NCBI RefSeq assembly: GCF_019880205.1
Contig: NZ_CP082292.1
Span: 310,001 to 374,000 of the forward strand
DNA: 64,000 nucleotides
From: Pantoea alfalfae
GTDB lineage: Bacteria; Pseudomonadota; Gammaproteobacteria; Enterobacterales; Enterobacteriaceae
Direction: 5' to 3'
The first letter of the stretch is position 1; every line of letters begins with the position of its first letter. Positions 1 through 64,000 of this stretch are shown in pieces. Under the pieces are notes generated by a model. That model worked only from the letters and a program-made list of their open reading frames with translations. It ran no database searches and had not been told where the DNA came from. Made by a program: the position numbers and the translations under genes.

Positions 1-156
1 TGTCACCAACGGATTCAGCACAATGGCAAAGAACGCCGCCAGCAGAAGCGGGACCAGAATATCGGACGCGGCCCGAACCCCGGCAAGAATGATGACCAGC
101 ATTGCCAGTTTTATCAGAATATTTTGTCCAATCTTTTCCCGTTGCAGCTCGCTCAT
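1..156 (-). CDS. yhhT: YhhT, AI-2E family (PerM-like) membrane transporter, N-terminal part
   Basis: Only the first 52 residues are inside the window; the gene runs off the left edge. The peptide begins MSELQREKIGQNILIK and continues into a hydrophobic stretch ending FFAIVLNPLVT. This matches the start of E. coli YhhT, a polytopic inner-membrane protein of the AI-2E exporter family whose substrate is not firmly known. It is divergent from yhhS, as in E. coli. The ATG at 154-156 is the only start that keeps the family N-terminus. Identification rests on the short N-terminus plus the conserved neighbourhood. Confidence 0.85.
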   Translation of the reverse strand, partial: MSELQREKIGQNILIKLAMLVIILAGVRAASDILVPLLLAAFFAIVLNPLVT

Positions 157-432
157 TGCCTCTCCCGTGACGTAATCTGGCTGTTGGAAGTGTAGCTGAA
201 AGAAAATTAACAATCTGATTTATCAGAGAAACGGTAAAGCGCGGCGGCATAATAGCGAGGTAATCAGCGCCATCGCACTCAGCTATGACGCCAGGGCCGC
301 GACGCCCTGCTGTTCCTGTTTTTACGCCGCGTTCTGCTGCCCGATAACCGAGCCATTGGGATGCGCCAGTGACGAAAGCGGGTATAGTTAAAGGATAAAC
401 CTTATCATTCAGCCAACTACGCGCGAGAACCT
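157..432. other. yhhT-yhhS divergent intergenic region
   Basis: This 276-base region must hold the promoters of both divergent genes. A TATAGT hexamer at 383-388 is a possible -10 for yhhS. The stretch about 280-372 has gene-like base composition, and one plus frame reads as a short hydrophobic peptide ending at the TGA at 370-372. It may be the relic of a lost reading frame, but it is too short to assign. Confidence 0.3.
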
Positions 433-1656
433 ATGCCTGAACAGCCTGCAGCGGAACAGAATGCTCCATCCGGAAGCCTGAATATCTCGCTGCTGATCCT
501 CTCTATCGTCGCCTACAACTTTGCCAGCTATCTCACTATTGGTCTGCCGCTGGCGGTCCTGCCTGGCTGGGTGCATGACCAGCTGGGCTTCAGCGCATTC
601 TGGGCGGGCGTGGTGATCAGCCTGCAATATGTGGCAACACTGCTGAGCCGGCCACACGCCGGGCGCTATGCCGATCTCTGGGGACCAAAGAAAGTGGTGG
701 TGACCGGTCTGGTGGGCTGTCTGATTAGCGGATTGTGTATTCTGCTGGCGGCGCTGATCGCATCACCGGTGTGGAGCCTGATACTGCTCTGCGTGGGCCG
801 GTTGATTCTGGGTGTGGGCCAGAGCTTTACTGGCACCGGCACCTCGTTGTGGGGGGTGGCGCGGGTGGGGTCACTGCACATTGGCCGCGTGATTTCCTGG
901 AACGGCATCGTCACCTACGGTGCGATGGCGATAGGCGCGCCGCTGGGCGTGGTGATCTTCCGGGCAGGTGGGCTGCTGTGGCTGTCACTGGTGATTGTGG
1001 CCATCTGCGTGGTCGGCATCGTCTGCGCGGTCCCGCGTCCGGCGGTAAAAGCCAGCCGCGCCAGACCGCTGCCGTTTCGGGCGGTGCTGGGGAAAATCGC
1101 TGGCTTTGGCGCAATTCTGGCGATGGGATCGGCAGGTTTCGGCGTGATTGCCACCTTTATCACGCTGTTCTATCAGGATAAAGGCTGGGAAGGGGCCGCC
1201 TTTGCGCTCTCCCTGTTCAGCGCTGCTTTCGTCGGGGCGCGCCTGCTGTTTCCGAATGCAATTAACCGCCATGGTGGCCTGCGGGTCGCCAGCGTCTGTC
1301 TGGCGGTTGAGGCTGCCGGACTCTTTCTGGTCGCTGCAGCGGGTGATCCCTGGATGGCAAAAGCGGGCGCGTTTCTGACCGGCGCCGGATTCTCACTGGT
1401 GTTCCCGGCGCTGGGTGTGGTGGCGGTAAAAGTAGTGCCGCAGCAGAATCAGGGCAGCGCCCTGGCGACCTACACCGCTTTTATGGATCTGTCGCTGGGA
1501 ATAACCGGGCCACTGGCCGGGTTCATCATGAATTATGCGGATGTTTCACGCGTCTATCTGCTCACGGGATTGCTGGTCTGCGTCGCGTTTTTCTGCACGC
1601 TGCGTCTGCAGCGGCGTCACGCTTCAGCGTCAGTAACGGACGAGAGTTCAGGATAA
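433..1656 (+). CDS. yhhS: YhhS, major facilitator superfamily transporter
   Basis: A 407-residue inner-membrane MFS permease with about twelve hydrophobic segments. It aligns over its length with E. coli YhhS, a member of the arabinose-efflux type subfamily; the natural substrate is uncertain. Conserved landmarks are NFASYLTIGLPLAVLPG near residue 33, the loop 2-3 MFS motif region SRPHAGRYADLWGPKK around 76-91, and GAGFSLVFPALGVVAVK near 318. The ATG at 433 gives an MPEQ start close to the E. coli MPEP start. yhhT lies upstream in the opposite direction. Downstream the conserved order is interrupted by the iol cluster, since dcrB would be the next gene in E. coli. Confidence 0.93.
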   Translation: MPEQPAAEQNAPSGSLNISLLILSIVAYNFASYLTIGLPLAVLPGWVHDQLGFSAFWAGVVISLQYVATLLSRPHAGRYADLWGPKKVVVTGLVGCLISGLCILLAALIASPVWSLILLCVGRLILGVGQSFTGTGTSLWGVARVGSLHIGRVISWNGIVTYGAMAIGAPLGVVIFRAGGLLWLSLVIVAICVVGIVCAVPRPAVKASRARPLPFRAVLGKIAGFGAILAMGSAGFGVIATFITLFYQDKGWEGAAFALSLFSAAFVGARLLFPNAINRHGGLRVASVCLAVEAAGLFLVAAAGDPWMAKAGAFLTGAGFSLVFPALGVVAVKVVPQQNQGSALATYTAFMDLSLGITGPLAGFIMNYADVSRVYLLTGLLVCVAFFCTLRLQRRHASASVTDESSG

Positions 1657-1683
1657 AAAAAATGGCCCAGCAGTGGGCCATAA
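1654..1683. terminator. Intrinsic terminator between yhhS and iolI
   Basis: A perfect 7-bp stem (TGGCCCA, loop GCAG, TGGGCCA) at 1663-1680 is preceded on the plus strand by a run of A. On the minus strand this reads as a hairpin followed by a T run, so it mainly serves the convergent iolI gene. Little T tract follows on the plus side, so its effect on yhhS is probably weaker. Confidence 0.75.
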
Positions 1684-1731
1684 CGTCTTTTCAGACACAG
1701 ATAAACGTATAAATTATGGCTGAAACAGGCT

Positions 1732-2547
1732 TCAGGCCTGCAGCAGTTCAATACTGTGGCGGATCTGGCATTCAATCTCCGCCGGGGTCCAGCTGTTGAG
1801 CTGACCGGAGAACGGCTCAAAGGCGTAGACGCCTTTGTAGCCGAGCATTTCCAGCCGTTTAACCTGCACCACGCTCTTCAGCACATCGTTGTCACTCAGC
1901 ATGATCCGTTCGTCGTCGGTCAGTTCGGCAGTCGGACGCCGATCTTCCACGCCCGAAAGATGCACCAGCCCAATCTGGTCAATATCGATACCTGTCGGAA
2001 ATTCCTGTTCAGCCTGCTCATAGAGATGATGATGAAAGGTATCCAGCAGCAGCTTAAAGGGCACGCCTGCCTCTGCGATCAATTCCTGCGCCTGCACGAT
2101 CGAACGCAGTGAGCTGACCGGAAACCCCAGCGGCTCGACCAGACCCTGAATACCGTAATGGGCAAAGCGCGGCGCCAGCTTCTGCATCGCCGCCTGCGTC
2201 TGCTGAGGCGACACGGTAATTCCCTCATTCAGTGGACACATCACCAGTGCCTTTGCGCCAATCTGTTGTGCTGTCTGTAACAGCGACTCGGCCCGCGTCA
2301 GCAGCGCGTCATCAATCCGGTTAAACGGATAGAGCGCATTAATCGTGACGATATCGATGTGATACTTATCGGCAAGGGCACGCAGCTGAACGGTACTGAG
2401 ATCATCGGTGACGCTGCCGCCCGGCATGTCATTACGCAGTTCGACCTTGCTCAGCCCCAGACGCTGAACCAGCTGAAAGAAGGCCTCCAGCGAGAGCCGG
2501 GGCGCAATTTTGCGGTTGATACAGAAACGGGTGGGATCGATAGCCAT
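1732..2547 (-). CDS. iolI: IolI-like 2-keto-myo-inositol isomerase (TIM barrel, AP endonuclease family 2)
   Basis: A 271-residue xylose-isomerase-like TIM barrel. It lines up with Bacillus IolI, which interconverts 2-keto-myo-inositol and 1-keto-D-chiro-inositol and so lets D-chiro-inositol enter the myo-inositol pathway. The four metal ligands of that family appear to be present: Glu138 in LVEPLGFP, Asp169 in LLLDTFHHH, His196 in LVHLSG and Glu244 in AFEPF. The gene is divergent from iolA, and the region between them carries repressor-type boxes. Related sugar-phosphate isomerases or IolH proteins share this fold, so the exact substrate is inferred from context. IolE in this cluster is a second, distinct member of the same fold. 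Confidence 0.75.
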   Translation of the reverse strand: MAIDPTRFCINRKIAPRLSLEAFFQLVQRLGLSKVELRNDMPGGSVTDDLSTVQLRALADKYHIDIVTINALYPFNRIDDALLTRAESLLQTAQQIGAKALVMCPLNEGITVSPQQTQAAMQKLAPRFAHYGIQGLVEPLGFPVSSLRSIVQAQELIAEAGVPFKLLLDTFHHHLYEQAEQEFPTGIDIDQIGLVHLSGVEDRRPTAELTDDERIMLSDNDVLKSVVQVKRLEMLGYKGVYAFEPFSGQLNSWTPAEIECQIRHSIELLQA

Positions 2548-2593
2548 GCGCTGACTCCGGGACAGGAGAATGATGGGCTAAAGAAAACATTTA

Positions 2594-2652
2594 TTTCATT
2601 GATAGTGAATTATGAAATGCAAATTATTAGATCGGTCTCGCATTAATTTCAT
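2594..2652. promoter_or_regulatory. Candidate IolR operator region between iolI and iolA
   Basis: TTTCAT at 2594-2599 and ATGAAA at 2612-2617 form an inverted pair 12 bases apart, and a further TTTCAT lies at 2647-2652. The same hexamers recur in front of iolR, iolC and iolD but were not noticed in the neighbouring housekeeping promoters. This suggests operators for the local RpiR-type repressor. The remainder of the 420-base gap (2548-2967) shows no coding potential; it should hold both promoters and a long leader for iolA. Confidence 0.5.
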
Positions 2653-2967
2653 ATTCCGTTTCAGTCTGATGCATAAACGCTGGAGCAACGTCGCAGGAAT
2701 ACCAGCTCTCACCACCTCTGCTATTCGCCTGTCAGGCTAAGGCTGAGCGCTATTAAACGCCTCCTGCCATCGGGACATCGTCAGGCGCTGAAGGGCGGCA
2801 AAAATGCGATCCGTGCCGCTAAAAGCAAATTTTCCAAAAAGAATTATTTGAAAAATTTATTCCACTGTAATAGCTTCATAGCACGCTTTCAGGTTTGCCT
2901 GGTCAGGCAGTGTGGCAGGCCACAGGGCCCGTCTGCAGGGAACTTAACCATCTTAAGAGGCAACATC

Positions 2968-4473
2968 ATGACAATCATAGGTAACTTTATTGGCGGCCAA
3001 ACGACCTTCAGCGCCAGCAACGAAACCATTCCTGTTTACGATCCGGCAACCGGCAAAGTGGTTCGTGAACTGACGCAAAGTACCGCTGATGAAGTGGCTC
3101 AGGCGATTGGTGTCGCACATGACGCATTTGCTGCCTGGTCAAAAACCTCGCCGCTGCGTCGCGCCCGCGTTCTGTTTAACTTTAAAGCCCTGATGGAGCA
3201 GCATCGTGATGAGCTGGCGGCGCTGATTGTCTCTGAGCATGGCAAAGTCTGGTCTGATGCGTTAGGTGAACTGACGCGCGGCATTGAAGTGATTGAGTTT
3301 GCCTGCGGGATTCCACATCTGCTTAAAGGTGAATATTCCCCGAACGTCGGCGGCGGCGTTGACAGCTTCTCGCTGATGCAGCCGGTGGGTGTCGTGGCGG
3401 GTATTACGCCGTTTAACTTCCCCGCAATGGTGCCGCTGTGGATGTTCCCGATCGCCCTGGCCTGCGGTAATACCTTTGTTCTGAAGCCACCAGCGCTGGA
3501 TCCGTCTGCGGCCGTGCGTATGGCTGAACTGCTGACCGAAGCGGGTCTGCCGGATGGCGTATTCAACGTGGTGCACAGCTCTAACGAAGATGCTGAACAG
3601 CTCTATAAAGATCCGCGCATTGCTGCGGTGAGCTTCGTCGGGTCATCGGGCGTGGCTGAACATATCTATAAAACCGCCAGCGCCCACGGCAAGCGGGTGC
3701 AGGCGTTTGGCGCGGCGAAAAACCACGCTATCGTTATGCCGGACGCCGATCTGGATGCCACCGTTAACGCGATTATGGGCGGCGCATTTGGCTCGGCCGG
3801 TGAACGCTGCATGGCGCTGCCAGTGGTGGTCGCGGTGGGCGATGATACTGCCGACAAACTGATTGCCCGTCTGACGCCGCTGGTGAAAGCGCTGCGGATC
3901 GGCCCTGGGATCAATCAGGGTGCCGAAGAAAATGAGATGGGGCCAGTTGTCTCAGCTGCACACCAGAAGAAGGTGCTGGGTTACATCGATAAAGGCGAGC
4001 AGGAAGGCGCGAAGCTGGTGGTCGATGGCCGTAACGTGCAGGTTGCAGGCCACGCCGAAGGTTACTACGTTGGTGGCACGCTGTTTGATAACGTCACCTC
4101 TGAGATGGTGATCTGGCGTGAAGAGATTTTTGGGCCGGTGCTGAGCATCATGCGCGCACCGGACTACGACAGCGCGCTGCAACTGGTCAACAGCCATGAG
4201 TTTGGTAACGGCAGCGCCATTTTCACCAGCAACGGTCACACCGCGCGTGAGTTTGTGCAGAACGTTGAAGCGGGCATGGTCGGTGTTAACGTGCCGGTTC
4301 CGGTACCGATGGCGTTTCACAGCTTCGGTGGCTGGAAACGTTCGGTGTTTGGCGCGCTCAATGTTCACGGGCCGGATGGCGTGCGCTTCTATACCCGTAT
4401 GAAAACCGCCACCGTGCGCTGGCCGTCCGGTCAGCAGAGCGTGTCTGAATTCAGTATGCCAACCTTAGGCTGA
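2968..4473 (+). CDS. iolA: IolA, methylmalonate/malonate-semialdehyde dehydrogenase (CoA-acylating)
   Basis: A 501-residue aldehyde dehydrogenase that converts malonate semialdehyde to acetyl-CoA and CO2 with NAD+ and CoA, the last step of inositol breakdown; it also accepts methylmalonate semialdehyde. The catalytic cysteine is Cys281 in GSAGERCMALP, and the cofactor-binding ITPFNFPAMVPLWMFPIAL segment is conserved. The start at 2968 is preceded by AAGAGG at 2955-2960 and gives the family N-terminus MTIIGNF. A longer in-frame start at 2848 would add 40 residues unlike the family. iolB follows, probably in the same transcript. Confidence 0.93.
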   Translation: MTIIGNFIGGQTTFSASNETIPVYDPATGKVVRELTQSTADEVAQAIGVAHDAFAAWSKTSPLRRARVLFNFKALMEQHRDELAALIVSEHGKVWSDALGELTRGIEVIEFACGIPHLLKGEYSPNVGGGVDSFSLMQPVGVVAGITPFNFPAMVPLWMFPIALACGNTFVLKPPALDPSAAVRMAELLTEAGLPDGVFNVVHSSNEDAEQLYKDPRIAAVSFVGSSGVAEHIYKTASAHGKRVQAFGAAKNHAIVMPDADLDATVNAIMGGAFGSAGERCMALPVVVAVGDDTADKLIARLTPLVKALRIGPGINQGAEENEMGPVVSAAHQKKVLGYIDKGEQEGAKLVVDGRNVQVAGHAEGYYVGGTLFDNVTSEMVIWREEIFGPVLSIMRAPDYDSALQLVNSHEFGNGSAIFTSNGHTAREFVQNVEAGMVGVNVPVPVPMAFHSFGGWKRSVFGALNVHGPDGVRFYTRMKTATVRWPSGQQSVSEFSMPTLG

Positions 4474-4585
4474 TCTATTTCAACGCTGATCGCGACCGGC
4501 AGGAGAGTCTGCCGGTCGCTTTGTTCGCTGGCACCTCGCCCGTGAGCCTACCGCAGCGTCAATCGTGACAGAGAGGAGGATCAGG

Positions 4586-5404
4586 ATGTCTTTACTGTCG
4601 AAAGCACAGGCCCCTGACGCACAGGGTCGTATCCAGCATGTGACGCCTGAGCGCGCTGGCTGGCGTTATGTTGGCTTTGATGCTTATCTGCTGAAAAAAG
4701 GGGAAACCCTGCGTCTGACCAGCGGTGATAAAGAGCTGTGTCTGGTGCTGGTGGCCGGGCTGGCCTCGGTGAAAACCCGCCATGCTGAATTTCCCGGCAT
4801 CGGTAAGCGCATGTCGCCTTTCGAACGTGTGCCGCCATATTCTGTGTATGTGCCGCATGATGATGAAGTGGAAGTCTATGCTGACAGCGATCTTGAGCTG
4901 GCTGTCTGTAACGCACCCGGTCAGGGCAATCTGCCTGCAAGACTGATTGCGCCAGCCGATGTCGGTGTTGAGCATCGCGGAAAAGGGCGCAATCAGCGCC
5001 TGGTTCACAATATCCTGCCTGACAATGAACCGGCTGATAGCCTGCTGGTGGTGGAAGTCTATACCAACGAGGGCGATACCAGCTCTTATCCCAGCCACAA
5101 GCACGACCAGGAGGAGAGTGAAAACGAAACCTACCTGGAAGAGACCTACTATCACCGTTTCGATCCGGAACCTGGCTTTGCCATGCAGCGCGTTTACACC
5201 GACGACCGTTCCCTGGATGTCTGTATGGCACCCTATAATCGCGACGTTGTGATGGTACCGCGCGGCTATCATCCGGTAGCGACGCTGGCGGGATACAACA
5301 ACTACTATCTGAACGTGATGGCGGGGCCGGTGCGGCTGTGGAAATTTACCTGGGAGAAAGATCACGCCTGGGTGAACAGCGACAGCTATCCACGGAAAGC
5401 GTAA
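4586..5404 (+). CDS. iolB: IolB, 5-deoxy-glucuronate isomerase
   Basis: A 272-residue cupin-fold isomerase that converts 5-deoxy-D-glucuronate (the product after IolD ring opening) to 2-deoxy-5-keto-D-gluconate, the substrate of IolC. The metal-site region is recognisable as SYPSHKHDQ, followed by an acidic ESENETYLEETYYHRF stretch, with the C-terminal VPRGYHPVAT cupin motif. The ATG at 4586 is chosen because GAGAGGAGG at 4571-4579 is an excellent ribosome site; an in-frame start at 4565 would precede it. It lies 112 bases after iolA with no clear terminator between, so the two are probably cotranscribed. Confidence 0.93.
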   Translation: MSLLSKAQAPDAQGRIQHVTPERAGWRYVGFDAYLLKKGETLRLTSGDKELCLVLVAGLASVKTRHAEFPGIGKRMSPFERVPPYSVYVPHDDEVEVYADSDLELAVCNAPGQGNLPARLIAPADVGVEHRGKGRNQRLVHNILPDNEPADSLLVVEVYTNEGDTSSYPSHKHDQEESENETYLEETYYHRFDPEPGFAMQRVYTDDRSLDVCMAPYNRDVVMVPRGYHPVATLAGYNNYYLNVMAGPVRLWKFTWEKDHAWVNSDSYPRKA

Positions 5405-5460
5405 GTCTTCGCTGAAAAATAAACAGCAATCACCGTTTATAACCCGCGTTCATATCAGTA

Positions 5461-5491
5461 AAAAGGGCAGCCTGTCGCGCTGCCCTTTTTT
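5461..5491. terminator. Bidirectional terminator between iolB and iolR
   Basis: An 11-bp stem (AAAAGGGCAGC / GCTGCCCTTTT, 5461-5471 with 5479-5489) has a 7-base loop. It is flanked by A on the left and T on the right, so it can end both iolAB and the convergent iolR transcript. Confidence 0.9.
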
Positions 5492-5502
5492 GTGTGTGAA
5501 AC

Positions 5503-6345
5503 TCAGCTGGTCTTTGCGTTGTTCAGCGCCAGCGAAACCGCCAGCGTCTGTGCCAGGCAGAGTGAGGCGACCTGCGAACGGAAGCCATCGACCTGTGCTT
5601 CTCGCACCACAAAACAGACATCGCTAAAGGCAGCCAGTGGGCTGACCTGACTGTCGGTAATGGCAATCTGATGCGCGCCACGCTTGGCTCCCATTTCGAC
5701 TACCTCGACCGCTTCACGCGCATAGGGCGAGTAGCTGATCGCAATCACCACATCTTTCGGGTTAACCAGGCTGAGCTGCTCGGTGAACATCCCGCCCAGA
5801 CCATCAATCAGAAAAGCACGACGCTCCAGATGACGCAGCGCGTAGACCAGATAGGAGGCGACGCTGAACGAGCGACGCAGGCCAATTACATAGATGTTCT
5901 CAGCCTCATTCAGCAGCTTCACTGCTTTGTTCAGCTGCTCAGGGTTTACCTGCATCGCCAGCTGCTGCAGCGCCTGGCTGTTCACCATGGTAAAGACGTT
6001 AAGGATCTCCGCCGGACTTTCAGGCGCACTGGCGCTGTCGTCCGTTGAGGTCTGACGAAACAGACGCGCGCGCTCGGTATAATTGACCGTCTCTTCCATC
6101 AGGTGCTGACGAAAAACCTGTTTCATTTCGTTGAAGCCGCTGAAGCCAAATGCATTCGCAAAACGGATCAGCGTCGACGGCGGCACATCGGCCTGCTGAG
6201 CAATTGAGGCGACGGTATCAAAAGCAATACTGTTACTGTTATCAAGGATGTAGCGCGCAACCTGTTTAAGACGCTTGCTCAGCGTTTCGTAGCGGCGACG
6301 AATATCGTCCTGCAAGAGAGAAAGTTGGGTGGGATTATTGTTCAT
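5503..6345 (-). CDS. iolR: RpiR/MurR-family transcriptional regulator of the iol genes
   Basis: A 280-residue regulator with the RpiR plan. The N-terminal helix-turn-helix (about residues 5-80) includes SIAQQADVPPSTLIRFANAFGF. The C-terminal SIS sugar-phosphate-binding domain (about 120-265) includes IYVIGLRRSFSVASYL and VVIAISYSPYAREAVE. In Salmonella an RpiR-type IolR represses inositol genes and responds to a pathway intermediate; the same role is inferred here from its position between iolAB and iolC. The start at 6345 follows a purine-rich AGAAG. An in-frame ATG at 6363 adds six residues and lacks a ribosome site. Paired TTTCAT/ATGAAA boxes just upstream suggest autoregulation. Confidence 0.85.
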   Translation of the reverse strand: MNNNPTQLSLLQDDIRRRYETLSKRLKQVARYILDNSNSIAFDTVASIAQQADVPPSTLIRFANAFGFSGFNEMKQVFRQHLMEETVNYTERARLFRQTSTDDSASAPESPAEILNVFTMVNSQALQQLAMQVNPEQLNKAVKLLNEAENIYVIGLRRSFSVASYLVYALRHLERRAFLIDGLGGMFTEQLSLVNPKDVVIAISYSPYAREAVEVVEMGAKRGAHQIAITDSQVSPLAAFSDVCFVVREAQVDGFRSQVASLCLAQTLAVSLALNNAKTS

Positions 6346-6412
6346 CACTTCTGCCCGTATCATTAGAATAATGGCTGCATAATGAGCGCTATAGTATCAG
6401 ATGGATGGAAAA

Positions 6413-6462
6413 TTTCATTTCTTTGCGTCAACGATGCGGTTTATTTCATGGCTTTATGAAAT
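6413..6462. promoter_or_regulatory. Candidate IolR operator upstream of iolR
   Basis: A perfect 7-bp inverted repeat, ATTTCAT - 6 bases - ATGAAAT, covers 6443-6462, with another TTTCAT at 6413-6418. It is the most symmetrical copy of the boxes shared by all iol promoters and lies where an autoregulatory operator is expected. Confidence 0.55.
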
Positions 6463-6566
6463 GGTTCACAGATTAGCCTCAGCGCCCGAGGCGCGCCTCT
6501 GCACAGGTCATAACAGGATGAAAACCGGCGTGGAAAGTCAGTGAGGGGAAGAGGGTGCGAGTAAAA

Positions 6567-6590
6567 ACGCCATCCCGGCTGGGATGGCGT
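6567..6590 (-). terminator. Terminator downstream of iolC (minus strand)
   Basis: ACGCCATCCC / GGGATGGCGT form a perfect 10-bp stem with a 4-base loop. Read on the minus strand the hairpin is followed by a T-rich run. It lies about 330 bases beyond the iolC stop, so the iolC transcript would carry a long 3' untranslated region containing the repeat element at 6639-6821. Confidence 0.65.
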
Positions 6591-6638
6591 GAGATTGTTG
6601 AAAAGTGTGCCCCTTCCCGCTGTAAGACTGTGCAGGCT

Positions 6639-6821
6639 CAGGTAACACGGTCAGATCGGAAAGTCGCTAAAGCCATCCCTGGCCGCTCGGCCCGCGCAAT
6701 TACGCACCTCATCCCTGAGGTGCGCCCGTAGCCGGGCCAACGCGTTGCGTTGTTCAAAAACGCCTGGCGTTTTTATCCGGGCGGCGGGACGCTTTCCTCC
6801 TCTGACCGTGTTACCTGCGCA
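6639..6821. repeat. Intergenic inverted-repeat element, copy 1
   Basis: The ends are a 17-base perfect inverted repeat: CAGGTAACACGGTCAGA at 6639-6655 and its complement at 6801-6817. Similarity extends inwards through GGAAAG. Inside are two further hairpins, GCACCTCA/TGAGGTGC near 6703-6722 and AAAAACGCC/GGCGTTTTT near 6756-6774. A shorter relative lies at 37696-37808. The element has no reading frame and looks like a non-coding dispersed repeat. The rest of the gap 6364-6916 holds the iolR upstream region and the iolC terminator. Confidence 0.7.
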
Positions 6822-6916
6822 TTGAGCTTATTCGTTGCGGCAACATTCACCCTGCTTTGAATGAGTCAGCAGTCTGAGGCTATCCCGGTTGAGACAGCCT
6901 CTGGCAGAGCAGGAAA

Positions 6917-8830
6917 TCAGGCGCGGGCAGCGCGCCAGTACTCAATCAGTCGCAGATAGTTGCCTTTAACCGTCTCAATCAGCGCCTGATCGTCCAGCTC
7001 CCCCTGTAACCACTGGCGGGAAGGCTGACCAAAGATAGTGCGGCCTACCGCAAAACCTTTCACCCAGGGCGCTTTGGCCGCCGCGGCGAAGCCCGCTTTA
7101 AGCTTCTCTTCGGGCGCATCCAGACCGAGTAACAGAATGCCGCGACAGTGAGGATCCTGCTGCTCAATCAGACCGCTGATCGCCTGCCAGCTCTCTGCGG
7201 ATAGCGGGGGCAGTTTCCACCAGTCCGGCTGGATGCCCAGACTGTAAAAATGGCTCAGTATATCGAGGTAATAGGCTTCATTCTTATCCGGGTTACTCTC
7301 GGGAAGAATCACTTCCAGCAGCAGCTCATGGCCACTTTTATTGCAGCCTTTCCAGACGTCGAGCACCAGATCGTCCTGCTCTTTGCGCAGTTCAGCACTG
7401 TCATGTGGATGATAGAAGACCAGACATTTCACGACATGTTCGGCGGGCCAGTCGATTAGCTGCGAGCCGATGTTGCCATGCTCCAGACGCAGTGGACGTG
7501 AGCTGGGCAGCTCGATTGGGCGGCCAATCCACCACTTTTTACCCGTGATGGCATTCAGCGCTTTCTGACCATACGTGGTATCCGCCAGAATGCCACTTTT
7601 GTTCTCTAGTCCCGCCTCACTGGCCGCCTGCTGAGCGGCTTCCAGCAGCAGCAGTTTAAGCTGTGGAATGCGGCTCTCATCAACGCCCGCTTCCTGCGCC
7701 ATATCCGCCAGCTGTTTGCGATGGTCAAAGGCGAAAACGTTCAGCTCCGGCCACTGCTGCTTACGGGTGGTCACACGGTGCAGATGGTTCAGACGACTGT
7801 CGAGATCGGGACGTTTCACCTCTGTGTCGCGGCTCAGGAAATCATCCAGCTCCGCTTTGGTTGGCATGGCAGGGGCACAGCCGTGGCGCGACACGACCAG
7901 CGCGCCACAGGCATTGGCATAACGGCACGCCTGCTCCCAGCCTTCATCATTCAGCCAGCCGCGCAGCAGGCCAGACATAAAGGCATCGCCCGCGCCCAGC
8001 ACGTTGAGCACGTCGACGCGCACGCCGGTGTGCAGCTGAGTCTGTTCCCAGCTATCCGGAATTTCACCTTCAAACACCACACAACCCAGCGGACCGCGTT
8101 TGCAGACCAGCGTCGCCTGGCTCGCCTGACGCACGTTTTTCAGCGCAGTCAGAGTATCGGTGCTGCCACCGGCAATATGAAACTCCTCTTCGGTGCCGAC
8201 GATCAAATCGAAATAGTGCACCACTTCCTGCAACTGCTGCGTGACCTGAGAGGACTCAATGAAACGTGTTTCACCGTCGCCCAGAGAGGTCAGTCCCCAT
8301 AACACCGGGCGGTAATCGATATCCAGCGCCGTGCGCAGGCCATTGCGGCGGGCGATATCCAGTGCTTTCAGCACCGCTTCACGCGTCTGCGGATGGGATA
8401 AGTGCGTGCCGGTGACCGCCACCGCGCGGGACGAGGTAATAAAGGCTTCGTCGATATCGTCCGGCACCAGACCCATATCAGCGCAGTTATCACGGTAGAA
8501 AATCAGCGGAAAAGTCTCTTCATCTTTAATCCCCAGGATCACCATGCCAGTCAGGCGTTTTGCATCGGTGATCAGGGCATCGGTGTTACAGCCCACGCGC
8601 TGCAATTCCTCACGCAGAAAGCGACCATTATGCTCATCTCCCACCCGCGCCAGCATCGCTGATTTCAGCCCCTGAATCGCGGTGCCATAAGCGACGTTGC
8701 CCGACGATCCCCCCAGATATTTAGCAAAGGAGGTGACATCTTCCAGCCGCGCTCCGATTTGCTGGCCATAAAAATCAACGGCGATGCGCCCGATACAAAT
8801 CACATCAAGCGGCTTCTGTTGTGTACTCAT
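6917..8830 (-). CDS. iolC: IolC, 5-dehydro-2-deoxygluconokinase fused to a DUF2090 aldolase-like domain
   Basis: A 637-residue two-domain protein. Residues about 8-320 are a PfkB-family kinase that phosphorylates 2-deoxy-5-keto-D-gluconate; the PfkB signature GAGDAF lies at 279-284 with the catalytic Asp. From about residue 330 the DUF2090 domain, known from enterobacterial IolC fusions, is thought to cleave the phosphorylated product to DHAP and malonate semialdehyde. That would explain why no separate iolJ is present. The start at 8830 (MSTQQKPLDVICIGRIAVDF) matches kinase N-termini. The reading frame stays open upstream to 9103, but that part lies in the promoter region. It is divergent from iolD. 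Confidence 0.92.
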   Translation of the reverse strand: MSTQQKPLDVICIGRIAVDFYGQQIGARLEDVTSFAKYLGGSSGNVAYGTAIQGLKSAMLARVGDEHNGRFLREELQRVGCNTDALITDAKRLTGMVILGIKDEETFPLIFYRDNCADMGLVPDDIDEAFITSSRAVAVTGTHLSHPQTREAVLKALDIARRNGLRTALDIDYRPVLWGLTSLGDGETRFIESSQVTQQLQEVVHYFDLIVGTEEEFHIAGGSTDTLTALKNVRQASQATLVCKRGPLGCVVFEGEIPDSWEQTQLHTGVRVDVLNVLGAGDAFMSGLLRGWLNDEGWEQACRYANACGALVVSRHGCAPAMPTKAELDDFLSRDTEVKRPDLDSRLNHLHRVTTRKQQWPELNVFAFDHRKQLADMAQEAGVDESRIPQLKLLLLEAAQQAASEAGLENKSGILADTTYGQKALNAITGKKWWIGRPIELPSSRPLRLEHGNIGSQLIDWPAEHVVKCLVFYHPHDSAELRKEQDDLVLDVWKGCNKSGHELLLEVILPESNPDKNEAYYLDILSHFYSLGIQPDWWKLPPLSAESWQAISGLIEQQDPHCRGILLLGLDAPEEKLKAGFAAAAKAPWVKGFAVGRTIFGQPSRQWLQGELDDQALIETVKGNYLRLIEYWRAARA

Positions 8831-8962
8831 ACCTGTGGTTTCCTTCTGTGATTCGCAGAGCTGGTGGGCGAACAAACCGATCCAGGCAGGCTCTGCTTCC
8901 GGGTCTGTGGGTATCTGGCTGACTATGAGGGGAGTATGAGGAATAAAAATTCCATATTCAAT

Positions 8963-8973
8963 ATGAAATGAAA
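8963..8973 (-). promoter_or_regulatory. Candidate IolR boxes upstream of iolC
   Basis: Two overlapping ATGAAA boxes (8963-8968 and 8968-8973) lie in an AT-rich segment 133-143 bases before the iolC start. They resemble the boxes at the other iol promoters. The 8831-9374 gap between iolC and iolD otherwise shows no gene. Confidence 0.4.
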
Positions 8974-9223
8974 TATCCATCGCAATTTTGTGAACCAGGT
9001 AAAACTCCTGATTGCCGCCCACCTGCACGATCTCTGCTGCTACGATGTGCGGTATGTCAGGGTTGTGAAGGCGATCGCAGGAATCAGCACGCCAGTCAGG
9101 CAAGCTGCTGCATTGAAATGAATTTTTTCATCATGAACCACTCTCTGCTAAACGTTCCAGATTTCCCCGTCGTGATCGCTCGCCAGTCCTGCTGCCATCG
9201 TTAAATTTGATCTCACTCGCAAA

Positions 9224-9276
9224 ATGAAATGTTTCTTCTGTAATCGTGTTTTATGAAAAATATATTTGTTTATAAT
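9224..9276 (+). promoter_or_regulatory. Candidate iolD promoter with IolR boxes
   Basis: ATGAAAT at 9224-9230, directly followed by a TTTC, and ATGAAA at 9253-9258 precede a consensus TATAAT at 9271-9276. Boxes overlapping the expected -35 region fit repression of the iolD-iolG-iolE transcript. Confidence 0.5.
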
Positions 9277-9374
9277 CGCCTCACGTTTCAGTTATTCCGG
9301 CCGCTTTTCCGCCAATGACAACGCCTGGCGCGCTGTCGCGGAAGTCGGGGTCCACCAGCATGTAAGGAAGAAAC

Positions 9375-11315
9375 ATGGGCACAATCAGACTGACCACGGC
9401 ACAGGCGCTGGTTAAATTTCTTGATAATCAATTCATCGATGTTGATGGCGTTGAGACGAAGTTCGTCAAAGGCATCTTCGCCATCTTCGGCCATGGCAAC
9501 GTGCTGGGGCTGGGCCAGGCGCTGGAACAGGACAGCGGCGATCTGGTGGTCTGGCAGGGGCGTAATGAGCAGGGCATGGCCCATGCTGCCACTGGCTTTG
9601 CCCGTCAGTCGCTGCGCCGTCAGATTATCGCCTGCAGTTCGTCTGTAGGACCGGGTGCGGCTAACATGATTACTGCCGCCGCCACTGCGACCGCTAACCG
9701 CATTCCTCTGTTGCTACTGCCCGGCGACGTCTTCGCCACGCGCCAGCCCGATCCGGTGCTGCAGCAGATTGAGCAGAGCTACGATCTCAGCATCAGCACT
9801 AACGACGCCTTCCGCGCCGTCAGCAAATACTGGGATCGTGTCAGCCGCCCTGAGCAGCTGATGTCCGCCTGTATCAATGCCATGCGCGTGCTGACCGATC
9901 CGGCCGAAACCGGCGCGGTCACGCTGTCGCTGCCGCAGGATGTGCAGGGCGAAGCCTGGGATTACCCGGACTACTTCTTCCAGAAACGCGTGCACCGTCT
10001 GGATCGCCGCCTGCCAGTCGCGGCGCAGCTGGCGGATGCCCTGACGCTGATTAACCGTAAGCGCAAGCCGATAATTATCTGCGGCGGCGGGGTAAAATAT
10101 TCCGAAGCGGGCGAGGCACTGCGCCAGTTTGCCGAACGCTATCAGATTCCCTTTGCCGAGACGCAGGCGGGCAAGGGCACGCTGGTCTCTGACCATCCGC
10201 TGAATGTCGGCGGCGTAGGCGAAACCGGCTGTCTGGCCGCTAACCTGCTGGCGAAAGAGGCCGATTTAGTCATCGGCATCGGCACCCGCTACACCGACTT
10301 CACCACCGCATCCAAATGGATTTTCCAGCATCCCGATGTCAGCTTCCTGAACATCAACGTCAGCAACTTCGACAGCTACAAGCTCGATGGTGTGCAGCTG
10401 CTGGCCGATGCCCGTGAAGGGCTGACCGCGCTCACTGCTGCGCTGGCCTCACAGCACTACAGCAATGACTGGGGCAATCAGATTGAGCAGGCGCAGAGTC
10501 AGCTGCTGAAAGAGACGCAGCGCGTCTATCAGGTGGAATATCACGATGGCGACTTTGTGCCGGAGATTGCTGACCATCTCGATCGCGAAGCGGTGTTCGC
10601 AGAATTTAACCGCCTGACTCAGTCACTGCTGACGCAAAGCAGCGTGCTCGGCACCTTAAATGAGCAACTGCCGAAAGATGCGGTCGTGGTAGCCGCCGCA
10701 GGCAGCCTGCCGGGCGACCTGCAGCGCGTCTGGCGCACCAAAGATTACAACGCCTACCACGTCGAATATGGCTACTCCTGCATGGGCTATGAAGTGAATG
10801 CCGCGCTGGGTGCAAAACTGGCGCAGCCGCAACGCGAGGTCTATGCGCTGGTCGGCGACGGCTCCTTTATGATGCTGCACTCTGAGCTGGTCACCTCGAT
10901 TCAGGAAAGGGCGAAGATCAACGTCGTGCTGCTGGATAACATGACTAACGGCTGTATCAACAACCTGCAGATGGAACACGGTATGGACAGCTTCACCACC
11001 GAGTTCCGTTTCCGTAACGCGGAAAGCGGCAGGCTGGACGGTGGCTTTATCCCGGTCGATTTCGCGGCCATTGCTGCCGGTTATGGCTGCAAAACTTATC
11101 GCGTCACCAGCCTGGAGCAGCTTAAAGCGGCGCTGGAAGATGCCCGCACCCAGACGGTTTCTACCCTTATCGACATCAAAGTGCTGCCAAAAACCATGAT
11201 CCACAAATATTTCAGCTGGTGGCACGTCGGCGTAGCACAGGCGTCGAAAACCGAACGCGCTCAGGCGGTGGCGGACAAGCTCAACAGCCATCTGGATCAG
11301 GCGCGCAAATACTGA
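9375..11315 (+). CDS. iolD: IolD, 3D-(3,5/4)-trihydroxycyclohexane-1,2-dione acylhydrolase
   Basis: A 646-residue thiamine diphosphate enzyme that hydrolyses the cyclic diketone made by IolE to 5-deoxyglucuronate. The activating glutamate of ThDP enzymes is Glu65 in [15 protein letters not shown]. The ThDP/Mg motif begins GDGSFMML at residue 494 and ends with the DNMTNG segment about 27 residues later. AAGGAAG at 9364-9370 is the ribosome site for the ATG at 9375. It heads the iolD-iolG-iolE operon and is divergent from iolC. Confidence 0.94.
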
Positions 11316-11377
11316 TTTCCGGGCCGTGCTGCGGCCCGTTTTCCTCTTCTCCGTACGAACCCTACACAGGTGTAATT

Positions 11378-12388
11378 ATGACTTTGAAACTTGGCGTCAT
11401 CGGTACAGGTACAATTGGTCAGGAACATATTCGCCGCTGCAGCCATGTGCTGCAGGGGGCTCAGGTGGTTGCCGTCTCTGACATCAATGTTGACGGCGCG
11501 CGGGCTGCACTGCAACGCCTGAACATAGAGGCGGAGGTGTTTGAAAATGGTCATGATGTGATTCAGTCACCCAACGTCGATGCGGTGCTGGTCACCTCAT
11601 GGGATCCGACCCACGAAGAGTTCACCTTAGCGGCAATTGCCGCCGGTAAACCGGTCTTCTGTGAGAAGCCGCTGGCGATGAGCGCCGAGGGCTGCCGCCG
11701 GGTAGTGGATGCAGAGATTCAGGCGGGTAAACGCCTGGTGCAGGTTGGCTTTATGCGCCCTTACGATGCGGGCTATCGCGCCCTGAAAAAAGTGATCACC
11801 GATGGCGATATCGGTGAACCGCTGATGCTGCACTGCGCGCACCGCAACCCGACCGTGCCAGAAAACTACACCACGCCGATGGCGATTACGAATACCCTGA
11901 TCCACGAGCTGGATGTGCTGCGCTGGCTGACCAGTGATGACTATAAAACGGTGCAGGTGATCTTCCCGCGCGTGACGTCAAAGTCCCATGGTCAGCTGAA
12001 AGACCCGCAGATCGTCCTGTTCGAAACTCACAAAGGGGTCCGCATTGACGTCGAGATCTTCGTTAACTGCGCTTACGGCTATGACATTCAGTGTGAAGTG
12101 GTCGGTGAAGAGGGCATTGCCCGCCTGCCAGAGCCTTCTTCGGTGCAGCTGCGCAAAGATGCCCGCCTGTCGAACACCATTCTGGTGGACTGGAAAGATC
12201 GCTTTATCGAGGCGTATGACGTTGAGCTGCAGGCGTTTATCAACGATATCAACGCGGGCCAGCTTACCGGTCCTTCTGCCTGGGATGGCTTTGCTGCCTC
12301 GGTGGCCGCCGATGCCTGCATCAAAGCGCAGAACAGTGGTGCGATCGAGACGGTAGAGATGCCACCGCGTCCCGCTTTCTATAACTGA
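11378..12388 (+). CDS. iolG: IolG, inositol 2-dehydrogenase
   Basis: A 336-residue Gfo/Idh/MocA oxidoreductase that oxidises myo-inositol to 2-keto-myo-inositol with NAD+, the first step of the pathway. The Rossmann motif GTGTIG is at 8-13, the catalytic Lys97 in CEKPLA and the catalytic His176 in LIHELD. Position 172 is Asn where, from memory, the Bacillus enzyme has Asp. The start at 11378 gives [11 protein letters not shown]; the in-frame ORF upstream overlaps iolD and is not family-like. It lies 62 bases after iolD and 47 before iolE. Confidence 0.94.
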
Positions 12389-12435
12389 TTCAGCTGTCTA
12401 TGCGGCCTGGCCGCTCTCCGCCTGGGAATGAGAAG

Positions 12436-13332
12436 ATGAACAAAGAGAATGTAAAACTGGCGATCGCGCCGATCGGCTGGACCAACGATGACATGCCGGA
12501 TCTCGGCAGTGAAAACACCTTTCAGCAGACCGTCAGTGAGATGGCGCTGGCGGGCTTTACCGGTAGCGAAGTGGGCAGCAAATACCCGCGGGATCCGGCG
12601 ATTCTGAAACCGATGCTCGATATTCGCGGCATCGAAATCTGCAATGCCTGGTTCAGCACCTTTTTTGCCAACGGCGATAAAGAGAAAACCATCGAACAGT
12701 TCATCGAGCACATGAACTTCCTGCATGCGATGGGCGCGCGGGTGATTGGCTGTTCTGAGCAGAGTAAAAGTATTCAGGGCACCGGGCTTGCGGTGTTTGA
12801 AGAGAAAGCGATTTTCAGCGATGAAGAGTGGCGGTTAACGGCAGAGGGCTACAACGAACTGGCCCGCATCGCAGCGGACAAGGGGATGCGCGTGACGCTG
12901 CATCACCACATGGGCACCGGCATTCAGACCACTGAAGAGATTGACCGGTTTATGACGATGACTGACGAGCAGGTTGGTTTACTCTATGACACCGGCCACG
13001 TCTACTACTCCGAAGGCTCCCAGCAGAAGATGCTGGCGGTACTGGAAAAATATCTGCCGCGCATCTTCCATGTTCATCTTAAGGATGTGCGTGATGAAGT
13101 GGTGGCTGAGGTGCGCGAGAACCATCTCTCATTCCTGGAGGGCGTCAAAAAGGGCACCTTTACCGTACCTGGCGATGGCGTGATCGACTTCAAACCCGTG
13201 TTTAAAATCCTGGACGATTACGGCTACAAAGGCTGGATGGTGGTGGAAGCGGAGCAGGATCCGGCGCTGGCCAATCCGTTTGAGTATGCGGTGAAAGCGC
13301 GGAAATATATCCGGGAAAATACAGGCTTATAA
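12436..13332 (+). CDS. iolE: IolE, myo-inosose-2 dehydratase
   Basis: A 298-residue TIM-barrel enzyme that dehydrates 2-keto-myo-inositol to the diketone used by IolD. Family features are the N-terminus [29 protein letters not shown] near residue 155, [11 protein letters not shown] and FHVHLKDVR, which supply the metal ligands, and a C-terminal VVEAEQDP. The start at 12436 follows a GAGAAG site. It is the last gene of iolD-iolG-iolE and is followed by a strong terminator. Confidence 0.94.
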
Positions 13333-13344
13333 AGTTCTGTGAAC

Positions 13345-13380
13345 AAAGGCGGGCTTCCCGGTGGGAAGCCCGCCTTTTGT
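13345..13380. terminator. Strong bidirectional terminator between iolE and dcrB
   Basis: A 15-bp perfect stem (13345-13359 with 13363-13377, core GGCGGGCTTCCC/GGGAAGCCCGCC) with a 3-base loop ends in TTTT on the plus side and has AAA on the other. It separates the convergent iolDGE and dcrB units. Confidence 0.93.
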
Positions 13381-13381
13381 T

Positions 13382-13936
13382 TTACTTCAGCGTAATGCTT
13401 TTCACAATGTTGTCAGCATCGCTCTGTGCCTGCTGCTGATTATCGCCTGGCAGCGTAATCTGCAGTGTCACCAGCTTGCCATCCACTTTTGCCAGAACCA
13501 CGGAAGACCATGAGGTCTGGTTGTTAGCAGAAATCACCGTATCCAGCTGCTGGGCGGGCTGATCTTTCAGCGTCACAGATTTGTTCGACACCACCTGCAA
13601 CTGCGGATCGCGGTTACGCTGCTGCTGTTCCATGCGCTGCGACAGCACATCCAGACCATCATTGGTCGGGTCACCGGCAATCACAATAATGGCGCGGGCA
13701 CCGGTTTCATCCGCATAAACGTGCATGTTCGTAGTCTGCGAACCCAGTTTACCGCTTTTATCGGACATGCCTGGTGGCAGCGAGAAGCTCAGTTTGCCAT
13801 CCATCAGCGTGACGGTCTGCGCCGACTGACTGGCGCTGACGCCGTTGTCGTTCGCCGCTTCATCTTTCTTCTGGTCACAGGCCGCCAGGCCAAGTACCAG
13901 TAAACCCATTCCTACATATTTCACCAGGTTGCGCAT
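13382..13936 (-). CDS. dcrB: DcrB lipoprotein
   Basis: A 184-residue lipoprotein with signal sequence MRNLVKYVGMGLLVLGLAAC; the lipobox LAAC places the lipidated cysteine at Cys20. It matches E. coli DcrB in length and neighbourhood. DcrB was first known as needed for phage C1/C6 adsorption or DNA entry, and is reported to support envelope and lipoprotein homeostasis. yhhQ lies upstream on the same strand, 116 bases away. In E. coli the next gene beyond dcrB is yhhS; here the iol cluster lies between them. Confidence 0.9.
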   Translation of the reverse strand: MRNLVKYVGMGLLVLGLAACDQKKDEAANDNGVSASQSAQTVTLMDGKLSFSLPPGMSDKSGKLGSQTTNMHVYADETGARAIIVIAGDPTNDGLDVLSQRMEQQQRNRDPQLQVVSNKSVTLKDQPAQQLDTVISANNQTSWSSVVLAKVDGKLVTLQITLPGDNQQQAQSDADNIVKSITLK

Positions 13937-13981
13937 CAGAATCCCTTTTTAAGTTTCCAGTCAGGCATTAATACAACAGGA

Positions 13982-14005
13982 ATCAGGTTGCAAACGCAAC
14001 CTGAT
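13982..14005. terminator. Hairpin between yhhQ and dcrB
   Basis: ATCAGGTTGC / GCAACCTGAT make a perfect 10-bp stem with a 4-base loop. No clear T run follows on the minus strand, so it may stabilise mRNA ends or attenuate rather than act as a full terminator. Confidence 0.4.
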
Positions 14006-14052
14006 GATTGTCAGAAGATCTTAGCGGATAGGAGTGGAAACCGTATGGGCAC

Positions 14053-14718
14053 TTAGCCGAAATTGACCTGGCGGGCGGTCTGGCGTTCAGCCAGACGTTT
14101 CAGCGCGGCATTGAGCAGTACGCCGTAGGCGGGCAGGAAGAAGACCATGCAGATCAGCACCTTGAAGCTGTAATCTACCAGAGCAATCTCAACCCAGTGC
14201 TGCGCCATAAACGCATCGGGGCTTTTATAGAAGGCGATAAAGAAGAAGGCCAGCGTATCGCTGATATTCCCCAGGAACATGGCGCAGCCGGGTGCTATCC
14301 ACCACTGAGGCAGACGACGCAGACGGTTAAAGACATGAACGTCGAGGATCTGACCCAGTGCATAAGCCATAAAGCTGGCGCAGGCGATACGGGCCACAAA
14401 CAGGTTCATCACTTCCAGCGCCTGCCAGCCCTGCCATTCACCCTGATAGAACAGCGCCGAGACGCCATAAGAGATAAACAGCGCCGGGATCATTACGGCC
14501 AGAATAATGCGTCGGGCCAGCGGTGCGCCAAAAATACGCACGGTGAGATCGGTCGCCAGGAAGATAAACGGGAAGCTGAACGCGCCCCAGGTGGTGTGGA
14601 AGCCAAAGACGGAGATCGGCAACTGAACCAGGTAGTTACTGGAGGTGATCACCAGCAGGTGAAACAGCGATAGCCAGAAAAGCGCATGCATGCGCTGACG
14701 TGAAGAAAATGCGAGCAT
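14053..14718 (-). CDS. yhhQ: YhhQ, queuosine precursor (preQ0/preQ1) transporter
   Basis: A 221-residue, six-helix inner-membrane protein of the COG1738/DUF165 vitamin-uptake-like family; E. coli YhhQ imports queuosine precursors. Sequence blocks such as SNYLVQLPISVFGFHTTWG, FIFLATDLTVRIFGAPLARR and GNISDTLAFFFIAF match E. coli YhhQ. The start at 14718 (MLAFSSRQRMHALFW) is chosen over the in-frame start at 14754. It aligns with the E. coli start, has an AAGG site 6 bases away, and leaves the candidate riboswitch untranslated. tusA is divergent upstream and dcrB lies downstream. Confidence 0.92.
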   Translation of the reverse strand: MLAFSSRQRMHALFWLSLFHLLVITSSNYLVQLPISVFGFHTTWGAFSFPFIFLATDLTVRIFGAPLARRIILAVMIPALFISYGVSALFYQGEWQGWQALEVMNLFVARIACASFMAYALGQILDVHVFNRLRRLPQWWIAPGCAMFLGNISDTLAFFFIAFYKSPDAFMAQHWVEIALVDYSFKVLICMVFFLPAYGVLLNAALKRLAERQTARQVNFG

Positions 14719-14721
14719 ATT

Positions 14722-14754
14722 CAACCTTTTTAATGTTGGGGTGAGGGAACCCAT
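14722..14754 (-). promoter_or_regulatory. Candidate preQ1-I riboswitch in the yhhQ leader
   Basis: On the minus strand the leader reads TGGG, loop TTCCCTCA, CCCCA, then ACATTAAAAAGG just before the start codon. This matches the preQ1-I plan: a short G/C stem, a loop beginning TTC, ACCCC on the 3' side, and an A-rich tail containing the Shine-Dalgarno AAGG. The loop CCT can pair with AGG of the ribosome site as a pseudoknot, so ligand binding would shut off translation. PreQ1-I riboswitches are known ahead of COG1738 transporters. The call is by eye; no covariance search was possible. Confidence 0.6.
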
Positions 14755-14922
14755 TGCGGGACGCCGTTCGGGCAGCGCCTGGCAGTTTTATGAGCAAAAA
14801 GCGGCGGCATATTACCGCGTTGTGCTTTTTATGCAATGGTTAATTTTAACGCAATCGTTATCGCCTTGCTTCACCGCCAGCACGCGCTAGAATGAGCGCC
14901 CCTTACCTGAACCGAGTTGATT

Positions 14923-15174
14923 ATGAGCGATGCCTTTTCCTCTGCCGACCATCAGCTGGACGCCCGTGGCCTGCGTTGCCCGGAGCCGGTGATGATGGTG
15001 CGCAAAACCGTACGCAGCCTGCAGGATGGCGAGACGTTACTGATCATCGCCGATGATCCGGCAACGACCCGCGATATTCCCGGCTTCTGCCGCTTTATGG
15101 AACATGGCCTGCTGGCGCAGCAGACCGACACGCTGCCCTATCAGTTTCTGATCCGCAAAGGTATAGCCGGTTAA
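14923..15174 (+). CDS. tusA: TusA, sulfur-carrier protein for tRNA 2-thiolation
   Basis: An 83-residue SirA/TusA-fold protein. It accepts persulfide sulfur from IscS and passes it to TusBCD/E and MnmA for 2-thiouridine formation in tRNA wobble positions. The active-site cysteine is Cys19 in [11 protein letters not shown], the family signature. The ATG at 14923 gives the conserved MSDAFSS start; an in-frame TTG at 14917 is less likely. It is divergent from yhhQ and convergent with zntA, as in E. coli. Confidence 0.94.
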
Positions 15175-15226
15175 CAGCAGCCGTTCAGGCCGCCGTTAAC
15201 CGCACTCTTCAGACAGCGCTTTTTAC

Positions 15227-17518
15227 TCAGGCGCGACGTCGCAGTAACCGCAGCGCGTTGGCCGTGACCAGCGCGGTCGCCCCGGAATCTGCCAGCACGG
15301 CCAGCCAGAGTCCGGTCAGACCCAGCAGGGTAGTGACCAGGAAAATCGCCTTCAGCCCCAGCGCAATACCGACATTCTGGCGGATGATGCGCCGTGTCCG
15401 GCGTGCCAGTGCTATCATCGGCACCAGATTGCTGAGCTGATTACGCGTCAGGGCCGCATCGGCCGCTTCCAGCGCGACATCGGTGCCGCTGCCCATCGCA
15501 ATGCCCAGCGTTGCCGCTTTCATTGCTGGCGCGTCGTTAATGCCATCCCCGACCATCGCCAGCGGCTGTTGCTGACTCAGTTCACGGATCGCCGCGACTT
15601 TATCGGCGGGCAGCAGGCTGGCGCGATAATCAATATCCAGCTGGCGGGCAATGGTCGCCGCAGCGCGCGGGTTATCACCGGTCAGCATCAGGCTCTCAAT
15701 ACCCAGCTTTTTCAGCGCTTTTAACGCATCGGCGGCGTCGTCGCGCAGCTGATCGCGCAGAGCCAGCGCACCCAGTGCTTCGCCATTGCGCATCAGCACC
15801 ACCAGCGTTTCACCTTCGGCTTCCTGTTGCGCTATCTGCGCATTTTGCTGCGGCGTCAGACCGGGCGTATGGCTGGGCGTCAGCAGCTGAATCTGCTGGC
15901 CTGAGACCTGCGCACGGATGCCGCGTCCCGCCTGCACCTGCTGATCCTGCGCGTCAGGAATCACCAGGTTACGCGCCTGCGCGGCCGCCACGATAGCGCT
16001 GGCCAGTGGATGGGTGGCACCCTGTTCTGCAGCGGCGCTCAGCGCCAGCATCTCTGACTCGCTGGCCGTACCAAAGCGCAGGATCTGCGTCAGCTGTGGC
16101 TTGCCCAGCGTCAGTGTACCGGTTTTATCAAACGCCATTCTGCGCACCGAACTCAGCCGCTCCAGCGCCGCACCGCCTTTGATCAGTGCGCCCTGACGCG
16201 CCGCCGCAGCCAGCCCCGAGGTAATGGCTGCTGGCACTGAGATCACCAGTGCACAGGGGCAGCCAATCAGTAACAGGGTCAGCCCTTTATAGATCCACGG
16301 CTGCCAGTCGCCTGCGAAGAGCAGGGGCGGCACCATCATGACCAGCAGCGACAGCAGCATCACCAGCGGCGTATAGATGCGGCTGAACTGGTCGATAAAG
16401 CGTTCGACCGGCGCACGGTGCGTTTCCGCTTCCTCGATCAGTTGCAGGATACGGTCAATCGCGCTTTCACCCGGCTTCGATACCACTTCCAGCATCACCA
16501 GCCGATCCACGCTGGTGGCACCGGCAAGGATTTTTTCACCCTTGGTGTGCGTAACCGGCAGCGACTCACCGGTCAGCGCGCTCTCATCGAAACTGGCGAG
16601 CGGGCTGATTAAACAGCCATCGACCGGCAGGCGGCTGCCCGCCGCGACTTCAATCACATCACCCGGTTGCAGCGCCGCCAGCGGCACTTCACTGCGTTTG
16701 CCCTGTTCCAGACGAATCGCCGATTCAGGCCGCAACGCCATCAGACTGGTGACGCCGCTGCGTGCCCTGGAGGCGGCATAGCTTTCCAGCTTTTCGCCCA
16801 GCTGAAACAGCATCAGCACCATCGCGGCTTCGGCGTGCGCGCCAATGATCAGTGCGCCAGCCGACGCCAGGGTCATTAAGGTTTCAATGGTAAAAGGCGA
16901 TCCGCTGCGCAGACGCTGCCAGGCACCGCGCGCCACCGGGATCAGGCCGACCAGGGTGGTCAGCACAAACAGCCGATCGCCCCAGACGGGTGCGAACTGG
17001 CTGAGAACGCTGCTGGCGATCACCAGCAGTGCCAGTAAAATCAGCATGCGGTTATGTTGCCAGTCGGGCTTAGCGGGGAATGTGGCCGACGTGGCTGATG
17101 GGGTTGCGAGCTGGAAGCCGGCTTTTTTCACCGCCTGTTCAACGGCGTTCAGTACATCGTGGTCAGCGTTAACCACCAGCTTCTCGCTGCTGAACAGCAC
17201 ACGGGCGTCGGTCACACCACTTATCTGACGGACAGCGGTTTCAATAGTGCGGGCACACGACGGGCAATCCATCCCGCTGACCTGCCAGCTAAAGGGATAA
17301 CTGTCGGCACCTCGCCGGTCGCTTTCCTCAGCGGGGTCGGTGTCGTTGCCAGGGCTGCTGTTGCAGTCACAGCAACAGCCTGCCGTCTCCGCAGGTACAG
17401 GCGTCGCGGCATGAATAGAAAGGGAGAGGGGGCGAGTCTGGCGAACCTGGCACAGCGGTTTTGCTGCGGCGTGACTGGCACGGGGTTTGCCGCAGCCACA
17501 GGCGTGATGTTGATGCAT
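15227..17518 (-). CDS. zntA: ZntA, Zn(II)/Cd(II)/Pb(II)-translocating P1B-type ATPase
   Basis: A 763-residue heavy-metal efflux ATPase. A His/Cys-rich N-terminus (HQHHACGCGK, later CCCDCN) precedes a metal-binding domain with GMDCPSC near residue 83. The intramembrane CPC motif is at 420-422, the phosphorylated Asp464 is in DKTGT, and GDGINDAPA is near the C-terminus. The start at 17518 follows CCGGAGGTC, a good ribosome site; an in-frame start at 17593 would lie inside the promoter. Expression is probably controlled by ZntR at the palindrome 17569-17590. Confidence 0.94.
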   Translation of the reverse strand: MHQHHACGCGKPRASHAAAKPLCQVRQTRPLSLSIHAATPVPAETAGCCCDCNSSPGNDTDPAEESDRRGADSYPFSWQVSGMDCPSCARTIETAVRQISGVTDARVLFSSEKLVVNADHDVLNAVEQAVKKAGFQLATPSATSATFPAKPDWQHNRMLILLALLVIASSVLSQFAPVWGDRLFVLTTLVGLIPVARGAWQRLRSGSPFTIETLMTLASAGALIIGAHAEAAMVLMLFQLGEKLESYAASRARSGVTSLMALRPESAIRLEQGKRSEVPLAALQPGDVIEVAAGSRLPVDGCLISPLASFDESALTGESLPVTHTKGEKILAGATSVDRLVMLEVVSKPGESAIDRILQLIEEAETHRAPVERFIDQFSRIYTPLVMLLSLLVMMVPPLLFAGDWQPWIYKGLTLLLIGCPCALVISVPAAITSGLAAAARQGALIKGGAALERLSSVRRMAFDKTGTLTLGKPQLTQILRFGTASESEMLALSAAAEQGATHPLASAIVAAAQARNLVIPDAQDQQVQAGRGIRAQVSGQQIQLLTPSHTPGLTPQQNAQIAQQEAEGETLVVLMRNGEALGALALRDQLRDDAADALKALKKLGIESLMLTGDNPRAAATIARQLDIDYRASLLPADKVAAIRELSQQQPLAMVGDGINDAPAMKAATLGIAMGSGTDVALEAADAALTRNQLSNLVPMIALARRTRRIIRQNVGIALGLKAIFLVTTLLGLTGLWLAVLADSGATALVTANALRLLRRRA

Positions 17519-17561
17519 ATGACCTCCGGATAATGGGATGAGCAACGCTGCCCATCCCGCT

Positions 17562-17593
17562 ATCCTACACTCTGGAGTGAACTCCAGAGTCAA
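17562..17593 (-). promoter_or_regulatory. ZntR-type promoter of zntA
   Basis: On the minus strand TTGACT (17593-17588) and TAGGAT (17567-17562) are separated by 20 bases, the overlong spacer typical of MerR-family activated promoters. The spacer is filled by a perfect 10-bp inverted repeat, ACTCTGGAGT GA ACTCCAGAGT (17569-17590), like the E. coli ZntR operator. The zntR gene itself is not in the window. Confidence 0.88.
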
Positions 17594-17603
17594 GGCTATT
17601 TTC

Positions 17604-18233
17604 TCAGACGACCCACAACGAGCGCACGATCATAAAGTGACCGGCGAAGTAGCAGGCGGCAACAATCGCGCTGTCGGCGGTAAAGCGGTGACGATAGTGT
17701 GAGATAAACCAGACGGCGTTTGCCAGCAGCAGCAGACCGGCACCCACCATGATCGAGAAGCTGTAATCGGTCGGGCGGAAGAAGTACTGCTCGGTCGCTA
17801 TCCAGGTCATTACCAGCGTCATGCCGATAAAGGTGCAGACAGGCCAGCGCAGATCTTCCAGTCGGCTCCAGATGACGCCAATCAGAGCGGCACCGATGAT
17901 GAGCAGCGTTAGCGGGATCGGCCAGAAGAAGGTCATGGTCATGCTGGCGGCGAAGCAGAGGGTATAAAGCAGGTGCGACAGGAAGAAAGCCCCGACGGCA
18001 TAGAGCATCTGCTGACGCGGCAGCAGCGTTAACGCATCACCGACCAGCGTCGCGACCAGACCGGCCAGAATCAGGTAGTCCGTAGTCTGCAGCACAGGTG
18101 CCTGCCAGGCCAGCCCGACAAGCAGCAGCAGCGTGACCGGTTTAAATAACCAGCGTTGCCATTGCGGGCCGCGATAGGTGGCGTCGACATAGAGCCAGCC
18201 GGAGAAAAGTACAGCGAGGAAAGACCAGAGCAT
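17604..18233 (-). CDS. yhhN: YhhN family membrane protein (lysoplasmalogenase-like)
   Basis: A 209-residue inner-membrane protein with about eight hydrophobic segments, of the YhhN/TMEM86 family. Mammalian TMEM86B is a lysoplasmalogenase; the role of the bacterial protein is not established. Features include [16 protein letters not shown] near residue 30 and [11 protein letters not shown]-like sequence at about 82. It sits just upstream of the zntA promoter, as in E. coli, and is divergent from yhhM. Confidence 0.87.
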
Positions 18234-18377
18234 TGTTTCTCCCTTTTTTATTCAAAATGGTGAAAGATCCCAAAATATCCTTTCCAGTTTAGGTTAAGCC
18301 TCTGAGATGTGACAATCAGGCAACTCTGGTTGTATGCTTTGCCGCCTGATTAATCATTCTGCAGGCACCAGATCGCT

Positions 18378-18734
18378 ATGAGCAAACCGCCGCTAATCTT
18401 TATTATCGTTCTGGCGATTATCGCCGTGCTGGCGACCCGTCAGTTCATTAAGCAACGCCGGGAAGTGGCGGTGAATGACGCTTCACCCGAGCGTTCTCTG
18501 CAGGTTGAGGTCAAAACCAAACGTGAATTTCCTGCACCCAATCGCCGTTCACGGCAGCGGGAAGTTATCGCCGGGGAAGAGATGCGCTACGAGGTGCTGC
18601 TTCACCCGCTGAACGGTGCCAGCGACATCAAAGTGCAGCTTAAAGAGGCGGAATATCATCAGCTGGACAAGGGTGCCAAAGGCGAGCTGAAGATGCAGGG
18701 CACGCGCTTTATCAGCTTCACACCCCGGCAGTAA
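18378..18734 (+). CDS. yhhM: YhhM, DUF2500 family protein
   Basis: A 118-residue protein with one N-terminal membrane anchor (PLIFIIVLAIIAVLATRQF, about residues 5-23) followed by a basic linker and a small soluble domain ending GTRFISFTPRQ. It matches the DUF2500 family and the E. coli YhhM position. The function is unknown. The soluble part is probably periplasmic or cytoplasmic-face bound; the sequence alone does not decide. It is convergent with yhhL. Confidence 0.87.
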   Translation: MSKPPLIFIIVLAIIAVLATRQFIKQRREVAVNDASPERSLQVEVKTKREFPAPNRRSRQREVIAGEEMRYEVLLHPLNGASDIKVQLKEAEYHQLDKGAKGELKMQGTRFISFTPRQ

Positions 18735-18760
18735 CAGGCGGGCATTGCGCCCGCCCGGGT

Positions 18761-19033
18761 TTATTTCTTACGTGGGAAGTTTTTCTTCTGCCAGGCGACC
18801 AGTTCGAATACCCCGAACAGAAACACTTTGGCCTGGGTGACGCGGTCAATCGGCGGCGCATCTTTGGTCTGCGTGGTGCGCAGTAACACCAGCTGCAGAC
18901 CATGCATCAGGATCATGAAAATCAGCGCAACGTTGATAAAATAAGTCAGTGGCTTCGGGTAGGGATGGACCAGATTAGCCAGTAAAAATCCCCACACGCA
19001 TAGCATCAACAGACGCCCCAAATTAAGTAACAT
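18761..19033 (-). CDS. yhhL: YhhL, DUF1145 family inner-membrane protein
   Basis: A 90-residue protein with two or three hydrophobic segments (LGRLLMLCVWGFLLANLV and FINVALIFMILMHGLQLVLL) and a basic C-terminus. It matches DUF1145 and occupies the YhhL position. The function is unknown. Its start overlaps the end of rsmD by 11 bases, so the pair is translationally coupled. Confidence 0.87.
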   Translation of the reverse strand: MLLNLGRLLMLCVWGFLLANLVHPYPKPLTYFINVALIFMILMHGLQLVLLRTTQTKDAPPIDRVTQAKVFLFGVFELVAWQKKNFPRKK

Positions 19034-19622
19034 CCTGCGTCTCCTGTTGACGTTGATACAAACGATAAGCCACTTGTCCGGCTATTTTCTCGCGATAAAG
19101 ATCCCACTCTGGCGGCACCGGCGGTGCGCCATTTTCCACTTCACTTTCGACGTAAATCAGCGCCTGGTCGGCCAGCCAGTGATTCTGCTCCAGCAACTGT
19201 AACGTCTGTTCCAGCAATCCCTGACGAAACGGCGGATCAATAAACACCACATCAAAGGGTGTACCCGCCTGTGCCAGCCAGTTTAGCGCATTGGTCTGAA
19301 CCACGGTGCCATTCGTGGCGCGCAGCGTCTGCAGATTTTTTGATAACTGCTGTGCTACCGGACGTTCCAGCTCCAGCAGCGTCGCCGATCCCGCGTAACG
19401 CGACAGCGCTTCCAGTCCTAATGCGCCGCTACCGGCAAAGCAGTCGAGGCAGCGCGCTTCTGGCAGCACCGGGGCCAGCCAGTTAAACAGCGTCTCGCGA
19501 ACCCGATCGGTCGTGGGGCGCAGTCCGGCGCTGTCCGGCACCGGCAGTTTGCGTCCGCGCCACTGGCCGCCAATGATGCGAATCTGCCCGGCACCGCCTG
19601 TACTGCGGGGGTTTTTATTCAT
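19023..19622 (-). CDS. rsmD: RsmD, 16S rRNA (guanine966-N2)-methyltransferase
   Basis: A 199-residue Rossmann-fold methyltransferase that methylates G966 of 16S rRNA using SAM. The SAM-binding motif CLDCFAGSGALGLEALSR lies around residues 54-71 and the catalytic DPPF motif around 125. The ATG at 19622 is preferred because it matches the E. coli start; a GTG at 19631 is in frame and would add three residues. It is divergent from ftsY, as in E. coli. Confidence 0.93.
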   Translation of the reverse strand: MNKNPRSTGGAGQIRIIGGQWRGRKLPVPDSAGLRPTTDRVRETLFNWLAPVLPEARCLDCFAGSGALGLEALSRYAGSATLLELERPVAQQLSKNLQTLRATNGTVVQTNALNWLAQAGTPFDVVFIDPPFRQGLLEQTLQLLEQNHWLADQALIYVESEVENGAPPVPPEWDLYREKIAGQVAYRLYQRQQETQDVT

Positions 19623-19853
19623 CTTGCTCACAACTCGTCATAATTTGTTGCGTAGTTTAACGGGCGAATCGGTGAGAAGAAACGTTAAAAAAGGGTGCTG
19701 TGGTGAGCTGGCTGGAAAGTGTTAGACTACTGAGTTGCTGAAGTCATGCATTATTCTGCGGTTTACGCCGGTCTGGCGCTGACCAATTTCATTGATTTAC
19801 CCCTGGAAACCACGCGCGACCGGGACAAAGCCATCGAGGAGTGTCGTCACACA

Positions 19854-21548
19854 ATGGCAAAAGAGAAAAAACGTGGCTTTTTTTCCTGGCTGGGATTTGG
19901 CAAAGAGGAAGAGAAACAACCTGTAGCGGAGGAGCAGACACCAGAGGTCGCTGAACCCGCACAGCAGCAGACAGAACAGGAAGCCCCGGCATTAAGCCAG
20001 GCTGAAGCACAAGCGGAAGAGACTGTCGTCATCACCGAAACGGTGGCCGGGCAGCAGCGTGAGGCGGAAGTCACTGCGGCAGCGCCGCATGAATCAGCAC
20101 CTGCGGTGCTGGATGAGGCTGAGCCGATTGAGGCCGACCCTGAAGCGCTGCTGGAGGTTGCCGCACCTGAACATGATGCGACGCCGGTCATAGCCGACGA
20201 CGACGTGGTCACGCCGATCGCTGACGCGGAACCCGCAGACGCGCCGTTAAGCGAAGAAGAGCTGACGGCACTGGCGCTCGGCGACGCAGAAATCGTTGAC
20301 ATCCCGCACAGCGAAACCGACGCGCCGTTAAGCGAAGAAGAGCTGACGGCGCTGGCGCTGGGCGATGCAGAGATCGTCGAAACCCCGCACAGTGAAGCAC
20401 AGTTAAACGACGAAGTGCCCAGGCCACAGGTGCTGGATGACGCCGCGAGCGCTGAAACGCAGGATAGCGAAGCAGACGCGCCGCTGACTGAGGAAGAGCT
20501 GACTGCACTGGCACTGGATGACGCCGATGTCACGGACCAGGAACCGACTGAGTCGCTATCCGATACCGTCAGCGATCTGCCGCTGGCCGCCGCGCCGCTC
20601 ATCGTGCAGGAGCAGGAGCGTCCCAGCAAAGAGGGCTTCTTCTCCCGCCTGAAGCGCAGCCTGGTCAAAACCCGTCAGAACCTCGGTTCCGGTTTTATCA
20701 GCCTGTTCCGTGGCAAAAAGATTGATGATGACCTGTTTGACGAGCTGGAAGAGCAGTTGCTGATTGCGGATGTGGGCGTGGATACCACGCGTCGCATCAT
20801 CACCAACCTGACCCAGCAGGCAAACCGCAAGCAGTTGCGTGACGCGGAAGCGCTCTACAGCCTGCTGAAAGCAGAGATGGCCTCGATTCTGGCGAAAGTG
20901 GATGCACCACTGGACGTCTCCGGCAAAACGCCGTTTGTGATCCTGATGGTTGGCGTTAATGGTGTGGGTAAAACCACCACCATCGGTAAGCTGGCGCGTC
21001 AGTATCAGGCCGAAGGCAAAACGGTGATGTTAGCGGCCGGTGATACCTTCCGTGCGGCGGCGGTTGAGCAGCTGCAGGTGTGGGGCCAGCGCAATAACAT
21101 TCCGGTCATTGCGCAGCACACCGGCGCAGATTCCGCTTCGGTGATTTTCGATGCCATTCAGGCCGCGAAATCACGCGGCGTTGACGTGCTGATTGCCGAT
21201 ACGGCGGGTCGTCTGCAGAACAAATCGCACCTGATGGAAGAGCTGAAAAAAATCACCCGCGTGATGAAAAAGCTGGATGATTCCGCACCTCACGAAGTGA
21301 TGCTGACGCTGGATGCCAGCACCGGACAGAATGCGGTCAGCCAGGCCCGACTGTTTAATGAAGCCGTCGGCCTGACCGGGATTGCGCTTACCAAGCTGGA
21401 TGGCACCGCCAAAGGCGGCGTGATCTTCTCGGTGGCCGATCAGTTCGGTATTCCGATTCGCTACATCGGCGTCGGTGAAGGCATTGAAGATTTACGGCCG
21501 TTTAAGGCGGAAGATTTTATTGAGGCACTGTTTGCCCGAGAGGACTAA
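19854..21548 (+). CDS. ftsY: FtsY, signal recognition particle receptor
   Basis: A 564-residue SRP-type GTPase that docks SRP-ribosome complexes at the inner membrane. The N-terminus [16 protein letters not shown] is the membrane-targeting helix. Residues about 20-265 are the acidic A domain; the NG domain follows with P-loop GVNGVGKTT at 367-375, [16 protein letters not shown] and [10 protein letters not shown]. The start is fixed by homology, since the frame is open upstream to 19746. The A domain is unusually long because it carries two exact-length 27-residue repeats (129-155 and 156-182) and a third degenerate one from about 208. It heads ftsY-ftsE-ftsX. Confidence 0.95.
20238..20537 (+). 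repeat. Tandem 81-bp repeats inside ftsY
   Basis: Two adjacent 81-bp units (20238-20318 and 20319-20399) each encode an acidic [20 protein letters not shown] segment. A diverged third copy begins at 20475. The repeat length is a multiple of three, so copy number can change without breaking the frame. Confidence 0.85.
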
Positions 21549-21553
21549 TTAGG

Positions 21554-22222
21554 ATGATTCGCTTTGAAGAGGTCAGTAAGGCATATCTCGGCGGACGTCA
21601 GGCGCTGCAGGGGGTAGATTTCCATCTGCGTCCCGGCGAAATGGCGTTTCTGACCGGCCACTCCGGTGCCGGTAAAAGTACCTTGCTGAAGCTGATTTGT
21701 GGCATTGAGCGCCCGAGTGCCGGAAAAATCTGGTTCAGCGGCCATGACATTTCCCGCCTGCGTAACAGTGAGGTGCCTTTCCTGCGTCGTCAGATTGGCA
21801 TGATCTTCCAGGATCACCACCTGCTGATGGATCGGTCGGTTTATGACAATGTGGCGATCCCGCTGATTATTTCCGGTGCCAGCGGCGAGGATATCCGTCG
21901 TCGCGTCTCGGCGGCGCTGGATAAAGTAGGCCTGCTCGACAAAGCGAAAAGTTATCCGATTCAGCTTTCGGGCGGTGAGCAGCAGCGTGTGGGCATCGCC
22001 CGTGCGGTGGTGAACAAGCCGGCCGTACTGCTGGCCGATGAACCGACCGGTAACCTCGACGACGCGCTGTCAGAAGACATTCTGCGCCTGTTCGAAGAGT
22101 TTAACCGCGTCGGCGTCACCGTCCTGATGGCGACGCATGACAGCGGCCTGATCGCCCGACGCAACTACCGGATGATGACGCTGAATCAGGGACGTCTGCA
22201 CGGAGGCCACGATGGTCAATAA
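21554..22222 (+). CDS. ftsE: FtsE, cell-division ABC-type ATPase
   Basis: A 222-residue ATPase that pairs with FtsX at the septum to activate murein hydrolases through EnvC. Walker [10 protein letters not shown] is at 35-43, the signature LSGGEQQRV near 135, Walker B VLLADEP near 158, and the switch histidine is in MATHD. It starts 5 bases after the ftsY stop and overlaps ftsX by 11 bases, so the three genes form one operon. Confidence 0.95.
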
Positions 22223-23201
22223 ACGCATTAAACGTCCGGCTGCGCCGAAAGCTAAGCAGCCGTCGAAGTCGAAGAGTAAAGCGCTGAAGGGCGGCTGGCA
22301 GGAGCAGTGGCGCTATGCGCTGCGCGGTACGCTTTCGGATATGTGGCGTCAGCCGCTGGCTACACTGCTGACGGTGATGGTCATCGCCATTTCTCTGACG
22401 CTGCCCAGCGTCTGCTACATGGTGTGGAAAAACGTCAGTCAGGCGGCCACGCAGTGGTATCCGGCGCCGCAGTTGACCGTTTATCTCTCCAAAACGCTGG
22501 ATGATACGGCGGCAGAAAACGTAGTGGCGCAGCTCAAGCAGGTCGAAGGCGTAGATAACGTCAACTACCTGACGCGGGAAGAGGCGCTGAATGAGTTCCG
22601 TAACTGGTCGGGCTTTGGTGGCGCAATGGATATGCTGGAGCAGAATCCGCTGCCTGCGGTAGCCATCATCACGCCTAAGCTCAACTTCCAGAACTCAGAC
22701 ACCATGCAGAGCCTGCGCGATCGGGTGAGCAAAGTGCAGGGCGTGGATGAAGTGCGAATGGATGACAGCTGGTTTGCGCGGCTGGCGGCACTGACCGGGT
22801 TGGTGGGGCAGATTGCCTCCATGATTGGCGTGCTGATGATTGTGGCGGTGTTCCTGGTGATCGGTAACAGTGTCCGCCTCAGCATCTTTGCGCGACGCGA
22901 CACCATTAACGTGCAGAAGCTGATTGGTGCCACCGATGGCTTTATCCTGCGTCCATTCCTCTATGGCGGCGCGCTGCTGGGCTTCAGCGGTGCGGTGCTG
23001 TCGCTGCTGCTGTCAGAAGTGCTGGTGCTGCGTCTGCAGTCGGTCGTCGCCAGTGTGGCAACCGTATTTGGTACCACCTTCTCGCTGGAAGGCTTCTCCT
23101 GGGATGAAGCGCTGCTGCTGCTACTGATTGCGGCCATCATCGGCTGGGTGGCAGCCTGGCTGGCAACGGTACAACATTTACGTCGATTTACGCCGCAGTA
23201 A
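22212..23201 (+). CDS. ftsX: FtsX, cell-division ABC-type membrane protein
   Basis: A 329-residue inner-membrane partner of FtsE. It has a basic, lysine-rich N-terminal cytoplasmic tail, a first transmembrane helix near 55-75 and a periplasmic domain of about 100 residues that contacts EnvC. Three C-terminal helices follow (from about 200, 250 and 295), with a [17 protein letters not shown] coupling segment. The overlap with ftsE implies translational coupling. Confidence 0.94.
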
Positions 23202-23441
23202 ACGCCTGCAACATTTTTTTGTTATAATGGTCCTCTGCTAACGATAGTGGGTGCAGAGGATTTTTCCCCTCTTCCCTTCCTGTCATCTGTGTGTAAAATA
23301 TTCACTGCTATAATTGAACTTGTGGATAACTTTATCACTCTAAGTAGCACAGATTGCTTTCGGATCTCGCGCGACGTTGACGTAATGTATCGTCTGCGCA
23401 GGGAAATGTGCGGCAATTCCACTGAATTTGTGAGGGTTTGA
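23202..23441 (+). promoter_or_regulatory. rpoH leader with promoters and a DnaA box
   Basis: Two TATAAT hexamers (23223-23228 and 23309-23314) mark likely sigma-70 promoters. TGTGGATAA at 23321-23329 is the complement of the DnaA box TTATCCACA. In E. coli DnaA binds the rpoH control region and represses some of its promoters, so the same link is plausible here. The T-rich stretch at 23213-23221 may also help end the ftsX transcript. Confidence 0.6.
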
Positions 23442-24299
23442 ATGACCAAAGAAATGCAAACTTTAGCTATTGCTCCTCTTGGCAACCTGGAGTCTTACGT
23501 CCGGGCTGCGAATACCTGGCCGATGCTCTCGGCTGAAGAGGAAAAAGCGTTGGCTGAACGGCTGCATTACCAGGGCGATCTGGAAGCAGCAAAGACGCTG
23601 ATCCTGTCTCACCTACGCTTTGTAGTTCATATCGCTCGTAATTACTCCGGCTATGGTCTGCCACAGGCTGACCTGGTCCAGGAAGGCAACATCGGCCTGA
23701 TGAAAGCGGTGCGTCGCTTCAATCCTGAAGTGGGCGTGCGTCTGGTTTCGTTCGCCGTGCACTGGATTAAAGCGGAGATTCACGAATACGTGCTGCGTAA
23801 CTGGCGTATTGTGAAAGTCGCGACCACCAAAGCACAGCGTAAGCTGTTCTTTAACCTGCGTAAAACCAAGCAGCGTCTGGGCTGGTTCAATCAGGACGAA
23901 GTCGAGATGGTTGCGCGCGAGCTGGGCGTAAGCAGCAAAGACGTGCGCGAAATGGAATCGCGTATGGCCGCGCAGGATATGACCTTTGATATGTCTGCCG
24001 ACGACGAGAGCAGCGAAGGCCGTTCGATGGCACCGGTGCTGTATCTGCAGGATAAAACCTCTGACTTTGCCGACGGCATCGAAGAGGATAACTGGGATGC
24101 GCATGCGGCTGACAAGCTGAGCTATGCGATGGAAGGTCTGGATGAGCGCAGTCAGCACATCATTCGCGCCCGCTGGCTGGACGAAGACAATAAAACCACG
24201 CTGCAGGAACTGGCCGATCAATACGGCGTATCCGCCGAACGTGTCCGGCAGCTGGAAAAGAACGCCATGAAGAAACTGCGTATGGCGATTGAAGCGTAA
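23442..24299 (+). CDS. rpoH: RpoH, heat-shock sigma factor sigma-32
   Basis: A 285-residue group 3 sigma factor that directs RNA polymerase to heat-shock promoters. Region 2 includes [19 protein letters not shown] and [19 protein letters not shown]. The RpoH box [16 protein letters not shown] lies around residues 131-146. Region 4 ends [20 protein letters not shown] with the -35-binding helix-turn-helix. The first codons closely resemble E. coli rpoH, where they form part of an mRNA thermosensor, so translational heat control is likely kept. It is followed by a strong terminator. Confidence 0.96.
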
Positions 24300-24318
24300 C
24301 GCACTTCAACACCTTAAG

Positions 24319-24344
24319 GGGCGACAGATGATGTCGCCCTTTTT
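24319..24344 (+). terminator. rpoH terminator
   Basis: GGGCGACA (24319-24326) and TGTCGCCC (24332-24339) form an 8-bp stem with a 5-base loop followed by TTTTT. It lies 20 bases past the rpoH stop and before the convergent panM. Confidence 0.92.
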
Positions 24345-24359
24345 GTTTTCTGCGTCCGG

Positions 24360-24755
24360 CTAGTCTGCCGCCCGTATCCAGCCATCACTCTGCGCCCTGA
24401 AGCCACACGCCTGCATAAACGCCGCGCGTACCTGCTGATCGTCACTGCCATCATCGGCAATCCACCAGTCCGCGATTGAACCATTCTGCCTGATTGTCTC
24501 CTCCAGCAAATACTGTCCTACCCCGCGTCGCCGGGTGACATCGCGCACCGCCAGCCGGTGAACCTTGCCATGGATGCCGGAGATTTCCAGCTGCAAACCT
24601 GCCAGCAGACGGTCATTAAAACGCGCCGCGTAAAGACGATGAGACTCACTTAAACCCTGTTCCAGTTTTTCCATCTCCAGATCCGGCCAGACTTTGCCAA
24701 GATCGATGCGGTCCTGCGGCGTCAGCGCGGTCAGGCGCTGGATAGTGAGCTTCAT
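24360..24755 (-). CDS. panM: PanM (PanZ), PanD maturation factor, GNAT fold
   Basis: A 131-residue GNAT-fold protein. In E. coli it promotes self-cleavage of the aspartate decarboxylase proenzyme PanD and, with bound (acetyl-)CoA, feeds back on pantothenate synthesis. Matching blocks are MKLTIQRL, RIDLGKVWP, HRLYAARFNDRLLAG and the CoA-binding VRDVTRRRGVGQYLLEE. The start at 24755 follows AGAGGTT. The frame is open to 24923, but the extra residues have no counterpart in the family. In E. coli panM lies between livJ and livK; here only the livK side remains. Confidence 0.9.
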   Translation of the reverse strand: MKLTIQRLTALTPQDRIDLGKVWPDLEMEKLEQGLSESHRLYAARFNDRLLAGLQLEISGIHGKVHRLAVRDVTRRRGVGQYLLEETIRQNGSIADWWIADDGSDDQQVRAAFMQACGFRAQSDGWIRAAD

Positions 24756-25150
24756 AACAAAAACCTCTAAAAAAGGGGAAAGTGTAGCGAAAGTATACAA
24801 CCAGAGGGCCACCACATTTTCATCAATAAAACAGGTCAAAAGATGGCCTGGATGCCAGGATAACAGGAGTAAACCTGGATAGCGGGCGAAGAATCCAGCA
24901 TAACACGCTGGCAAAGTGGTCATAAACCGGCCATTGCATCCAGTGTATTATGCTGTTTAACCCGGTCAATTCTGAATGTGTCAGTTGATTTACAGAAGAA
25001 ACTTCCTGTTTAATAACCTGAAAAATAAAGCCTTATTACTAATAAATGTCAGAAAAGTACGCTAACTCATTCATCATTAATCAGTTTTCGACTTTATCTG
25101 GCAACGCAAGCACTCACAACATACACGACAAAATAAATGGGGTAGTCAGG

Positions 25151-26263
25151 ATGAAAATGAAAGGGCGCGCATTACTGGCGGGATGTGTAGCACTGGCGAT
25201 GAGCCATGCGGCGCTGGCTGAAGATATCAAAGTGGCAATTGTCGGCGCAATGTCAGGTCCGGTAGCGCAGTACGGCGACATGCAGTTCGCCGGTGCAACG
25301 CAGGCGATTGAAGATATTAACGCCAAAGGCGGCGTTAACGGCAACAAACTGGTGGCGGTGAAATATGATGACGCCTGTGACCCGAAACAGGCGGTTGCGG
25401 TCGCGAACAAGGTGATTAACGATGGCATCCGCTACGTCATCGGCCACCTCTGCTCTTCCTCCACCCAGCCGGCGTCTGACATCTATGAAGATGAAGGCGT
25501 GCTGATGATCACCCCGGCCGCGACCGCACCTGACCTGACTTCCCGTGGCTATAAACTGATTATGCGCACCACCGGCCTCGACTCCGATCAGGGGCCGACC
25601 GCCGCGAAATATGTGATGACCGAGCTGAAACCGCAGCGTATCGCAGTGGTTCACGACAAACAGCAGTATGGCGAAGGCCTGGCGCGCTCCGTGCAGGAGA
25701 GCCTGAAAAAGCAGGGCGCTAATATCGTGATGTTTGAAGGAATCACCGCGGGCGATAAAGATTTCTCTACGCTGGTAGCCCGCTTCAAGAAAGAGAACGT
25801 CGATTTCGTCTATTTCGGCGGTTACTACCCGGAAATGGGCCAAATCGTGCGTCAGGCACGTGCTGCTGGCCTGAAAACCCAGTTTATGGGACCAGAGGGT
25901 GTGGGTAATGCCTCGCTGTCGAACATCGCCGGTGCGGCTTCTGAAGGCATGCTGGTGACCCTGCCGAAACGTTACGACCAGGTCGAAACTAACAAACCGA
26001 TCGTTGACGCGCTGAAAGCGAAGAAACTGGATCCGACCGGCCCGTTCGTCTGGACCACCTATGCCGCTCTGCAGTCGCTGGCAACCGGTATGGAGCGCAG
26101 CAAGAGTGCTGAGCCGGATGCTATCGTAAAAAACCTCAAGGAAGGTGCCGCGGTGCCAACCGTGATGGGCAACCTGAACTGGGATGAGAAGGGCGATCTC
26201 AAGGGCTTTGAATTCGGCGTCTTCAAATGGCATGCCGATGGCACCTCGACGGCTGTGAAGTAA
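25151..26263 (+). CDS. livK: Leucine/isoleucine/valine-binding periplasmic protein (LivK/LivJ type)
   Basis: A 370-residue periplasmic substrate-binding protein for LivHMGF. The signal peptide [20 protein letters not shown] is cleaved near ALA-ED. The mature protein has the LIV signature [16 protein letters not shown], a disulfide pair (DDACDPKQ and GHLCSSSTQ) and the ligand-site YGEGLARSV region. The N-terminal third is closest to LivJ and the C-terminal third to LivK, so the symbol is chosen by position next to livH. The ATG at 25151 matches the E. coli start; the frame is open to 25046. A terminator-like hairpin separates it from livH. Confidence 0.88.
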
Positions 26264-26324
26264 ACCAGGCTGTTTTGTGGTGAGCGGGAGGCCGGGTAAC
26301 CGGTTTCCCCTGACCAGCGACACG

Positions 26325-26356
26325 AACGCCTGGTGCTCGTCTGCCAGGCGTTTTTT
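26325..26356 (+). terminator. Terminator-like hairpin between livK and livH
   Basis: AACGCCTGG / CCAGGCGTT (26325-26333 with 26344-26352) form a 9-bp stem followed by T residues. Lying inside the liv unit, it probably lowers transcription of the membrane and ATPase genes relative to the abundant binding protein. Confidence 0.8.
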
Positions 26357-26397
26357 GTACCCCGATCGCCTGCGATCGGTTAAGTAAGGGTCAAGGT

Positions 26398-27324
26398 ATG
26401 TCCGAGCAGTTCCTCTATTTTATTCAGCAGATGTTTAACGGTGTGACCCTGGGTAGCACTTACGCGCTGATCGCCATCGGTTACACCATGGTTTACGGCA
26501 TTATCGGCATGATCAACTTCGCCCACGGCGAGGTCTACATGATCGGTAGCTATGTCTCCTTTATCGTGATCGCCGCCCTGATGATGATGGGCATCGACAC
26601 TACCTGGCTGATGATTGCTGCTGGCTTTGTGATGGCGGTGATTATCTCCAGCGCCTACGGCTGGAGCATTGAGCGCGTCGCCTACCGGCCTGTGCGTTCA
26701 TCCAAGCGCCTGATTGCGCTGATCTCCGCCATCGGGATGTCGATATTCCTGCAAAACTACGTCAGCCTGACGCAGGGTTCACGCGACCTGGCGCTGCCGA
26801 GCCTGATCACCGGACAGTGGACGGTAGGCGAGAGCAACGGGTTTGCCGCCACGATTTCTACCATGCAGATTGTGATCTGGGTGGTGACGTTCCTGGCGAT
26901 GCTGGCGCTGACCACCTTTATCCGCTATTCCCGTATGGGCCGCGCCTGTCGCGCCTGCGCTGAAGACCTGAAAATGGCCAGCCTGCTGGGGATTAACACC
27001 GACCGCGTGATCTCGCTGACCTTTGTGATCGGTGCCGCGATGGCGGCAGTCGCAGGCGTGCTGCTGGGCCAGTTCTATGGGTCGATCAACCCCTTCATCG
27101 GCTTTATGGCGGGCATGAAAGCCTTTACCGCCGCGGTGCTGGGCGGGATTGGCAGTATTCCGGGCGCAATGATTGGCGGCCTGGTACTGGGCATCGCTGA
27201 AGCGCTGACTTCTGCGTATCTCAGCACGGAATATAAAGATGTGGTCTCGTTTGCCCTGCTGATTGTGGTGCTGCTGGTGATGCCGACCGGGATTCTGGGT
27301 CGCCCGGAGGTTGAAAAAGTATGA
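26398..27324 (+). CDS. livH: LivH, branched-chain amino acid ABC permease
   Basis: A 308-residue inner-membrane permease with eight or so hydrophobic helices. Family blocks are [20 protein letters not shown] and [15 protein letters not shown] near the N-terminus, and the cytoplasmic coupling segment [19 protein letters not shown] around residue 180. Its end overlaps the livM start by 4 bases. Confidence 0.95.
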
Positions 27325-28592
27325 AGATCTCCTTTATCAATGCCCTGATCTCGTCGGTGATGCTGCTGGTGCTTGCCACCTTCTTTATGGGATTGCGCCT
27401 GAATCTGGACGGCACGAATCTGGTAGTGCAGAACGCGGGTAGCGTGCGCTGGAACTGGATCGCCGCAGGCTGTGCGGTGGTGTTTCTGTTCCAGCTGTTG
27501 CGTCCGGTGTGGCAAAGCGGCCTGAAGAAAATCTCCGGTCCGGCGCTGGTGTTGCCTGGCCTGGATGGCTCGACGCCAAAGCAGAAGCTGGTGATGGCAG
27601 TGATGATTATCGCCGCCATTGCCTGGCCATTCCTGGTGTCACGCGGCACCGTCGATATCGCCACCATGACGCTGATCTATGTGATGCTCGGTCTGGGCTT
27701 AAACGTGGTGGTCGGTCTCTCTGGCCTGCTGGTACTGGGTTATGGCGGCTTTTACGCCATCGGTGCCTACACTTTTGCGCTGCTGAATCACTATTACGGT
27801 CTTGGCTTCTGGCAATGCCTGCCGCTTTCCGGCATGGTCGCTGCATTGTTTGGTCTGCTGCTGGGCTTCCCGGTGCTGCGACTGCGCGGCGACTATCTGG
27901 CGATTGTGACGCTGGGCTTCGGTGAGATCGTGCGTATTCTGCTGCTGAACAATACCGCCCTGACCGGCGGGCCGAATGGCATTAGCCAGATCCCGAAACC
28001 GACGCTGTTTGGTCTGGAGTTTGGCCGTACGCCCCGTGAAGGCGGCTGGGATACCTTCCATAACTTCTTTGGGCTGAAGTACGATCCCAGCGACCGCATC
28101 ATCTTCCTCTACCTGGTGGCGCTGCTGCTGGTGGTATTGACGCTGTTCGTGATCAACCGGCTGTTGCGGATGCCGCTGGGCCGGGCCTGGGAAGCGCTGC
28201 GCGAAGATGAGATTGCCTGTCGTTCACTGGGCCTGAGTCCGACCCGCATCAAGCTGACCGCCTTTACCATCAGTGCCGCGTTTGCCGGTTTTGCCGGCAG
28301 TCTCTTCGCGGCGCGTCAGGGCTTTGTCAGCCCGGAATCCTTTACCTTTGTCGAGTCCGCCTTTGTGCTGGCGATTGTGGTATTGGGCGGGATGGGCTCG
28401 CAGTTTGCGGTCATTCTGGCCGCCATCCTGCTGGTGGTGTCACGCGAGCTGATGCGCGACCTCAATGAATACAGCATGCTGGTGCTGGGTGGCCTGATGG
28501 TGCTGATGATGATCTGGCGTCCGCAGGGCCTGTTGCCGATGAAGCGTCCGCATCTGAAGCTCAGAACCGGTAAACAAGGAGAACAGGCATGA
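27321..28592 (+). CDS. livM: LivM, branched-chain amino acid ABC permease
   Basis: A 423-residue permease, close to the 425 residues of E. coli LivM. It has the long N-terminal extension (about 90 residues with two helices) of the enterobacterial protein. Family blocks are [39 protein letters not shown] and the coupling loop [20 protein letters not shown]. It overlaps livH and livG by 4 bases each, which indicates translational coupling. Confidence 0.95.
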
Positions 28593-29356
28593 TTCAGCCT
28601 TTATTAGCCGTTGAAGGCCTGATGATGCGCTTCGGCGGTCTGTTAGCCGTGAACAATGTGGCACTGGAGCTGCGTCCACAGGAGATCGTTTCACTGATTG
28701 GTCCCAACGGTGCCGGTAAAACCACCGTGTTCAACTGCCTGACCGGCTTTTACAAACCCACCGGTGGCACGATCAAACTGCGTGAGCAGCATCTGGAAGG
28801 GTTGCCGGGCCAGAAGATTGCGCGGATGGGCATCGTGCGGACTTTCCAGCACGTGCGTCTGTTCCGTGAGATGACAGTAATTGAGAACCTGCTGGTCGCG
28901 CAGCATCAGCATCTGAAAAGCGGCGTATTTTCCGGCCTGCTGAAAACCCCGGCGTTTCGCCGCAGTGAGAGCGAGGCGCTGGATCGTGCGGCGACCTGGC
29001 TGGAGCGGGTGGGTCTGCTGGATCTGGCGAACCGTCAGGCGGGCAATCTGGCCTATGGTCAGCAGCGCCGTCTGGAGATTGCGCGCTGTATGGTGACGCG
29101 CCCGGAGATTCTGATGCTGGATGAACCGGCGGCGGGTCTTAACCCCAAAGAGACCCACGAGCTGGACGCGCTGATTGCGGAACTGCGTGGTGAACACAAG
29201 GTGTCGGTGCTGCTGATTGAACATGATATGAAGCTGGTGATGGGTATTTCTGACCGTATTTACGTGGTTAATCAGGGAACGCCGCTGGCTAACGGAACGC
29301 CGGAGGAGATTCGTAATAATCCGGATGTCATTCGTGCCTATTTAGGAGAGGCCTGA
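28589..29356 (+). CDS. livG: LivG, branched-chain amino acid ABC ATPase
   Basis: A 255-residue ATP-binding subunit. Walker [10 protein letters not shown] lies near residue 38, the signature [14 protein letters not shown] near 154, Walker [16 protein letters not shown], and the switch histidine in LLIEHDMK. It works as a heterodimer with LivF and is separated from it by one base. Confidence 0.95.
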
Positions 29357-29357
29357 G

Positions 29358-30071
29358 ATGGCAAATGCGATGTTAACCATTGAGAACGTCAGCGCTCACT
29401 ACGGCAAAATTCAGGCGCTGCACAACGTTAGTCTCTATATCAATCAGGGCGAAATCGTCACCCTGATTGGCGCTAACGGCGCCGGAAAAACCACGCTGCT
29501 GGGCACGCTGTGCGGCGAGCCGCGCGCGACCCAGGGCACCATCACTTTTGATGGCAAAGCCATTACCGACTGGCAAACGGCGCGCATCATGCGTGAAGCG
29601 ATCGCCATCGTGCCAGAGGGACGGCGGGTGTTTTCGCGCATGACGGTGGAAGAGAACCTGGCGATGGGCGGCTTTTTTGCCAGCCGCCCGGAGTATCTGA
29701 CGCGGATTAAGCGCGTGTATGAACTCTTTCCACGGCTGGAGGAGCGTAAAATCCAGCGTGCCGGGACGATGTCAGGCGGCGAACAGCAGATGCTGGCGAT
29801 TGGCCGTGCGCTGATGAGCCAGCCGCGCCTGCTGTTGCTGGATGAGCCGTCGCTGGGACTGGCACCGATCATTATTCAGCAGATCTTCGACACGATTGTG
29901 CAGTTGCGCAGCGAAGGGATGACGATTTTCCTGGTGGAGCAGAATGCCAATCAGGCGCTGAAGCTGGCTGATCGGGGCTATGTGCTGGAGAACGGGCATG
30001 TCGTGCTCGAAGATAGCGGTGCAGCGCTCCTATCCAACGAAGCCGTCCGCAGCGCATACCTCGGCGCTTAA
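29358..30071 (+). CDS. livF: LivF, branched-chain amino acid ABC ATPase
   Basis: A 237-residue ATP-binding subunit. Walker A is GANGAGKTT near residue 37, the signature MSGGEQQMLAIGRALM near 138, Walker B LLLLDEPSLGLAP, and the switch residue lies in VEQNANQAL, with Gln where most ABC ATPases have His, as usual for LivF. It is the last gene of the liv operon. Confidence 0.95.
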   Translation: MANAMLTIENVSAHYGKIQALHNVSLYINQGEIVTLIGANGAGKTTLLGTLCGEPRATQGTITFDGKAITDWQTARIMREAIAIVPEGRRVFSRMTVEENLAMGGFFASRPEYLTRIKRVYELFPRLEERKIQRAGTMSGGEQQMLAIGRALMSQPRLLLLDEPSLGLAPIIIQQIFDTIVQLRSEGMTIFLVEQNANQALKLADRGYVLENGHVVLEDSGAALLSNEAVRSAYLGA

Positions 30072-30350
30072 CCTTTAGAGGCCTGGTTTACTTGCCATTT
30101 CGACACCGGGCAGTGCTCGCATTCCTCACGTACTTCAGTACGCTCCGGATGCTGTGCGCTGGCCGATGCCGAACTGCCTGCGACGCCGACGGCCTTGAGT
30201 GTTGGTTTGAGTGGAGCCGCTGACGGCCTTCGACTTCAGTGAAGTGAAAACCTCAGTAAGGTATTTTCAGCTTCCAGTCGCTCTGCAATTTATGTAACTA
30301 AAAACTGGTATCGCGGGCGTTTTGCCGCCGTGCTGCCAGCGTCCTCTTTT
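30072..30350. repeat. Possible dispersed intergenic repeat after livF
   Basis: The gap from livF to ugpB (404 bases) has no reading frame. Its first part is rich in short palindromes: CGTACTTCAGTACG near 30130-30143, and CTTCGACTTCAGTGAAGT near 30227-30244. The core resembles intergenic repeats I recall from Serratia, Yersinia and Pantoea genomes, but no second copy is in the window. No clear terminator with a T run for livF was seen. The 3' part of the gap holds the ugp promoter. Confidence 0.35.
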
Positions 30351-30362
30351 TCTCAATAAAGC

Positions 30363-30402
30363 CTGTCACCCGCCTGTCATCTTCCTGTTATTAATCCGTC
30401 AT
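30363..30402 (+). promoter_or_regulatory. Tandem Pho boxes upstream of ugpB
   Basis: Four PhoB half-sites sit exactly 11 bases apart: CTGTCAC (30363), CTGTCAT (30374), CTGTTAT (30385) and CCGTCAT (30396), separated by 4-base spacers. This is the PhoB layout of 7-base direct repeats, here enough for two PhoB dimers. The ugp operon should therefore be induced by phosphate starvation, as in E. coli. Confidence 0.88.
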
Positions 30403-30475
30403 TTCCCCGTGTCATGTTACTTCGCGAACCAGAAATCCGTGATTTCACGCGTATTTACCTGCACAGGAAAATTCT

Positions 30476-31792
30476 ATGTCCGTCGTTACCTTTCGTCGTA
30501 GCCTGATGAGCGTGCTGCTCGGTCTGACACTCAGCAGCCATGCCATGGCCGCCACTGAGATTCCTTTCTGGCACTCTATGGAAGGCGAGTTAGGCAAAGA
30601 AGTGGATTCGCTGGCACAGCGTTTTAACCAGACGCATCCCGATTACAAAATTGTTCCGACCTACAAAGGTAACTACGAGCAGAGCCTGGCGGCAGGGATT
30701 GCGGCCGTGCGCAGCGGCAAAGCCCCCGCGGTACTGCAGGTCTATGAAGTCGGTACGGCGACCATGATGGCTTCTAAGGCGATTGTGCCGGTGCATCAGG
30801 TTTTCAAAGATGCTGGCATCCCCTTTGATGAAAAGCAGTTCGTACCAACGGTGGCGGGCTACTACAGCGACAGCAAAGGTCAGCTGATCTCTCAGCCGTT
30901 CAACAGCTCGACGCCGGTGCTCTACTACAACAAAGACGCCTTCAAAAAAGCGGGCCTTAACCCGGATCAACCCCCTAAAACCTGGCAGGAGCTGGCGACG
31001 GATGCCGCCGCACTGCGCAAATCGGGGATGAGCTGTGGCTACGCCAGCGGCTGGCAGGGCTGGATCCAGATTGAAAACTTCAGCGCCTGGCATGCGCTGC
31101 CGGTGGCGACAGAGAACAACGGATTTGATGGGCTCAACGCGGTGCTGGAGTTCAACAAGCCGGTACAGGTTCGTCACATCGACCTGCTGGAAGCGATGAA
31201 CAAAAAAGGGGACTTCACCTACTTTGGCCGCAAAGATGAGTCCACCGCCAAGTTCTACAACGGTGACTGCGGTATCACTACCGCCTCATCCGGATCGCTG
31301 GCTGATATCCGCCACTACGCCAAATTCAACTTCGGCGTCGGCATGATGCCGTATGACGACACCGTGCCGAATGCACCGCAGAACGCCCTGATCGGCGGGG
31401 CCAGCCTGTGGGTGATGAAAGGCAAAGATGCGGCAACCTACAAAGGCGTGGCCGAGTTCATGCAGTTCCTGGCTAAACCGGAAATCGCCGCGGAATGGCA
31501 CCAGAAAACCGGCTATCTGCCGATTACCACCGCCGCCTACGAGCTGACGAAACAGCAGGGCTTCTACGATAAGAATCCGGGTGCAGATATTGCGACCCGC
31601 CAGATGATGAACAAGCCGCCACTGCCGTTCACCAAAGGCATGCGTCTGGGCAACATGCCGCAGATTCGTACCGTGATCGACGAGGAGCTGGAAAGCGTCT
31701 GGACCGGCAAACAGTCGCCGCAAAGCGCGCTGGATAACGCAGTGAAACGCGGCAACGAACTGCTGCGCCGCTTTCAGCAGCAGGTGAAATAA
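30476..31792 (+). CDS. ugpB: UgpB, sn-glycerol-3-phosphate-binding periplasmic protein
   Basis: A 438-residue periplasmic binding protein for glycerol-3-phosphate and glycerophosphodiesters. The signal peptide ends at [13 protein letters not shown]. The mature start [19 protein letters not shown] and blocks such as [15 protein letters not shown] and [17 protein letters not shown] match E. coli UgpB. It heads ugpBAECQ behind tandem Pho boxes. A hairpin after the gene probably sets its higher expression compared with the rest of the operon. Confidence 0.95.
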
Positions 31793-31802
31793 TCTCTCCT
31801 CT

Positions 31803-31828
31803 GGCCAGCCCAGGCTGGCCCCTCTTTT
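31803..31828 (+). terminator. Hairpin between ugpB and ugpA
   Basis: GGCCAGCC / GGCTGGCC (31803-31810 with 31813-31820) form a GC-rich inverted repeat followed by CCTCTTTTC. It could be a partial terminator or a 3'-end stabiliser for the ugpB message. Confidence 0.55.
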
Positions 31829-31845
31829 CTGACGCCAGGTACGCC

Positions 31846-32733
31846 ATGTCTTCATCCCGTCCGGTTTTTCGCACCAGACTGTTGCCCTATCTTCTGGTGC
31901 TGCCGCAACTGCTGATTACCGCCATCTTCTTTCTCTGGCCTGCCGGTGAAGCGCTGTGGTACTCGCTGCAAAGCCTCGACCCCTTTGGCATCTCCAGCAG
32001 CTTTGTCGGGCTGGAAAACTTCAGACGCCTGTTTGCCGATCCCTACTATCTGGACTCGTTCTGGACCACGATAAAATTCAGCGGCATGGTCACGGTGTTC
32101 GGCATGGTCTTTTCGCTGCTGCTGGCGGCGCTGGTGGATTATGTGGTGCGACTGCGCCGCCTCTATCAGACCCTGCTGCTGCTGCCCTACGCCGTTGCGC
32201 CTGTGGTGGCTGCGGTGCTGTGGATGTTTCTGTTTAACCCCGGTCTGGGCCTGTTCAGCTATCTGCTGAACCACATCGGCTACGACTGGAACTATGCGCA
32301 AAACAGCGGTCAGGCGATGTTCCTGATTGTGCTGGCATCAATCTGGCAGCAGATGAGCTACAACTTCCTGTTCTTTTTTGCCGCCCTGCAATCTATTCCC
32401 AAATCGCTGGTGGAAGCCGCCGCCATTGACGGTGCCGGGCCGGTGCGTCGCTTCTTCAACCTCTCACTGCCGCTGATCACGCCCGTGAGTTTCTTTCTGC
32501 TGGTGGTGAACCTCATCTACGCCTTCTTCGATACCTTCCCGGTGATTGATGCCGCGACCGGCGGCGGGCCGGTGCAGGCGACCACCACGCTGATCTACAA
32601 AATCTATCGTGAAGGCTTTACCGGTCTGGATCTCTCCTCGTCCGCGGCGCAGTCGGTGGTGCTGATGCTGCTGGTCATCGGGCTGACGGTGCTCCAGTTC
32701 CGCTTTGTTGAACGTAAGGTGCAATACCAATGA
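31846..32733 (+). CDS. ugpA: UgpA, glycerol-3-phosphate ABC permease
   Basis: A 295-residue MalF-type permease with six hydrophobic helices. The EAA coupling loop reads [20 protein letters not shown] near residue 189. It overlaps ugpE by 4 bases. It forms the membrane channel with UgpE for phosphate-starvation uptake of glycerol-3-phosphate. Confidence 0.94.
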
Positions 32734-33575
32734 TTGAGAATCGACGCGGGCTGGATATCTTCAGCCACATCGTGCTGGTGCTGGGCGTGCTCACTATCCT
32801 GTTTCCGCTCTATGTCGCCTTTGTGGCGGCGACGCTGGATAACGAGGCGGTCTATCAGGTGCCGATGACGCTGGTGCCCGGTACGCACCTGTGGGAGAAC
32901 ATCTCGCGCATCTGGACCCATGGCGTCAACGGCAGCGGGCCAGCGTTTGGCCTGATGCTGCTCAACAGCATGATCATGGCGCTGGGCATCACCTTCGGCA
33001 AAATCACCGTGTCGATGCTGTCGGCGTTTGCGCTGGTCTGGTTCCGTTTTCCGCTGCGCACGCTCTTTTTCTGGCTGATCTTCATCACCCTGATGCTGCC
33101 GGTAGAGGTGCGTATCTTTCCTACGGTTCAGGTGATTGCCGATCTCAACCTGCTCGACAGCTACAGCGGATTAACCCTGCCACTGATGGCATCGGCAACC
33201 GCGACCTTTCTGTTCCGCCAGTTCTTTATGTCACTGCCGGATGAGCTGGTGGAAGCGGCGCGCATCGACGGTGCCAGCGCGATGCGCTTCTTTATCGACA
33301 TTGTTCTGCCGCTGTCAAAAACCAATCTGGCGGCGCTGTTTGTCATCACCTTTATCTACGGCTGGAACCAGTATCTCTGGCCGCTGCTGATTATCAATGA
33401 CGCCAGCCTCGGCACGGCGGTGGCAGGGATCAAAAGCATGATCTCCTCCAGCGGTTCGCCGACCCAGTGGAACGAAGTGATGGCGGCAATGTTATTAACC
33501 CTGATCCCACCGCTGGTGGTGGTGTTAGTCATGCAGCGTGCCTTTGTGCGCGGTCTGGTTGAGAGTGAGAAATAA
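32730..33575 (+). CDS. ugpE: UgpE, glycerol-3-phosphate ABC permease
   Basis: A 281-residue MalG-type permease with six helices. The coupling loop [20 protein letters not shown] lies near residue 175. The N-terminus [20 protein letters not shown] matches E. coli UgpE. It overlaps ugpA by 4 bases and is followed by ugpC after one base. Confidence 0.94.
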
Positions 33576-33576
33576 G

Positions 33577-34650
33577 ATGGCAGGCGTAACCCTTCAGGCA
33601 GTAACCAAGTCCTACGATGGCAAAAATCAGATCATTCAGCCGCTGAACGTCACCATCAATGACGGCGAATTTATGGTGATGGTCGGGCCGTCCGGCTGCG
33701 GCAAATCGACCCTGCTGCGCATGGTGGCCGGACTGGAGCGCGTCAGCTCCGGCGATATCTATATCGACAACCGGCGCGTCACTCAGGAAGAGCCGAAAGA
33801 TCGCGGCATTGCGATGGTGTTCCAGAACTACGCGCTCTATCCCCATATGTCGGTAGAGGAGAACATGGCCTATGGCCTGAAAATCCGCGGTATGGGCAAA
33901 GAGCAGATTCGCCAGCGGGTACTTGAAACGGCGCGCAGTCTGGAGCTGGATCACCTGCTGATGCGGCGGCCTCGCGAGCTGTCTGGCGGACAGCGCCAGC
34001 GCGTGGCGATGGGGCGCGCCATCGTACGTGAACCGGCAGTGTTTCTGTTTGATGAGCCGTTGTCGAATCTTGATGCCCGCCTGCGGGTGCAGATGCGGCT
34101 GGAACTGCAACAGCTGCATCGCCGCTTACAGACCACCAGCCTCTATGTCACGCATGATCAGGTGGAGGCGATGACGCTGGCGCAGCGGGTGATGGTAATG
34201 AACAAAGGGGTGGTCGAGCAGCTTGGCACGCCGGTTGAGGTGTATGAACGTCCCGCCAGCCAGTTTGTTGCCTCGTTTATCGGCGCGCCTGCCATGAACC
34301 TGCTGAAAGGACAGTTCAGCAGCGACGGATCGCGCTTTGACCTCGACGCCTCGCATGCCCTGCCGCTCAGCGACACAAAAGCGAAATGGGCCAACCGGCC
34401 GGTGGTGCTGGGCATCCGGCCAGAGCACATCCGGCTCAGTAGCCGCGAGCAGGGCGGCGTGCCGCTGCGGGTCGATACGCTGGAGATGCTGGGTGCCGAT
34501 AATCTGGCCCATGGTCGCATCGGTGACACGCCACTGGTGGTACGCTTAGCCCACAGCGAACGGCCGCAGCCAGGCAGTACGCTGTGGCTGCATCTGCCGT
34601 CAGATGCGTTACACTTCTTCGATTCAACTCATGGAAAGCGTCTGGAATGA
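33577..34650 (+). CDS. ugpC: UgpC, glycerol-3-phosphate ABC ATPase
   Basis: A 357-residue MalK-type ATPase. Walker [10 protein letters not shown] is at 37-45, the signature [16 protein letters not shown] near 134, Walker [14 protein letters not shown], and a C-terminal OB-like regulatory domain includes [10 protein letters not shown]. The start at 33577 lies one base after the ugpE stop; an in-frame start at 33538 would overlap ugpE and is not family-like. It overlaps ugpQ by 4 bases (ATGA). Confidence 0.94.
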
Positions 34651-35390
34651 GCACACAACACTGGCCTTATCCCCGCATCGTCGCCCATCGTGGCGGCGGT
34701 AAACTGGCACCAGAAAACACGCTGGCCGCGATCGACACTGGCGCGAAGTATGGTCATCAGATGATTGAATTTGATGCCAAATTATCGGCGGATGCGCAGA
34801 TCTTCCTGCTGCATGACGACACGCTGGATCGCACCAGTAACGGCTGGGGCGTCGCGGGTCAGCTGCCGTGGGAGAAGCTGTCGCAGCTCGACGCGGGCAG
34901 CTGGTTTGGCAACGCGTTTACCGGCGAGAAGCTGGCGCGGCTGGATGAAGTCGCGGCCCGCTGTCGTCAGCATCAGATGATGGTGAACATCGAAATCAAA
35001 CCGACCACCGGCAGTGACGCCGAAACCGGACGCGCCGTGGCGCAGGCTGCCGCGATCCTGTGGCAGGGTCAGACCGCACCGTTGCTCTCTTCGTTCTCTT
35101 TTGAAGCACTGGAAGCGGCGATGCAGGTCGAGCCAGGGCTGCCGCGTGGCCTGCTGTCGCACAGCTGGGATCCACAGTGGCAGGAAAAAACCACGGCGCT
35201 GGCGTGCGTATCCATCCACCTCAACCATAAAGTGCTGACTGCGGAGCGGGTTGCAGAGCTGAAAAGTGCGGGCCTGAAGATTCTGGTCTATACCGTGAAC
35301 AGCCCGGACCGGGCGCGGGAATTGCTGACGTGGGGCGTCGATGCCATCTGTACCGACAGCATCGACATCATTGGCCCCGATTTTCATTAG
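34647..35390 (+). CDS. ugpQ: UgpQ, cytoplasmic glycerophosphodiester phosphodiesterase
   Basis: A 247-residue GDPD-family TIM-barrel enzyme that hydrolyses glycerophosphodiesters taken up by UgpBAEC to glycerol-3-phosphate and alcohols. The active-site motifs [15 protein letters not shown] (catalytic His) and [16 protein letters not shown] (second His) are intact. It has no signal peptide, which fits the cytoplasmic enzyme. Its start overlaps the ugpC stop, and its end overlaps yhhA on the other strand by 4 bases. Confidence 0.94.
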
Positions 35391-35674
35391 TTCTGATTCG
35401 GACTCTGGTTCTGCTGGCCCGGCTGTGTGGTTATCACCCGCTGTTGGGCGCTGTTGCGCTGCTCCTGCATTTTACGCTGCATGTCCTGCGTCTGACGCTG
35501 CTGATCCTGGCGCAGCTTCAGCTGTTGCTGCTGTTGCTGGCTCTGCATCTGCGACTGCATCCGCTGCTGGCTCGGGTTATAGCCCGGTTTATTTGGATCG
35601 TTGGTGCTGTTCAGCGTGTTCGCCTGACTGGCGAAAGGCAGCAGGGCGGCTAAAACAATCATCCACTTTTTCAT
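35387..35674 (-). CDS. yhhA: YhhA, DUF2756 glutamine-rich exported protein
   Basis: A 95-residue protein with a signal peptide ([18 protein letters not shown]) and a very Gln/Arg-rich, probably helical, mature part ending in [10 protein letters not shown]. It matches the DUF2756 family and the E. coli YhhA position between ugpQ and ggt. The function is unknown. The start at 35674 follows GGAAGGAGC; the frame is open to 35725 without a better site. Confidence 0.85.
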
Positions 35675-35882
35675 CTTTGCTCCTTCCTTTATCGCGACAG
35701 GTTTTTTGGGTGCACAACGGCGCACACCGATATCAGGGTCGCACCCATAAGTTTACGCGATATCACAGACCTTACTTTCCGATCTATTCCTGATTTGACT
35801 TAACCCCGGTTATTTTGCTGTATTTGTAGGCACTTGCAGAAATGATAAAAAAATGTAAATAACAACATGGGATGGTGGCAGG

Positions 35883-37634
35883 ATGAAAATGCAGCAGACA
35901 GTGCGTCAGCTTAGCTGGTCGCTGGTGATGAGCTTTACCATGGTGGCAGGCACTTATGCCGCGCCCACTCAGGCACCACCGGTCTCCTACGGCGTGGACA
36001 GTGATACCTTTCACCCGGTAAAAGCGCAGCACGGCATGGTAGCGTCGGTGGATGCGCTTGCAACCCAGGTGGGCGTGGAAATTCTGCGTCAGGGCGGTAA
36101 TGCGGTAGATGCCGCGGTCGCCGTGGGCTTTGCGCTGGCTGTGACCCATCCGCAGGCGGGCAACCTGGGCGGCGGCGGCTTTATGCTGCTGCGCACTGCC
36201 TCTGGCCGCGCGACCGCTATCGATTTCCGTGAAATGGCACCGGGCCATGCGTCGCGCGATATGTTTCTGGATAAGCAGGGCAACGCCGACAGTAAGCTGT
36301 CGCTGACGTCACACCTTGCTTCCGGCACGCCGGGCACCGTTGCCGGACTGGCGCTGGCTGCGCAGAAATATGGCACCCTGCCGCTGAGCACGCTGCTGGC
36401 ACCAGCGATCAAACTGGCGCGTGACGGTATTCCGGTCAACGATGCGCTGGCGGATGACCTGAAGACCTACGGCAAAGAAGTGTTGATCACCCATCCGAAC
36501 AGTAAAGCGATTTTCTATAAACCGGACGGCACGCCGTGGCAGAAGGGCGATCGGCTGGTGCAGAAAAACCTGGCCCACAGCCTGCAACTGATTGCCCGTC
36601 AGGGACCGGATGCGTTTTACAAAGGTGAAATCGCGGATGAGATCGCCGGCGAGATGGCGCAGCATGGCGGCCTGATCAACAAAGCTGATCTGGCGGCCTA
36701 TCGTGCGGTCGAGCGAACGCCTGTCAGCGGAACATACCGTGGCTATGAAGTCTTCTCTATGCCGCCGCCGTCATCCGGTGGTATCCACATCGTGCAGATC
36801 CTCAATATCCTGGAGAACTTCGATCTGGCGAAGATGGGCTTTGGCAGTGCTGACGCCATGCAGGTGATGGCAGAAGCGGAGAAATATGCCTACGCGGACC
36901 GCTCGGAATATCTTGGCGATCCCGATTTCGTGAAGGTACCGTGGCAGGCGCTGACCAGTAAAGCCTATGCCAAAACGCTGGCGCAGCAGATCGATGTAGC
37001 AAAGGCGCGCCCTTCCAGCGAGATCAAGCCCGGTAAGCTCGAACCTTACGAAAGTAATCAGACCACCCATTTCTCGGTGGTGGATAAGCAGGGCAATGCC
37101 GTTGCGGTAACCTATACCCTTAACACCTATTTCGGCAGCGGAATTGTGGCGGGCAAGAGTGGCATCCTGATGAATAATGAGATGGATGACTTCTCTGCCA
37201 AGCCAGGCACGCCAAATGTCTACGGGCTGGTCGGCGGGGAAGCGAATGCGGTGCAACCGGCGAAACGTCCGTTGTCATCGATGTCGCCGACTATCGTCGC
37301 CAAAGGGGGCAAAACCTGGCTGGTGACCGGCAGTCCTGGCGGCAGCCGCATTATCACCACGGTATTGCAGATGGTGGTTAACAGCATCGATTTCGGGATG
37401 AATGTGGCGGAAGCCACCAATGCGCCGCGCTTCCATCATCAGTGGCTGCCGGATCAGCTGCGGGTGGAGAAGGGCTTCAGTCCCGATACGCTGCGTCTGC
37501 TGGAAACCAAAGGTCAGCATGTGAAGGTACTTCCGTCGATGGGCAGTACGCAGAGCATCATGATCGGGCCGGATGGCATGCTCTACGGCGCTTCCGATCC
37601 GCGCAGCATCGATGATTTGAGTGCGGGTTATTGA
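35883..37634 (+). CDS. ggt: Ggt, periplasmic gamma-glutamyltranspeptidase
   Basis: A 583-residue Ntn hydrolase that cleaves glutathione and other gamma-glutamyl compounds in the periplasm. A signal peptide ends near TYAAPTQ. The proenzyme self-cleaves before the catalytic Thr394 in NQTTHFSVVD to give large and small subunits. The GSPGGSRIITTVLQ oxyanion-region glycines near residue 483 are intact. GGCAGG precedes the ATG. Confidence 0.95.
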   Translation: MKMQQTVRQLSWSLVMSFTMVAGTYAAPTQAPPVSYGVDSDTFHPVKAQHGMVASVDALATQVGVEILRQGGNAVDAAVAVGFALAVTHPQAGNLGGGGFMLLRTASGRATAIDFREMAPGHASRDMFLDKQGNADSKLSLTSHLASGTPGTVAGLALAAQKYGTLPLSTLLAPAIKLARDGIPVNDALADDLKTYGKEVLITHPNSKAIFYKPDGTPWQKGDRLVQKNLAHSLQLIARQGPDAFYKGEIADEIAGEMAQHGGLINKADLAAYRAVERTPVSGTYRGYEVFSMPPPSSGGIHIVQILNILENFDLAKMGFGSADAMQVMAEAEKYAYADRSEYLGDPDFVKVPWQALTSKAYAKTLAQQIDVAKARPSSEIKPGKLEPYESNQTTHFSVVDKQGNAVAVTYTLNTYFGSGIVAGKSGILMNNEMDDFSAKPGTPNVYGLVGGEANAVQPAKRPLSSMSPTIVAKGGKTWLVTGSPGGSRIITTVLQMVVNSIDFGMNVAEATNAPRFHHQWLPDQLRVEKGFSPDTLRLLETKGQHVKVLPSMGSTQSIMIGPDGMLYGASDPRSIDDLSAGY

Positions 37635-37695
37635 GATTTGAGACTGCTGACAAACTCAAACCCGGGTGAATCTGACAGCAATAAATAAGCTTAAC

Positions 37696-37808
37696 GCGCA
37701 GGGAACTGGGTCAGAAGAGGAAAGCGTCCCGCGCCAGGACGGCGCGGGCCGAGCATGTCATGGATGACGGCTTTTGCGTCTTTCCGATCTGACCCTGTTT
37801 CCTGCGCA
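37696..37808. repeat. Intergenic inverted-repeat element, copy 2
   Basis: The reverse complement of this segment shares with copy 1 (6639-6821) the blocks GGTCAGATCGGAAAG, GCTCGGCCCGCGC, GCGGGACGCTTTCCTC, TCTGACC and the flanking CCTGCGC, in the same order. It is about 70 bases shorter, lacking the middle hairpins of copy 1. The ends GGGTCAGA and TCTGACCC form the inverted repeat. It lies between ggt and yhhY, a convergent pair, with no gene in the gap. Confidence 0.7.
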
Positions 37809-37885
37809 GCCGCTAACTGACAGCGAACCTTGTCAGGGTTTATCAGCAGAAAGGGCGCCTTCGGTGCTCTTTCTGCTTCCACACG

Positions 37886-38380
37886 TCAGGCTTTAACCCG
37901 CGCCATATAATGCGCGTCAATCAGTTCACCGTGTCGCATTGCGAAGCCTTTTGCCGTTCCCTCAATCTCAAACCCGAAACGCTGATACAGGGCGATAGCC
38001 GGGCCATTATCCACGAACACCGTCAGCTCCATTCGGCTCACCTGTAGCCAGTTGTCACATAACGAGACCATTTCACGCATGAGTGCAGTACCGACGCCTC
38101 GCTGCCGGTAGCGTTCATCCACGCCCATCCCCAGCGAGGCGACGTGACGGCGTCTGGGACGTGCTACTGCGTCCAGCGCACACTGGCCTACAACCTCTTC
38201 GTCGATACAGGCCACCAGCAGATGCGAATGGGGCGGTGGTGTAGCGAGGCGGGTCTGCCACATCTGTAGCGATGAGTGAGGCAGATGCAGCGTGCTGGCC
38301 TGGGTATCTGGCTGACTGTAAATCCTGTGCAGCGCAGCAGCATCTTCTGGCATGACGTGGCGGACAACTATTTCACTCAT
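37886..38380 (-). CDS. yhhY: YhhY (AaaT), L-amino acid N-acetyltransferase
   Basis: A 164-residue GNAT acetyltransferase that acetylates L-amino acids such as phenylalanine and methionine in E. coli. The acetyl-CoA loop RQRGVGTALMREMV lies around residues 95-108, followed by ELTVFVDNGPAIALYQRFGF and a C-terminal DAHYMARVKA. The start at 38380 follows AAAGGAGAG; an in-frame start at 38428 has no such site. It is divergent from ryhB, as in E. coli. Confidence 0.92.
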   Translation of the reverse strand: MSEIVVRHVMPEDAAALHRIYSQPDTQASTLHLPHSSLQMWQTRLATPPPHSHLLVACIDEEVVGQCALDAVARPRRRHVASLGMGVDERYRQRGVGTALMREMVSLCDNWLQVSRMELTVFVDNGPAIALYQRFGFEIEGTAKGFAMRHGELIDAHYMARVKA

Positions 38381-38476
38381 GGTCTCTCCTTTAGTCCATA
38401 AAAACCTTTTAAACATCAAGGTATTCACCGCGTTAATCAGGGTAAAAAATGTGAAAAGAACTTTACAGACGCGAAT

Positions 38477-38495
38477 GATAATGATTATTATTGCT
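38477..38495 (+). promoter_or_regulatory. Fur box over the ryhB promoter
   Basis: GATAATGATTATTATTGCT matches about 14 of 19 positions of the Fur consensus and overlaps the likely ryhB -10 TATTAT (38486-38491). Iron-bound Fur would block RyhB synthesis, as in E. coli. Confidence 0.85.
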
Positions 38496-38497
38496 AT

Positions 38498-38593
38498 GCG
38501 TTTCCGGGAGGTCGCCCGACAGCCTGGAAAAGCACGACATTGCTCACATTGCTTCCAGTATTATTTCGCCAGCTTAGATGCTGGCTTTTTTTT
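38498..38593 (+). ncRNA. ryhB: RyhB small regulatory RNA
   Basis: The 35-base core at 38529-38563, containing the seed and Hfq region with CACATTGCTTCCAG, appears identical to E. coli RyhB. It is followed by a terminator GCCAGC / GCTGGC (38568-38573 with 38580-38585) and eight T. A start near 38498 fits the -10 at 38486-38491 and gives about 96 nt, close to the 90 nt of E. coli. RyhB pairs with mRNAs for iron-using proteins under iron starvation. The 5' arm before the core has diverged. The yhhY-ryhB order is kept, but yhhX, expected next, is missing. Confidence 0.95.
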
Positions 38594-38728
38594 GCCTGCA
38601 CTCCTTCAATCCTTTTCAGCCACTGCGTCGCACTCATTCAATGAATTTGAAAAGAGGCGTGAAGTTTTTCAGCTATCAATCAAACCGCCTCAGGGACACA
38701 CTATAAAAAACATTGAGGAGATTTGAAC

Positions 38729-39424
38729 ATGATCTATGTACGCAAAGCTGAAGAACGCGGTCACGCAAACCATGGCTGGCTGGATAGCTGGCATACCTTC
38801 TCTTTCGCCAGCTATCACGATGCGAACTTCATGGGGTTCTCCGCGCTGCGGGTCATCAATGAAGATGTGATCGATGGCGGTCAGGGATTTGGCACCCATC
38901 CGCATAAAGATATGGAAATTCTGACCTACGTGCTCTCCGGTACGGTTGAGCATCAGGACAGCATGGGCAACAAAGAGCAGATCCCGGCAGGGGAGTTCCA
39001 GATCATGAGCGCCGGTACTGGCGTGCGTCACTCGGAATACAACGCCAGCGAAAGCGAGCCGTTGCACCTCTATCAGATCTGGATCATTCCTGAGCGCACC
39101 GGCATTGAACCACGCTACGATCAGCGCCGCTTCCCGGATGTGCAGGGACGTCAGCTGGTGTTAAGCCCCGATGCCCGTGAAGGATCGCTGAAAGTTTATC
39201 AGGACATGACCTTATCGCGCTGGGTACTGGCTGCCGGTGAGCAGGATAACGTCGCGATTGATGCGGGACGCCGTATCTGGATTCAGGTCGTGAAAGGTGA
39301 TGTTACCGTTAACGGCAACGCAGTTACCACCAGCGACGCCCTGGCGATCTGGGACGAAAGCGCGCTGACGATTGAAGCCAGCTCGGCTGCCGAAGTTCTG
39401 CTATTTGATCTGCCACCCGTCTAA
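38729..39424 (+). CDS. yhhW: YhhW, pirin-family quercetin 2,3-dioxygenase-like protein
   Basis: A 231-residue bicupin pirin. E. coli YhhW has quercetin 2,3-dioxygenase activity in vitro; the physiological role is unclear. The N-terminal cupin carries the metal ligands in FGTHPHKDMEILTYVL and VEHQDSMG, and the MSAGTGVRHSEYN block follows. The ATG at 38729 follows TTGAGGAG; an in-frame TTG at 38723 is less likely. A GC-rich inverted repeat at 39433-39454 follows the stop. Confidence 0.93.
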   Translation: MIYVRKAEERGHANHGWLDSWHTFSFASYHDANFMGFSALRVINEDVIDGGQGFGTHPHKDMEILTYVLSGTVEHQDSMGNKEQIPAGEFQIMSAGTGVRHSEYNASESEPLHLYQIWIIPERTGIEPRYDQRRFPDVQGRQLVLSPDAREGSLKVYQDMTLSRWVLAAGEQDNVAIDAGRRIWIQVVKGDVTVNGNAVTTSDALAIWDESALTIEASSAAEVLLFDLPPV

Positions 39425-39526
39425 GCAGATAACGGGCGCGACTCGTCGCGCCCGGTTAGGAATTTTGTGACAGAAAAGTGATAGACTCATCGTACTTTAG
39501 CTTTCAGGGCGATCCCAGGCGCTACG

Positions 39527-40522
39527 ATGAAGAAGAAAAGACCGGTATTACAGGATGTTGCCGATCGCGTCGGCATTACAAAAATGACCGTCAGCCGTTA
39601 CCTGCGTAATCCTGAGCAGGTCTCTGTTGCCCTGCGGGACAAGATTGCAGTGGCACTGGATGAGCTGGGTTATATCCCCAATCGCGCCCCCGATATGCTT
39701 TCTAACGCTACCAGCCGTGCCATCGGCGTACTGCTGCCATCACTCACTAACCAGGTTTTTGCTGACGTATTGCGCGGCATTGAAGCCGTCACTGACGAAG
39801 CCAACTATCAGACGCTGGTCGCCCACTTTGGTTACAACCCGCAAAAAGAGGAGCTGCAACTGCGCTCGCTGCTGGGCTGGAACATTGATGGCGTTATCCT
39901 CACCGAACGCACCCATACGCCAGGCACGCTGCGTATGCTGGAAGTGGCCGGTATTCCGGTGATTGAGGTGATGGACAGCGTTACACCCTGCCTGGATATG
40001 GCGGTCGGCTTTGATAACGTCGAAGCGGCCCGGCAGATGACGCAGGCGATCCTCAGTAAAGGCCATCGTCACACCGTCTATCTTGGCGCACGCCTTGATG
40101 AACGTACGCTGCAAAAGCAGCGCGGTTATGAAATCGCCATGCACGAAGCGGGTCTGACGCCGCACAGCGTGATGATGGAAGATGCCTCATCATTCAGCGC
40201 CGGTGGCGATTTGCTGCGTGAGGCGCAACGTCTCTATCCTGAAACGGATAGCCTGTTCTGTACCAATGATGACCTGGCGGTCGGCGCGATGTTTGAGTGT
40301 CAGCGCCAGGGATTGCAGGTACCCATTCAGATGGCGATTGCGGGTTTTCACGGCCATGATATCAGTCAGGTCGTCACACCACAGCTGGCGACCGTGCTGA
40401 CGCCACGCGACCGCATGGGGCGTGAAGCGGCGGCGATGTTGCTGGCGCGTATTGCCGGTGAGAACAGTGATAATCCGCTTCGGGATATCGGTTTTGAGAT
40501 CAGTGAAGGTGGCAGCATCTGA
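39527..40522 (+). CDS. gntR: GntR, LacI-family repressor of gluconate genes
   Basis: A 331-residue LacI/GalR regulator. The N-terminal helix-turn-helix VLQDVADRVGITKMTVSRYL is followed by a hinge and a periplasmic-binding-protein-like effector domain for gluconate. It matches E. coli GntR, which represses gntKU and other GntI genes. It lies upstream of gntK-gntU, whose promoter carries a fitting palindrome. Confidence 0.94.
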   Translation: MKKKRPVLQDVADRVGITKMTVSRYLRNPEQVSVALRDKIAVALDELGYIPNRAPDMLSNATSRAIGVLLPSLTNQVFADVLRGIEAVTDEANYQTLVAHFGYNPQKEELQLRSLLGWNIDGVILTERTHTPGTLRMLEVAGIPVIEVMDSVTPCLDMAVGFDNVEAARQMTQAILSKGHRHTVYLGARLDERTLQKQRGYEIAMHEAGLTPHSVMMEDASSFSAGGDLLREAQRLYPETDSLFCTNDDLAVGAMFECQRQGLQVPIQMAIAGFHGHDISQVVTPQLATVLTPRDRMGREAAAMLLARIAGENSDNPLRDIGFEISEGGSI

Positions 40523-40615
40523 TTGTGATGTTTTTATGAGTCAGCTCACACTTTTATGCTTTTCCTGGTAAAAAGGTTGCCAGGCTGTTAACCGGCCAGG
40601 AGAATGAGAAACGAC

Positions 40616-40633
40616 ATTGTTATCGGTAACATT
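40616..40633. promoter_or_regulatory. GntR operator upstream of gntK
   Basis: ATTGTTATCGGTAACATT is close to the GntR palindrome ATGTTACCGGTAACAT and lies 30 bases before the gntK start. A partial second site, TGTTAACCGG, lies about 30 bases upstream near 40587. Confidence 0.75.
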
Positions 40634-40662
40634 GGCAAATTCTCACCTGCCGGAGCAGAAAA

Positions 40663-41199
40663 ATGACAACGCAATCCCCGTCGCATCACGTTTTTATCCT
40701 GATGGGCGTTTCAGGCAGCGGAAAGTCTGCTGTCGCCAACCAGGTCTCTCACCAGCTGAATACAGCCTTTCTTGACGGTGATTTTCTCCACCCGCGCGCC
40801 AATATCCTGAAGATGGCCGATGGTCATCCGCTGGATGACAGCGATCGCCAGCCGTGGTTACAGGCGCTGAATGATGCCGCATTTGCCATGCAGCGGACCC
40901 AGGCGATCTCCATCATTGTCTGCTCAGCCCTGAAAAAAAGTTATCGCGACATTCTGCGTCAGGGCAATGACAACCTGCGTTTTGTCTACCTGAAAGGCGA
41001 TTTTGACACCATCGAAGCCCGCCTGAAGGCGCGTAAGGGCCACTTCTTCAAGCCGCAGATGCTGGTAACCCAGTTTGCCACGCTGGAAGAGCCAGGGCGG
41101 GACGAGCCGGATGTCCTGGTCGTGGATATCGCGCATTCACTGGACGAGGTGGTAGCGGCTACGGTTGCAACTATTCAGGACGCTATCAGCCAGGGTTAG
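40663..41199 (+). CDS. gntK: GntK, thermoresistant gluconokinase
   Basis: A 178-residue kinase that phosphorylates gluconate to 6-phosphogluconate for the Entner-Doudoroff or pentose phosphate route. The P-loop GVSGSGKSA starts at residue 15. FLDGDFLHPRANI and VCSALKKSYRDILR supply substrate and lid residues. It ends 2 bases before gntU, and the two form an operon controlled by GntR. Confidence 0.95.
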   Translation: MTTQSPSHHVFILMGVSGSGKSAVANQVSHQLNTAFLDGDFLHPRANILKMADGHPLDDSDRQPWLQALNDAAFAMQRTQAISIIVCSALKKSYRDILRQGNDNLRFVYLKGDFDTIEARLKARKGHFFKPQMLVTQFATLEEPGRDEPDVLVVDIAHSLDEVVAATVATIQDAISQG

Positions 41200-41201
41200 A
41201 G

Positions 41202-42542
41202 ATGAATACCGCAACACTCGTTTTGACCGCAGCAGGCTCCGTCCTGCTGCTGCTTTTTCTGGTGATGAAGGCACGGATGCACGCCTTTGTCGCGCTGATG
41301 TTAGTCTCCATCGGTGCCGGATTGTTCTCCGGCATGCCACTGAACAAAATCGCGGAAACCATGCAGAAGGGGATGGGCGGCACGCTCGGCTTCCTCGCCA
41401 TTGTGGTTGCACTGGGCGCAATGTTCGGCAAAATCCTGCATGAAACCGGCGCCGTGGATCAAATCGCGATCCGGATGCTGAAAACCTTTGGTCAGAGCCG
41501 CGCCCATTATGCGATGGGCATTGCCGGTCTGATCTGCGCGCTGCCGCTTTTCTTTGAGGTGGCGGTGGTGCTGTTGATCAGCATCGCGTTTGCGGTGGCG
41601 CGGCGAACTGGTGGCAATCTGGTGAAGCTGGTCATTCCGCTGTTTGCCGGTGTGGCCGCGTCGGCGGCGTTCCTGCTGCCCGGACCGGCTCCGATGCTGC
41701 TGGCTTCACAGATGCACGCGGACTTTGGCTGGATGATTTTGCTGGGTCTTTGTGCGGCGATCCCGGGCATGCTGATTGCCGGGCCGCTGTTTGGCAACTT
41801 CATCGGCAATCACGTGACGTTCAGTGCGCCACCGGAAGATCATCAGCCGGATGTTGATGAGAGTAAACTGCCGTCGTTTGGCTTCAGCCTCTCACTGATT
41901 CTGTTCCCGCTGGTGCTGGTCGGCCTGAAAACCATCGGCGCACGCTTCACAACCGAAGGCACCACGCTGTATGAGTGGCTGGAATTTATCGGCCATCCTT
42001 TCACCGCCATCCTGCTGGCGCTGCTGGTCGCGATTTATGGTCTGGCTTACCGTCAGGGTATGGATAAAGAGCGGGTGATGCAGGTGTGCGGCAGCGCGCT
42101 GCAACCGGCCGGGATTATCCTGCTGGTGATTGGCGCAGGCGGCGTGTTCAAGCAGGTGCTGGTGGATTCCGGCGTCGGCCCGGTGCTGGGCAATGCGCTG
42201 ACCGGCGCGGGCCTGCCGATTGCGCTGGCCTGCTTTATCCTGTCGGGCGCGGTGAGGGTGATTCAGGGGTCGGCGACGGTCGCCTGTCTGACCACGGTCG
42301 GCTTAATCATGCCGGTGATTGAACCGCTGCATTACAGCGGTGCTCAGCTGGCGGCGCTGTCGATCTGCATCGGCGGTGGCTCGATTATTATCAGCCATGT
42401 GAACGATGCCGGGTTCTGGCTGTTTGGCCGCTTCACCGGAGCCAGCGAAGCGGAAACGCTGAAGACCTGGACGCTGATGGAGACCATTCTCGGCACCGTG
42501 GGTGCAGTTGTTGGAATGATTGCTTTCGAACTGCTTTCCTGA
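41202..42542 (+). CDS. gntU: GntU, low-affinity gluconate transporter (GntP family)
   Basis: A 446-residue polytopic symporter of the GntP family. Conserved blocks include LGFLAIVVALGAMFGKILHE, LPLFFEVAVVLLI and a C-terminal GGGSIIISHVNDAGFWLFGRF. It lies 2 bases after gntK, as in E. coli. A clear terminator follows. The next E. coli gene would be yhgN; here three inserted genes come first. Confidence 0.94.
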   Translation: MNTATLVLTAAGSVLLLLFLVMKARMHAFVALMLVSIGAGLFSGMPLNKIAETMQKGMGGTLGFLAIVVALGAMFGKILHETGAVDQIAIRMLKTFGQSRAHYAMGIAGLICALPLFFEVAVVLLISIAFAVARRTGGNLVKLVIPLFAGVAASAAFLLPGPAPMLLASQMHADFGWMILLGLCAAIPGMLIAGPLFGNFIGNHVTFSAPPEDHQPDVDESKLPSFGFSLSLILFPLVLVGLKTIGARFTTEGTTLYEWLEFIGHPFTAILLALLVAIYGLAYRQGMDKERVMQVCGSALQPAGIILLVIGAGGVFKQVLVDSGVGPVLGNALTGAGLPIALACFILSGAVRVIQGSATVACLTTVGLIMPVIEPLHYSGAQLAALSICIGGGSIIISHVNDAGFWLFGRFTGASEAETLKTWTLMETILGTVGAVVGMIAFELLS

Positions 42543-42549
42543 CCAACCC

Positions 42550-42577
42550 GACGGGCTATCTGCCCGTCAGTTTTTTT
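42550..42577 (+). terminator. gntU terminator
   Basis: GACGGGC / GCCCGTC (42550-42556 with 42562-42568), a 7-bp stem with a 5-base loop, is followed by AG and seven T. The stop codon of the convergent DUF805-like gene falls inside it. Confidence 0.9.
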
Positions 42578-42890
42578 CCCGCGAGCCGGGGAAGAGTAAA
42601 AAAGGGAACAGCAGATAAGGCGCCACTACCAAAAGGGCAATGACGCCGCGTGAATAGCCGGCGTCATTTATTCTTCTCACCCCGCAGGAAAATAGAGGCA
42701 AAACAAACAGCAGCAGCGCGATTAAGCCTATTTCATGCTCTGGCCCGGTAAACCATTGCAGATAACAGCAGAACCAGACCAGCTGAAACAGCAGGAAAAT
42801 AAAATAGCTCGTCCTTCCTTCACGCCCTTCATAGTTAAACGTGCGCAGCAGACAGCTTTTGATAATTTGCAGCAGCCTGTTCATGCCCAT
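42567..42890 (-). CDS. Small DUF805-like inner-membrane protein
   Basis: A 107-residue protein with three hydrophobic segments. An N-terminal FNYEGREGRTSYFIFLLF and a central GVRRINDAGYSRG resemble the paired motifs of the DUF805 family of small membrane proteins, whose function is unknown. It is the last gene of a three-gene minus-strand cassette between gntU and yhgN and overlaps the preceding gene by 10 bases. As a membrane protein next to an unknown soluble protein it could be an immunity or accessory factor, but nothing in the sequence proves that. A start six bases later (42884) is also possible. Confidence 0.65.
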   Translation of the reverse strand: MGMNRLLQIIKSCLLRTFNYEGREGRTSYFIFLLFQLVWFCCYLQWFTGPEHEIGLIALLLFVLPLFSCGVRRINDAGYSRGVIALLVVAPYLLFPFLLFPGSREKN

Positions 42891-43306
42891 TTTCTTCTTA
42901 TCAGAGCAAAAACAACCAGCGTGATAGCGGCGGCAAGCAAGTAAACCCAGGCCAAATCAGTGACGTCAACTTGCATCAGTTGCACGTCATTCAGCGCCGC
43001 TTTCTGGCTCGGGACGGATAATACGGTCAGGCCAGCTAAACAGAGTATATTTGCCAGAAAGAATAGCGCCTGAAAAACTGTTTCTTTAGCCACGGACAGG
43101 GCGGCAATTTTTCTGAAACCCCACCAGGCTACCAGATAAACCAGTAGCCAGAGCAACGCGCAGAGTAGTGGGGCAACCAGATAACTGCGCATATCTGTGA
43201 TCACCCCTGAATGGCCGCTGCTGGCATACTCCAGGACTTCCTGAAGGGAGACGTAACCTGTTATCAGATAGAGCGCGCCGAAGAAAAAGGGTAATAACAA
43301 CCTCAT
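42881..43306 (-). CDS. Unknown four-helix membrane protein
   Basis: A 141-residue protein that I do not recognise. It has four hydrophobic segments (about residues 1-20, 42-66, 80-98 and 116-136), a short basic C-terminus RRKWA and a possible periplasmic loop around 100-115. It overlaps the upstream gene by 4 bases and the downstream one by 10, so the three are translated together. A partner or immunity role for the product of 43303-43884 is a guess from position. Confidence 0.65.
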   Translation of the reverse strand: MRLLLPFFFGALYLITGYVSLQEVLEYASSGHSGVITDMRSYLVAPLLCALLWLLVYLVAWWGFRKIAALSVAKETVFQALFFLANILCLAGLTVLSVPSQKAALNDVQLMQVDVTDLAWVYLLAAAITLVVFALIRRKWA

Positions 43307-43884
43307 TGCATTTCCCTCCGGGTTTTCAGACGCTGCATCAACTGCGGCAGCTCTTTTCCGGGGTCCACCATCACCAACTGTTTACTTTTTGCATCGTATT
43401 TCGCGGCGGCGGTCGGGTCACCTTTACCACCCTCCGCCATCACAAAACGTGCATCTGAACGGCCATAAAGGCCGACATGCGGAAAGGGATCGCTGCCAAA
43501 GGCCAGCACGTTTCGGCCAGGCAGGGTATATTCTCTGGTCAAAAAATCCGGGATTTTTTTTGAGTCGACGCCTGAGAAAGGCGTAGTGACAAAGCGGGAA
43601 CCTGCATAGTCGAGAGAAAAGCAGGTACTGTTATCGGCAGCATTTTTCTGCACCAAATCCGCGCCAAACAGGATTTTTAAACGCTGCCAGACCGTCGCGC
43701 TGTCGGGTTCGATCTTCTTGCCTTCCAGATAAACATCTTGCTTATGATAAAGTTGGTAAACCATTTTGTGAATCTGCATCATGGAGGCGCCAACGCCGTG
43801 CCAGTTCGGTGCATCCCTGCTGTAAAGCCGCTCAACGATAATAAAGACGCCTGTCCCGGCATAATTTTCGATACTGCCGGCCAT
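43303..43884 (-). CDS. Unknown 193-residue soluble protein, first gene of an inserted cassette
   Basis: The product starts MAGSIENYAGTGVFIIVERL and has no signal peptide or membrane segment. It contains a Gly/Phe-rich centre (SRFVTTPFSGVDSKK) and a segment NVLAFGSDPFPHVGLYGRSD; I recognise no domain. AAAAAAGGAGATT gives a strong ribosome site, and the upstream region is very AT-rich, as in acquired, H-NS-bound genes. The following two genes encode membrane proteins and overlap it, so this may be a toxin or effector followed by immunity genes. That is inference only. Confidence 0.6.
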   Translation of the reverse strand: MAGSIENYAGTGVFIIVERLYSRDAPNWHGVGASMMQIHKMVYQLYHKQDVYLEGKKIEPDSATVWQRLKILFGADLVQKNAADNSTCFSLDYAGSRFVTTPFSGVDSKKIPDFLTREYTLPGRNVLAFGSDPFPHVGLYGRSDARFVMAEGGKGDPTAAAKYDAKSKQLVMVDPGKELPQLMQRLKTRREMQ

Positions 43885-44007
43885 AGAAATCTCCTTTTTT
43901 ACAACATTATATTAATATTATTGTTCATTTCAATGCCGTAACTATGTGATAAACAGGCTGAACTGAGGCGGCTGCCTGCCTGTCAGTGTAAAAGGACAAA
44001 GGCGCGC

Positions 44008-44601
44008 TTATAACTTCAGATAGGCCCGAATGCCATCCAGGAACATCTGGGTGGCCAGCATAATCAGTATTAATCCCATCAGCCGCTCCAGCGCATTCAC
44101 ACCCTTATCGCCCAGCAGACGCAGGAACAGACCTGACATCAGCAGAATAGCGACCGTTACGCCCCAGGCGATCAGCAGCGCGCCTACCAGATGCGACATC
44201 TGATGCGGATACTGATGCGACAGCAGCATCAATGTGGCCAGCAGCGATGGCCCGGCCACCAGTGGAATCGCCAGCGGCACCAGGAACGGCTCTTCACCCG
44301 CCGGTAAGCCAGAACTGCTGCTTTCAGCCGACGGGAAAATCATCTTGATGGCGATCAGAAACAGGATGATCCCGCCGGAAATCGACACTGTTTCGGTGCG
44401 CAGATTTAAAAACGCCAGGATGCGTTCGCCGGTAAACAGGAACAGCAGCATGATGATCAGGGCAATCAGCATTTCGCGGATTAGCACCACCCGCCGCCGT
44501 TTCGGCTCCAGATGCTTCAAAACCGACATAAAAATCGGCAGATTGCCCAGCGGATCCATAATTAACAACAATAATATTGTTGCCGAAATCATTTCAGTCA
44601 T
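44008..44601 (-). CDS. yhgN: YhgN, MarC-family inner-membrane protein
   Basis: A 197-residue protein with six hydrophobic segments, of the MarC/UPF0056 family. Landmarks are LLLLIMDPLGNLPIF at the N-terminus, SISGGIILFLIAIKMIFP and the repeat-like PLAIPLVAGPSLLATLM. The function is not established, although MarC was once linked to antibiotic resistance. It is divergent from asd, the same arrangement as in E. coli. Confidence 0.92.
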   Translation of the reverse strand: MTEMISATILLLLIMDPLGNLPIFMSVLKHLEPKRRRVVLIREMLIALIIMLLFLFTGERILAFLNLRTETVSISGGIILFLIAIKMIFPSAESSSSGLPAGEEPFLVPLAIPLVAGPSLLATLMLLSHQYPHQMSHLVGALLIAWGVTVAILLMSGLFLRLLGDKGVNALERLMGLILIMLATQMFLDGIRAYLKL

Positions 44602-44683
44602 CGGTTTTGCGCCATGTTGTTCGCGAAAAAGCGGAGTTATTAGTTACGCTGCTGAAAAAGTTAGCGTAATCGAATTAATTCAC

Positions 44684-44711
44684 TTGCTACCCGGCCTGCA
44701 TTTTGTAGAGT
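44684..44711 (+). promoter_or_regulatory. Likely asd promoter
   Basis: TTGCTA (44684-44689) and TAGAGT (44706-44711) with a 16-base spacer form a plausible sigma-70 promoter 108 bases before the asd start. Confidence 0.45.
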
Positions 44712-44818
44712 GAGAGGACACAGGTAAATCCTATTATTACGCAGAGCGGCGTGAAAATAGCACGCCGCTCTCTCCTCTGAAATGAAAAGCAGGTGTAACT
44801 GCCTTAGACGGACACGAC

Positions 44819-45928
44819 ATGAAGAATGTAGGTTTTGTTGGTTGGCGCGGCATGGTCGGCTCAGTGCTGATGTCCCGCATGAGTGAAGAGCGTGATTTTG
44901 ATGCAATCAATCCGGTCTTCTTCTCGACGTCGCAGCATGGTCAGGCGGCACCCGCGTTTGCGGGCAAACAGCAGGGCACCCTGCAGGATGCGTTTGATAT
45001 TGAAGCGCTACGCGCGCTGGATATCATTATCACCTGCCAGGGCGGCGACTACACCAGTGACGTCTATCCAAAGCTGCGCGCCAGCGGCTGGCAGGGATAC
45101 TGGATTGATGCGGCCTCTACGCTGCGCATGAAAGATGATGCCATCATCATCCTCGATCCGGTCAACCATGCGGTGATTCGCCAGGGCATCGACCGTGGCA
45201 TCAAAACCTTTGTGGGTGGTAACTGTACTGTCAGCCTCATGCTGATGTCGCTGGGCGGCCTGTTTGCGCAGGATCTGGTGGAGTGGGCCTCGGTTGCCAC
45301 CTATCAGGCAGCCTCTGGCGGCGGCGCGCGCCACATGCGCGAACTGCTGACCCAGATGGGCATGCTGCACGATCACGTTGCGCCTGCGTTGCAGAACCCG
45401 GCTTCGGCCATTCTCGACATTGAGCGTAGCGTGACCGACTTTACCCGTTCCGGCACTTTACCAACCGACAACTTCGGCGTACCGCTGGCAGGCAGCCTGA
45501 TTCCATGGATTGATAAGCAGCTGGATAACGGCCAGAGCCGCGAAGAGTGGAAAGGCCAGGCGGAGACCAACAAGATCCTCGCCACCTCTAAAGTCATTCC
45601 GGTTGATGGCTTGTGCGTGCGCGTCGGGGCGCTGCGCTGCCACAGCCAGGCCTTTACGCTGAAGCTGAAACGCGACCTGCCGCTGGCTGAAATTGAGCAA
45701 CTGCTGGCCTCTCACAATGAGTGGGTCAAAGTGGTGCCGAATGATCGCGAGCTGACGATGCGTGAACTGACGCCAGCCGCTGTTACCGGCACGTTGACCA
45801 CACCAGTTGGCCGCTTGCGTAAACTGAATATGGGGCCGGAATATCTCTCCGCCTTCACGGTGGGCGATCAGCTGTTATGGGGCGCAGCCGAACCGCTGCG
45901 TCGCATGCTGCGATTGTTAACCAACTAA
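44819..45928 (+). CDS. asd: Asd, aspartate-semialdehyde dehydrogenase
   Basis: A 369-residue NADP enzyme that reduces aspartyl-4-phosphate to aspartate semialdehyde, the branch point to lysine, diaminopimelate, threonine and methionine. The nucleotide motif [14 protein letters not shown] lies at residues 8-21, the catalytic cysteine is Cys136 in GNCTVSLML, and the substrate-site [11 protein letters not shown] region follows. It matches the E. coli protein. In E. coli glgB follows; here an AT-rich insertion lies in between. Confidence 0.96.
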
Positions 45929-46013
45929 ACAGCAAACATCGCCACAGGGCGGATTGATAATCAATGCCGATCAGATGAAACAATGGATCGGCTAACCGCC
46001 TGGTCGCTATGTG

Positions 46014-46050
46014 AAAGCCCGTAATCATTACTGATGGTTGCGGGCTTTTT
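46014..46050 (+). terminator. asd terminator
   Basis: AAAGCCCG (46014-46021) pairs with CGGGCTTT (46041-46048), and T residues follow. The long loop contains a smaller GTAATCATTAC palindrome. Confidence 0.8.
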
Positions 46051-46093
46051 GTTTAGTTAAAATTAAATGCAATGTTATGAGCGGGTATAACTT

Positions 46094-46117
46094 AAAAAAG
46101 CCTCAAGGGGCTTTTTT
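46094..46117. terminator. Terminator of the type VI satellite (bidirectional)
   Basis: AAAAAAGCC (46094-46102) and GGCTTTTTT (46109-46117) surround a 6-base loop, with A and T runs on both sides. It lies just past the minus-strand gene ending at 46136 and faces asd. Confidence 0.85.
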
Positions 46118-46135
46118 ATGTCTCTATTGCCATTA

Positions 46136-46357
46136 TCAGGCAGAGCGCCAGTGATCAGGATTGCCTTTGCTGGTATTTCTTACTCGGGCGACTAGCGGAT
46201 TATGGCCTGCCTTTTTGGCTGCCTGAATTGCGCTGTCTTGAGTGGAATGATTCAATCCATCAATACTCTGACCTCCAGCATATTCGACGGTATAATGTGT
46301 GATCGCTGATCCTTCCGGGTGTCCGGTAGGCTGTGGTTCTACATAAACGTTAGACAT
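46136..46357 (-). CDS. DUF2188-like small protein
   Basis: A 73-residue protein with the layout of the DUF2188 family: a short beta segment, THYTVEYAGGQSIDGLNHST, then a helix SAIQAAKKAGHN and a final RVRNTSKGNPDHWRSA. Members are often small stress or mobile-region proteins of unknown function. It is the last gene of the minus-strand AT-rich island and may or may not belong to the Hcp unit. Confidence 0.6.
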   Translation of the reverse strand: MSNVYVEPQPTGHPEGSAITHYTVEYAGGQSIDGLNHSTQDSAIQAAKKAGHNPLVARVRNTSKGNPDHWRSA

Positions 46358-46419
46358 AAAATAAACCTCGCTTCTTGAAAGTTATTTTCCAACCACTTTT
46401 AATATGATTGTTTATTTTT

Positions 46420-46674
46420 TCATTTCCAATCAGGATTGCTTAATCGCTTAATATCTAAAGTGTGATGATGTTCAAAAAAGAATGTCTTGCTAATTTTTAT
46501 TATGTTAGCGCTGTGTTTTACAGGGTGAATAAAGTTAAAGAAAGTTTGCGCTGTTACTGGCTTGATTGTTTTTTTAAATAATGAAGTTTCTGGATTATTT
46601 TTTATTATAACGGCTACCCACTGATACTGGCGTACCACTTTACGACTGCACCAGTGGGTAAAATTCACGGCCAT
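46420..46674 (-). CDS. Hypothetical 84-residue protein
   Basis: This open frame between hcp and the DUF2188-like gene encodes a basic, His- and Phe-rich peptide (for example KTFFFEHHHTLDIKRL) with no signal peptide. I recognise no domain. The nearest purine-rich site, AAGGAT, is about 13 bases from the start, which is weak. The region is AT-rich, so an open frame of this size could be chance or a relic of a larger gene. Confidence 0.3.
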   Translation of the reverse strand: MAVNFTHWCSRKVVRQYQWVAVIIKNNPETSLFKKTIKPVTAQTFFNFIHPVKHSANIIKISKTFFFEHHHTLDIKRLSNPDWK

Positions 46675-46733
46675 TTTCAGATAATCCTTTTTTTTAATTA
46701 ATCCTTTTCAGCCATGCTTTTCTTTCCGATGCG

Positions 46734-47219
46734 CTATGCCCGTACATTCCAGTCATCCGTATACTGCACATTTCCATCAACATAACGCCATGTAATTTTG
46801 TCATACATCATGGATATCGATTCCATATGATTAATTTTCGCATTACCTGACATTTTAGCATTTGGCATGCCGGGATTCACACCGGTAATCTTTACCCCCT
46901 CGATAGTCATAACAAAGTAACACTCTTCCTGACCGGCATGGTTGATTCTGTACCAGCGGATTTCCGCACTTTGCAGCGTCTGACCCGTCGCCACCGCCTT
47001 GTACAGATAAGGACTGGAGCTATCAAACTCCTTTTCAATCATCATCGGTGAGTGTGAACGCTTGCCGGTAATCTTGCCGTTGGCGCTGTCTACAGGAATA
47101 TTCAGCCCATGACTGAAACCCACAATCTCAATGCTGCCATCACGATCCTGGACATCAACGGAGCCTTTAATATGAGCGCCGCCATCATCTTTGAGCCACA
47201 TATAAGCAGGAATTGACAT
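46734..47219 (-). CDS. hcp: Hcp-family type VI secretion tube protein
   Basis: A 161-residue Hcp protein. The N-terminus MSIPAYMWLKDDGGAHIKGS, the central SSPYLYKAVATGQTLQSAEI and the C-terminal DKITWRYVDGNVQYTDDWN are family hallmarks. Hcp hexamers stack into the T6SS inner tube and can carry small effectors in the lumen. AAGGAGAT gives a strong ribosome site 6 bases from the ATG. It lies just after the candidate immunity gene of the Tlde1-like effector. No sheath, baseplate or ATPase genes are in the window, so it would serve a T6SS encoded elsewhere. Confidence 0.92.
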   Translation of the reverse strand: MSIPAYMWLKDDGGAHIKGSVDVQDRDGSIEIVGFSHGLNIPVDSANGKITGKRSHSPMMIEKEFDSSSPYLYKAVATGQTLQSAEIRWYRINHAGQEECYFVMTIEGVKITGVNPGMPNAKMSGNAKINHMESISMMYDKITWRYVDGNVQYTDDWNVRA

Positions 47220-47220
47220 G

Positions 47221-47487
47221 TTAATATCTCCTTATTTTTGTGATTAACTTCATTGTCAGGAAAAAAACCACCACAGTAATAACTATATTAGCGAGGAAAC
47301 TAATATAGAAAAACGTATCATCTATTGCCTCTGCGCCAATTTCACCAGGGCCATAAAGCAGGTTTCCTATCTTCAAAACGAAATCATAGCTAATCCAGTT
47401 ATACGGTTCACCCATAGTCCGCCCCACACAAAGTAAAATCAGAAGGAAAAAGGCTACCTTCCCTGATTTACGGGCAAGTATCGCCAT
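47221..47487 (-). CDS. Small membrane protein, likely immunity partner of the Tlde1-like effector
   Basis: An 88-residue protein with a hydrophobic N-terminal segment (VAFFLLILLCVGRTM, about 10-24) and a second transmembrane segment (about 58-82) ending in basic residues. About 35 residues between them may face the periplasm. It overlaps the effector gene by 20 bases and stops one base before hcp. Tlde1 effectors act in the periplasm and are paired with small immunity proteins, so the position makes this the candidate. The sequence itself is not recognisable. Confidence 0.7.
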   Translation of the reverse strand: MAILARKSGKVAFFLLILLCVGRTMGEPYNWISYDFVLKIGNLLYGPGEIGAEAIDDTFFYISFLANIVITVVVFFLTMKLITKIRRY

Positions 47488-47983
47488 AAGTGATTACCTC
47501 AATGGTGCCATAGGCTTTTAAGTCGCTGCCCGGAATCGGGGTTCTGGACGTTCTTAGCAGAGCATTTCTCAGCATGTCGAAATCGGATTGCCAGGCAAGA
47601 GTAATGCAACCCTCTGAGACATGACCAGGATGAAGCCTGAAACCGCCCCGGGCTACGCCCCGAAAGAATGTGCTATCGTCGATCATGTTATCTGCACGAA
47701 AAAGGGCAAACCATTCTGAATGATCAACATGATACTTAAACGCAGATTTTATTTCGTCAATTGCCCATGCTCTGACGCTGTTGATCCAACTACCAGAAGG
47801 GCGGTCAACAATGTAGTAACGTCCGGCAGGTAATGGTCCCTTATTAATTATCATCCCGCAACCACCCTTGTTACGATAGATGCCATTACCAGAAAACGCT
47901 AAAAACGTTCCTACTCCCGGAAAACTCAGTGGTGAATAATCAGCGTTATTGATTACAAACTTTCCGTATAAAGTCATAGCCAT
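47468..47983 (-). CDS. tlde1: Tlde1-like (DUF2778) type VI L,D-transpeptidase-fold effector
   Basis: A 171-residue protein of the DUF2778/Tlde1 type. Matching blocks are FSGNGIYRNKGGCG, GPLPAGRYYIVDRPSGS, SEWFALFRADNMIDDSTF and the catalytic region FRLHPGHVSEGCITL, with His118/His121 and Cys126 as the YkuD-like pair. Tlde1 toxins cut or exchange peptidoglycan tetrapeptides in the target periplasm after T6SS delivery. There is no signal peptide, as usual for T6SS cargo. Starts at 47983 and 47977 both have usable ribosome sites (AGAGG, AAAGGA). It heads an effector-immunity-hcp unit, the reverse of the common hcp-first order. Confidence 0.85.
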   Translation of the reverse strand: MAMTLYGKFVINNADYSPLSFPGVGTFLAFSGNGIYRNKGGCGMIINKGPLPAGRYYIVDRPSGSWINSVRAWAIDEIKSAFKYHVDHSEWFALFRADNMIDDSTFFRGVARGGFRLHPGHVSEGCITLAWQSDFDMLRNALLRTSRTPIPGSDLKAYGTIEVITYGDTCP

Positions 47984-48639
47984 TCCTTTGCCTCTGTTAT
48001 TTTTATTTGCATGCTAATACAAAGAAAAAAACAGACGAATGGCTATTTCTGTAAAAAATTAAGCTTGTGAAGCCGATTCACTTCCAGCCCTGTTGGTGTC
48101 CCAAATCCTGCCAATCCCAGAAACATGCCGTTAACCATCGCTTTACAACACGTTATCAGGTAGCTTTTCTTGATCATCGTTGTCTGCACTCCACGCTTCC
48201 GGAGGCTGACCAGGGTCGGCGGCAGAGCTATCGTTTCGATCCAGTAAAAAATGTTGCTTCATCAGTTGGGGCATTTCGGGCAGCTTAAATGAAAATAATC
48301 ATCCATTTACTTGGCATTTTCATCACTGTCGTACACGAAACAATCTACCGTTTCGCTTACTCAGTGATCTGCTTCCCTTTTTTGCCGATCGCTAAAGAAT
48401 ATTTTGCTTAAGTCCATGGCAACTCCCGTGACCAAGCTATGATTTAACCATGATGTGCCACAGGTCACTCTTGTGCTTTCCGGATTAAATGGTTGTGGTA
48501 CACGGCAAAAACACTTTTCCCACGGAATGGCCTGACTTCTTTGTCGTTGTACGTATGGCTCAATGAAGAGCAGCGCAGATGAACCGCGACAGGCCGTGTC
48601 GCGTTCATTTCGGCTGCCAATTATCACAGGAAGAAAGTC
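47984..48639. other. Spacer between the type VI satellite and glgB
   Basis: A 656-base region without a convincing gene. On the minus strand 48143-48274 is a 43-codon frame with a natural-looking acidic, Pro-rich tail (PGQPPEAWSADNDD). It is preceded in another frame by a short start MDDYFHLSCPKCPN (from 48306), as if a small zinc-knuckle gene had been frameshifted at the CCCC run near 48270. The right-hand part should contain the glgB promoter; the glgB ribosome site is AGGAAGAAAG at 48628-48637. Confidence 0.35.
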
Positions 48640-50823
48640 ATGTCAGAGCTTCCCGATCGCGATGCGATCAATGCCCTGTTTGCGGGTAATTATGCCGACC
48701 CTTTTTCGTTACTAGGGATGCACCGAACTCAGCAAGGCCTTGAAGTCAGGGCATTGCTTCCCGAAGCGCTTGAAGTGTGGGTCATTGAAACCTCCACCGG
48801 GCGCAAACTGGCTCAGCTGATGTGTGAAGATGCACGCGGCTTCTTCAGTGGCGTCATTCCACGCCGCAAAAACCCGTTCCGCTATCAGCTGGCGGTGAAC
48901 TGGCACGGCCAGCAAAACCTGGTAGACGATGCCTATCGCTTTGGTCCGCTGCTGCAGGAGATGGATCTGTGGCTGCTGGCGGAAGGGACACACCTGCGCC
49001 CTTATGAGACGCTGGGCGCGCACGGCGACGTCATTGATGGCGTCTTCGGCACCCGCTTCTGCGTCTGGGCACCCAACGCCCGTCGCGTGTCAGTGGTTGG
49101 CGATTTCAACTTCTGGGATGGCCGCCGTCATCCGATGCGTCTGCGTCAGGAGCTGGGCATCTGGGAGCTTTTTGTACCGGGCGCGGTCAATGGCCAGCTC
49201 TACAAGTATGAAATCATCGACGCCAATGGCGAACTGCGCATCAAAGCGGACCCGTACGCGTTTGAGGCGCAGATGCGTCCGCAGACTGCGTCGATGATCT
49301 GTGGTCTGCCAGAGCCGGTTGAGATGAAAGCGGAGCGCAAGGCGGCCAACGCCTTCGACGCGCCGATCTCCATCTATGAAGTGCATCTGGGCTCCTGGCG
49401 TCGTCACACCGACAACAACTTCTGGCTGAGCTACAAAGAGCTGGCTGAACAGCTGGTGCCCTACGTCAAAGAGATGGGCTTTACCCATATCGAACTGCTG
49501 CCGATCAACGAACATCCGTTTGATGGCAGCTGGGGCTATCAGCCGCTGGGCATGTATGCGCCGACCCGACGTTTTGGTACCCGTGACGAGTTCCGCGCCT
49601 TCATTGACGCCGCCCATGACGCGGGCCTCAACGTGCTGCTCGACTGGGTGCCGGGTCATTTCCCCAGCGATGATTTCGGTCTGGCGCGCTTCGACGGAAC
49701 GCAGCTCTATGAGCACAGCGACCCGCGTGAAGGCTTCCACCAGGACTGGAACACCCTGATCTACAACTTTGGTCGCCGGGAAGTGAGCAACTACCTGTCG
49801 GGCAATGCGCTCTACTGGACCGAACGCTTTGGCATCGATGGCCTGCGTGTGGATGCGGTCGCGTCGATGATCTACCGCGATTACAGCCGCAACGAAGGAG
49901 AGTGGGTGCCGAATCAGTTCGGTGGCCGCGAGAACCTCGAAGCGATCGAATTCCTGCGTTACACCAACCGCACGCTCGGCACTGTGGCATCCGGGTCGGT
50001 AACCATGGCTGAAGAGTCAACCGACTATCCTGGTGTGACGCGTCCGACCGAAGGCGGCGGGCTGGGCTTCTGGTTCAAATGGAACCTGGGCTGGATGCAC
50101 GACACGCTCGACTACATGCAGGTCGATCCCATCTACCGCAAGCACCATCACAACCTGATGAGCTTCGGCATGATGTACAACTACACCGAAAACTTTGTGC
50201 TGCCGTTGTCGCATGATGAAGTGGTGCACGGTAAGCGCTCAATTCTCGACCGTATGCCGGGCGACGCCTGGCAGAAGTTCGCCAACCTGCGTGCCTACTA
50301 TGGCTGGATGTGGGGCTTCCCGGGCAAGAAACTGCTGTTTATGGGCAACGAATTTGCTCAGGGCCGCGAGTGGAACCACGACGTCAGCCTGGACTGGCAC
50401 CTGCTGGAAGGGGATGACAACTGGCACAACGGCGTTCAGCGTCTGGTGCGCGATCTCAACCACACCTATCAGCACTACACGCCGTTGCATCAGCTCGACT
50501 TTGATCCGGCAGGGTTTGAGTGGCTGGTGGTGAACGATGCGGAACACTCCGTCTTCGCTTTCGTCCGCCGCGACCGTGAAGGCAACGAAGTAATCGTCAT
50601 CAGTAACTTCACCCCGGTGCCGCGTCCGGGCTATCGCTTTGGCGTTAATCAGCCTGGCTACTGGCGAGAAGTACTGAACACCGATCAGCATGAGTATCAC
50701 GGTAGTGACGTGCGCATTCATCGGGTGCATACCGATGAGCAGGAGAGCCACGGACGACCGCAGTCGCTGAGTCTGGATCTGCCACCGCTGGCAACAGTCT
50801 GGCTGGTGCGGGAGGCTGAATGA
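48640..50823 (+). CDS. glgB: GlgB, 1,4-alpha-glucan branching enzyme
   Basis: A 727-residue GH13 enzyme that makes alpha-1,6 branches in glycogen. It has an N1 domain, a CBM48 ([20 protein letters not shown], about 133-152), then the catalytic barrel with nucleophile Asp405 in [15 protein letters not shown] and acid/base Glu in [17 protein letters not shown] near 527 carries the third catalytic Asp. AGGAAG precedes the ATG. It overlaps glgX by 4 bases and heads glgBXCAP. Confidence 0.96.
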
Positions 50824-52802
50824 CCATTACTGCCGGAGATCCCGAACCGCTGGGTGCCAGTTATGATGGCAAAGGCGTTAACTTCACTCTGTTCTCACAG
50901 CATGCGGAGCGCGTAGAGCTCTGCCTGTTTGATGAACAGGGCGCAGAACAGCGTCTTGAGCTGCCTGGCCGCAGTGGGGATATCTGGCATGGTTATGTTC
51001 CGGCGTTAAAACCGGGACAGCGCTACGGCTACCGGGTGCATGGGCCCTGGGCGCCGCAGCAGGGACATCGCTTTAACCCGGCGAAGTTACTGGTCGATCC
51101 CTGCGCTCGCGCGGTGGAAGGCGATGTTCCGGATGACCCGCTGTTTCATGGCGGCGAGGCGCAACCCGATCCGCATGACAATGCGGCGATTGCGCCCAGG
51201 TCGCGGGTGGTCGCAGAGGATTTCGACTGGCAGGACGATGTCGCACCGTGCGTGCCGTGGGGCAACACGGTAATTTATGAAGCCCACGTGCGCGGCCTGA
51301 CGCAGCAGCATCCGGAAATTCCGGAAACGCTGCGCGGGACTTACGCGGCGCTGGGTCATCCTGTTATGGTGGATTACCTGCGCAAGCTGGGGATCACCAC
51401 CCTTGAACTGCTGCCCGTGGCCCATTTCGCCAGCGAACCGCGACTGTTGCAGCTCGGCCTCAGCAACTACTGGGGCTACAACCCCTTTGCGCTCTGGGCG
51501 GTGGACCCTCGTTACGCCTCCGGTCAGCCGGGCGTGACGCCGTTGCAGGAGTTTCAGCAGGCGGTCAAAAGCCTGCACGCTGCGGGTATCGAAGTGGTGC
51601 TGGATGTGGTGTTCAACCATACCGCCGAACTGGATGAGATTGGCCCGACAATCTCCATGCGTGGCATTGATAACGCCAGCTACTACTGGCTGGATGAGCA
51701 GGGCGATTATCAGAACTGGACCGGCTGCGGCAACACGCTGAATATCCACCATCCGCAGGTAATGGCGTGGGCCCTGGAGGCGCTGCGCTACTGGGTGCGG
51801 GTCTGCCACGTCGACGGCTTCCGCTTTGACCTCGCACCAGTACTGGGTCGTACACCCGATTACCAGCGTGATGCGCCCTTTTTCGAGGCGATACGCGCCT
51901 GTCCGCTGCTCTCCCAGGTCAAGCTGATTGCGGAACCCTGGGATATCGGCCCTGACGGCTATCAGGTTGGCCGTTTTCCGCCGCCGTTTGCCGAGTGGAA
52001 CGATAAGTTTCGCGACACCGCACGTCGTTACTGGCTGCACGGCGACGTAAGCAACGGCGACTTTGTTCGCCGCTTTGCCGCCTCCAGCGATCTCTACCAG
52101 CATGATGACCGGCTGCCACACGCCACGGTTAACCTGATCACCGCCCATGACGGTTTTACGCTGTGGGATGTGGTGAGCTTCGAACGTAAACACAACGAAG
52201 CGAACGGGGAAGAAAACCGTGATGGCCACGGTGATAACTACAGCCACAATCACGGCAAAGAGGGGCTGAACGTCAGCTTTGACGTGATCGAACGCCGCCG
52301 TCGCAGCGTACGGGCATTGCTGACGACGTTGCTGCTGTCACAGGGCACGCCGATGCTGCTGGCCGGCGATGAGCGCGGCCACACCCAGCACGGCAACAAC
52401 AACGCCTACTGTCAGGATAACGCTCTGAGCTGGCTTGACTGGCAGGCGGATGAGAAGGGATTAGTCGGATTCACCGCAGCACTGATTGCTCTGCGCCAGC
52501 GCATTCCGGCGCTGACCGCAGATCGCTGGTGGCAGGACGGTGACGGCAATGTGCAGTGGCTCAATGCCGGTGGCCAGCCACTGCAACACGATGAATGGGC
52601 ACAGGGGATGCACAGATTGCAGATCCTGCTGTCCGGCCGCTGGTTAATAACAATAAACGCCACGGATACGGTGAATGACATCGTGTTACCAGACGGAGAA
52701 TGGCGTGCCCTTCCTCCTTTCGCCGGGGACGACAACCCCATCCTGCTAACTGTCTGGCATGGTCCCGCACACGGTGTGTGCGTGTTCCAAAAGCAATCAT
52801 AA
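50820..52802 (+). CDS. glgX: GlgX, glycogen debranching enzyme
   Basis: A 660-residue GH13 isoamylase-type enzyme that removes short side chains left by GlgP from phosphorylase-limit glycogen. CBM48-like [18 protein letters not shown] lies near the N-terminus; the nucleophile is Asp337 in DGFRFDLA, the acid/base Glu372 in AEPWDIG, and the third Asp is in [13 protein letters not shown]. It overlaps glgB by 4 bases, and glgC starts 10 bases after it. Confidence 0.96.
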
Positions 52803-52812
52803 GGAGTCAGAC

Positions 52813-54105
52813 ATGGTTAAGTTAGATAGAACAGATCACCTGATGCTGGCCCGCCAGCTCCCTACACAGACGGTTGCTCTGATCCTTGCCGGCGGACGCG
52901 GCACGCGCCTGGTCGATTTAACGGCCAAACGTGCTAAACCGGCGGTGCATTTCGGCGGCAAGTTCCGCATTATCGACTTTGCCCTTTCCAACTGCGTCAA
53001 CTCCGGTATCCGACGGATTGGCGTAATTACCCAGTATCAGTCCCATACCCTGACTCAGCATATCCAGCGTGGCTGGTCGATCTTCAATGAAGAGATGAAT
53101 GAGTTTGTCGATTTGCTGCCAGCGCAGCAGCGCTTTTCGACCGAACAGTGGTATCGCGGAACGGCCGATGCCGTGACGCAAAACCTTGATGTGATTCGCC
53201 GCTATCAGGCGCAGTACATTGTGATCCTTGCCGGGGACCACATTTATAAGATGGATTATTCACGCATGCTGCTGGATCACGTGGTGAACGAGGCGAAATG
53301 TACCATCGCCTGTTTACCCGTGCCGGTGCATGAGGCCACGGCCTTTGGCGTGATGGCGGTGAACGAAGATAACATGGTGATCGACTTCGTAGAGAAACCC
53401 GCGAAACCGCCCACCATGCCGGGTGATGACACGCAGTCGCTCGCCAGTATGGGGATCTACGTGTTTAACGCGGATTATCTCTATGCGCTGTTGGAGGAGG
53501 ATCTGCAGACGCCTGGCTCTAATCATGATTTCGGCAAAGATATCCTGCCGAAAATCGTGGCAAGCGGCGAAGGCTATGCGCACTCCTTTGCGCTCTCCTG
53601 CGTCCAGAACGATGACAATGCGCCGCCTTACTGGCGCGACGTCGGCACGCTGGAAGCCTACTGGCGCGCCAATCTCGACCTGGCATCGGTGATGCCTGAG
53701 CTTGATATGTATGACGTTACCTGGCCGATTCGTACTCACATGGAGCCGCTGCCGCCGGCGAAATTTGTTCAGGACCGTTCCGGCAGTCACGGAATGACTA
53801 TGAACTCGCTGGTATCGGGCGGTTGCATCATCTCCGGTTCGGTGGTGGTCAATTCAGTGCTGTTCCCACGCGTTCGCGTTAACTCGTTTTGCAATATTGA
53901 TTCAACTGTACTGCTGCCCGATGTGGTAGTGGGCCGATCGTGTCGCCTGCGTCGCTGCGTGATTGATCGTGCCTGCGAACTGCCGGAAGGCATGGTTATT
54001 GGCGAAAACCCCGATGAAGACAGTCGCCGTTTTCACCGTTCGGATGAAGGGATCGTACTGGTCACCCGCGCCATGCTGGCCAGGCTAGCCAAAGCGGGGC
54101 TGTAA
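52813..54105 (+). CDS. glgC: GlgC, glucose-1-phosphate adenylyltransferase
   Basis: A 430-residue enzyme that forms ADP-glucose from ATP and glucose-1-phosphate, the committed step of glycogen synthesis, allosterically set by fructose-1,6-bisphosphate and AMP. The nucleotide site [20 protein letters not shown] lies at about residues 22-41. A left-handed beta-helix C-terminal domain follows. AAGGAG at 52801-52806 sets the start at 52813; the longer frame from 52759 overlaps glgX. Confidence 0.96.
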
Positions 54106-54168
54106 GCGATAAGCGGAACTTACGCAATCGGCACGCGGAGCGTGCCGGATAACTTAATGAGGTCGAGG

Positions 54169-55602
54169 ATGCAGGTTTTACATGTCTGTTCAGAACTTTT
54201 CCCGCTGCTGAAAACGGGCGGACTGGCTGATGTAGTTGGGGCATTACCTCAGGCGCAGATTGCGGGCGGCACGGATACACGGGTACTGTTGCCCGCTTTT
54301 CCCGCATTGCGCAAAGGCATACCTGATCTCCAGGTCGTGACGGAGCGAGAGACATTTGCCGGTCATATACGTCTGTTATTTGGTGAATTTAATGGTGTGG
54401 GCATCTACTTAATTGATGCGCCTGGCCTCTACGATCGCCCCGGCAGTCCTTACCATGACGAGTCGCAGTTTGCGTATGTCGACAACTATCTGCGCTTTGC
54501 GCTGCTGGGTTGGGTCGGCTGTGAACTGGCGTGCGGCATGGACGCTATGTGGCGTCCCGAGATCGTGCATGCGCATGACTGGCATGCTGGCCTGACCTGT
54601 GCCTATCTGGAAGCGCGCGGTCGTCCGGCTAAATCAGTCTTTACCGTGCACAACCTGGCGTACCAGGGGCTATTCATGGCGCATCACATGGATGAGATTG
54701 GCCTGCCGTGGTCGTTCTTTAACATGCATGGGCTGGAGTTCTTCGGACAGATCTCCTTCCTGAAAGCGGGACTCTTTTACGCTGACCATATCACGGCGGT
54801 AAGCCCGACTTACGCTCATGAAATTACCTCTGCCGAATATGCTTATGGCATGGAAAGCCTGCTGGCACAGCGGATGCTGGAAGGCCGTCTTAGCGGGATC
54901 CTTAATGGCGTCGATCCCTCTATCTGGGACCCGGCGCACGATCTGCTGTTGAGCGCGCGCTATAACCGCGACACGCTGGAAGCGAAAGCGGAAAACAAAC
55001 GGCAGCTGCAGGTGGCGATGGGGCTGAAGGTGGATGATAAAGCGCCGGTATTCTGCGTGATCAGCCGTCTGACCAAACAGAAAGGGCTGGACCTGGTGCT
55101 GGAAGCGCTGCCTGGCCTGCTGGCGCAGGGCGGACAGCTGGTGCTGCTGGGACAGGGTGATGCCGAACTGCAACAGGGATTCCTGGCGGCGGCGGCGGAG
55201 CATCCGGGCAGTGTCGGCGTACAGATTGGCTATCACGAAGCGTTCTCCCACCGTATTGTCGGTGGCGCGGATGTGATCGTGGTGCCGAGTCGCTTTGAGC
55301 CCTGCGGCCTGACACAACTTTATGGCCTGAAGTATGGTACGTTGCCGTTAGTGCGCCGCACCGGCGGGCTGGCGGATACCGTCAATGACAGCTCTCTGGA
55401 GAACCTGGCCGACGGTATTGCCAGTGGCTTCAGCTTTGAAGATGCCAATGCCTGGTCGCTGTTACGGGCCATCCGGCGCGCGTTTGTGTTGTGGTCCCGT
55501 CCTTCACTGTGGCGTTACGTTCAGCGCCAGGCGATGGCGATGGACTTTAGCTGGCAGGTGGCCGCACAAGCCTACCGTGATCTCTACCAACGTTTGATGT
55601 AA
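54169..55602 (+). CDS. glgA: GlgA, glycogen synthase
   Basis: A 477-residue GT5 enzyme that transfers glucose from ADP-glucose to the growing alpha-1,4 chain. The ADP-glucose site KTGGLADV begins at Lys15, and the C-terminal ligand motif region [17 protein letters not shown] is intact. The ATG at 54169 gives [18 protein letters not shown], the family start; an in-frame ATG at 54142 is less likely. It lies 63 bases after glgC and 19 before glgP. Confidence 0.96.
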
Positions 55603-55621
55603 CGGATTGGGAAAACTGGAT

Positions 55622-58069
55622 ATGAATGCACCTTTCACTTACGCCTCACCAACGTTGACGGTTGATGCCTTAAAGCATTCGATTGCCTACAAACTGATGT
55701 TTACCATCGGCAAAGATCCCTCGATCGCCAACAAGCACGAGTGGCTCAATGCCTCGTTGCTGGCGGTGCGCGACCGGATGGTGGAGCGCTGGCTGCGTTC
55801 CAGCCGTGCCCAGCTCTCTCAGGATGTCCGCCAGGTCTATTACCTGTCGATGGAGTTCCTGATGGGTCGCACCTTAGGGAATGCCCTGCTGGCGATGGGG
55901 ATCTATGACGATCTCAACCAGGCGCTGGATGAGATGGGTCTGGATCTGGCCGAGCTGATGGAAGAGGAGAACGATCCGGGGCTGGGCAACGGTGGTCTGG
56001 GTCGCCTGGCGGCCTGTTTCCTCGATTCACTGGCGACGCTGGGCATGCCGGGCCGCGGTTATGGCATCCGCTATGATTACGGCATGTTCAAACAGAACAT
56101 TGTGGAAGGTGAGCAGAAAGAGTCGCCGGATTACTGGCTTGAGTATGGTAATCCATGGGAATTCCAGCGTTTCAATACCCGTTACAAAGTACGATTTGGC
56201 GGTCGCGTTCAGCACGAAGGCACCAAAGTGCGCTGGCTGGAGACTGAAGAGATTCTGGCGATGGCCTATGACCAGATCATTCCCGGCTTCGACACTGATG
56301 CCACAAACACCCTGCGGCTATGGGGCGCGCAGGCCAGCAACGAGATCAACCTCGGTAAGTTCAACCAGGGCGACTACTTCGCGGCAGTGGAAGACAAAAA
56401 CCACTCAGAGAACGTGTCGCGCGTGCTTTATCCGGATGATTCGACCTACTCAGGCCGTGAGCTGCGTCTGCGTCAGGAGTATTTCCTTGTCTCCGCGACG
56501 GTGCAGGACATTCTGAACCGTCACTGGCGGATGCATCAGACCTGGGACAACCTGGCGGATAAAATCGCCATTCACCTGAATGATACCCATCCGGTGCTGG
56601 CGATTCCCGAACTGATGCGCCTGCTGATCGACGAACATAAATTCAGCTGGGACAGCGCTTTTGACGTCTGCTGTCAGGTCTTCTCGTATACTAACCATAC
56701 GCTGATGACTGAAGCGCTCGAGACCTGGCCGGTCGATATGATCGGTAAGATCCTGCCGCGCCACCTCAGCATCATTTTCGAGATTAACGACTTCTTCCTT
56801 AAGACGATTCAGGATCACTATCCTGATGACCTGGATCTGCTGTCGCGCATTTCGATCATCGACGAGAACGATGGACGCCGGGTACGCATGGGCTGGCTGG
56901 CCGTCGTCGTCAGTCATAAAGTGAATGGCGTGTCAGAGCTGCACTCTAACCTGATGGTCCAGTCGCTGTTTGCCGACTTCTCCCGTCTGTTCCCGGGCCG
57001 CTTCTGCAATAAAACCAACGGCGTCACCCCTCGTCGCTGGCTGGCGCTGGCGAACCCGGCGCTATCAGAGGTACTGGATGAGGAGATTGGTCGCAACTGG
57101 CGTACCGATCTCAGCCAACTGGATGAGCTGAAAGCACAGATCGACTATCCGGCGTTTATTGAAAAAGTCGCGGTTGCCAAGCATCAGAACAAGCGTCGGC
57201 TGGCAGACTGGGTGGCGAAGAATCTGGATGTGGTGCTCGACCCGAACGCGCTGTTTGATGTCCAGATCAAGCGTATTCACGAGTACAAACGTCAGTTGCT
57301 CAACGTGCTGCATGTGATCACCCGTTACAACCGCATCAAGGCCGATCCGCAGGCGGATTGGGTGCCGCGCGTGAATATCTTTGCCGGTAAAGCAGCGTCG
57401 GCCTATTACGTCGCCAAGCATATTATTCATCTGATTAACGATGTCGCGAATGTGATCAACAATGATCCACAGGTGAAGAACAAACTGAAGGTGGTCTTCA
57501 TCCCGAACTACAGCGTGAGTCTGGCGCAGATCATTATCCCGGCGGCCGATCTCTCTGAGCAGATCTCGACCGCAGGGACGGAAGCGTCCGGCACCAGTAA
57601 CATGAAGTTTGCGCTGAACGGCGCGCTGACAATCGGTACGCTGGATGGGGCCAATGTTGAGATGCTGGATCACGTCGGGGAAGAGAACATCTTTATCTTT
57701 GGTAATACCACGCCGCAGGTCGAAGCGCTGCGTAAGGGCGGCTATAACCCGCGTGACTATTACGAAGGGGATGAAGAGCTGCACCAGGTGCTGACTCAGA
57801 TTGCCTCTGGCGTGTTTAGTCCGCAGGATCCGGGCCGTTACCGCAATCTGTTCGACTCTCTGGTTAACTTTGGCGATCACTACCAGTTACTGGCGGATTA
57901 TCGCAGCTATGTGGATACCCAGGATAAGGTGGATGCGCTCTACCGTAAACCGGATGAGTGGCAGCGCCGCGCGGCGAAAAATATCGCGGGCATGGGCTAC
58001 TTCTCGTCGGACCGTACCATCCAGGAGTACGCCGATGAGATCTGGAACATTACACCAATAAGGCTGTAG
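55622..58069 (+). CDS. glgP: GlgP, glycogen phosphorylase
   Basis: An 815-residue GT35 phosphorylase that releases glucose-1-phosphate from glycogen. The PLP-binding Lys662 lies in [19 protein letters not shown]; the N-terminal [19 protein letters not shown] and the arginine/His-rich [13 protein letters not shown] site are conserved. The start at 55622 gives [12 protein letters not shown], as in E. coli. It ends the glycogen operon. Confidence 0.96.
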
Positions 58070-58099
58070 GGTCGGACAGTATGCCTTTCTGACGTTCTT

Positions 58100-58121
58100 T
58101 GCGGCCGGGTAACCGGCCGCA
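58100..58121 (+). terminator. Likely glg operon terminator
   Basis: TGCGGCCGG / CCGGCCGCA form a 9-bp GC-rich stem with a 4-base loop, 31 bases after the glgP stop. The following TTGTCATCTTTTC is only moderately T-rich. Confidence 0.65.
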
Positions 58122-58292
58122 TTGTCATCTTTTCTCATGGCATTCCCGCCACCCCGTCGCTTTTTCAGAAGGTTCAGCGTCTTATGACCTCGGTGCCTGT
58201 ATCTGCCCACAGAGCGAACCAGATCATTACACTCTGGCTGAGAATCGCTACTATGCGGAAAAGCAAAACGATCCGACAGGCAACCGCAGCCC

Positions 58293-59219
58293 ATGAGTGA
58301 CAACATCAATCAGGAAATTACCTTCCGCAAGCTCAGCGTTTTTATGATGTTTATGAGCAAAGGGAATATCGCCCGCACAGCGGAAGCGCTGGCGCTGAGC
58401 AGTGTCAGCGTGCATCGCGCGCTGCACACGCTGGAAGAGGGCATTGACTGTCCGCTGTTTATTCACAAAGGCCGTAATCTGGTGCCGCTGCCTGCCGCCT
58501 GGACGCTGCTGGACTACTGTCGCGACGTGACTACCCTGATGGGTAAAGGTATTGAAGAGGCGCGCAAGGTGGCGGGTATCGGCGTGGGTCGTCTGCGGCT
58601 TGGCACACTCTACTCGCTAACGCTTGAAACCATTCCCCGGCTGATCATGGGCATGAAACTGCGTCGGCCCACGCTCGAGCTTGATCTGACCATGGGCTCC
58701 AATCAGATGCTCATGAATATGCTGGAAGATGACGCGCTGGATGCGATTCTGATCGCCACCGATGAGGGCGAACTCAGCGATGCGCATTTTGATGTGATTC
58801 CGCTGTTTGAAGACAGTATTTTTCTGGCTGCGCCAGCCGGGGAGACGCGGGAAAAAACCGGCCCGGTGGATCTGCGTGATTTTGCCGACCGGGATTTTGT
58901 TTCACTGGCTGAGGGATTTGCCACCTATACCGGTTCGCAGGAGGCGTTTCAGATAGCCGGATTTGAACCGCGCATAGTCACCCAGGTAAATGACATCTTC
59001 TCAATGATAAGCCTGGTGCAGGCGGGCATTGGCCTGGCGCTGATTCCGGGACGAATGAAGAAGGTGTATGAAAACAACATTCAGTTGCTGCCGCTCGCTG
59101 AGCCTTGTCAGATGCGTCAGCAGATCTCGATTGTCTACTCACATCGTCGCGAACGCGATAATGACCTGCTGGCCCTGGCGGCAGAAGGGCGGATGTACGC
59201 CCGCAGCCTTACTGACTGA
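58293..59219 (+). CDS. mdcR: MdcR, LysR-family regulator of malonate decarboxylase genes
   Basis: A 308-residue LysR-type regulator with an N-terminal winged helix-turn-helix (ARTAEALALSSVSVHRALHT, about residues 26-45) and a C-terminal effector domain, probably sensing malonate. It is convergent with mdcH and overlaps it by 11 bases; the mdcABCDEFGH-mdcR arrangement is the one known from Klebsiella. The glg operon lies upstream. The ribosome site is weak, with AGG about 13 bases from the ATG. Confidence 0.88.
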   Translation: MSDNINQEITFRKLSVFMMFMSKGNIARTAEALALSSVSVHRALHTLEEGIDCPLFIHKGRNLVPLPAAWTLLDYCRDVTTLMGKGIEEARKVAGIGVGRLRLGTLYSLTLETIPRLIMGMKLRRPTLELDLTMGSNQMLMNMLEDDALDAILIATDEGELSDAHFDVIPLFEDSIFLAAPAGETREKTGPVDLRDFADRDFVSLAEGFATYTGSQEAFQIAGFEPRIVTQVNDIFSMISLVQAGIGLALIPGRMKKVYENNIQLLPLAEPCQMRQQISIVYSHRRERDNDLLALAAEGRMYARSLTD

Positions 59220-60111
59220 GCCGTTTAGCCAGATGCAGCGCCACCCCGACGCTGTTGCGCTCCATGCAGATCGCTTCGCCCTGCCAGCCCGCCTGCAGTG
59301 TCAGGCCCGTCAGCACATTGCCCGGCGGCATCTCGATCGCCAGTCGGGCATCGCGCTGATTAGCGGCAACCATCGCATCATTCCACTGCACCGTGCGCGC
59401 CATATTAAAGGCGAGATCGTCAGCAATCTTCTCAGGTTCCCAAATCACCCGTCCGGTTGAGCCGCTGAGATAAGCGCAATCGGGCCGGGAGAGGGTGACG
59501 GATGCAAACGCGCGCGCCAGTTCGGCGGCGGGCTTGTCCAGCAGCGCGCAGTGCGACGGCACGCTCACCGCGAGTCTGATCGCTTTGCTGGCACCGGCAT
59601 CCAGCGCTTTCTGCGCCACGACAGCCATATCCTCATCACGACCGGCAATCACAATCTGCGTTTCCGCATTCAGGTTGGCGATGTAGGTATTGCTGCCAGC
59701 CAGCAGCTTCTCCAGACGATTCAGCGTTAAACCGGTGATGGCGGTCAGGCCATATCCGTGCGGGTAAGCCTGCTCCATCAGATCGCCGCGCAGTGCAACC
59801 AGCCGCAGGGCGTCGCTGAAATCGAGCGCACCGGCGATCACCGCAGCGGGAAATGCACCAATCGACAGACCACTGACGATGTCCGGTTTCACTCCACGGC
59901 GGATCAGCTCGCGCGCCCAGGCGACTCCGGCAATCAGCAGACAGAGCTGCACGGCGCGGGTGTGGCGCAGCGCATCAGTGCTGTCGAGCCGGTCGGTCTC
60001 GTCGCCCAGTACCGCGCGCACGCTGTTTAATACCGCGTCGCCGTCGGGCAGATGCTGCAGCATCCCGGCTCGTTGGGTGCCCTGGCCGGGAAAGGTAAAG
60101 AGTATTTTCAT
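59209..60111 (-). CDS. mdcH: MdcH, malonyl-CoA:ACP malonyltransferase (malonate decarboxylase epsilon)
   Basis: A 300-residue FabD-like acyltransferase that loads malonyl onto the MdcC carrier from malonyl-CoA to start the cycle. The N-terminal FPGQGTQRAGM motif is followed by the nucleophile Ser83 in GLSIGAF, and the catalytic His lies in VPSHCALLD near residue 189. It overlaps mdcG by 4 bases. It is the last gene of the mdc operon. Confidence 0.94.
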   Translation of the reverse strand: MKILFTFPGQGTQRAGMLQHLPDGDAVLNSVRAVLGDETDRLDSTDALRHTRAVQLCLLIAGVAWARELIRRGVKPDIVSGLSIGAFPAAVIAGALDFSDALRLVALRGDLMEQAYPHGYGLTAITGLTLNRLEKLLAGSNTYIANLNAETQIVIAGRDEDMAVVAQKALDAGASKAIRLAVSVPSHCALLDKPAAELARAFASVTLSRPDCAYLSGSTGRVIWEPEKIADDLAFNMARTVQWNDAMVAANQRDARLAIEMPPGNVLTGLTLQAGWQGEAICMERNSVGVALHLAKRLSQ

Positions 60112-60725
60112 GAATTCTCCCTGCTCCAGGGTGAAGCGGTCAGTATCGGTCCGGTATCGGTTTTTAACAGCACGCGACCCTCACGCAGCCACTCGTTCAG
60201 CGCAAACGCGCCAGACGGCGTTTCCACCTGGGTATCCACCCGGCAGTCCAGCGAGTCGGTCAGCGTCTGCCACTGTTGCAGCGCATCGCGCGGCAGCGGC
60301 TGCGGGGCGCGGATCACTAAATCAAGATCGCTGGCAGCATGCAGCGTGGGCCGTTGCGTCGCCAGCGCATAACCGGTGCTGCCGGTTATGCCCCAATGCC
60401 AGGGCCAGAGAGACTCGCTGAGCGTAATCGCCGCGCGAACCGGCGCATAAGCGGTAAAGGGTGAATCCAGCAGCCATGCCCGTTCTGCCACTCTCTCTGG
60501 CGTCACCATCCGGACAATATCGGCTGGATTAATCCAGCCGGCGGCGCGCTGCTCACGTCGCTCACCGCGCACACCCACCGGAATCAGACCGGATTCACGG
60601 TGATCGCGCCGTACCACCACCGGCAGATCGGGATGCCAGAATGTGCTGACCCAGTTCTCTTTAATCGCAGCTAACGCGTCGCTGTGACGCAGCCAGAGCA
60701 GATCGTGGGGGCGCGGCGCACTCAT
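60108..60725 (-). CDS. mdcG: MdcG, phosphoribosyl-dephospho-CoA transferase (holo-ACP synthase)
   Basis: A 205-residue nucleotidyltransferase-like enzyme that attaches the triphosphoribosyl-dephospho-CoA prosthetic group made by MdcB to the serine of MdcC. The nucleotidyltransferase metal motif is visible as ASDLDLVIRAP around residue 130, preceded by YGLATQ-like GYALATQRPTLHA. It overlaps mdcH by 4 bases and follows mdcF after one base. Confidence 0.93.
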   Translation of the reverse strand: MSAPRPHDLLWLRHSDALAAIKENWVSTFWHPDLPVVVRRDHRESGLIPVGVRGERREQRAAGWINPADIVRMVTPERVAERAWLLDSPFTAYAPVRAAITLSESLWPWHWGITGSTGYALATQRPTLHAASDLDLVIRAPQPLPRDALQQWQTLTDSLDCRVDTQVETPSGAFALNEWLREGRVLLKTDTGPILTASPWSRENS

Positions 60726-60726
60726 A

Positions 60727-61686
60727 TTACATTCCTGATGTCAGCGTGATGAACAGCGGTAACGATAAAATACACAGAATCGAACTCAACAGTAGCACGG
60801 CTTCAGCATCGGGCGACTGCACGCCAAAGCGGTTGCCGAATACCACGCCGAAGAAACCGGCTGACAGCGCAATCATCAGGATAGCGGTAATGGCCACTGA
60901 ACCGTTAAGCCCCAGCGCCAGTACCAGACCCCAGGCGATAAAGGGCTGAATCAGCAGTTTAGTCACCGTGCCGACGCCCACCACCGCGTTAAGTTTCAGT
61001 TTGCGTGCCGACAGGATGACACCGGTCAGGAAGAGTGCAGCGGCGGTGGCAGCAAGACCCAGCGGTTTGATGGCGGCCAGCACCAGATCAGGCATTTTAA
61101 CGCCCAGCGCTGATAACACCACGCCAATCAACGGTCCCAGTACAATCGGTTTTTTCACTGAACGCCACATCAGAATCGGCAGCATGGTCAGGGTTGAACC
61201 GTGCTCGGTGCCGTCGGCAAACGCTTTTTCACGTTCCAGAATCAGCAGGCAAAGCGGTGTAAGCAGCACTGAACCACAGGCGATGGAGACCGCTACCGAG
61301 AGCGAAGTGGCACCATTTTCACCCAGCACGCTGGCCAGAATGGGCAGGCCCAGCGCGGCGTAATTTGGCAGCGCCACCGTCAGTGTTAACACAGCCGCAT
61401 CCTGCGGTGACTTTTTGAAAACTTTTGTAGCCGCGAAATAGACAGCTCCATAAGTAATCCACATTGCGCCGGTAATAACCACAATCAGCGGCCATTGCGC
61501 CACGATGCCCGGCCAGGGCGTTTGTACCGTTGCGCTGAACAGCGCGGCGGGCAGTGCAAAATCCATGACGAAAATATTCAGCAGAGAGACGTCTTTGTTG
61601 TTGACCATTCCGGCCTTACCGGCCCAGAAACCCAGCAGCATAATGACAAAGATCGGAGCAAGGGCATGAACAATTATATAAATCAT
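60727..61686 (-). CDS. mdcF: MdcF, malonate transporter of the auxin efflux carrier family
   Basis: A 319-residue AEC-family membrane protein with about ten helices. The N-terminal ALAPIFVIMLLGFWAGKAG and central PNYAALGLPILASVLGENG blocks are typical of AEC carriers. In Klebsiella MdcF sits in the same place and is proposed to import malonate. It is separated from mdcE by 132 bases holding a strong hairpin. Confidence 0.9.
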   Translation of the reverse strand: MIYIIVHALAPIFVIMLLGFWAGKAGMVNNKDVSLLNIFVMDFALPAALFSATVQTPWPGIVAQWPLIVVITGAMWITYGAVYFAATKVFKKSPQDAAVLTLTVALPNYAALGLPILASVLGENGATSLSVAVSIACGSVLLTPLCLLILEREKAFADGTEHGSTLTMLPILMWRSVKKPIVLGPLIGVVLSALGVKMPDLVLAAIKPLGLAATAAALFLTGVILSARKLKLNAVVGVGTVTKLLIQPFIAWGLVLALGLNGSVAITAILMIALSAGFFGVVFGNRFGVQSPDAEAVLLLSSILCILSLPLFITLTSGM

Positions 61687-61757
61687 AAATCACCTGTAAT
61701 TAAGAAGAATTCTTTAAAAAACAGCGATGTTTATAATTCTGAACACGGCCACTGCTC

Positions 61758-61783
61758 CGGGGCGCAGTTAGCGATGCGCCCCG
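61758..61783. terminator. Hairpin between mdcE and mdcF
   Basis: CGGGGCGCA / TGCGCCCCG form a perfect 9-bp stem with an 8-base loop in the only sizeable gap of the mdc operon seen here. No strong T run follows on the minus strand. It may reduce transcription into mdcFGH or protect the upstream mRNA. Confidence 0.55.
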
Positions 61784-61818
61784 TCAGACCGGTTTCGGCA
61801 GGTTTATTTTTTTTATGA

Positions 61819-62619
61819 TTACCAGGTCGCGCGCATCCGTTCGCGAACCAGGGAGGAGCTGTGACGATTGGATGCACCCAGGCGGCTTTTCAGGCTCGGA
61901 TCCTGACGAGCGTCGCTAATCGCCTTGTGCAGCGCAATCTCGACCATCGCCACATCAGCGTCAGACGGCGCATCAGGATTGCCCACGTTCAGCAGATCGG
62001 AGAGCAGGCCCAGCGTGGCGAAGTTATTCACGTCGTAAGCCATCGGTGGAATGGTCGCAGCCAGTTTTTCCAGCGCTTCCACGGAGCGCAGCGTAATACG
62101 CGCCGCCGATGCTTTGCCCATGGCATGCACCAGCACACCCTGATCGTTAAGCGCAATCAGTCGGTTAGCCTGATAGCCGTGTGCCAGGAACGCACCGGAC
62201 ATCGCTTTGCCAACAATCAGGCCAATCACCGGATGACCGTCAAGGCGTGCGTTGGCATAAGCCCCCGCCGCACCGGCCAGCGCCTGATGAATACCAAATG
62301 CCTCTTCGCGGCGGCCATAGGCCTGACTCGGCACATCAATCACCGCCACAATCGGGCGTTTCACGGCACTGTTTTTGTCTGCTTCGCGCGTTTCATTCAC
62401 CACTTTCGCCAGCGTCCAGCCCTCCAGCAGACCGACTTCACCCTGCGCGGCGCGCGGATAATGGTTTTGGGGATCGGGCACAACGGCAATAAAGCGTACG
62501 TTTTCGCCATTGAGCTGGCCGTCAGCCACCTGAACAGAGGCACACAGGCCGCTAAGACGCTGTGCATTGGGTGCGAGTTTTTCCAGCCAGGTTGCACCGC
62601 GGCTGCTTGTCTGAGTCAT
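61819..62619 (-). CDS. mdcE: MdcE, malonate decarboxylase subunit gamma
   Basis: A 266-residue crotonase-fold subunit that, with MdcD, decarboxylates malonyl-ACP to acetyl-ACP without biotin. Blocks include RPIVAVIDVPSQAYGRREE, LIVGKAMSGAFLAHGYQANR and VLVHAMGKASAARITLR. It starts at the last base of the mdcD stop, so translation is coupled. Confidence 0.93.
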   Translation of the reverse strand: MTQTSSRGATWLEKLAPNAQRLSGLCASVQVADGQLNGENVRFIAVVPDPQNHYPRAAQGEVGLLEGWTLAKVVNETREADKNSAVKRPIVAVIDVPSQAYGRREEAFGIHQALAGAAGAYANARLDGHPVIGLIVGKAMSGAFLAHGYQANRLIALNDQGVLVHAMGKASAARITLRSVEALEKLAATIPPMAYDVNNFATLGLLSDLLNVGNPDAPSDADVAMVEIALHKAISDARQDPSLKSRLGASNRHSSSLVRERMRATW

Positions 62620-63452
62620 TATTTCTCCTCCCGGGCGAAAAGCTGTTTAATCTGCGCGGTGTCCGCCTGCTGGCGGGTATCAAACTGCGACAGACGTGAC
62701 AGGAAATCGGCATAGTTATCACTGCGGTTCTGGGCCGGAACGCCTTTGGCAATAAAGTCATTCATGGCGGTTTTCACCGCGTTGATGCCGTCACTCACCA
62801 GCGCATCGACCAGGCCGCTGGCGTAGCGGATTTCGCCGCCGGTCATGCTCCAGATAAACGGGCGATCGCGTGAGTCATACTCTTCAATGCCTGCTTCCTG
62901 CTCAATCACCTGCGGACCGTTCAGCCCCAGACGGGCTTCACGCGTGACAATCAGGTAGCTGCACAGCGCGGCAGCAATAGACATCCCGCCGAAGCAGCCA
63001 ACGGTGCCGCTGACGATGCCGATAACCGGGGTGTAGCGACGCAGATCGACAATCGCTGCGTGAATATCCGCAATCGCCGCCAGGCCAAGATTTGCTTCCT
63101 GTAAACGCACGCCACCGGTTTCCAGGCAGAGCACCGCCTGAGTCGGAATGCCGTTGCGGTTGTCTTCTGCCGCCAGCTCCAGCGCTGCCGCCATTTTCGC
63201 CCCGGAAACTTCGCCCATGCTGCCGCCCTGGAAGGTGCCTTCAATGGCGACAACCACTGCAGGCTGACCATTCAGGGTACCGCGCGCCACTACCATGCCG
63301 TCATCTGACTGAGGCACCACGCCCTGCGGGGCCAGCCATGGCGACATAATGCCTTCAAACGGATCAAGCAGTTCGCGATAGCTGCCTGCATCCAGCAGCG
63401 CATGGGCGCGTTCACGAGCCCGTAATTCAATAAAACTGGCATCGTTACGCAT
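62619..63452 (-). CDS. mdcD: MdcD, malonate decarboxylase subunit beta
   Basis: A 277-residue carboxyltransferase-like crotonase-fold subunit, the other half of the decarboxylase. Conserved features are FIELRARERAHALLDAGSYREL at the start, VVVAIEGTFQGGSMGEVSG and LETGGVRLQEANLGL. The family oxyanion-hole glycines lie in SGTVGCFGGMSIAAAL. It overlaps mdcC by 8 bases. Confidence 0.94.
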   Translation of the reverse strand: MRNDASFIELRARERAHALLDAGSYRELLDPFEGIMSPWLAPQGVVPQSDDGMVVARGTLNGQPAVVVAIEGTFQGGSMGEVSGAKMAAALELAAEDNRNGIPTQAVLCLETGGVRLQEANLGLAAIADIHAAIVDLRRYTPVIGIVSGTVGCFGGMSIAAALCSYLIVTREARLGLNGPQVIEQEAGIEEYDSRDRPFIWSMTGGEIRYASGLVDALVSDGINAVKTAMNDFIAKGVPAQNRSDNYADFLSRLSQFDTRQQADTAQIKQLFAREEK

Positions 63453-63744
63453 GGCTCACCTCTTCAAAAACCTGTTCAATACGGATACGCGCTACGCCGG
63501 GTGTCGCGCCGAAATCGTGAATAATCAGCTCTCCGGCGGGCAGGCCGTTTATTAAGTTCAGGCGATCAAACAGCGCTTTCCAGCGCGCGTCGCTGTTATC
63601 CAGTGAGGTGGTGATATCGATGTTCAGTGTCTGGCCTTCAGTTGCGGTGTACAGCACTTCCATATCACCGGAACCAACGACCCCGGCCAGCGCTCTGCCA
63701 TTGAGCAGGCGGTTAGCAGGTAAAGATAATGTGATGTGTTCCAT
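63445..63744 (-). CDS. mdcC: MdcC, malonate decarboxylase acyl-carrier protein (delta)
   Basis: A 99-residue acyl carrier related to citrate lyase CitD. Ser25 in GVVGSGDMEVL is the attachment site of the phosphoribosyl-dephospho-CoA group in the Klebsiella protein. Its thiol carries the malonyl and acetyl groups between MdcA, MdcH and MdcDE. It lies 8 bases after mdcB. Confidence 0.95.
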   Translation of the reverse strand: MEHITLSLPANRLLNGRALAGVVGSGDMEVLYTATEGQTLNIDITTSLDNSDARWKALFDRLNLINGLPAGELIIHDFGATPGVARIRIEQVFEEVSHA

Positions 63745-63752
63745 AATGGCCT

Positions 63753-64000
63753 CTAAAAATAAGAAAGTTCAGGCGAGCAGACCCGATCAATAAACAGCGT
63801 CGTGGCCAGCAAATCGGCGGCCCCGCCAGGCGAAGCATTGAGCGCCAGCATGCGCTGGTCGAGCTGCGACAGCGCCACCTGACCTGCGGCTGTGCGGCAG
63901 CCTCCCGCCAGCAGTACGGCGCGTGCGCCCTGCTGCATGGCGTTCAGTCCGGTCATACCCGCACGAGACAGCACGCAGGTATCGCTGAGCGAGGTCATGA
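63753..64000 (-). CDS. mdcB: MdcB, triphosphoribosyl-dephospho-CoA synthase, C-terminal part
   Basis: Only the last 82 or so codons are in the window; the gene runs off the right edge and mdcA would lie beyond. The visible part ends [20 protein letters not shown], the C-terminal signature of MdcB/CitG-type synthases, which condense ATP and dephospho-CoA to the prosthetic-group precursor. The methionine at 63998 is internal, not the start. Confidence 0.9.

Follow-up and report, generated by a model that had tools for sequence, protein, structure and literature searches.

The leader RNA of E. coli yhhQ, studied as the Eco 36-mer, is a class I type III preQ1-I riboswitch for which PMC10622847 reports a preQ1 KD of 57.9 nM by ITC and 6.1-fold repression by preQ1 in live cells. 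In the 2.30 Å co-crystal structure described there, the first adenine of the Shine–Dalgarno (SD) sequence touches preQ1. Type III was defined by McCown 2014, as cited in PMC10622847 and PMC11625349. Its members are recognised by three G-C pairs in P1, a short, pyrimidine-rich loop carrying UU on the 5′ side and AC, with the specificity base, on the 3′ side, four to five conserved adenines ahead of the tail, an AAGG that pairs with the loop as the P2 pseudoknot, and a location in the yhhQ leader of a gammaproteobacterium.

The Pantoea locus was analysed within a 64-kb window, by which we mean the whole stretch of 64,000 nucleotides. On the minus strand, upstream of yhhQ, lies an element that reads UGGG-UUCCCUCAC-CCCA-ACAUU-AAAAAGG from P1 to the SD (14753–14725). 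The full leader, from 14754 to 14716, is 5′-A UGGG UUCCCUCAC CCCA ACAUU AAAAAGG UUGAAU AUG-3′, with 6 nt between the SD tail and the yhhQ ATG (14718). The original prediction, a preQ1-I aptamer at 14722–14754, was right to within a few bases, and its class can be narrowed to class I type III. The P1 5′ strand UGGG (14750–14753) pairs with the P1 3′ strand CCCA (14737–14740); three of these pairs are G-C, joining GGG 14752–14750 to CCC 14740–14738. Between the strands lies the pyrimidine-rich loop UUCCCUCAC (14741–14749), 9 nt long with one purine, which has UU at its 5′ side and AC at its 3′ side. Within it, CCU (14744–14746) serves as anti-SD and 5′ strand of P2, partnered by AGG 14727–14725. 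The L3 linker ACAUU (14732–14736), which differs in sequence and length among relatives, is followed by the conserved A-tract AAAAA (14727–14731), whose contacts to the P1 minor groove and the pocket floor are predicted by homology to the structure in PMC10622847. The SD AAGG (14725–14728) supplies the P2 3′ strand with its AGG and thereby places the SD within the pseudoknot, as had been predicted. The pattern GGGTTCCCTCACCCCN{2,14}AAAAGG (also written GGGTTCCCTCACCCC-N{2,14}-AAAAGG) has one match in the window, at 14752–14725 on the minus strand, and none of 100 dinucleotide shuffles contained any match; the looser pattern GGGTTYYYYNACCCC likewise had a single window match and none in 100 shuffles.

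The Pantoea and E. coli elements (the latter at locus L034) share the gene yhhQ, the loop letters UUCCCUCAC, the AAAAAGG tail that doubles as SD, and the GGG/CCC core of P1. In Eco 36-mer numbering, U7 and U8 correspond to 14749 and 14748, C10, C11 and U12 to 14746–14744, C15 to 14741, C16–C18 to 14740–14738, and A33, A34, G35 and G36 to 14728–14725. Bases of the loop, of the P1 G-C pairs and of the tail that were compared with the roles described in PMC10622847 carry the same letters in Pantoea. By this correspondence, C14741 would be the preQ1 specificity base (the role reported for C15), U14749 and U14748 the loop uridines (a role being reported for U7), and A14728 the base touching preQ1 (as reported for A33). 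The two elements differ in P1, with four pairs in Pantoea versus six in our own reading of the E. coli sequence, and in the gap from CCC to AAAAAGG, which is 6 nt in Pantoea, 11 nt in E. coli and 6 nt in the engineered 30-mer used for crystallisation. The Pantoea element equals that 30-mer in length and matches it at 26 of 30 letters, the construct letters being derived from the text of PMC10622847. Published descriptions of class I type II riboswitches (Tte, Bsu) give an H-type pseudoknot, a one-ligand pocket and an AC ahead of the P1 3′ strand as points of likeness; type II members differ in having purines in the loop and in burying part of the SD (Tte) or ending transcription (Bsu), whereas in Pantoea a single purine occurs in the loop and AAGG lies entirely in the fold. 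As described, class I type I (Can) resembles the Pantoea element in the UU beside the P1 5′ strand and in controlling queuosine genes, but has a longer loop, UC ahead of the P1 3′ strand and two stacked ligands. Membership of this two-ligand type was rejected for the Pantoea element, with its loop of 9 nt that ends in AC.

The element is almost certainly a class I type III preQ1-I riboswitch, orthologous to the crystallised E. coli yhhQ switch, through which preQ1 would repress YhhQ translation. It is real and well supported but ordinary, belonging to an already known kind of riboswitch. Homology to the E. coli switch predicts preQ1 as the ligand in Pantoea, an OFF direction and a translational mode. 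When preQ1 is plentiful, its binding site would be C14741 plus both loop uridines; the A-tract, along with the AAGG strand, would then fold back, and the loop CCU would pair with the tail AGG to form P2. Formation of P2 would bury the SD, and YhhQ would not be made. With preQ1 scarce, the free tail would permit ribosome loading, and the preQ0/preQ1 importer would be made. The genes queF, tgt and queC are present in the same genome above their cut-offs; thus, preQ1 is probably both made and used in the host. It is very improbable that the same RNA fold serves a different cellular ligand, preQ0, as the one that matters. YhhQ also imports preQ0, with an apparent preference according to PMC10622847, and that paper reports an earlier in-line probing analysis that had suggested preQ0 as ligand; however, its kinetic analysis describes a strong preference of the E. 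coli switch for preQ1, and the Pantoea loop and tail letters are those of this preQ1-preferring switch.

Conservation was assessed in the leaders of relatives of the window's genome. An order-wide sample of 148 genomes yielded YhhQ in 90, and a family sample of 119 yielded it in 77; four of the 77 were also among the 90, and G196 was omitted because its YhhQ match begins at residue 66, giving 162 leaders. The partial G169 and the stop-bearing G171 were retained, and both carry the element. A structure-based finder located the element upstream of yhhQ in 154 of the 162 genomes and in all 80 named loci, the latter being the best 80 among 207 obtained in a separate scan and including some of the same genomes as those sampled. 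A stricter text pattern found it in 65 of the 90 order-wide genomes, in 69 of the 79 genomes that make up all of the window's family (seven of them also among the 90), and in all 80 of the best 80 of 207 named loci. The finder did not find the element in eight of the 162 genomes (G117, G132, G028, G002, G145, G119, G211 and G237), which include all five members of family f3. Across 49 loci (L062–L110), 23 of 24 core columns are invariant with a pairwise identity of 0.998; the finder demands some core letters, and none of the 49 was lost through it. In the same loci, the adjoining upstream stretch has 0 of 24 invariant columns (identity 0.318), and the yhhQ gene start has 11 of 24 (identity 0.766). 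The stem and the A-rich tail, whose lack of conservation in close relatives had been named as grounds against the aptamer, are therefore conserved. In eight genomes with long linkers, the tail was taken as the last A-tract, and the tail of G251 was re-read by hand (AAAAGA lies in its linker), giving a gap of 7; this genome was excluded from the survey of start codons in 153 leaders.

The gene downstream of the element, yhhQ (14053–14718, minus strand; ATG 14718–14716), encodes a preQ0/preQ1 transporter. Its product scores 370.5 bits against NCBIfam PRK11212 (cut-off 252), which confirms the predicted identity of the gene, and aligns from model position 2 when read from the short start. The gene is flanked by dcrB on one side and divergent tusA on the other, and YhhQ is 99–100% identical in the five nearest named loci among the matches listed, which are labelled Pantoea or Candidatus Pantoea. 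The longest open reading frame begins at 14754, the foot of P1 within the aptamer region, and adds a 12-codon N-terminal extension, MGSLTPTLKRLN (14719–14754, minus strand), which we judge to be spurious, the aptamer read as codons. A real 12-residue extension of YhhQ, with the conserved stretch owing to protein coding, is extremely improbable. In Pantoea the frame is indeed open from 14754, 87 of 153 leaders keep it open across the aptamer, and frame 0 from GGG to ATG is somewhat commoner than the other two (64:45:44); however, a start codon at the P1 position together with an open frame occurs in just 11 of the 153, the gap from CCC to AAAAAGG spans 3 to 68 nt, the PRK11212 alignment begins at the short start, and the E. 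coli gene is annotated at the short start. The spacing from tail to ATG is 6 or 7 nt in 117 of 153 leaders. The yhhQ start is thus likely the short form at 14718, in agreement with the original view that the long upstream start is wrong. The long-frame YhhQ open reading frames of L251 (from 1488) and L253 (from 1314) include LGSLTP ahead of the true start, possibly a sign of misplaced database starts.

Turning to base pairing, P1 and P2 were examined in alignment A1, which holds 57 leaders (56 segments and E. coli). Its source was a set of 149 distinct segments in which the loop has 9 nt and the linker is short, with G083 and G086 omitted from the 58 order-level ones. In A1, 98.0% of P1 and P2 cells are paired, falling to 71% across the 57 leaders when the partners are slid by one base. 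Changes on both sides of a pair occur in 33 cells, versus a mean of 9.6 in shuffles, and 0 of 500 shuffles reached as high, the cells counting sequences rather than independent events. One of five covariation measures, the number of further pair types, gave 6 versus 6.7 in shuffles, with 500 of 500 as high. Among the 154 elements, the P1 pairs are G-C in 154; G-C in 152 with A-U in 2; and G-C in 153 with A-U in 1, respectively. The fourth P1 pair is U-A in 112, C-G in 26, A-U in 1 and unpaired in 15, and 12 of these 15 are leaders with an extra C in which, by eye, the pairing register is one off. The first and second P2 pairs are U-A and C-G in all 154, and the third is C-G in 140, U-A in 9 (one family of eight and one other genome), U-G in 4 and A-G in 1 (G068). 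Of the 154 elements, 153 have standard pairs at every P2 position, four of these with U-G; on the tail side, the two inner P2 pairs are partly predetermined, as the finder requires GG or GA after an A-tract. The middle P2 pair appears broken in 4 of 57 rows of A1, which by eye were shifted by MAFFT; by register, it is intact in 154 of 154. The compensatory changes to be sought in aligned yhhQ leaders are thus seen in both P1 and the SD pseudoknot. That the leader is conserved because it acts via a protein or small RNA, or is merely a strong ribosome site, and not a ligand-sensing aptamer, has next to no chance of being right: preQ1 as the Pantoea ligand does rest on homology, but the compensatory changes in P1 and the pseudoknot pair, and a loop and tail identical to those of the crystallised aptamer, stand against it.

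The leader's nested folding does not surpass that of shuffles (z −0.25 and +0.28); in the nested fold of minimum energy, P1 is displaced by one base. Folding energy does not single out the element; the evidence for the type III riboswitch comes from conservation, covariation and its identity with the E. coli switch. The minimum-energy fold also contains a CAAC/GUUG hairpin (14735–14738 with 14722–14725). This hairpin occupies the final SD base and would be in competition with the pseudoknot; the letters at this site differ in many relatives.

The covariance model RF00522 (PreQ1), Rfam's preQ1-I family with a gathering cut-off of 39 bits, gave no match at gathering or permissive thresholds in the window or in the 601 bases around the element, and genome-wide it gave three weak matches elsewhere (14.7–15.6 bits), none at yhhQ. 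The same model gave no match up to E 10 at the E. coli yhhQ locus, which encodes the proven switch. Because the proven switch is likewise unscored, the silence of RF00522 is no argument against the Pantoea element, and this model does not define type III. The one Rfam gathering match in the window is the small RNA RyhB (38528–38593, plus strand; 82.5 bits, cut-off 55). Two further models were built, R1 from A1 and R2 from A2, which comprises 47 leaders of other families and excludes the window's family, E. coli and three rows of family f27 whose tails were misaligned in A1. As A1 includes the window's own sequence, a match of R1 there arises by construction, and R2 was relied on. R2 scored 45.3 bits in the window (E 2.7e-8, at 14756–14723), with next-best window matches at E 2.7 and 3.8, and 46.7 bits at the E. 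coli locus. Across the whole genome, where 150 of 905 first-look candidates were scored, the sole other match was partial (E 8.8). A covariance score below threshold, named with the original prediction as one half of its refutation, formally occurred with RF00522 but is uninformative here. In a class-wide scan, R1 matched in 5 of 229 genomes and gave no match in 224; apart from the match in the window itself there are four, every one in a genome from outside that order and upstream of a gene above the PRK11212 cut-off. Because R1 derives from leaders of the order and strict filters were applied in the scan, this count may miss more distant members.

The natural elements vary in linker length and in SD position. 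The gap from CCC to AAAAAGG is at most 7 nt in 89 of 154 elements; it is 9 nt in 4 and shorter in 99. Eight genomes (G080, G184, G176, G149, G202, G188, G076 and G138) have gaps of 21–68 nt. Five of these eight long linkers were folded: three fold better than shuffles, as a hairpin (z −2.5 to −3.2); the other two, at z −0.08 and −1.24, do not. The idea that the 46-nt linker of G080 copies a repeated element found no support, a 24-base pattern with two mismatches allowed occurring once in G080 and being absent from G000. The change of the third P2 pair from C-G to U-A is found in all eight members of family f10 and in G020. These leaders have the tail AAAAAGA and a loop beginning UUCUCU; P2 still pairs, the AAGG inside P2 is lost, and an AGG lies 0–3 nt downstream of the tail. 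This downstream AGG is likely the SD of these leaders. An example is the displaced-SD aptamer of L159 (108–143, minus strand), with tail AAAAAGA and a U-A third P2 pair. Two of five family f10 genomes also gave weak matches, below cut-off, to a decahaem cytochrome family. Gaps shorter than that of E. coli are the norm, and set-points may therefore be tuned by linker length. It is plausible, if slightly on the doubtful side, that type III is an evolutionarily tunable device, in which linker length may tune set-points and the aptamers of f10 and G020 would hide a displaced SD indirectly, by neighbourhood. A literature search that did not include McCown 2014 found no account of long-linker or displaced-SD variants.

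Upstream of the aptamer, a candidate yhhQ promoter was picked out by eye on the minus strand, with −35 TTGCAT (14831–14836), a block that recurs in the leaders, and, 16 nt away, −10 TAATAT (14809–14814). A consensus promoter scan did not report this TTGCAT/TAATAT pair; it reported one minus-strand site (14948–14920), inside or at the edge of tusA. A terminator-like hairpin that the scan gave at 14818–14801 was considered as an expression platform and not adopted, because it shares bases with the candidate −10 and is located upstream of the aptamer. The yhhQ/tusA intergenic region also contains a palindrome resembling a PurR operator, GCGATAACGATTGCGT (14849–14864, minus strand), which agrees at 9 of 11 defined positions with ANGCAANCGNTTNCNT, which we take to be the PurR operator consensus. 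Scored against the same assumed consensus, the E. coli yhhQ leader has a PurR-like operator with 10 of 11 positions. Scores of at least 9 occur in 52 of 79 leaders of the window's family versus 5 of 79 when each was shuffled once, and the majority of other families show them no more often than shuffles do. Control of yhhQ by PurR is reported in PMC5372724. Possibly, yhhQ is under joint control, with purines acting on transcription and preQ1 on translation.

RF00522 misses both type III members tested, and annotation that relies on it may overlook such leaders. For YhhQ entries that begin with GSLTP, in which the aptamer is read as codons, a correction would be supported. The short-linker and displaced-SD natural variants offer material on how linker length and SD position set the riboswitch response. 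Our literature search found no account of a preQ1 riboswitch in Pantoea; the present comparison supports the view that a Pantoea relies on the same RNA switch as E. coli to control its uptake of queuosine precursors.
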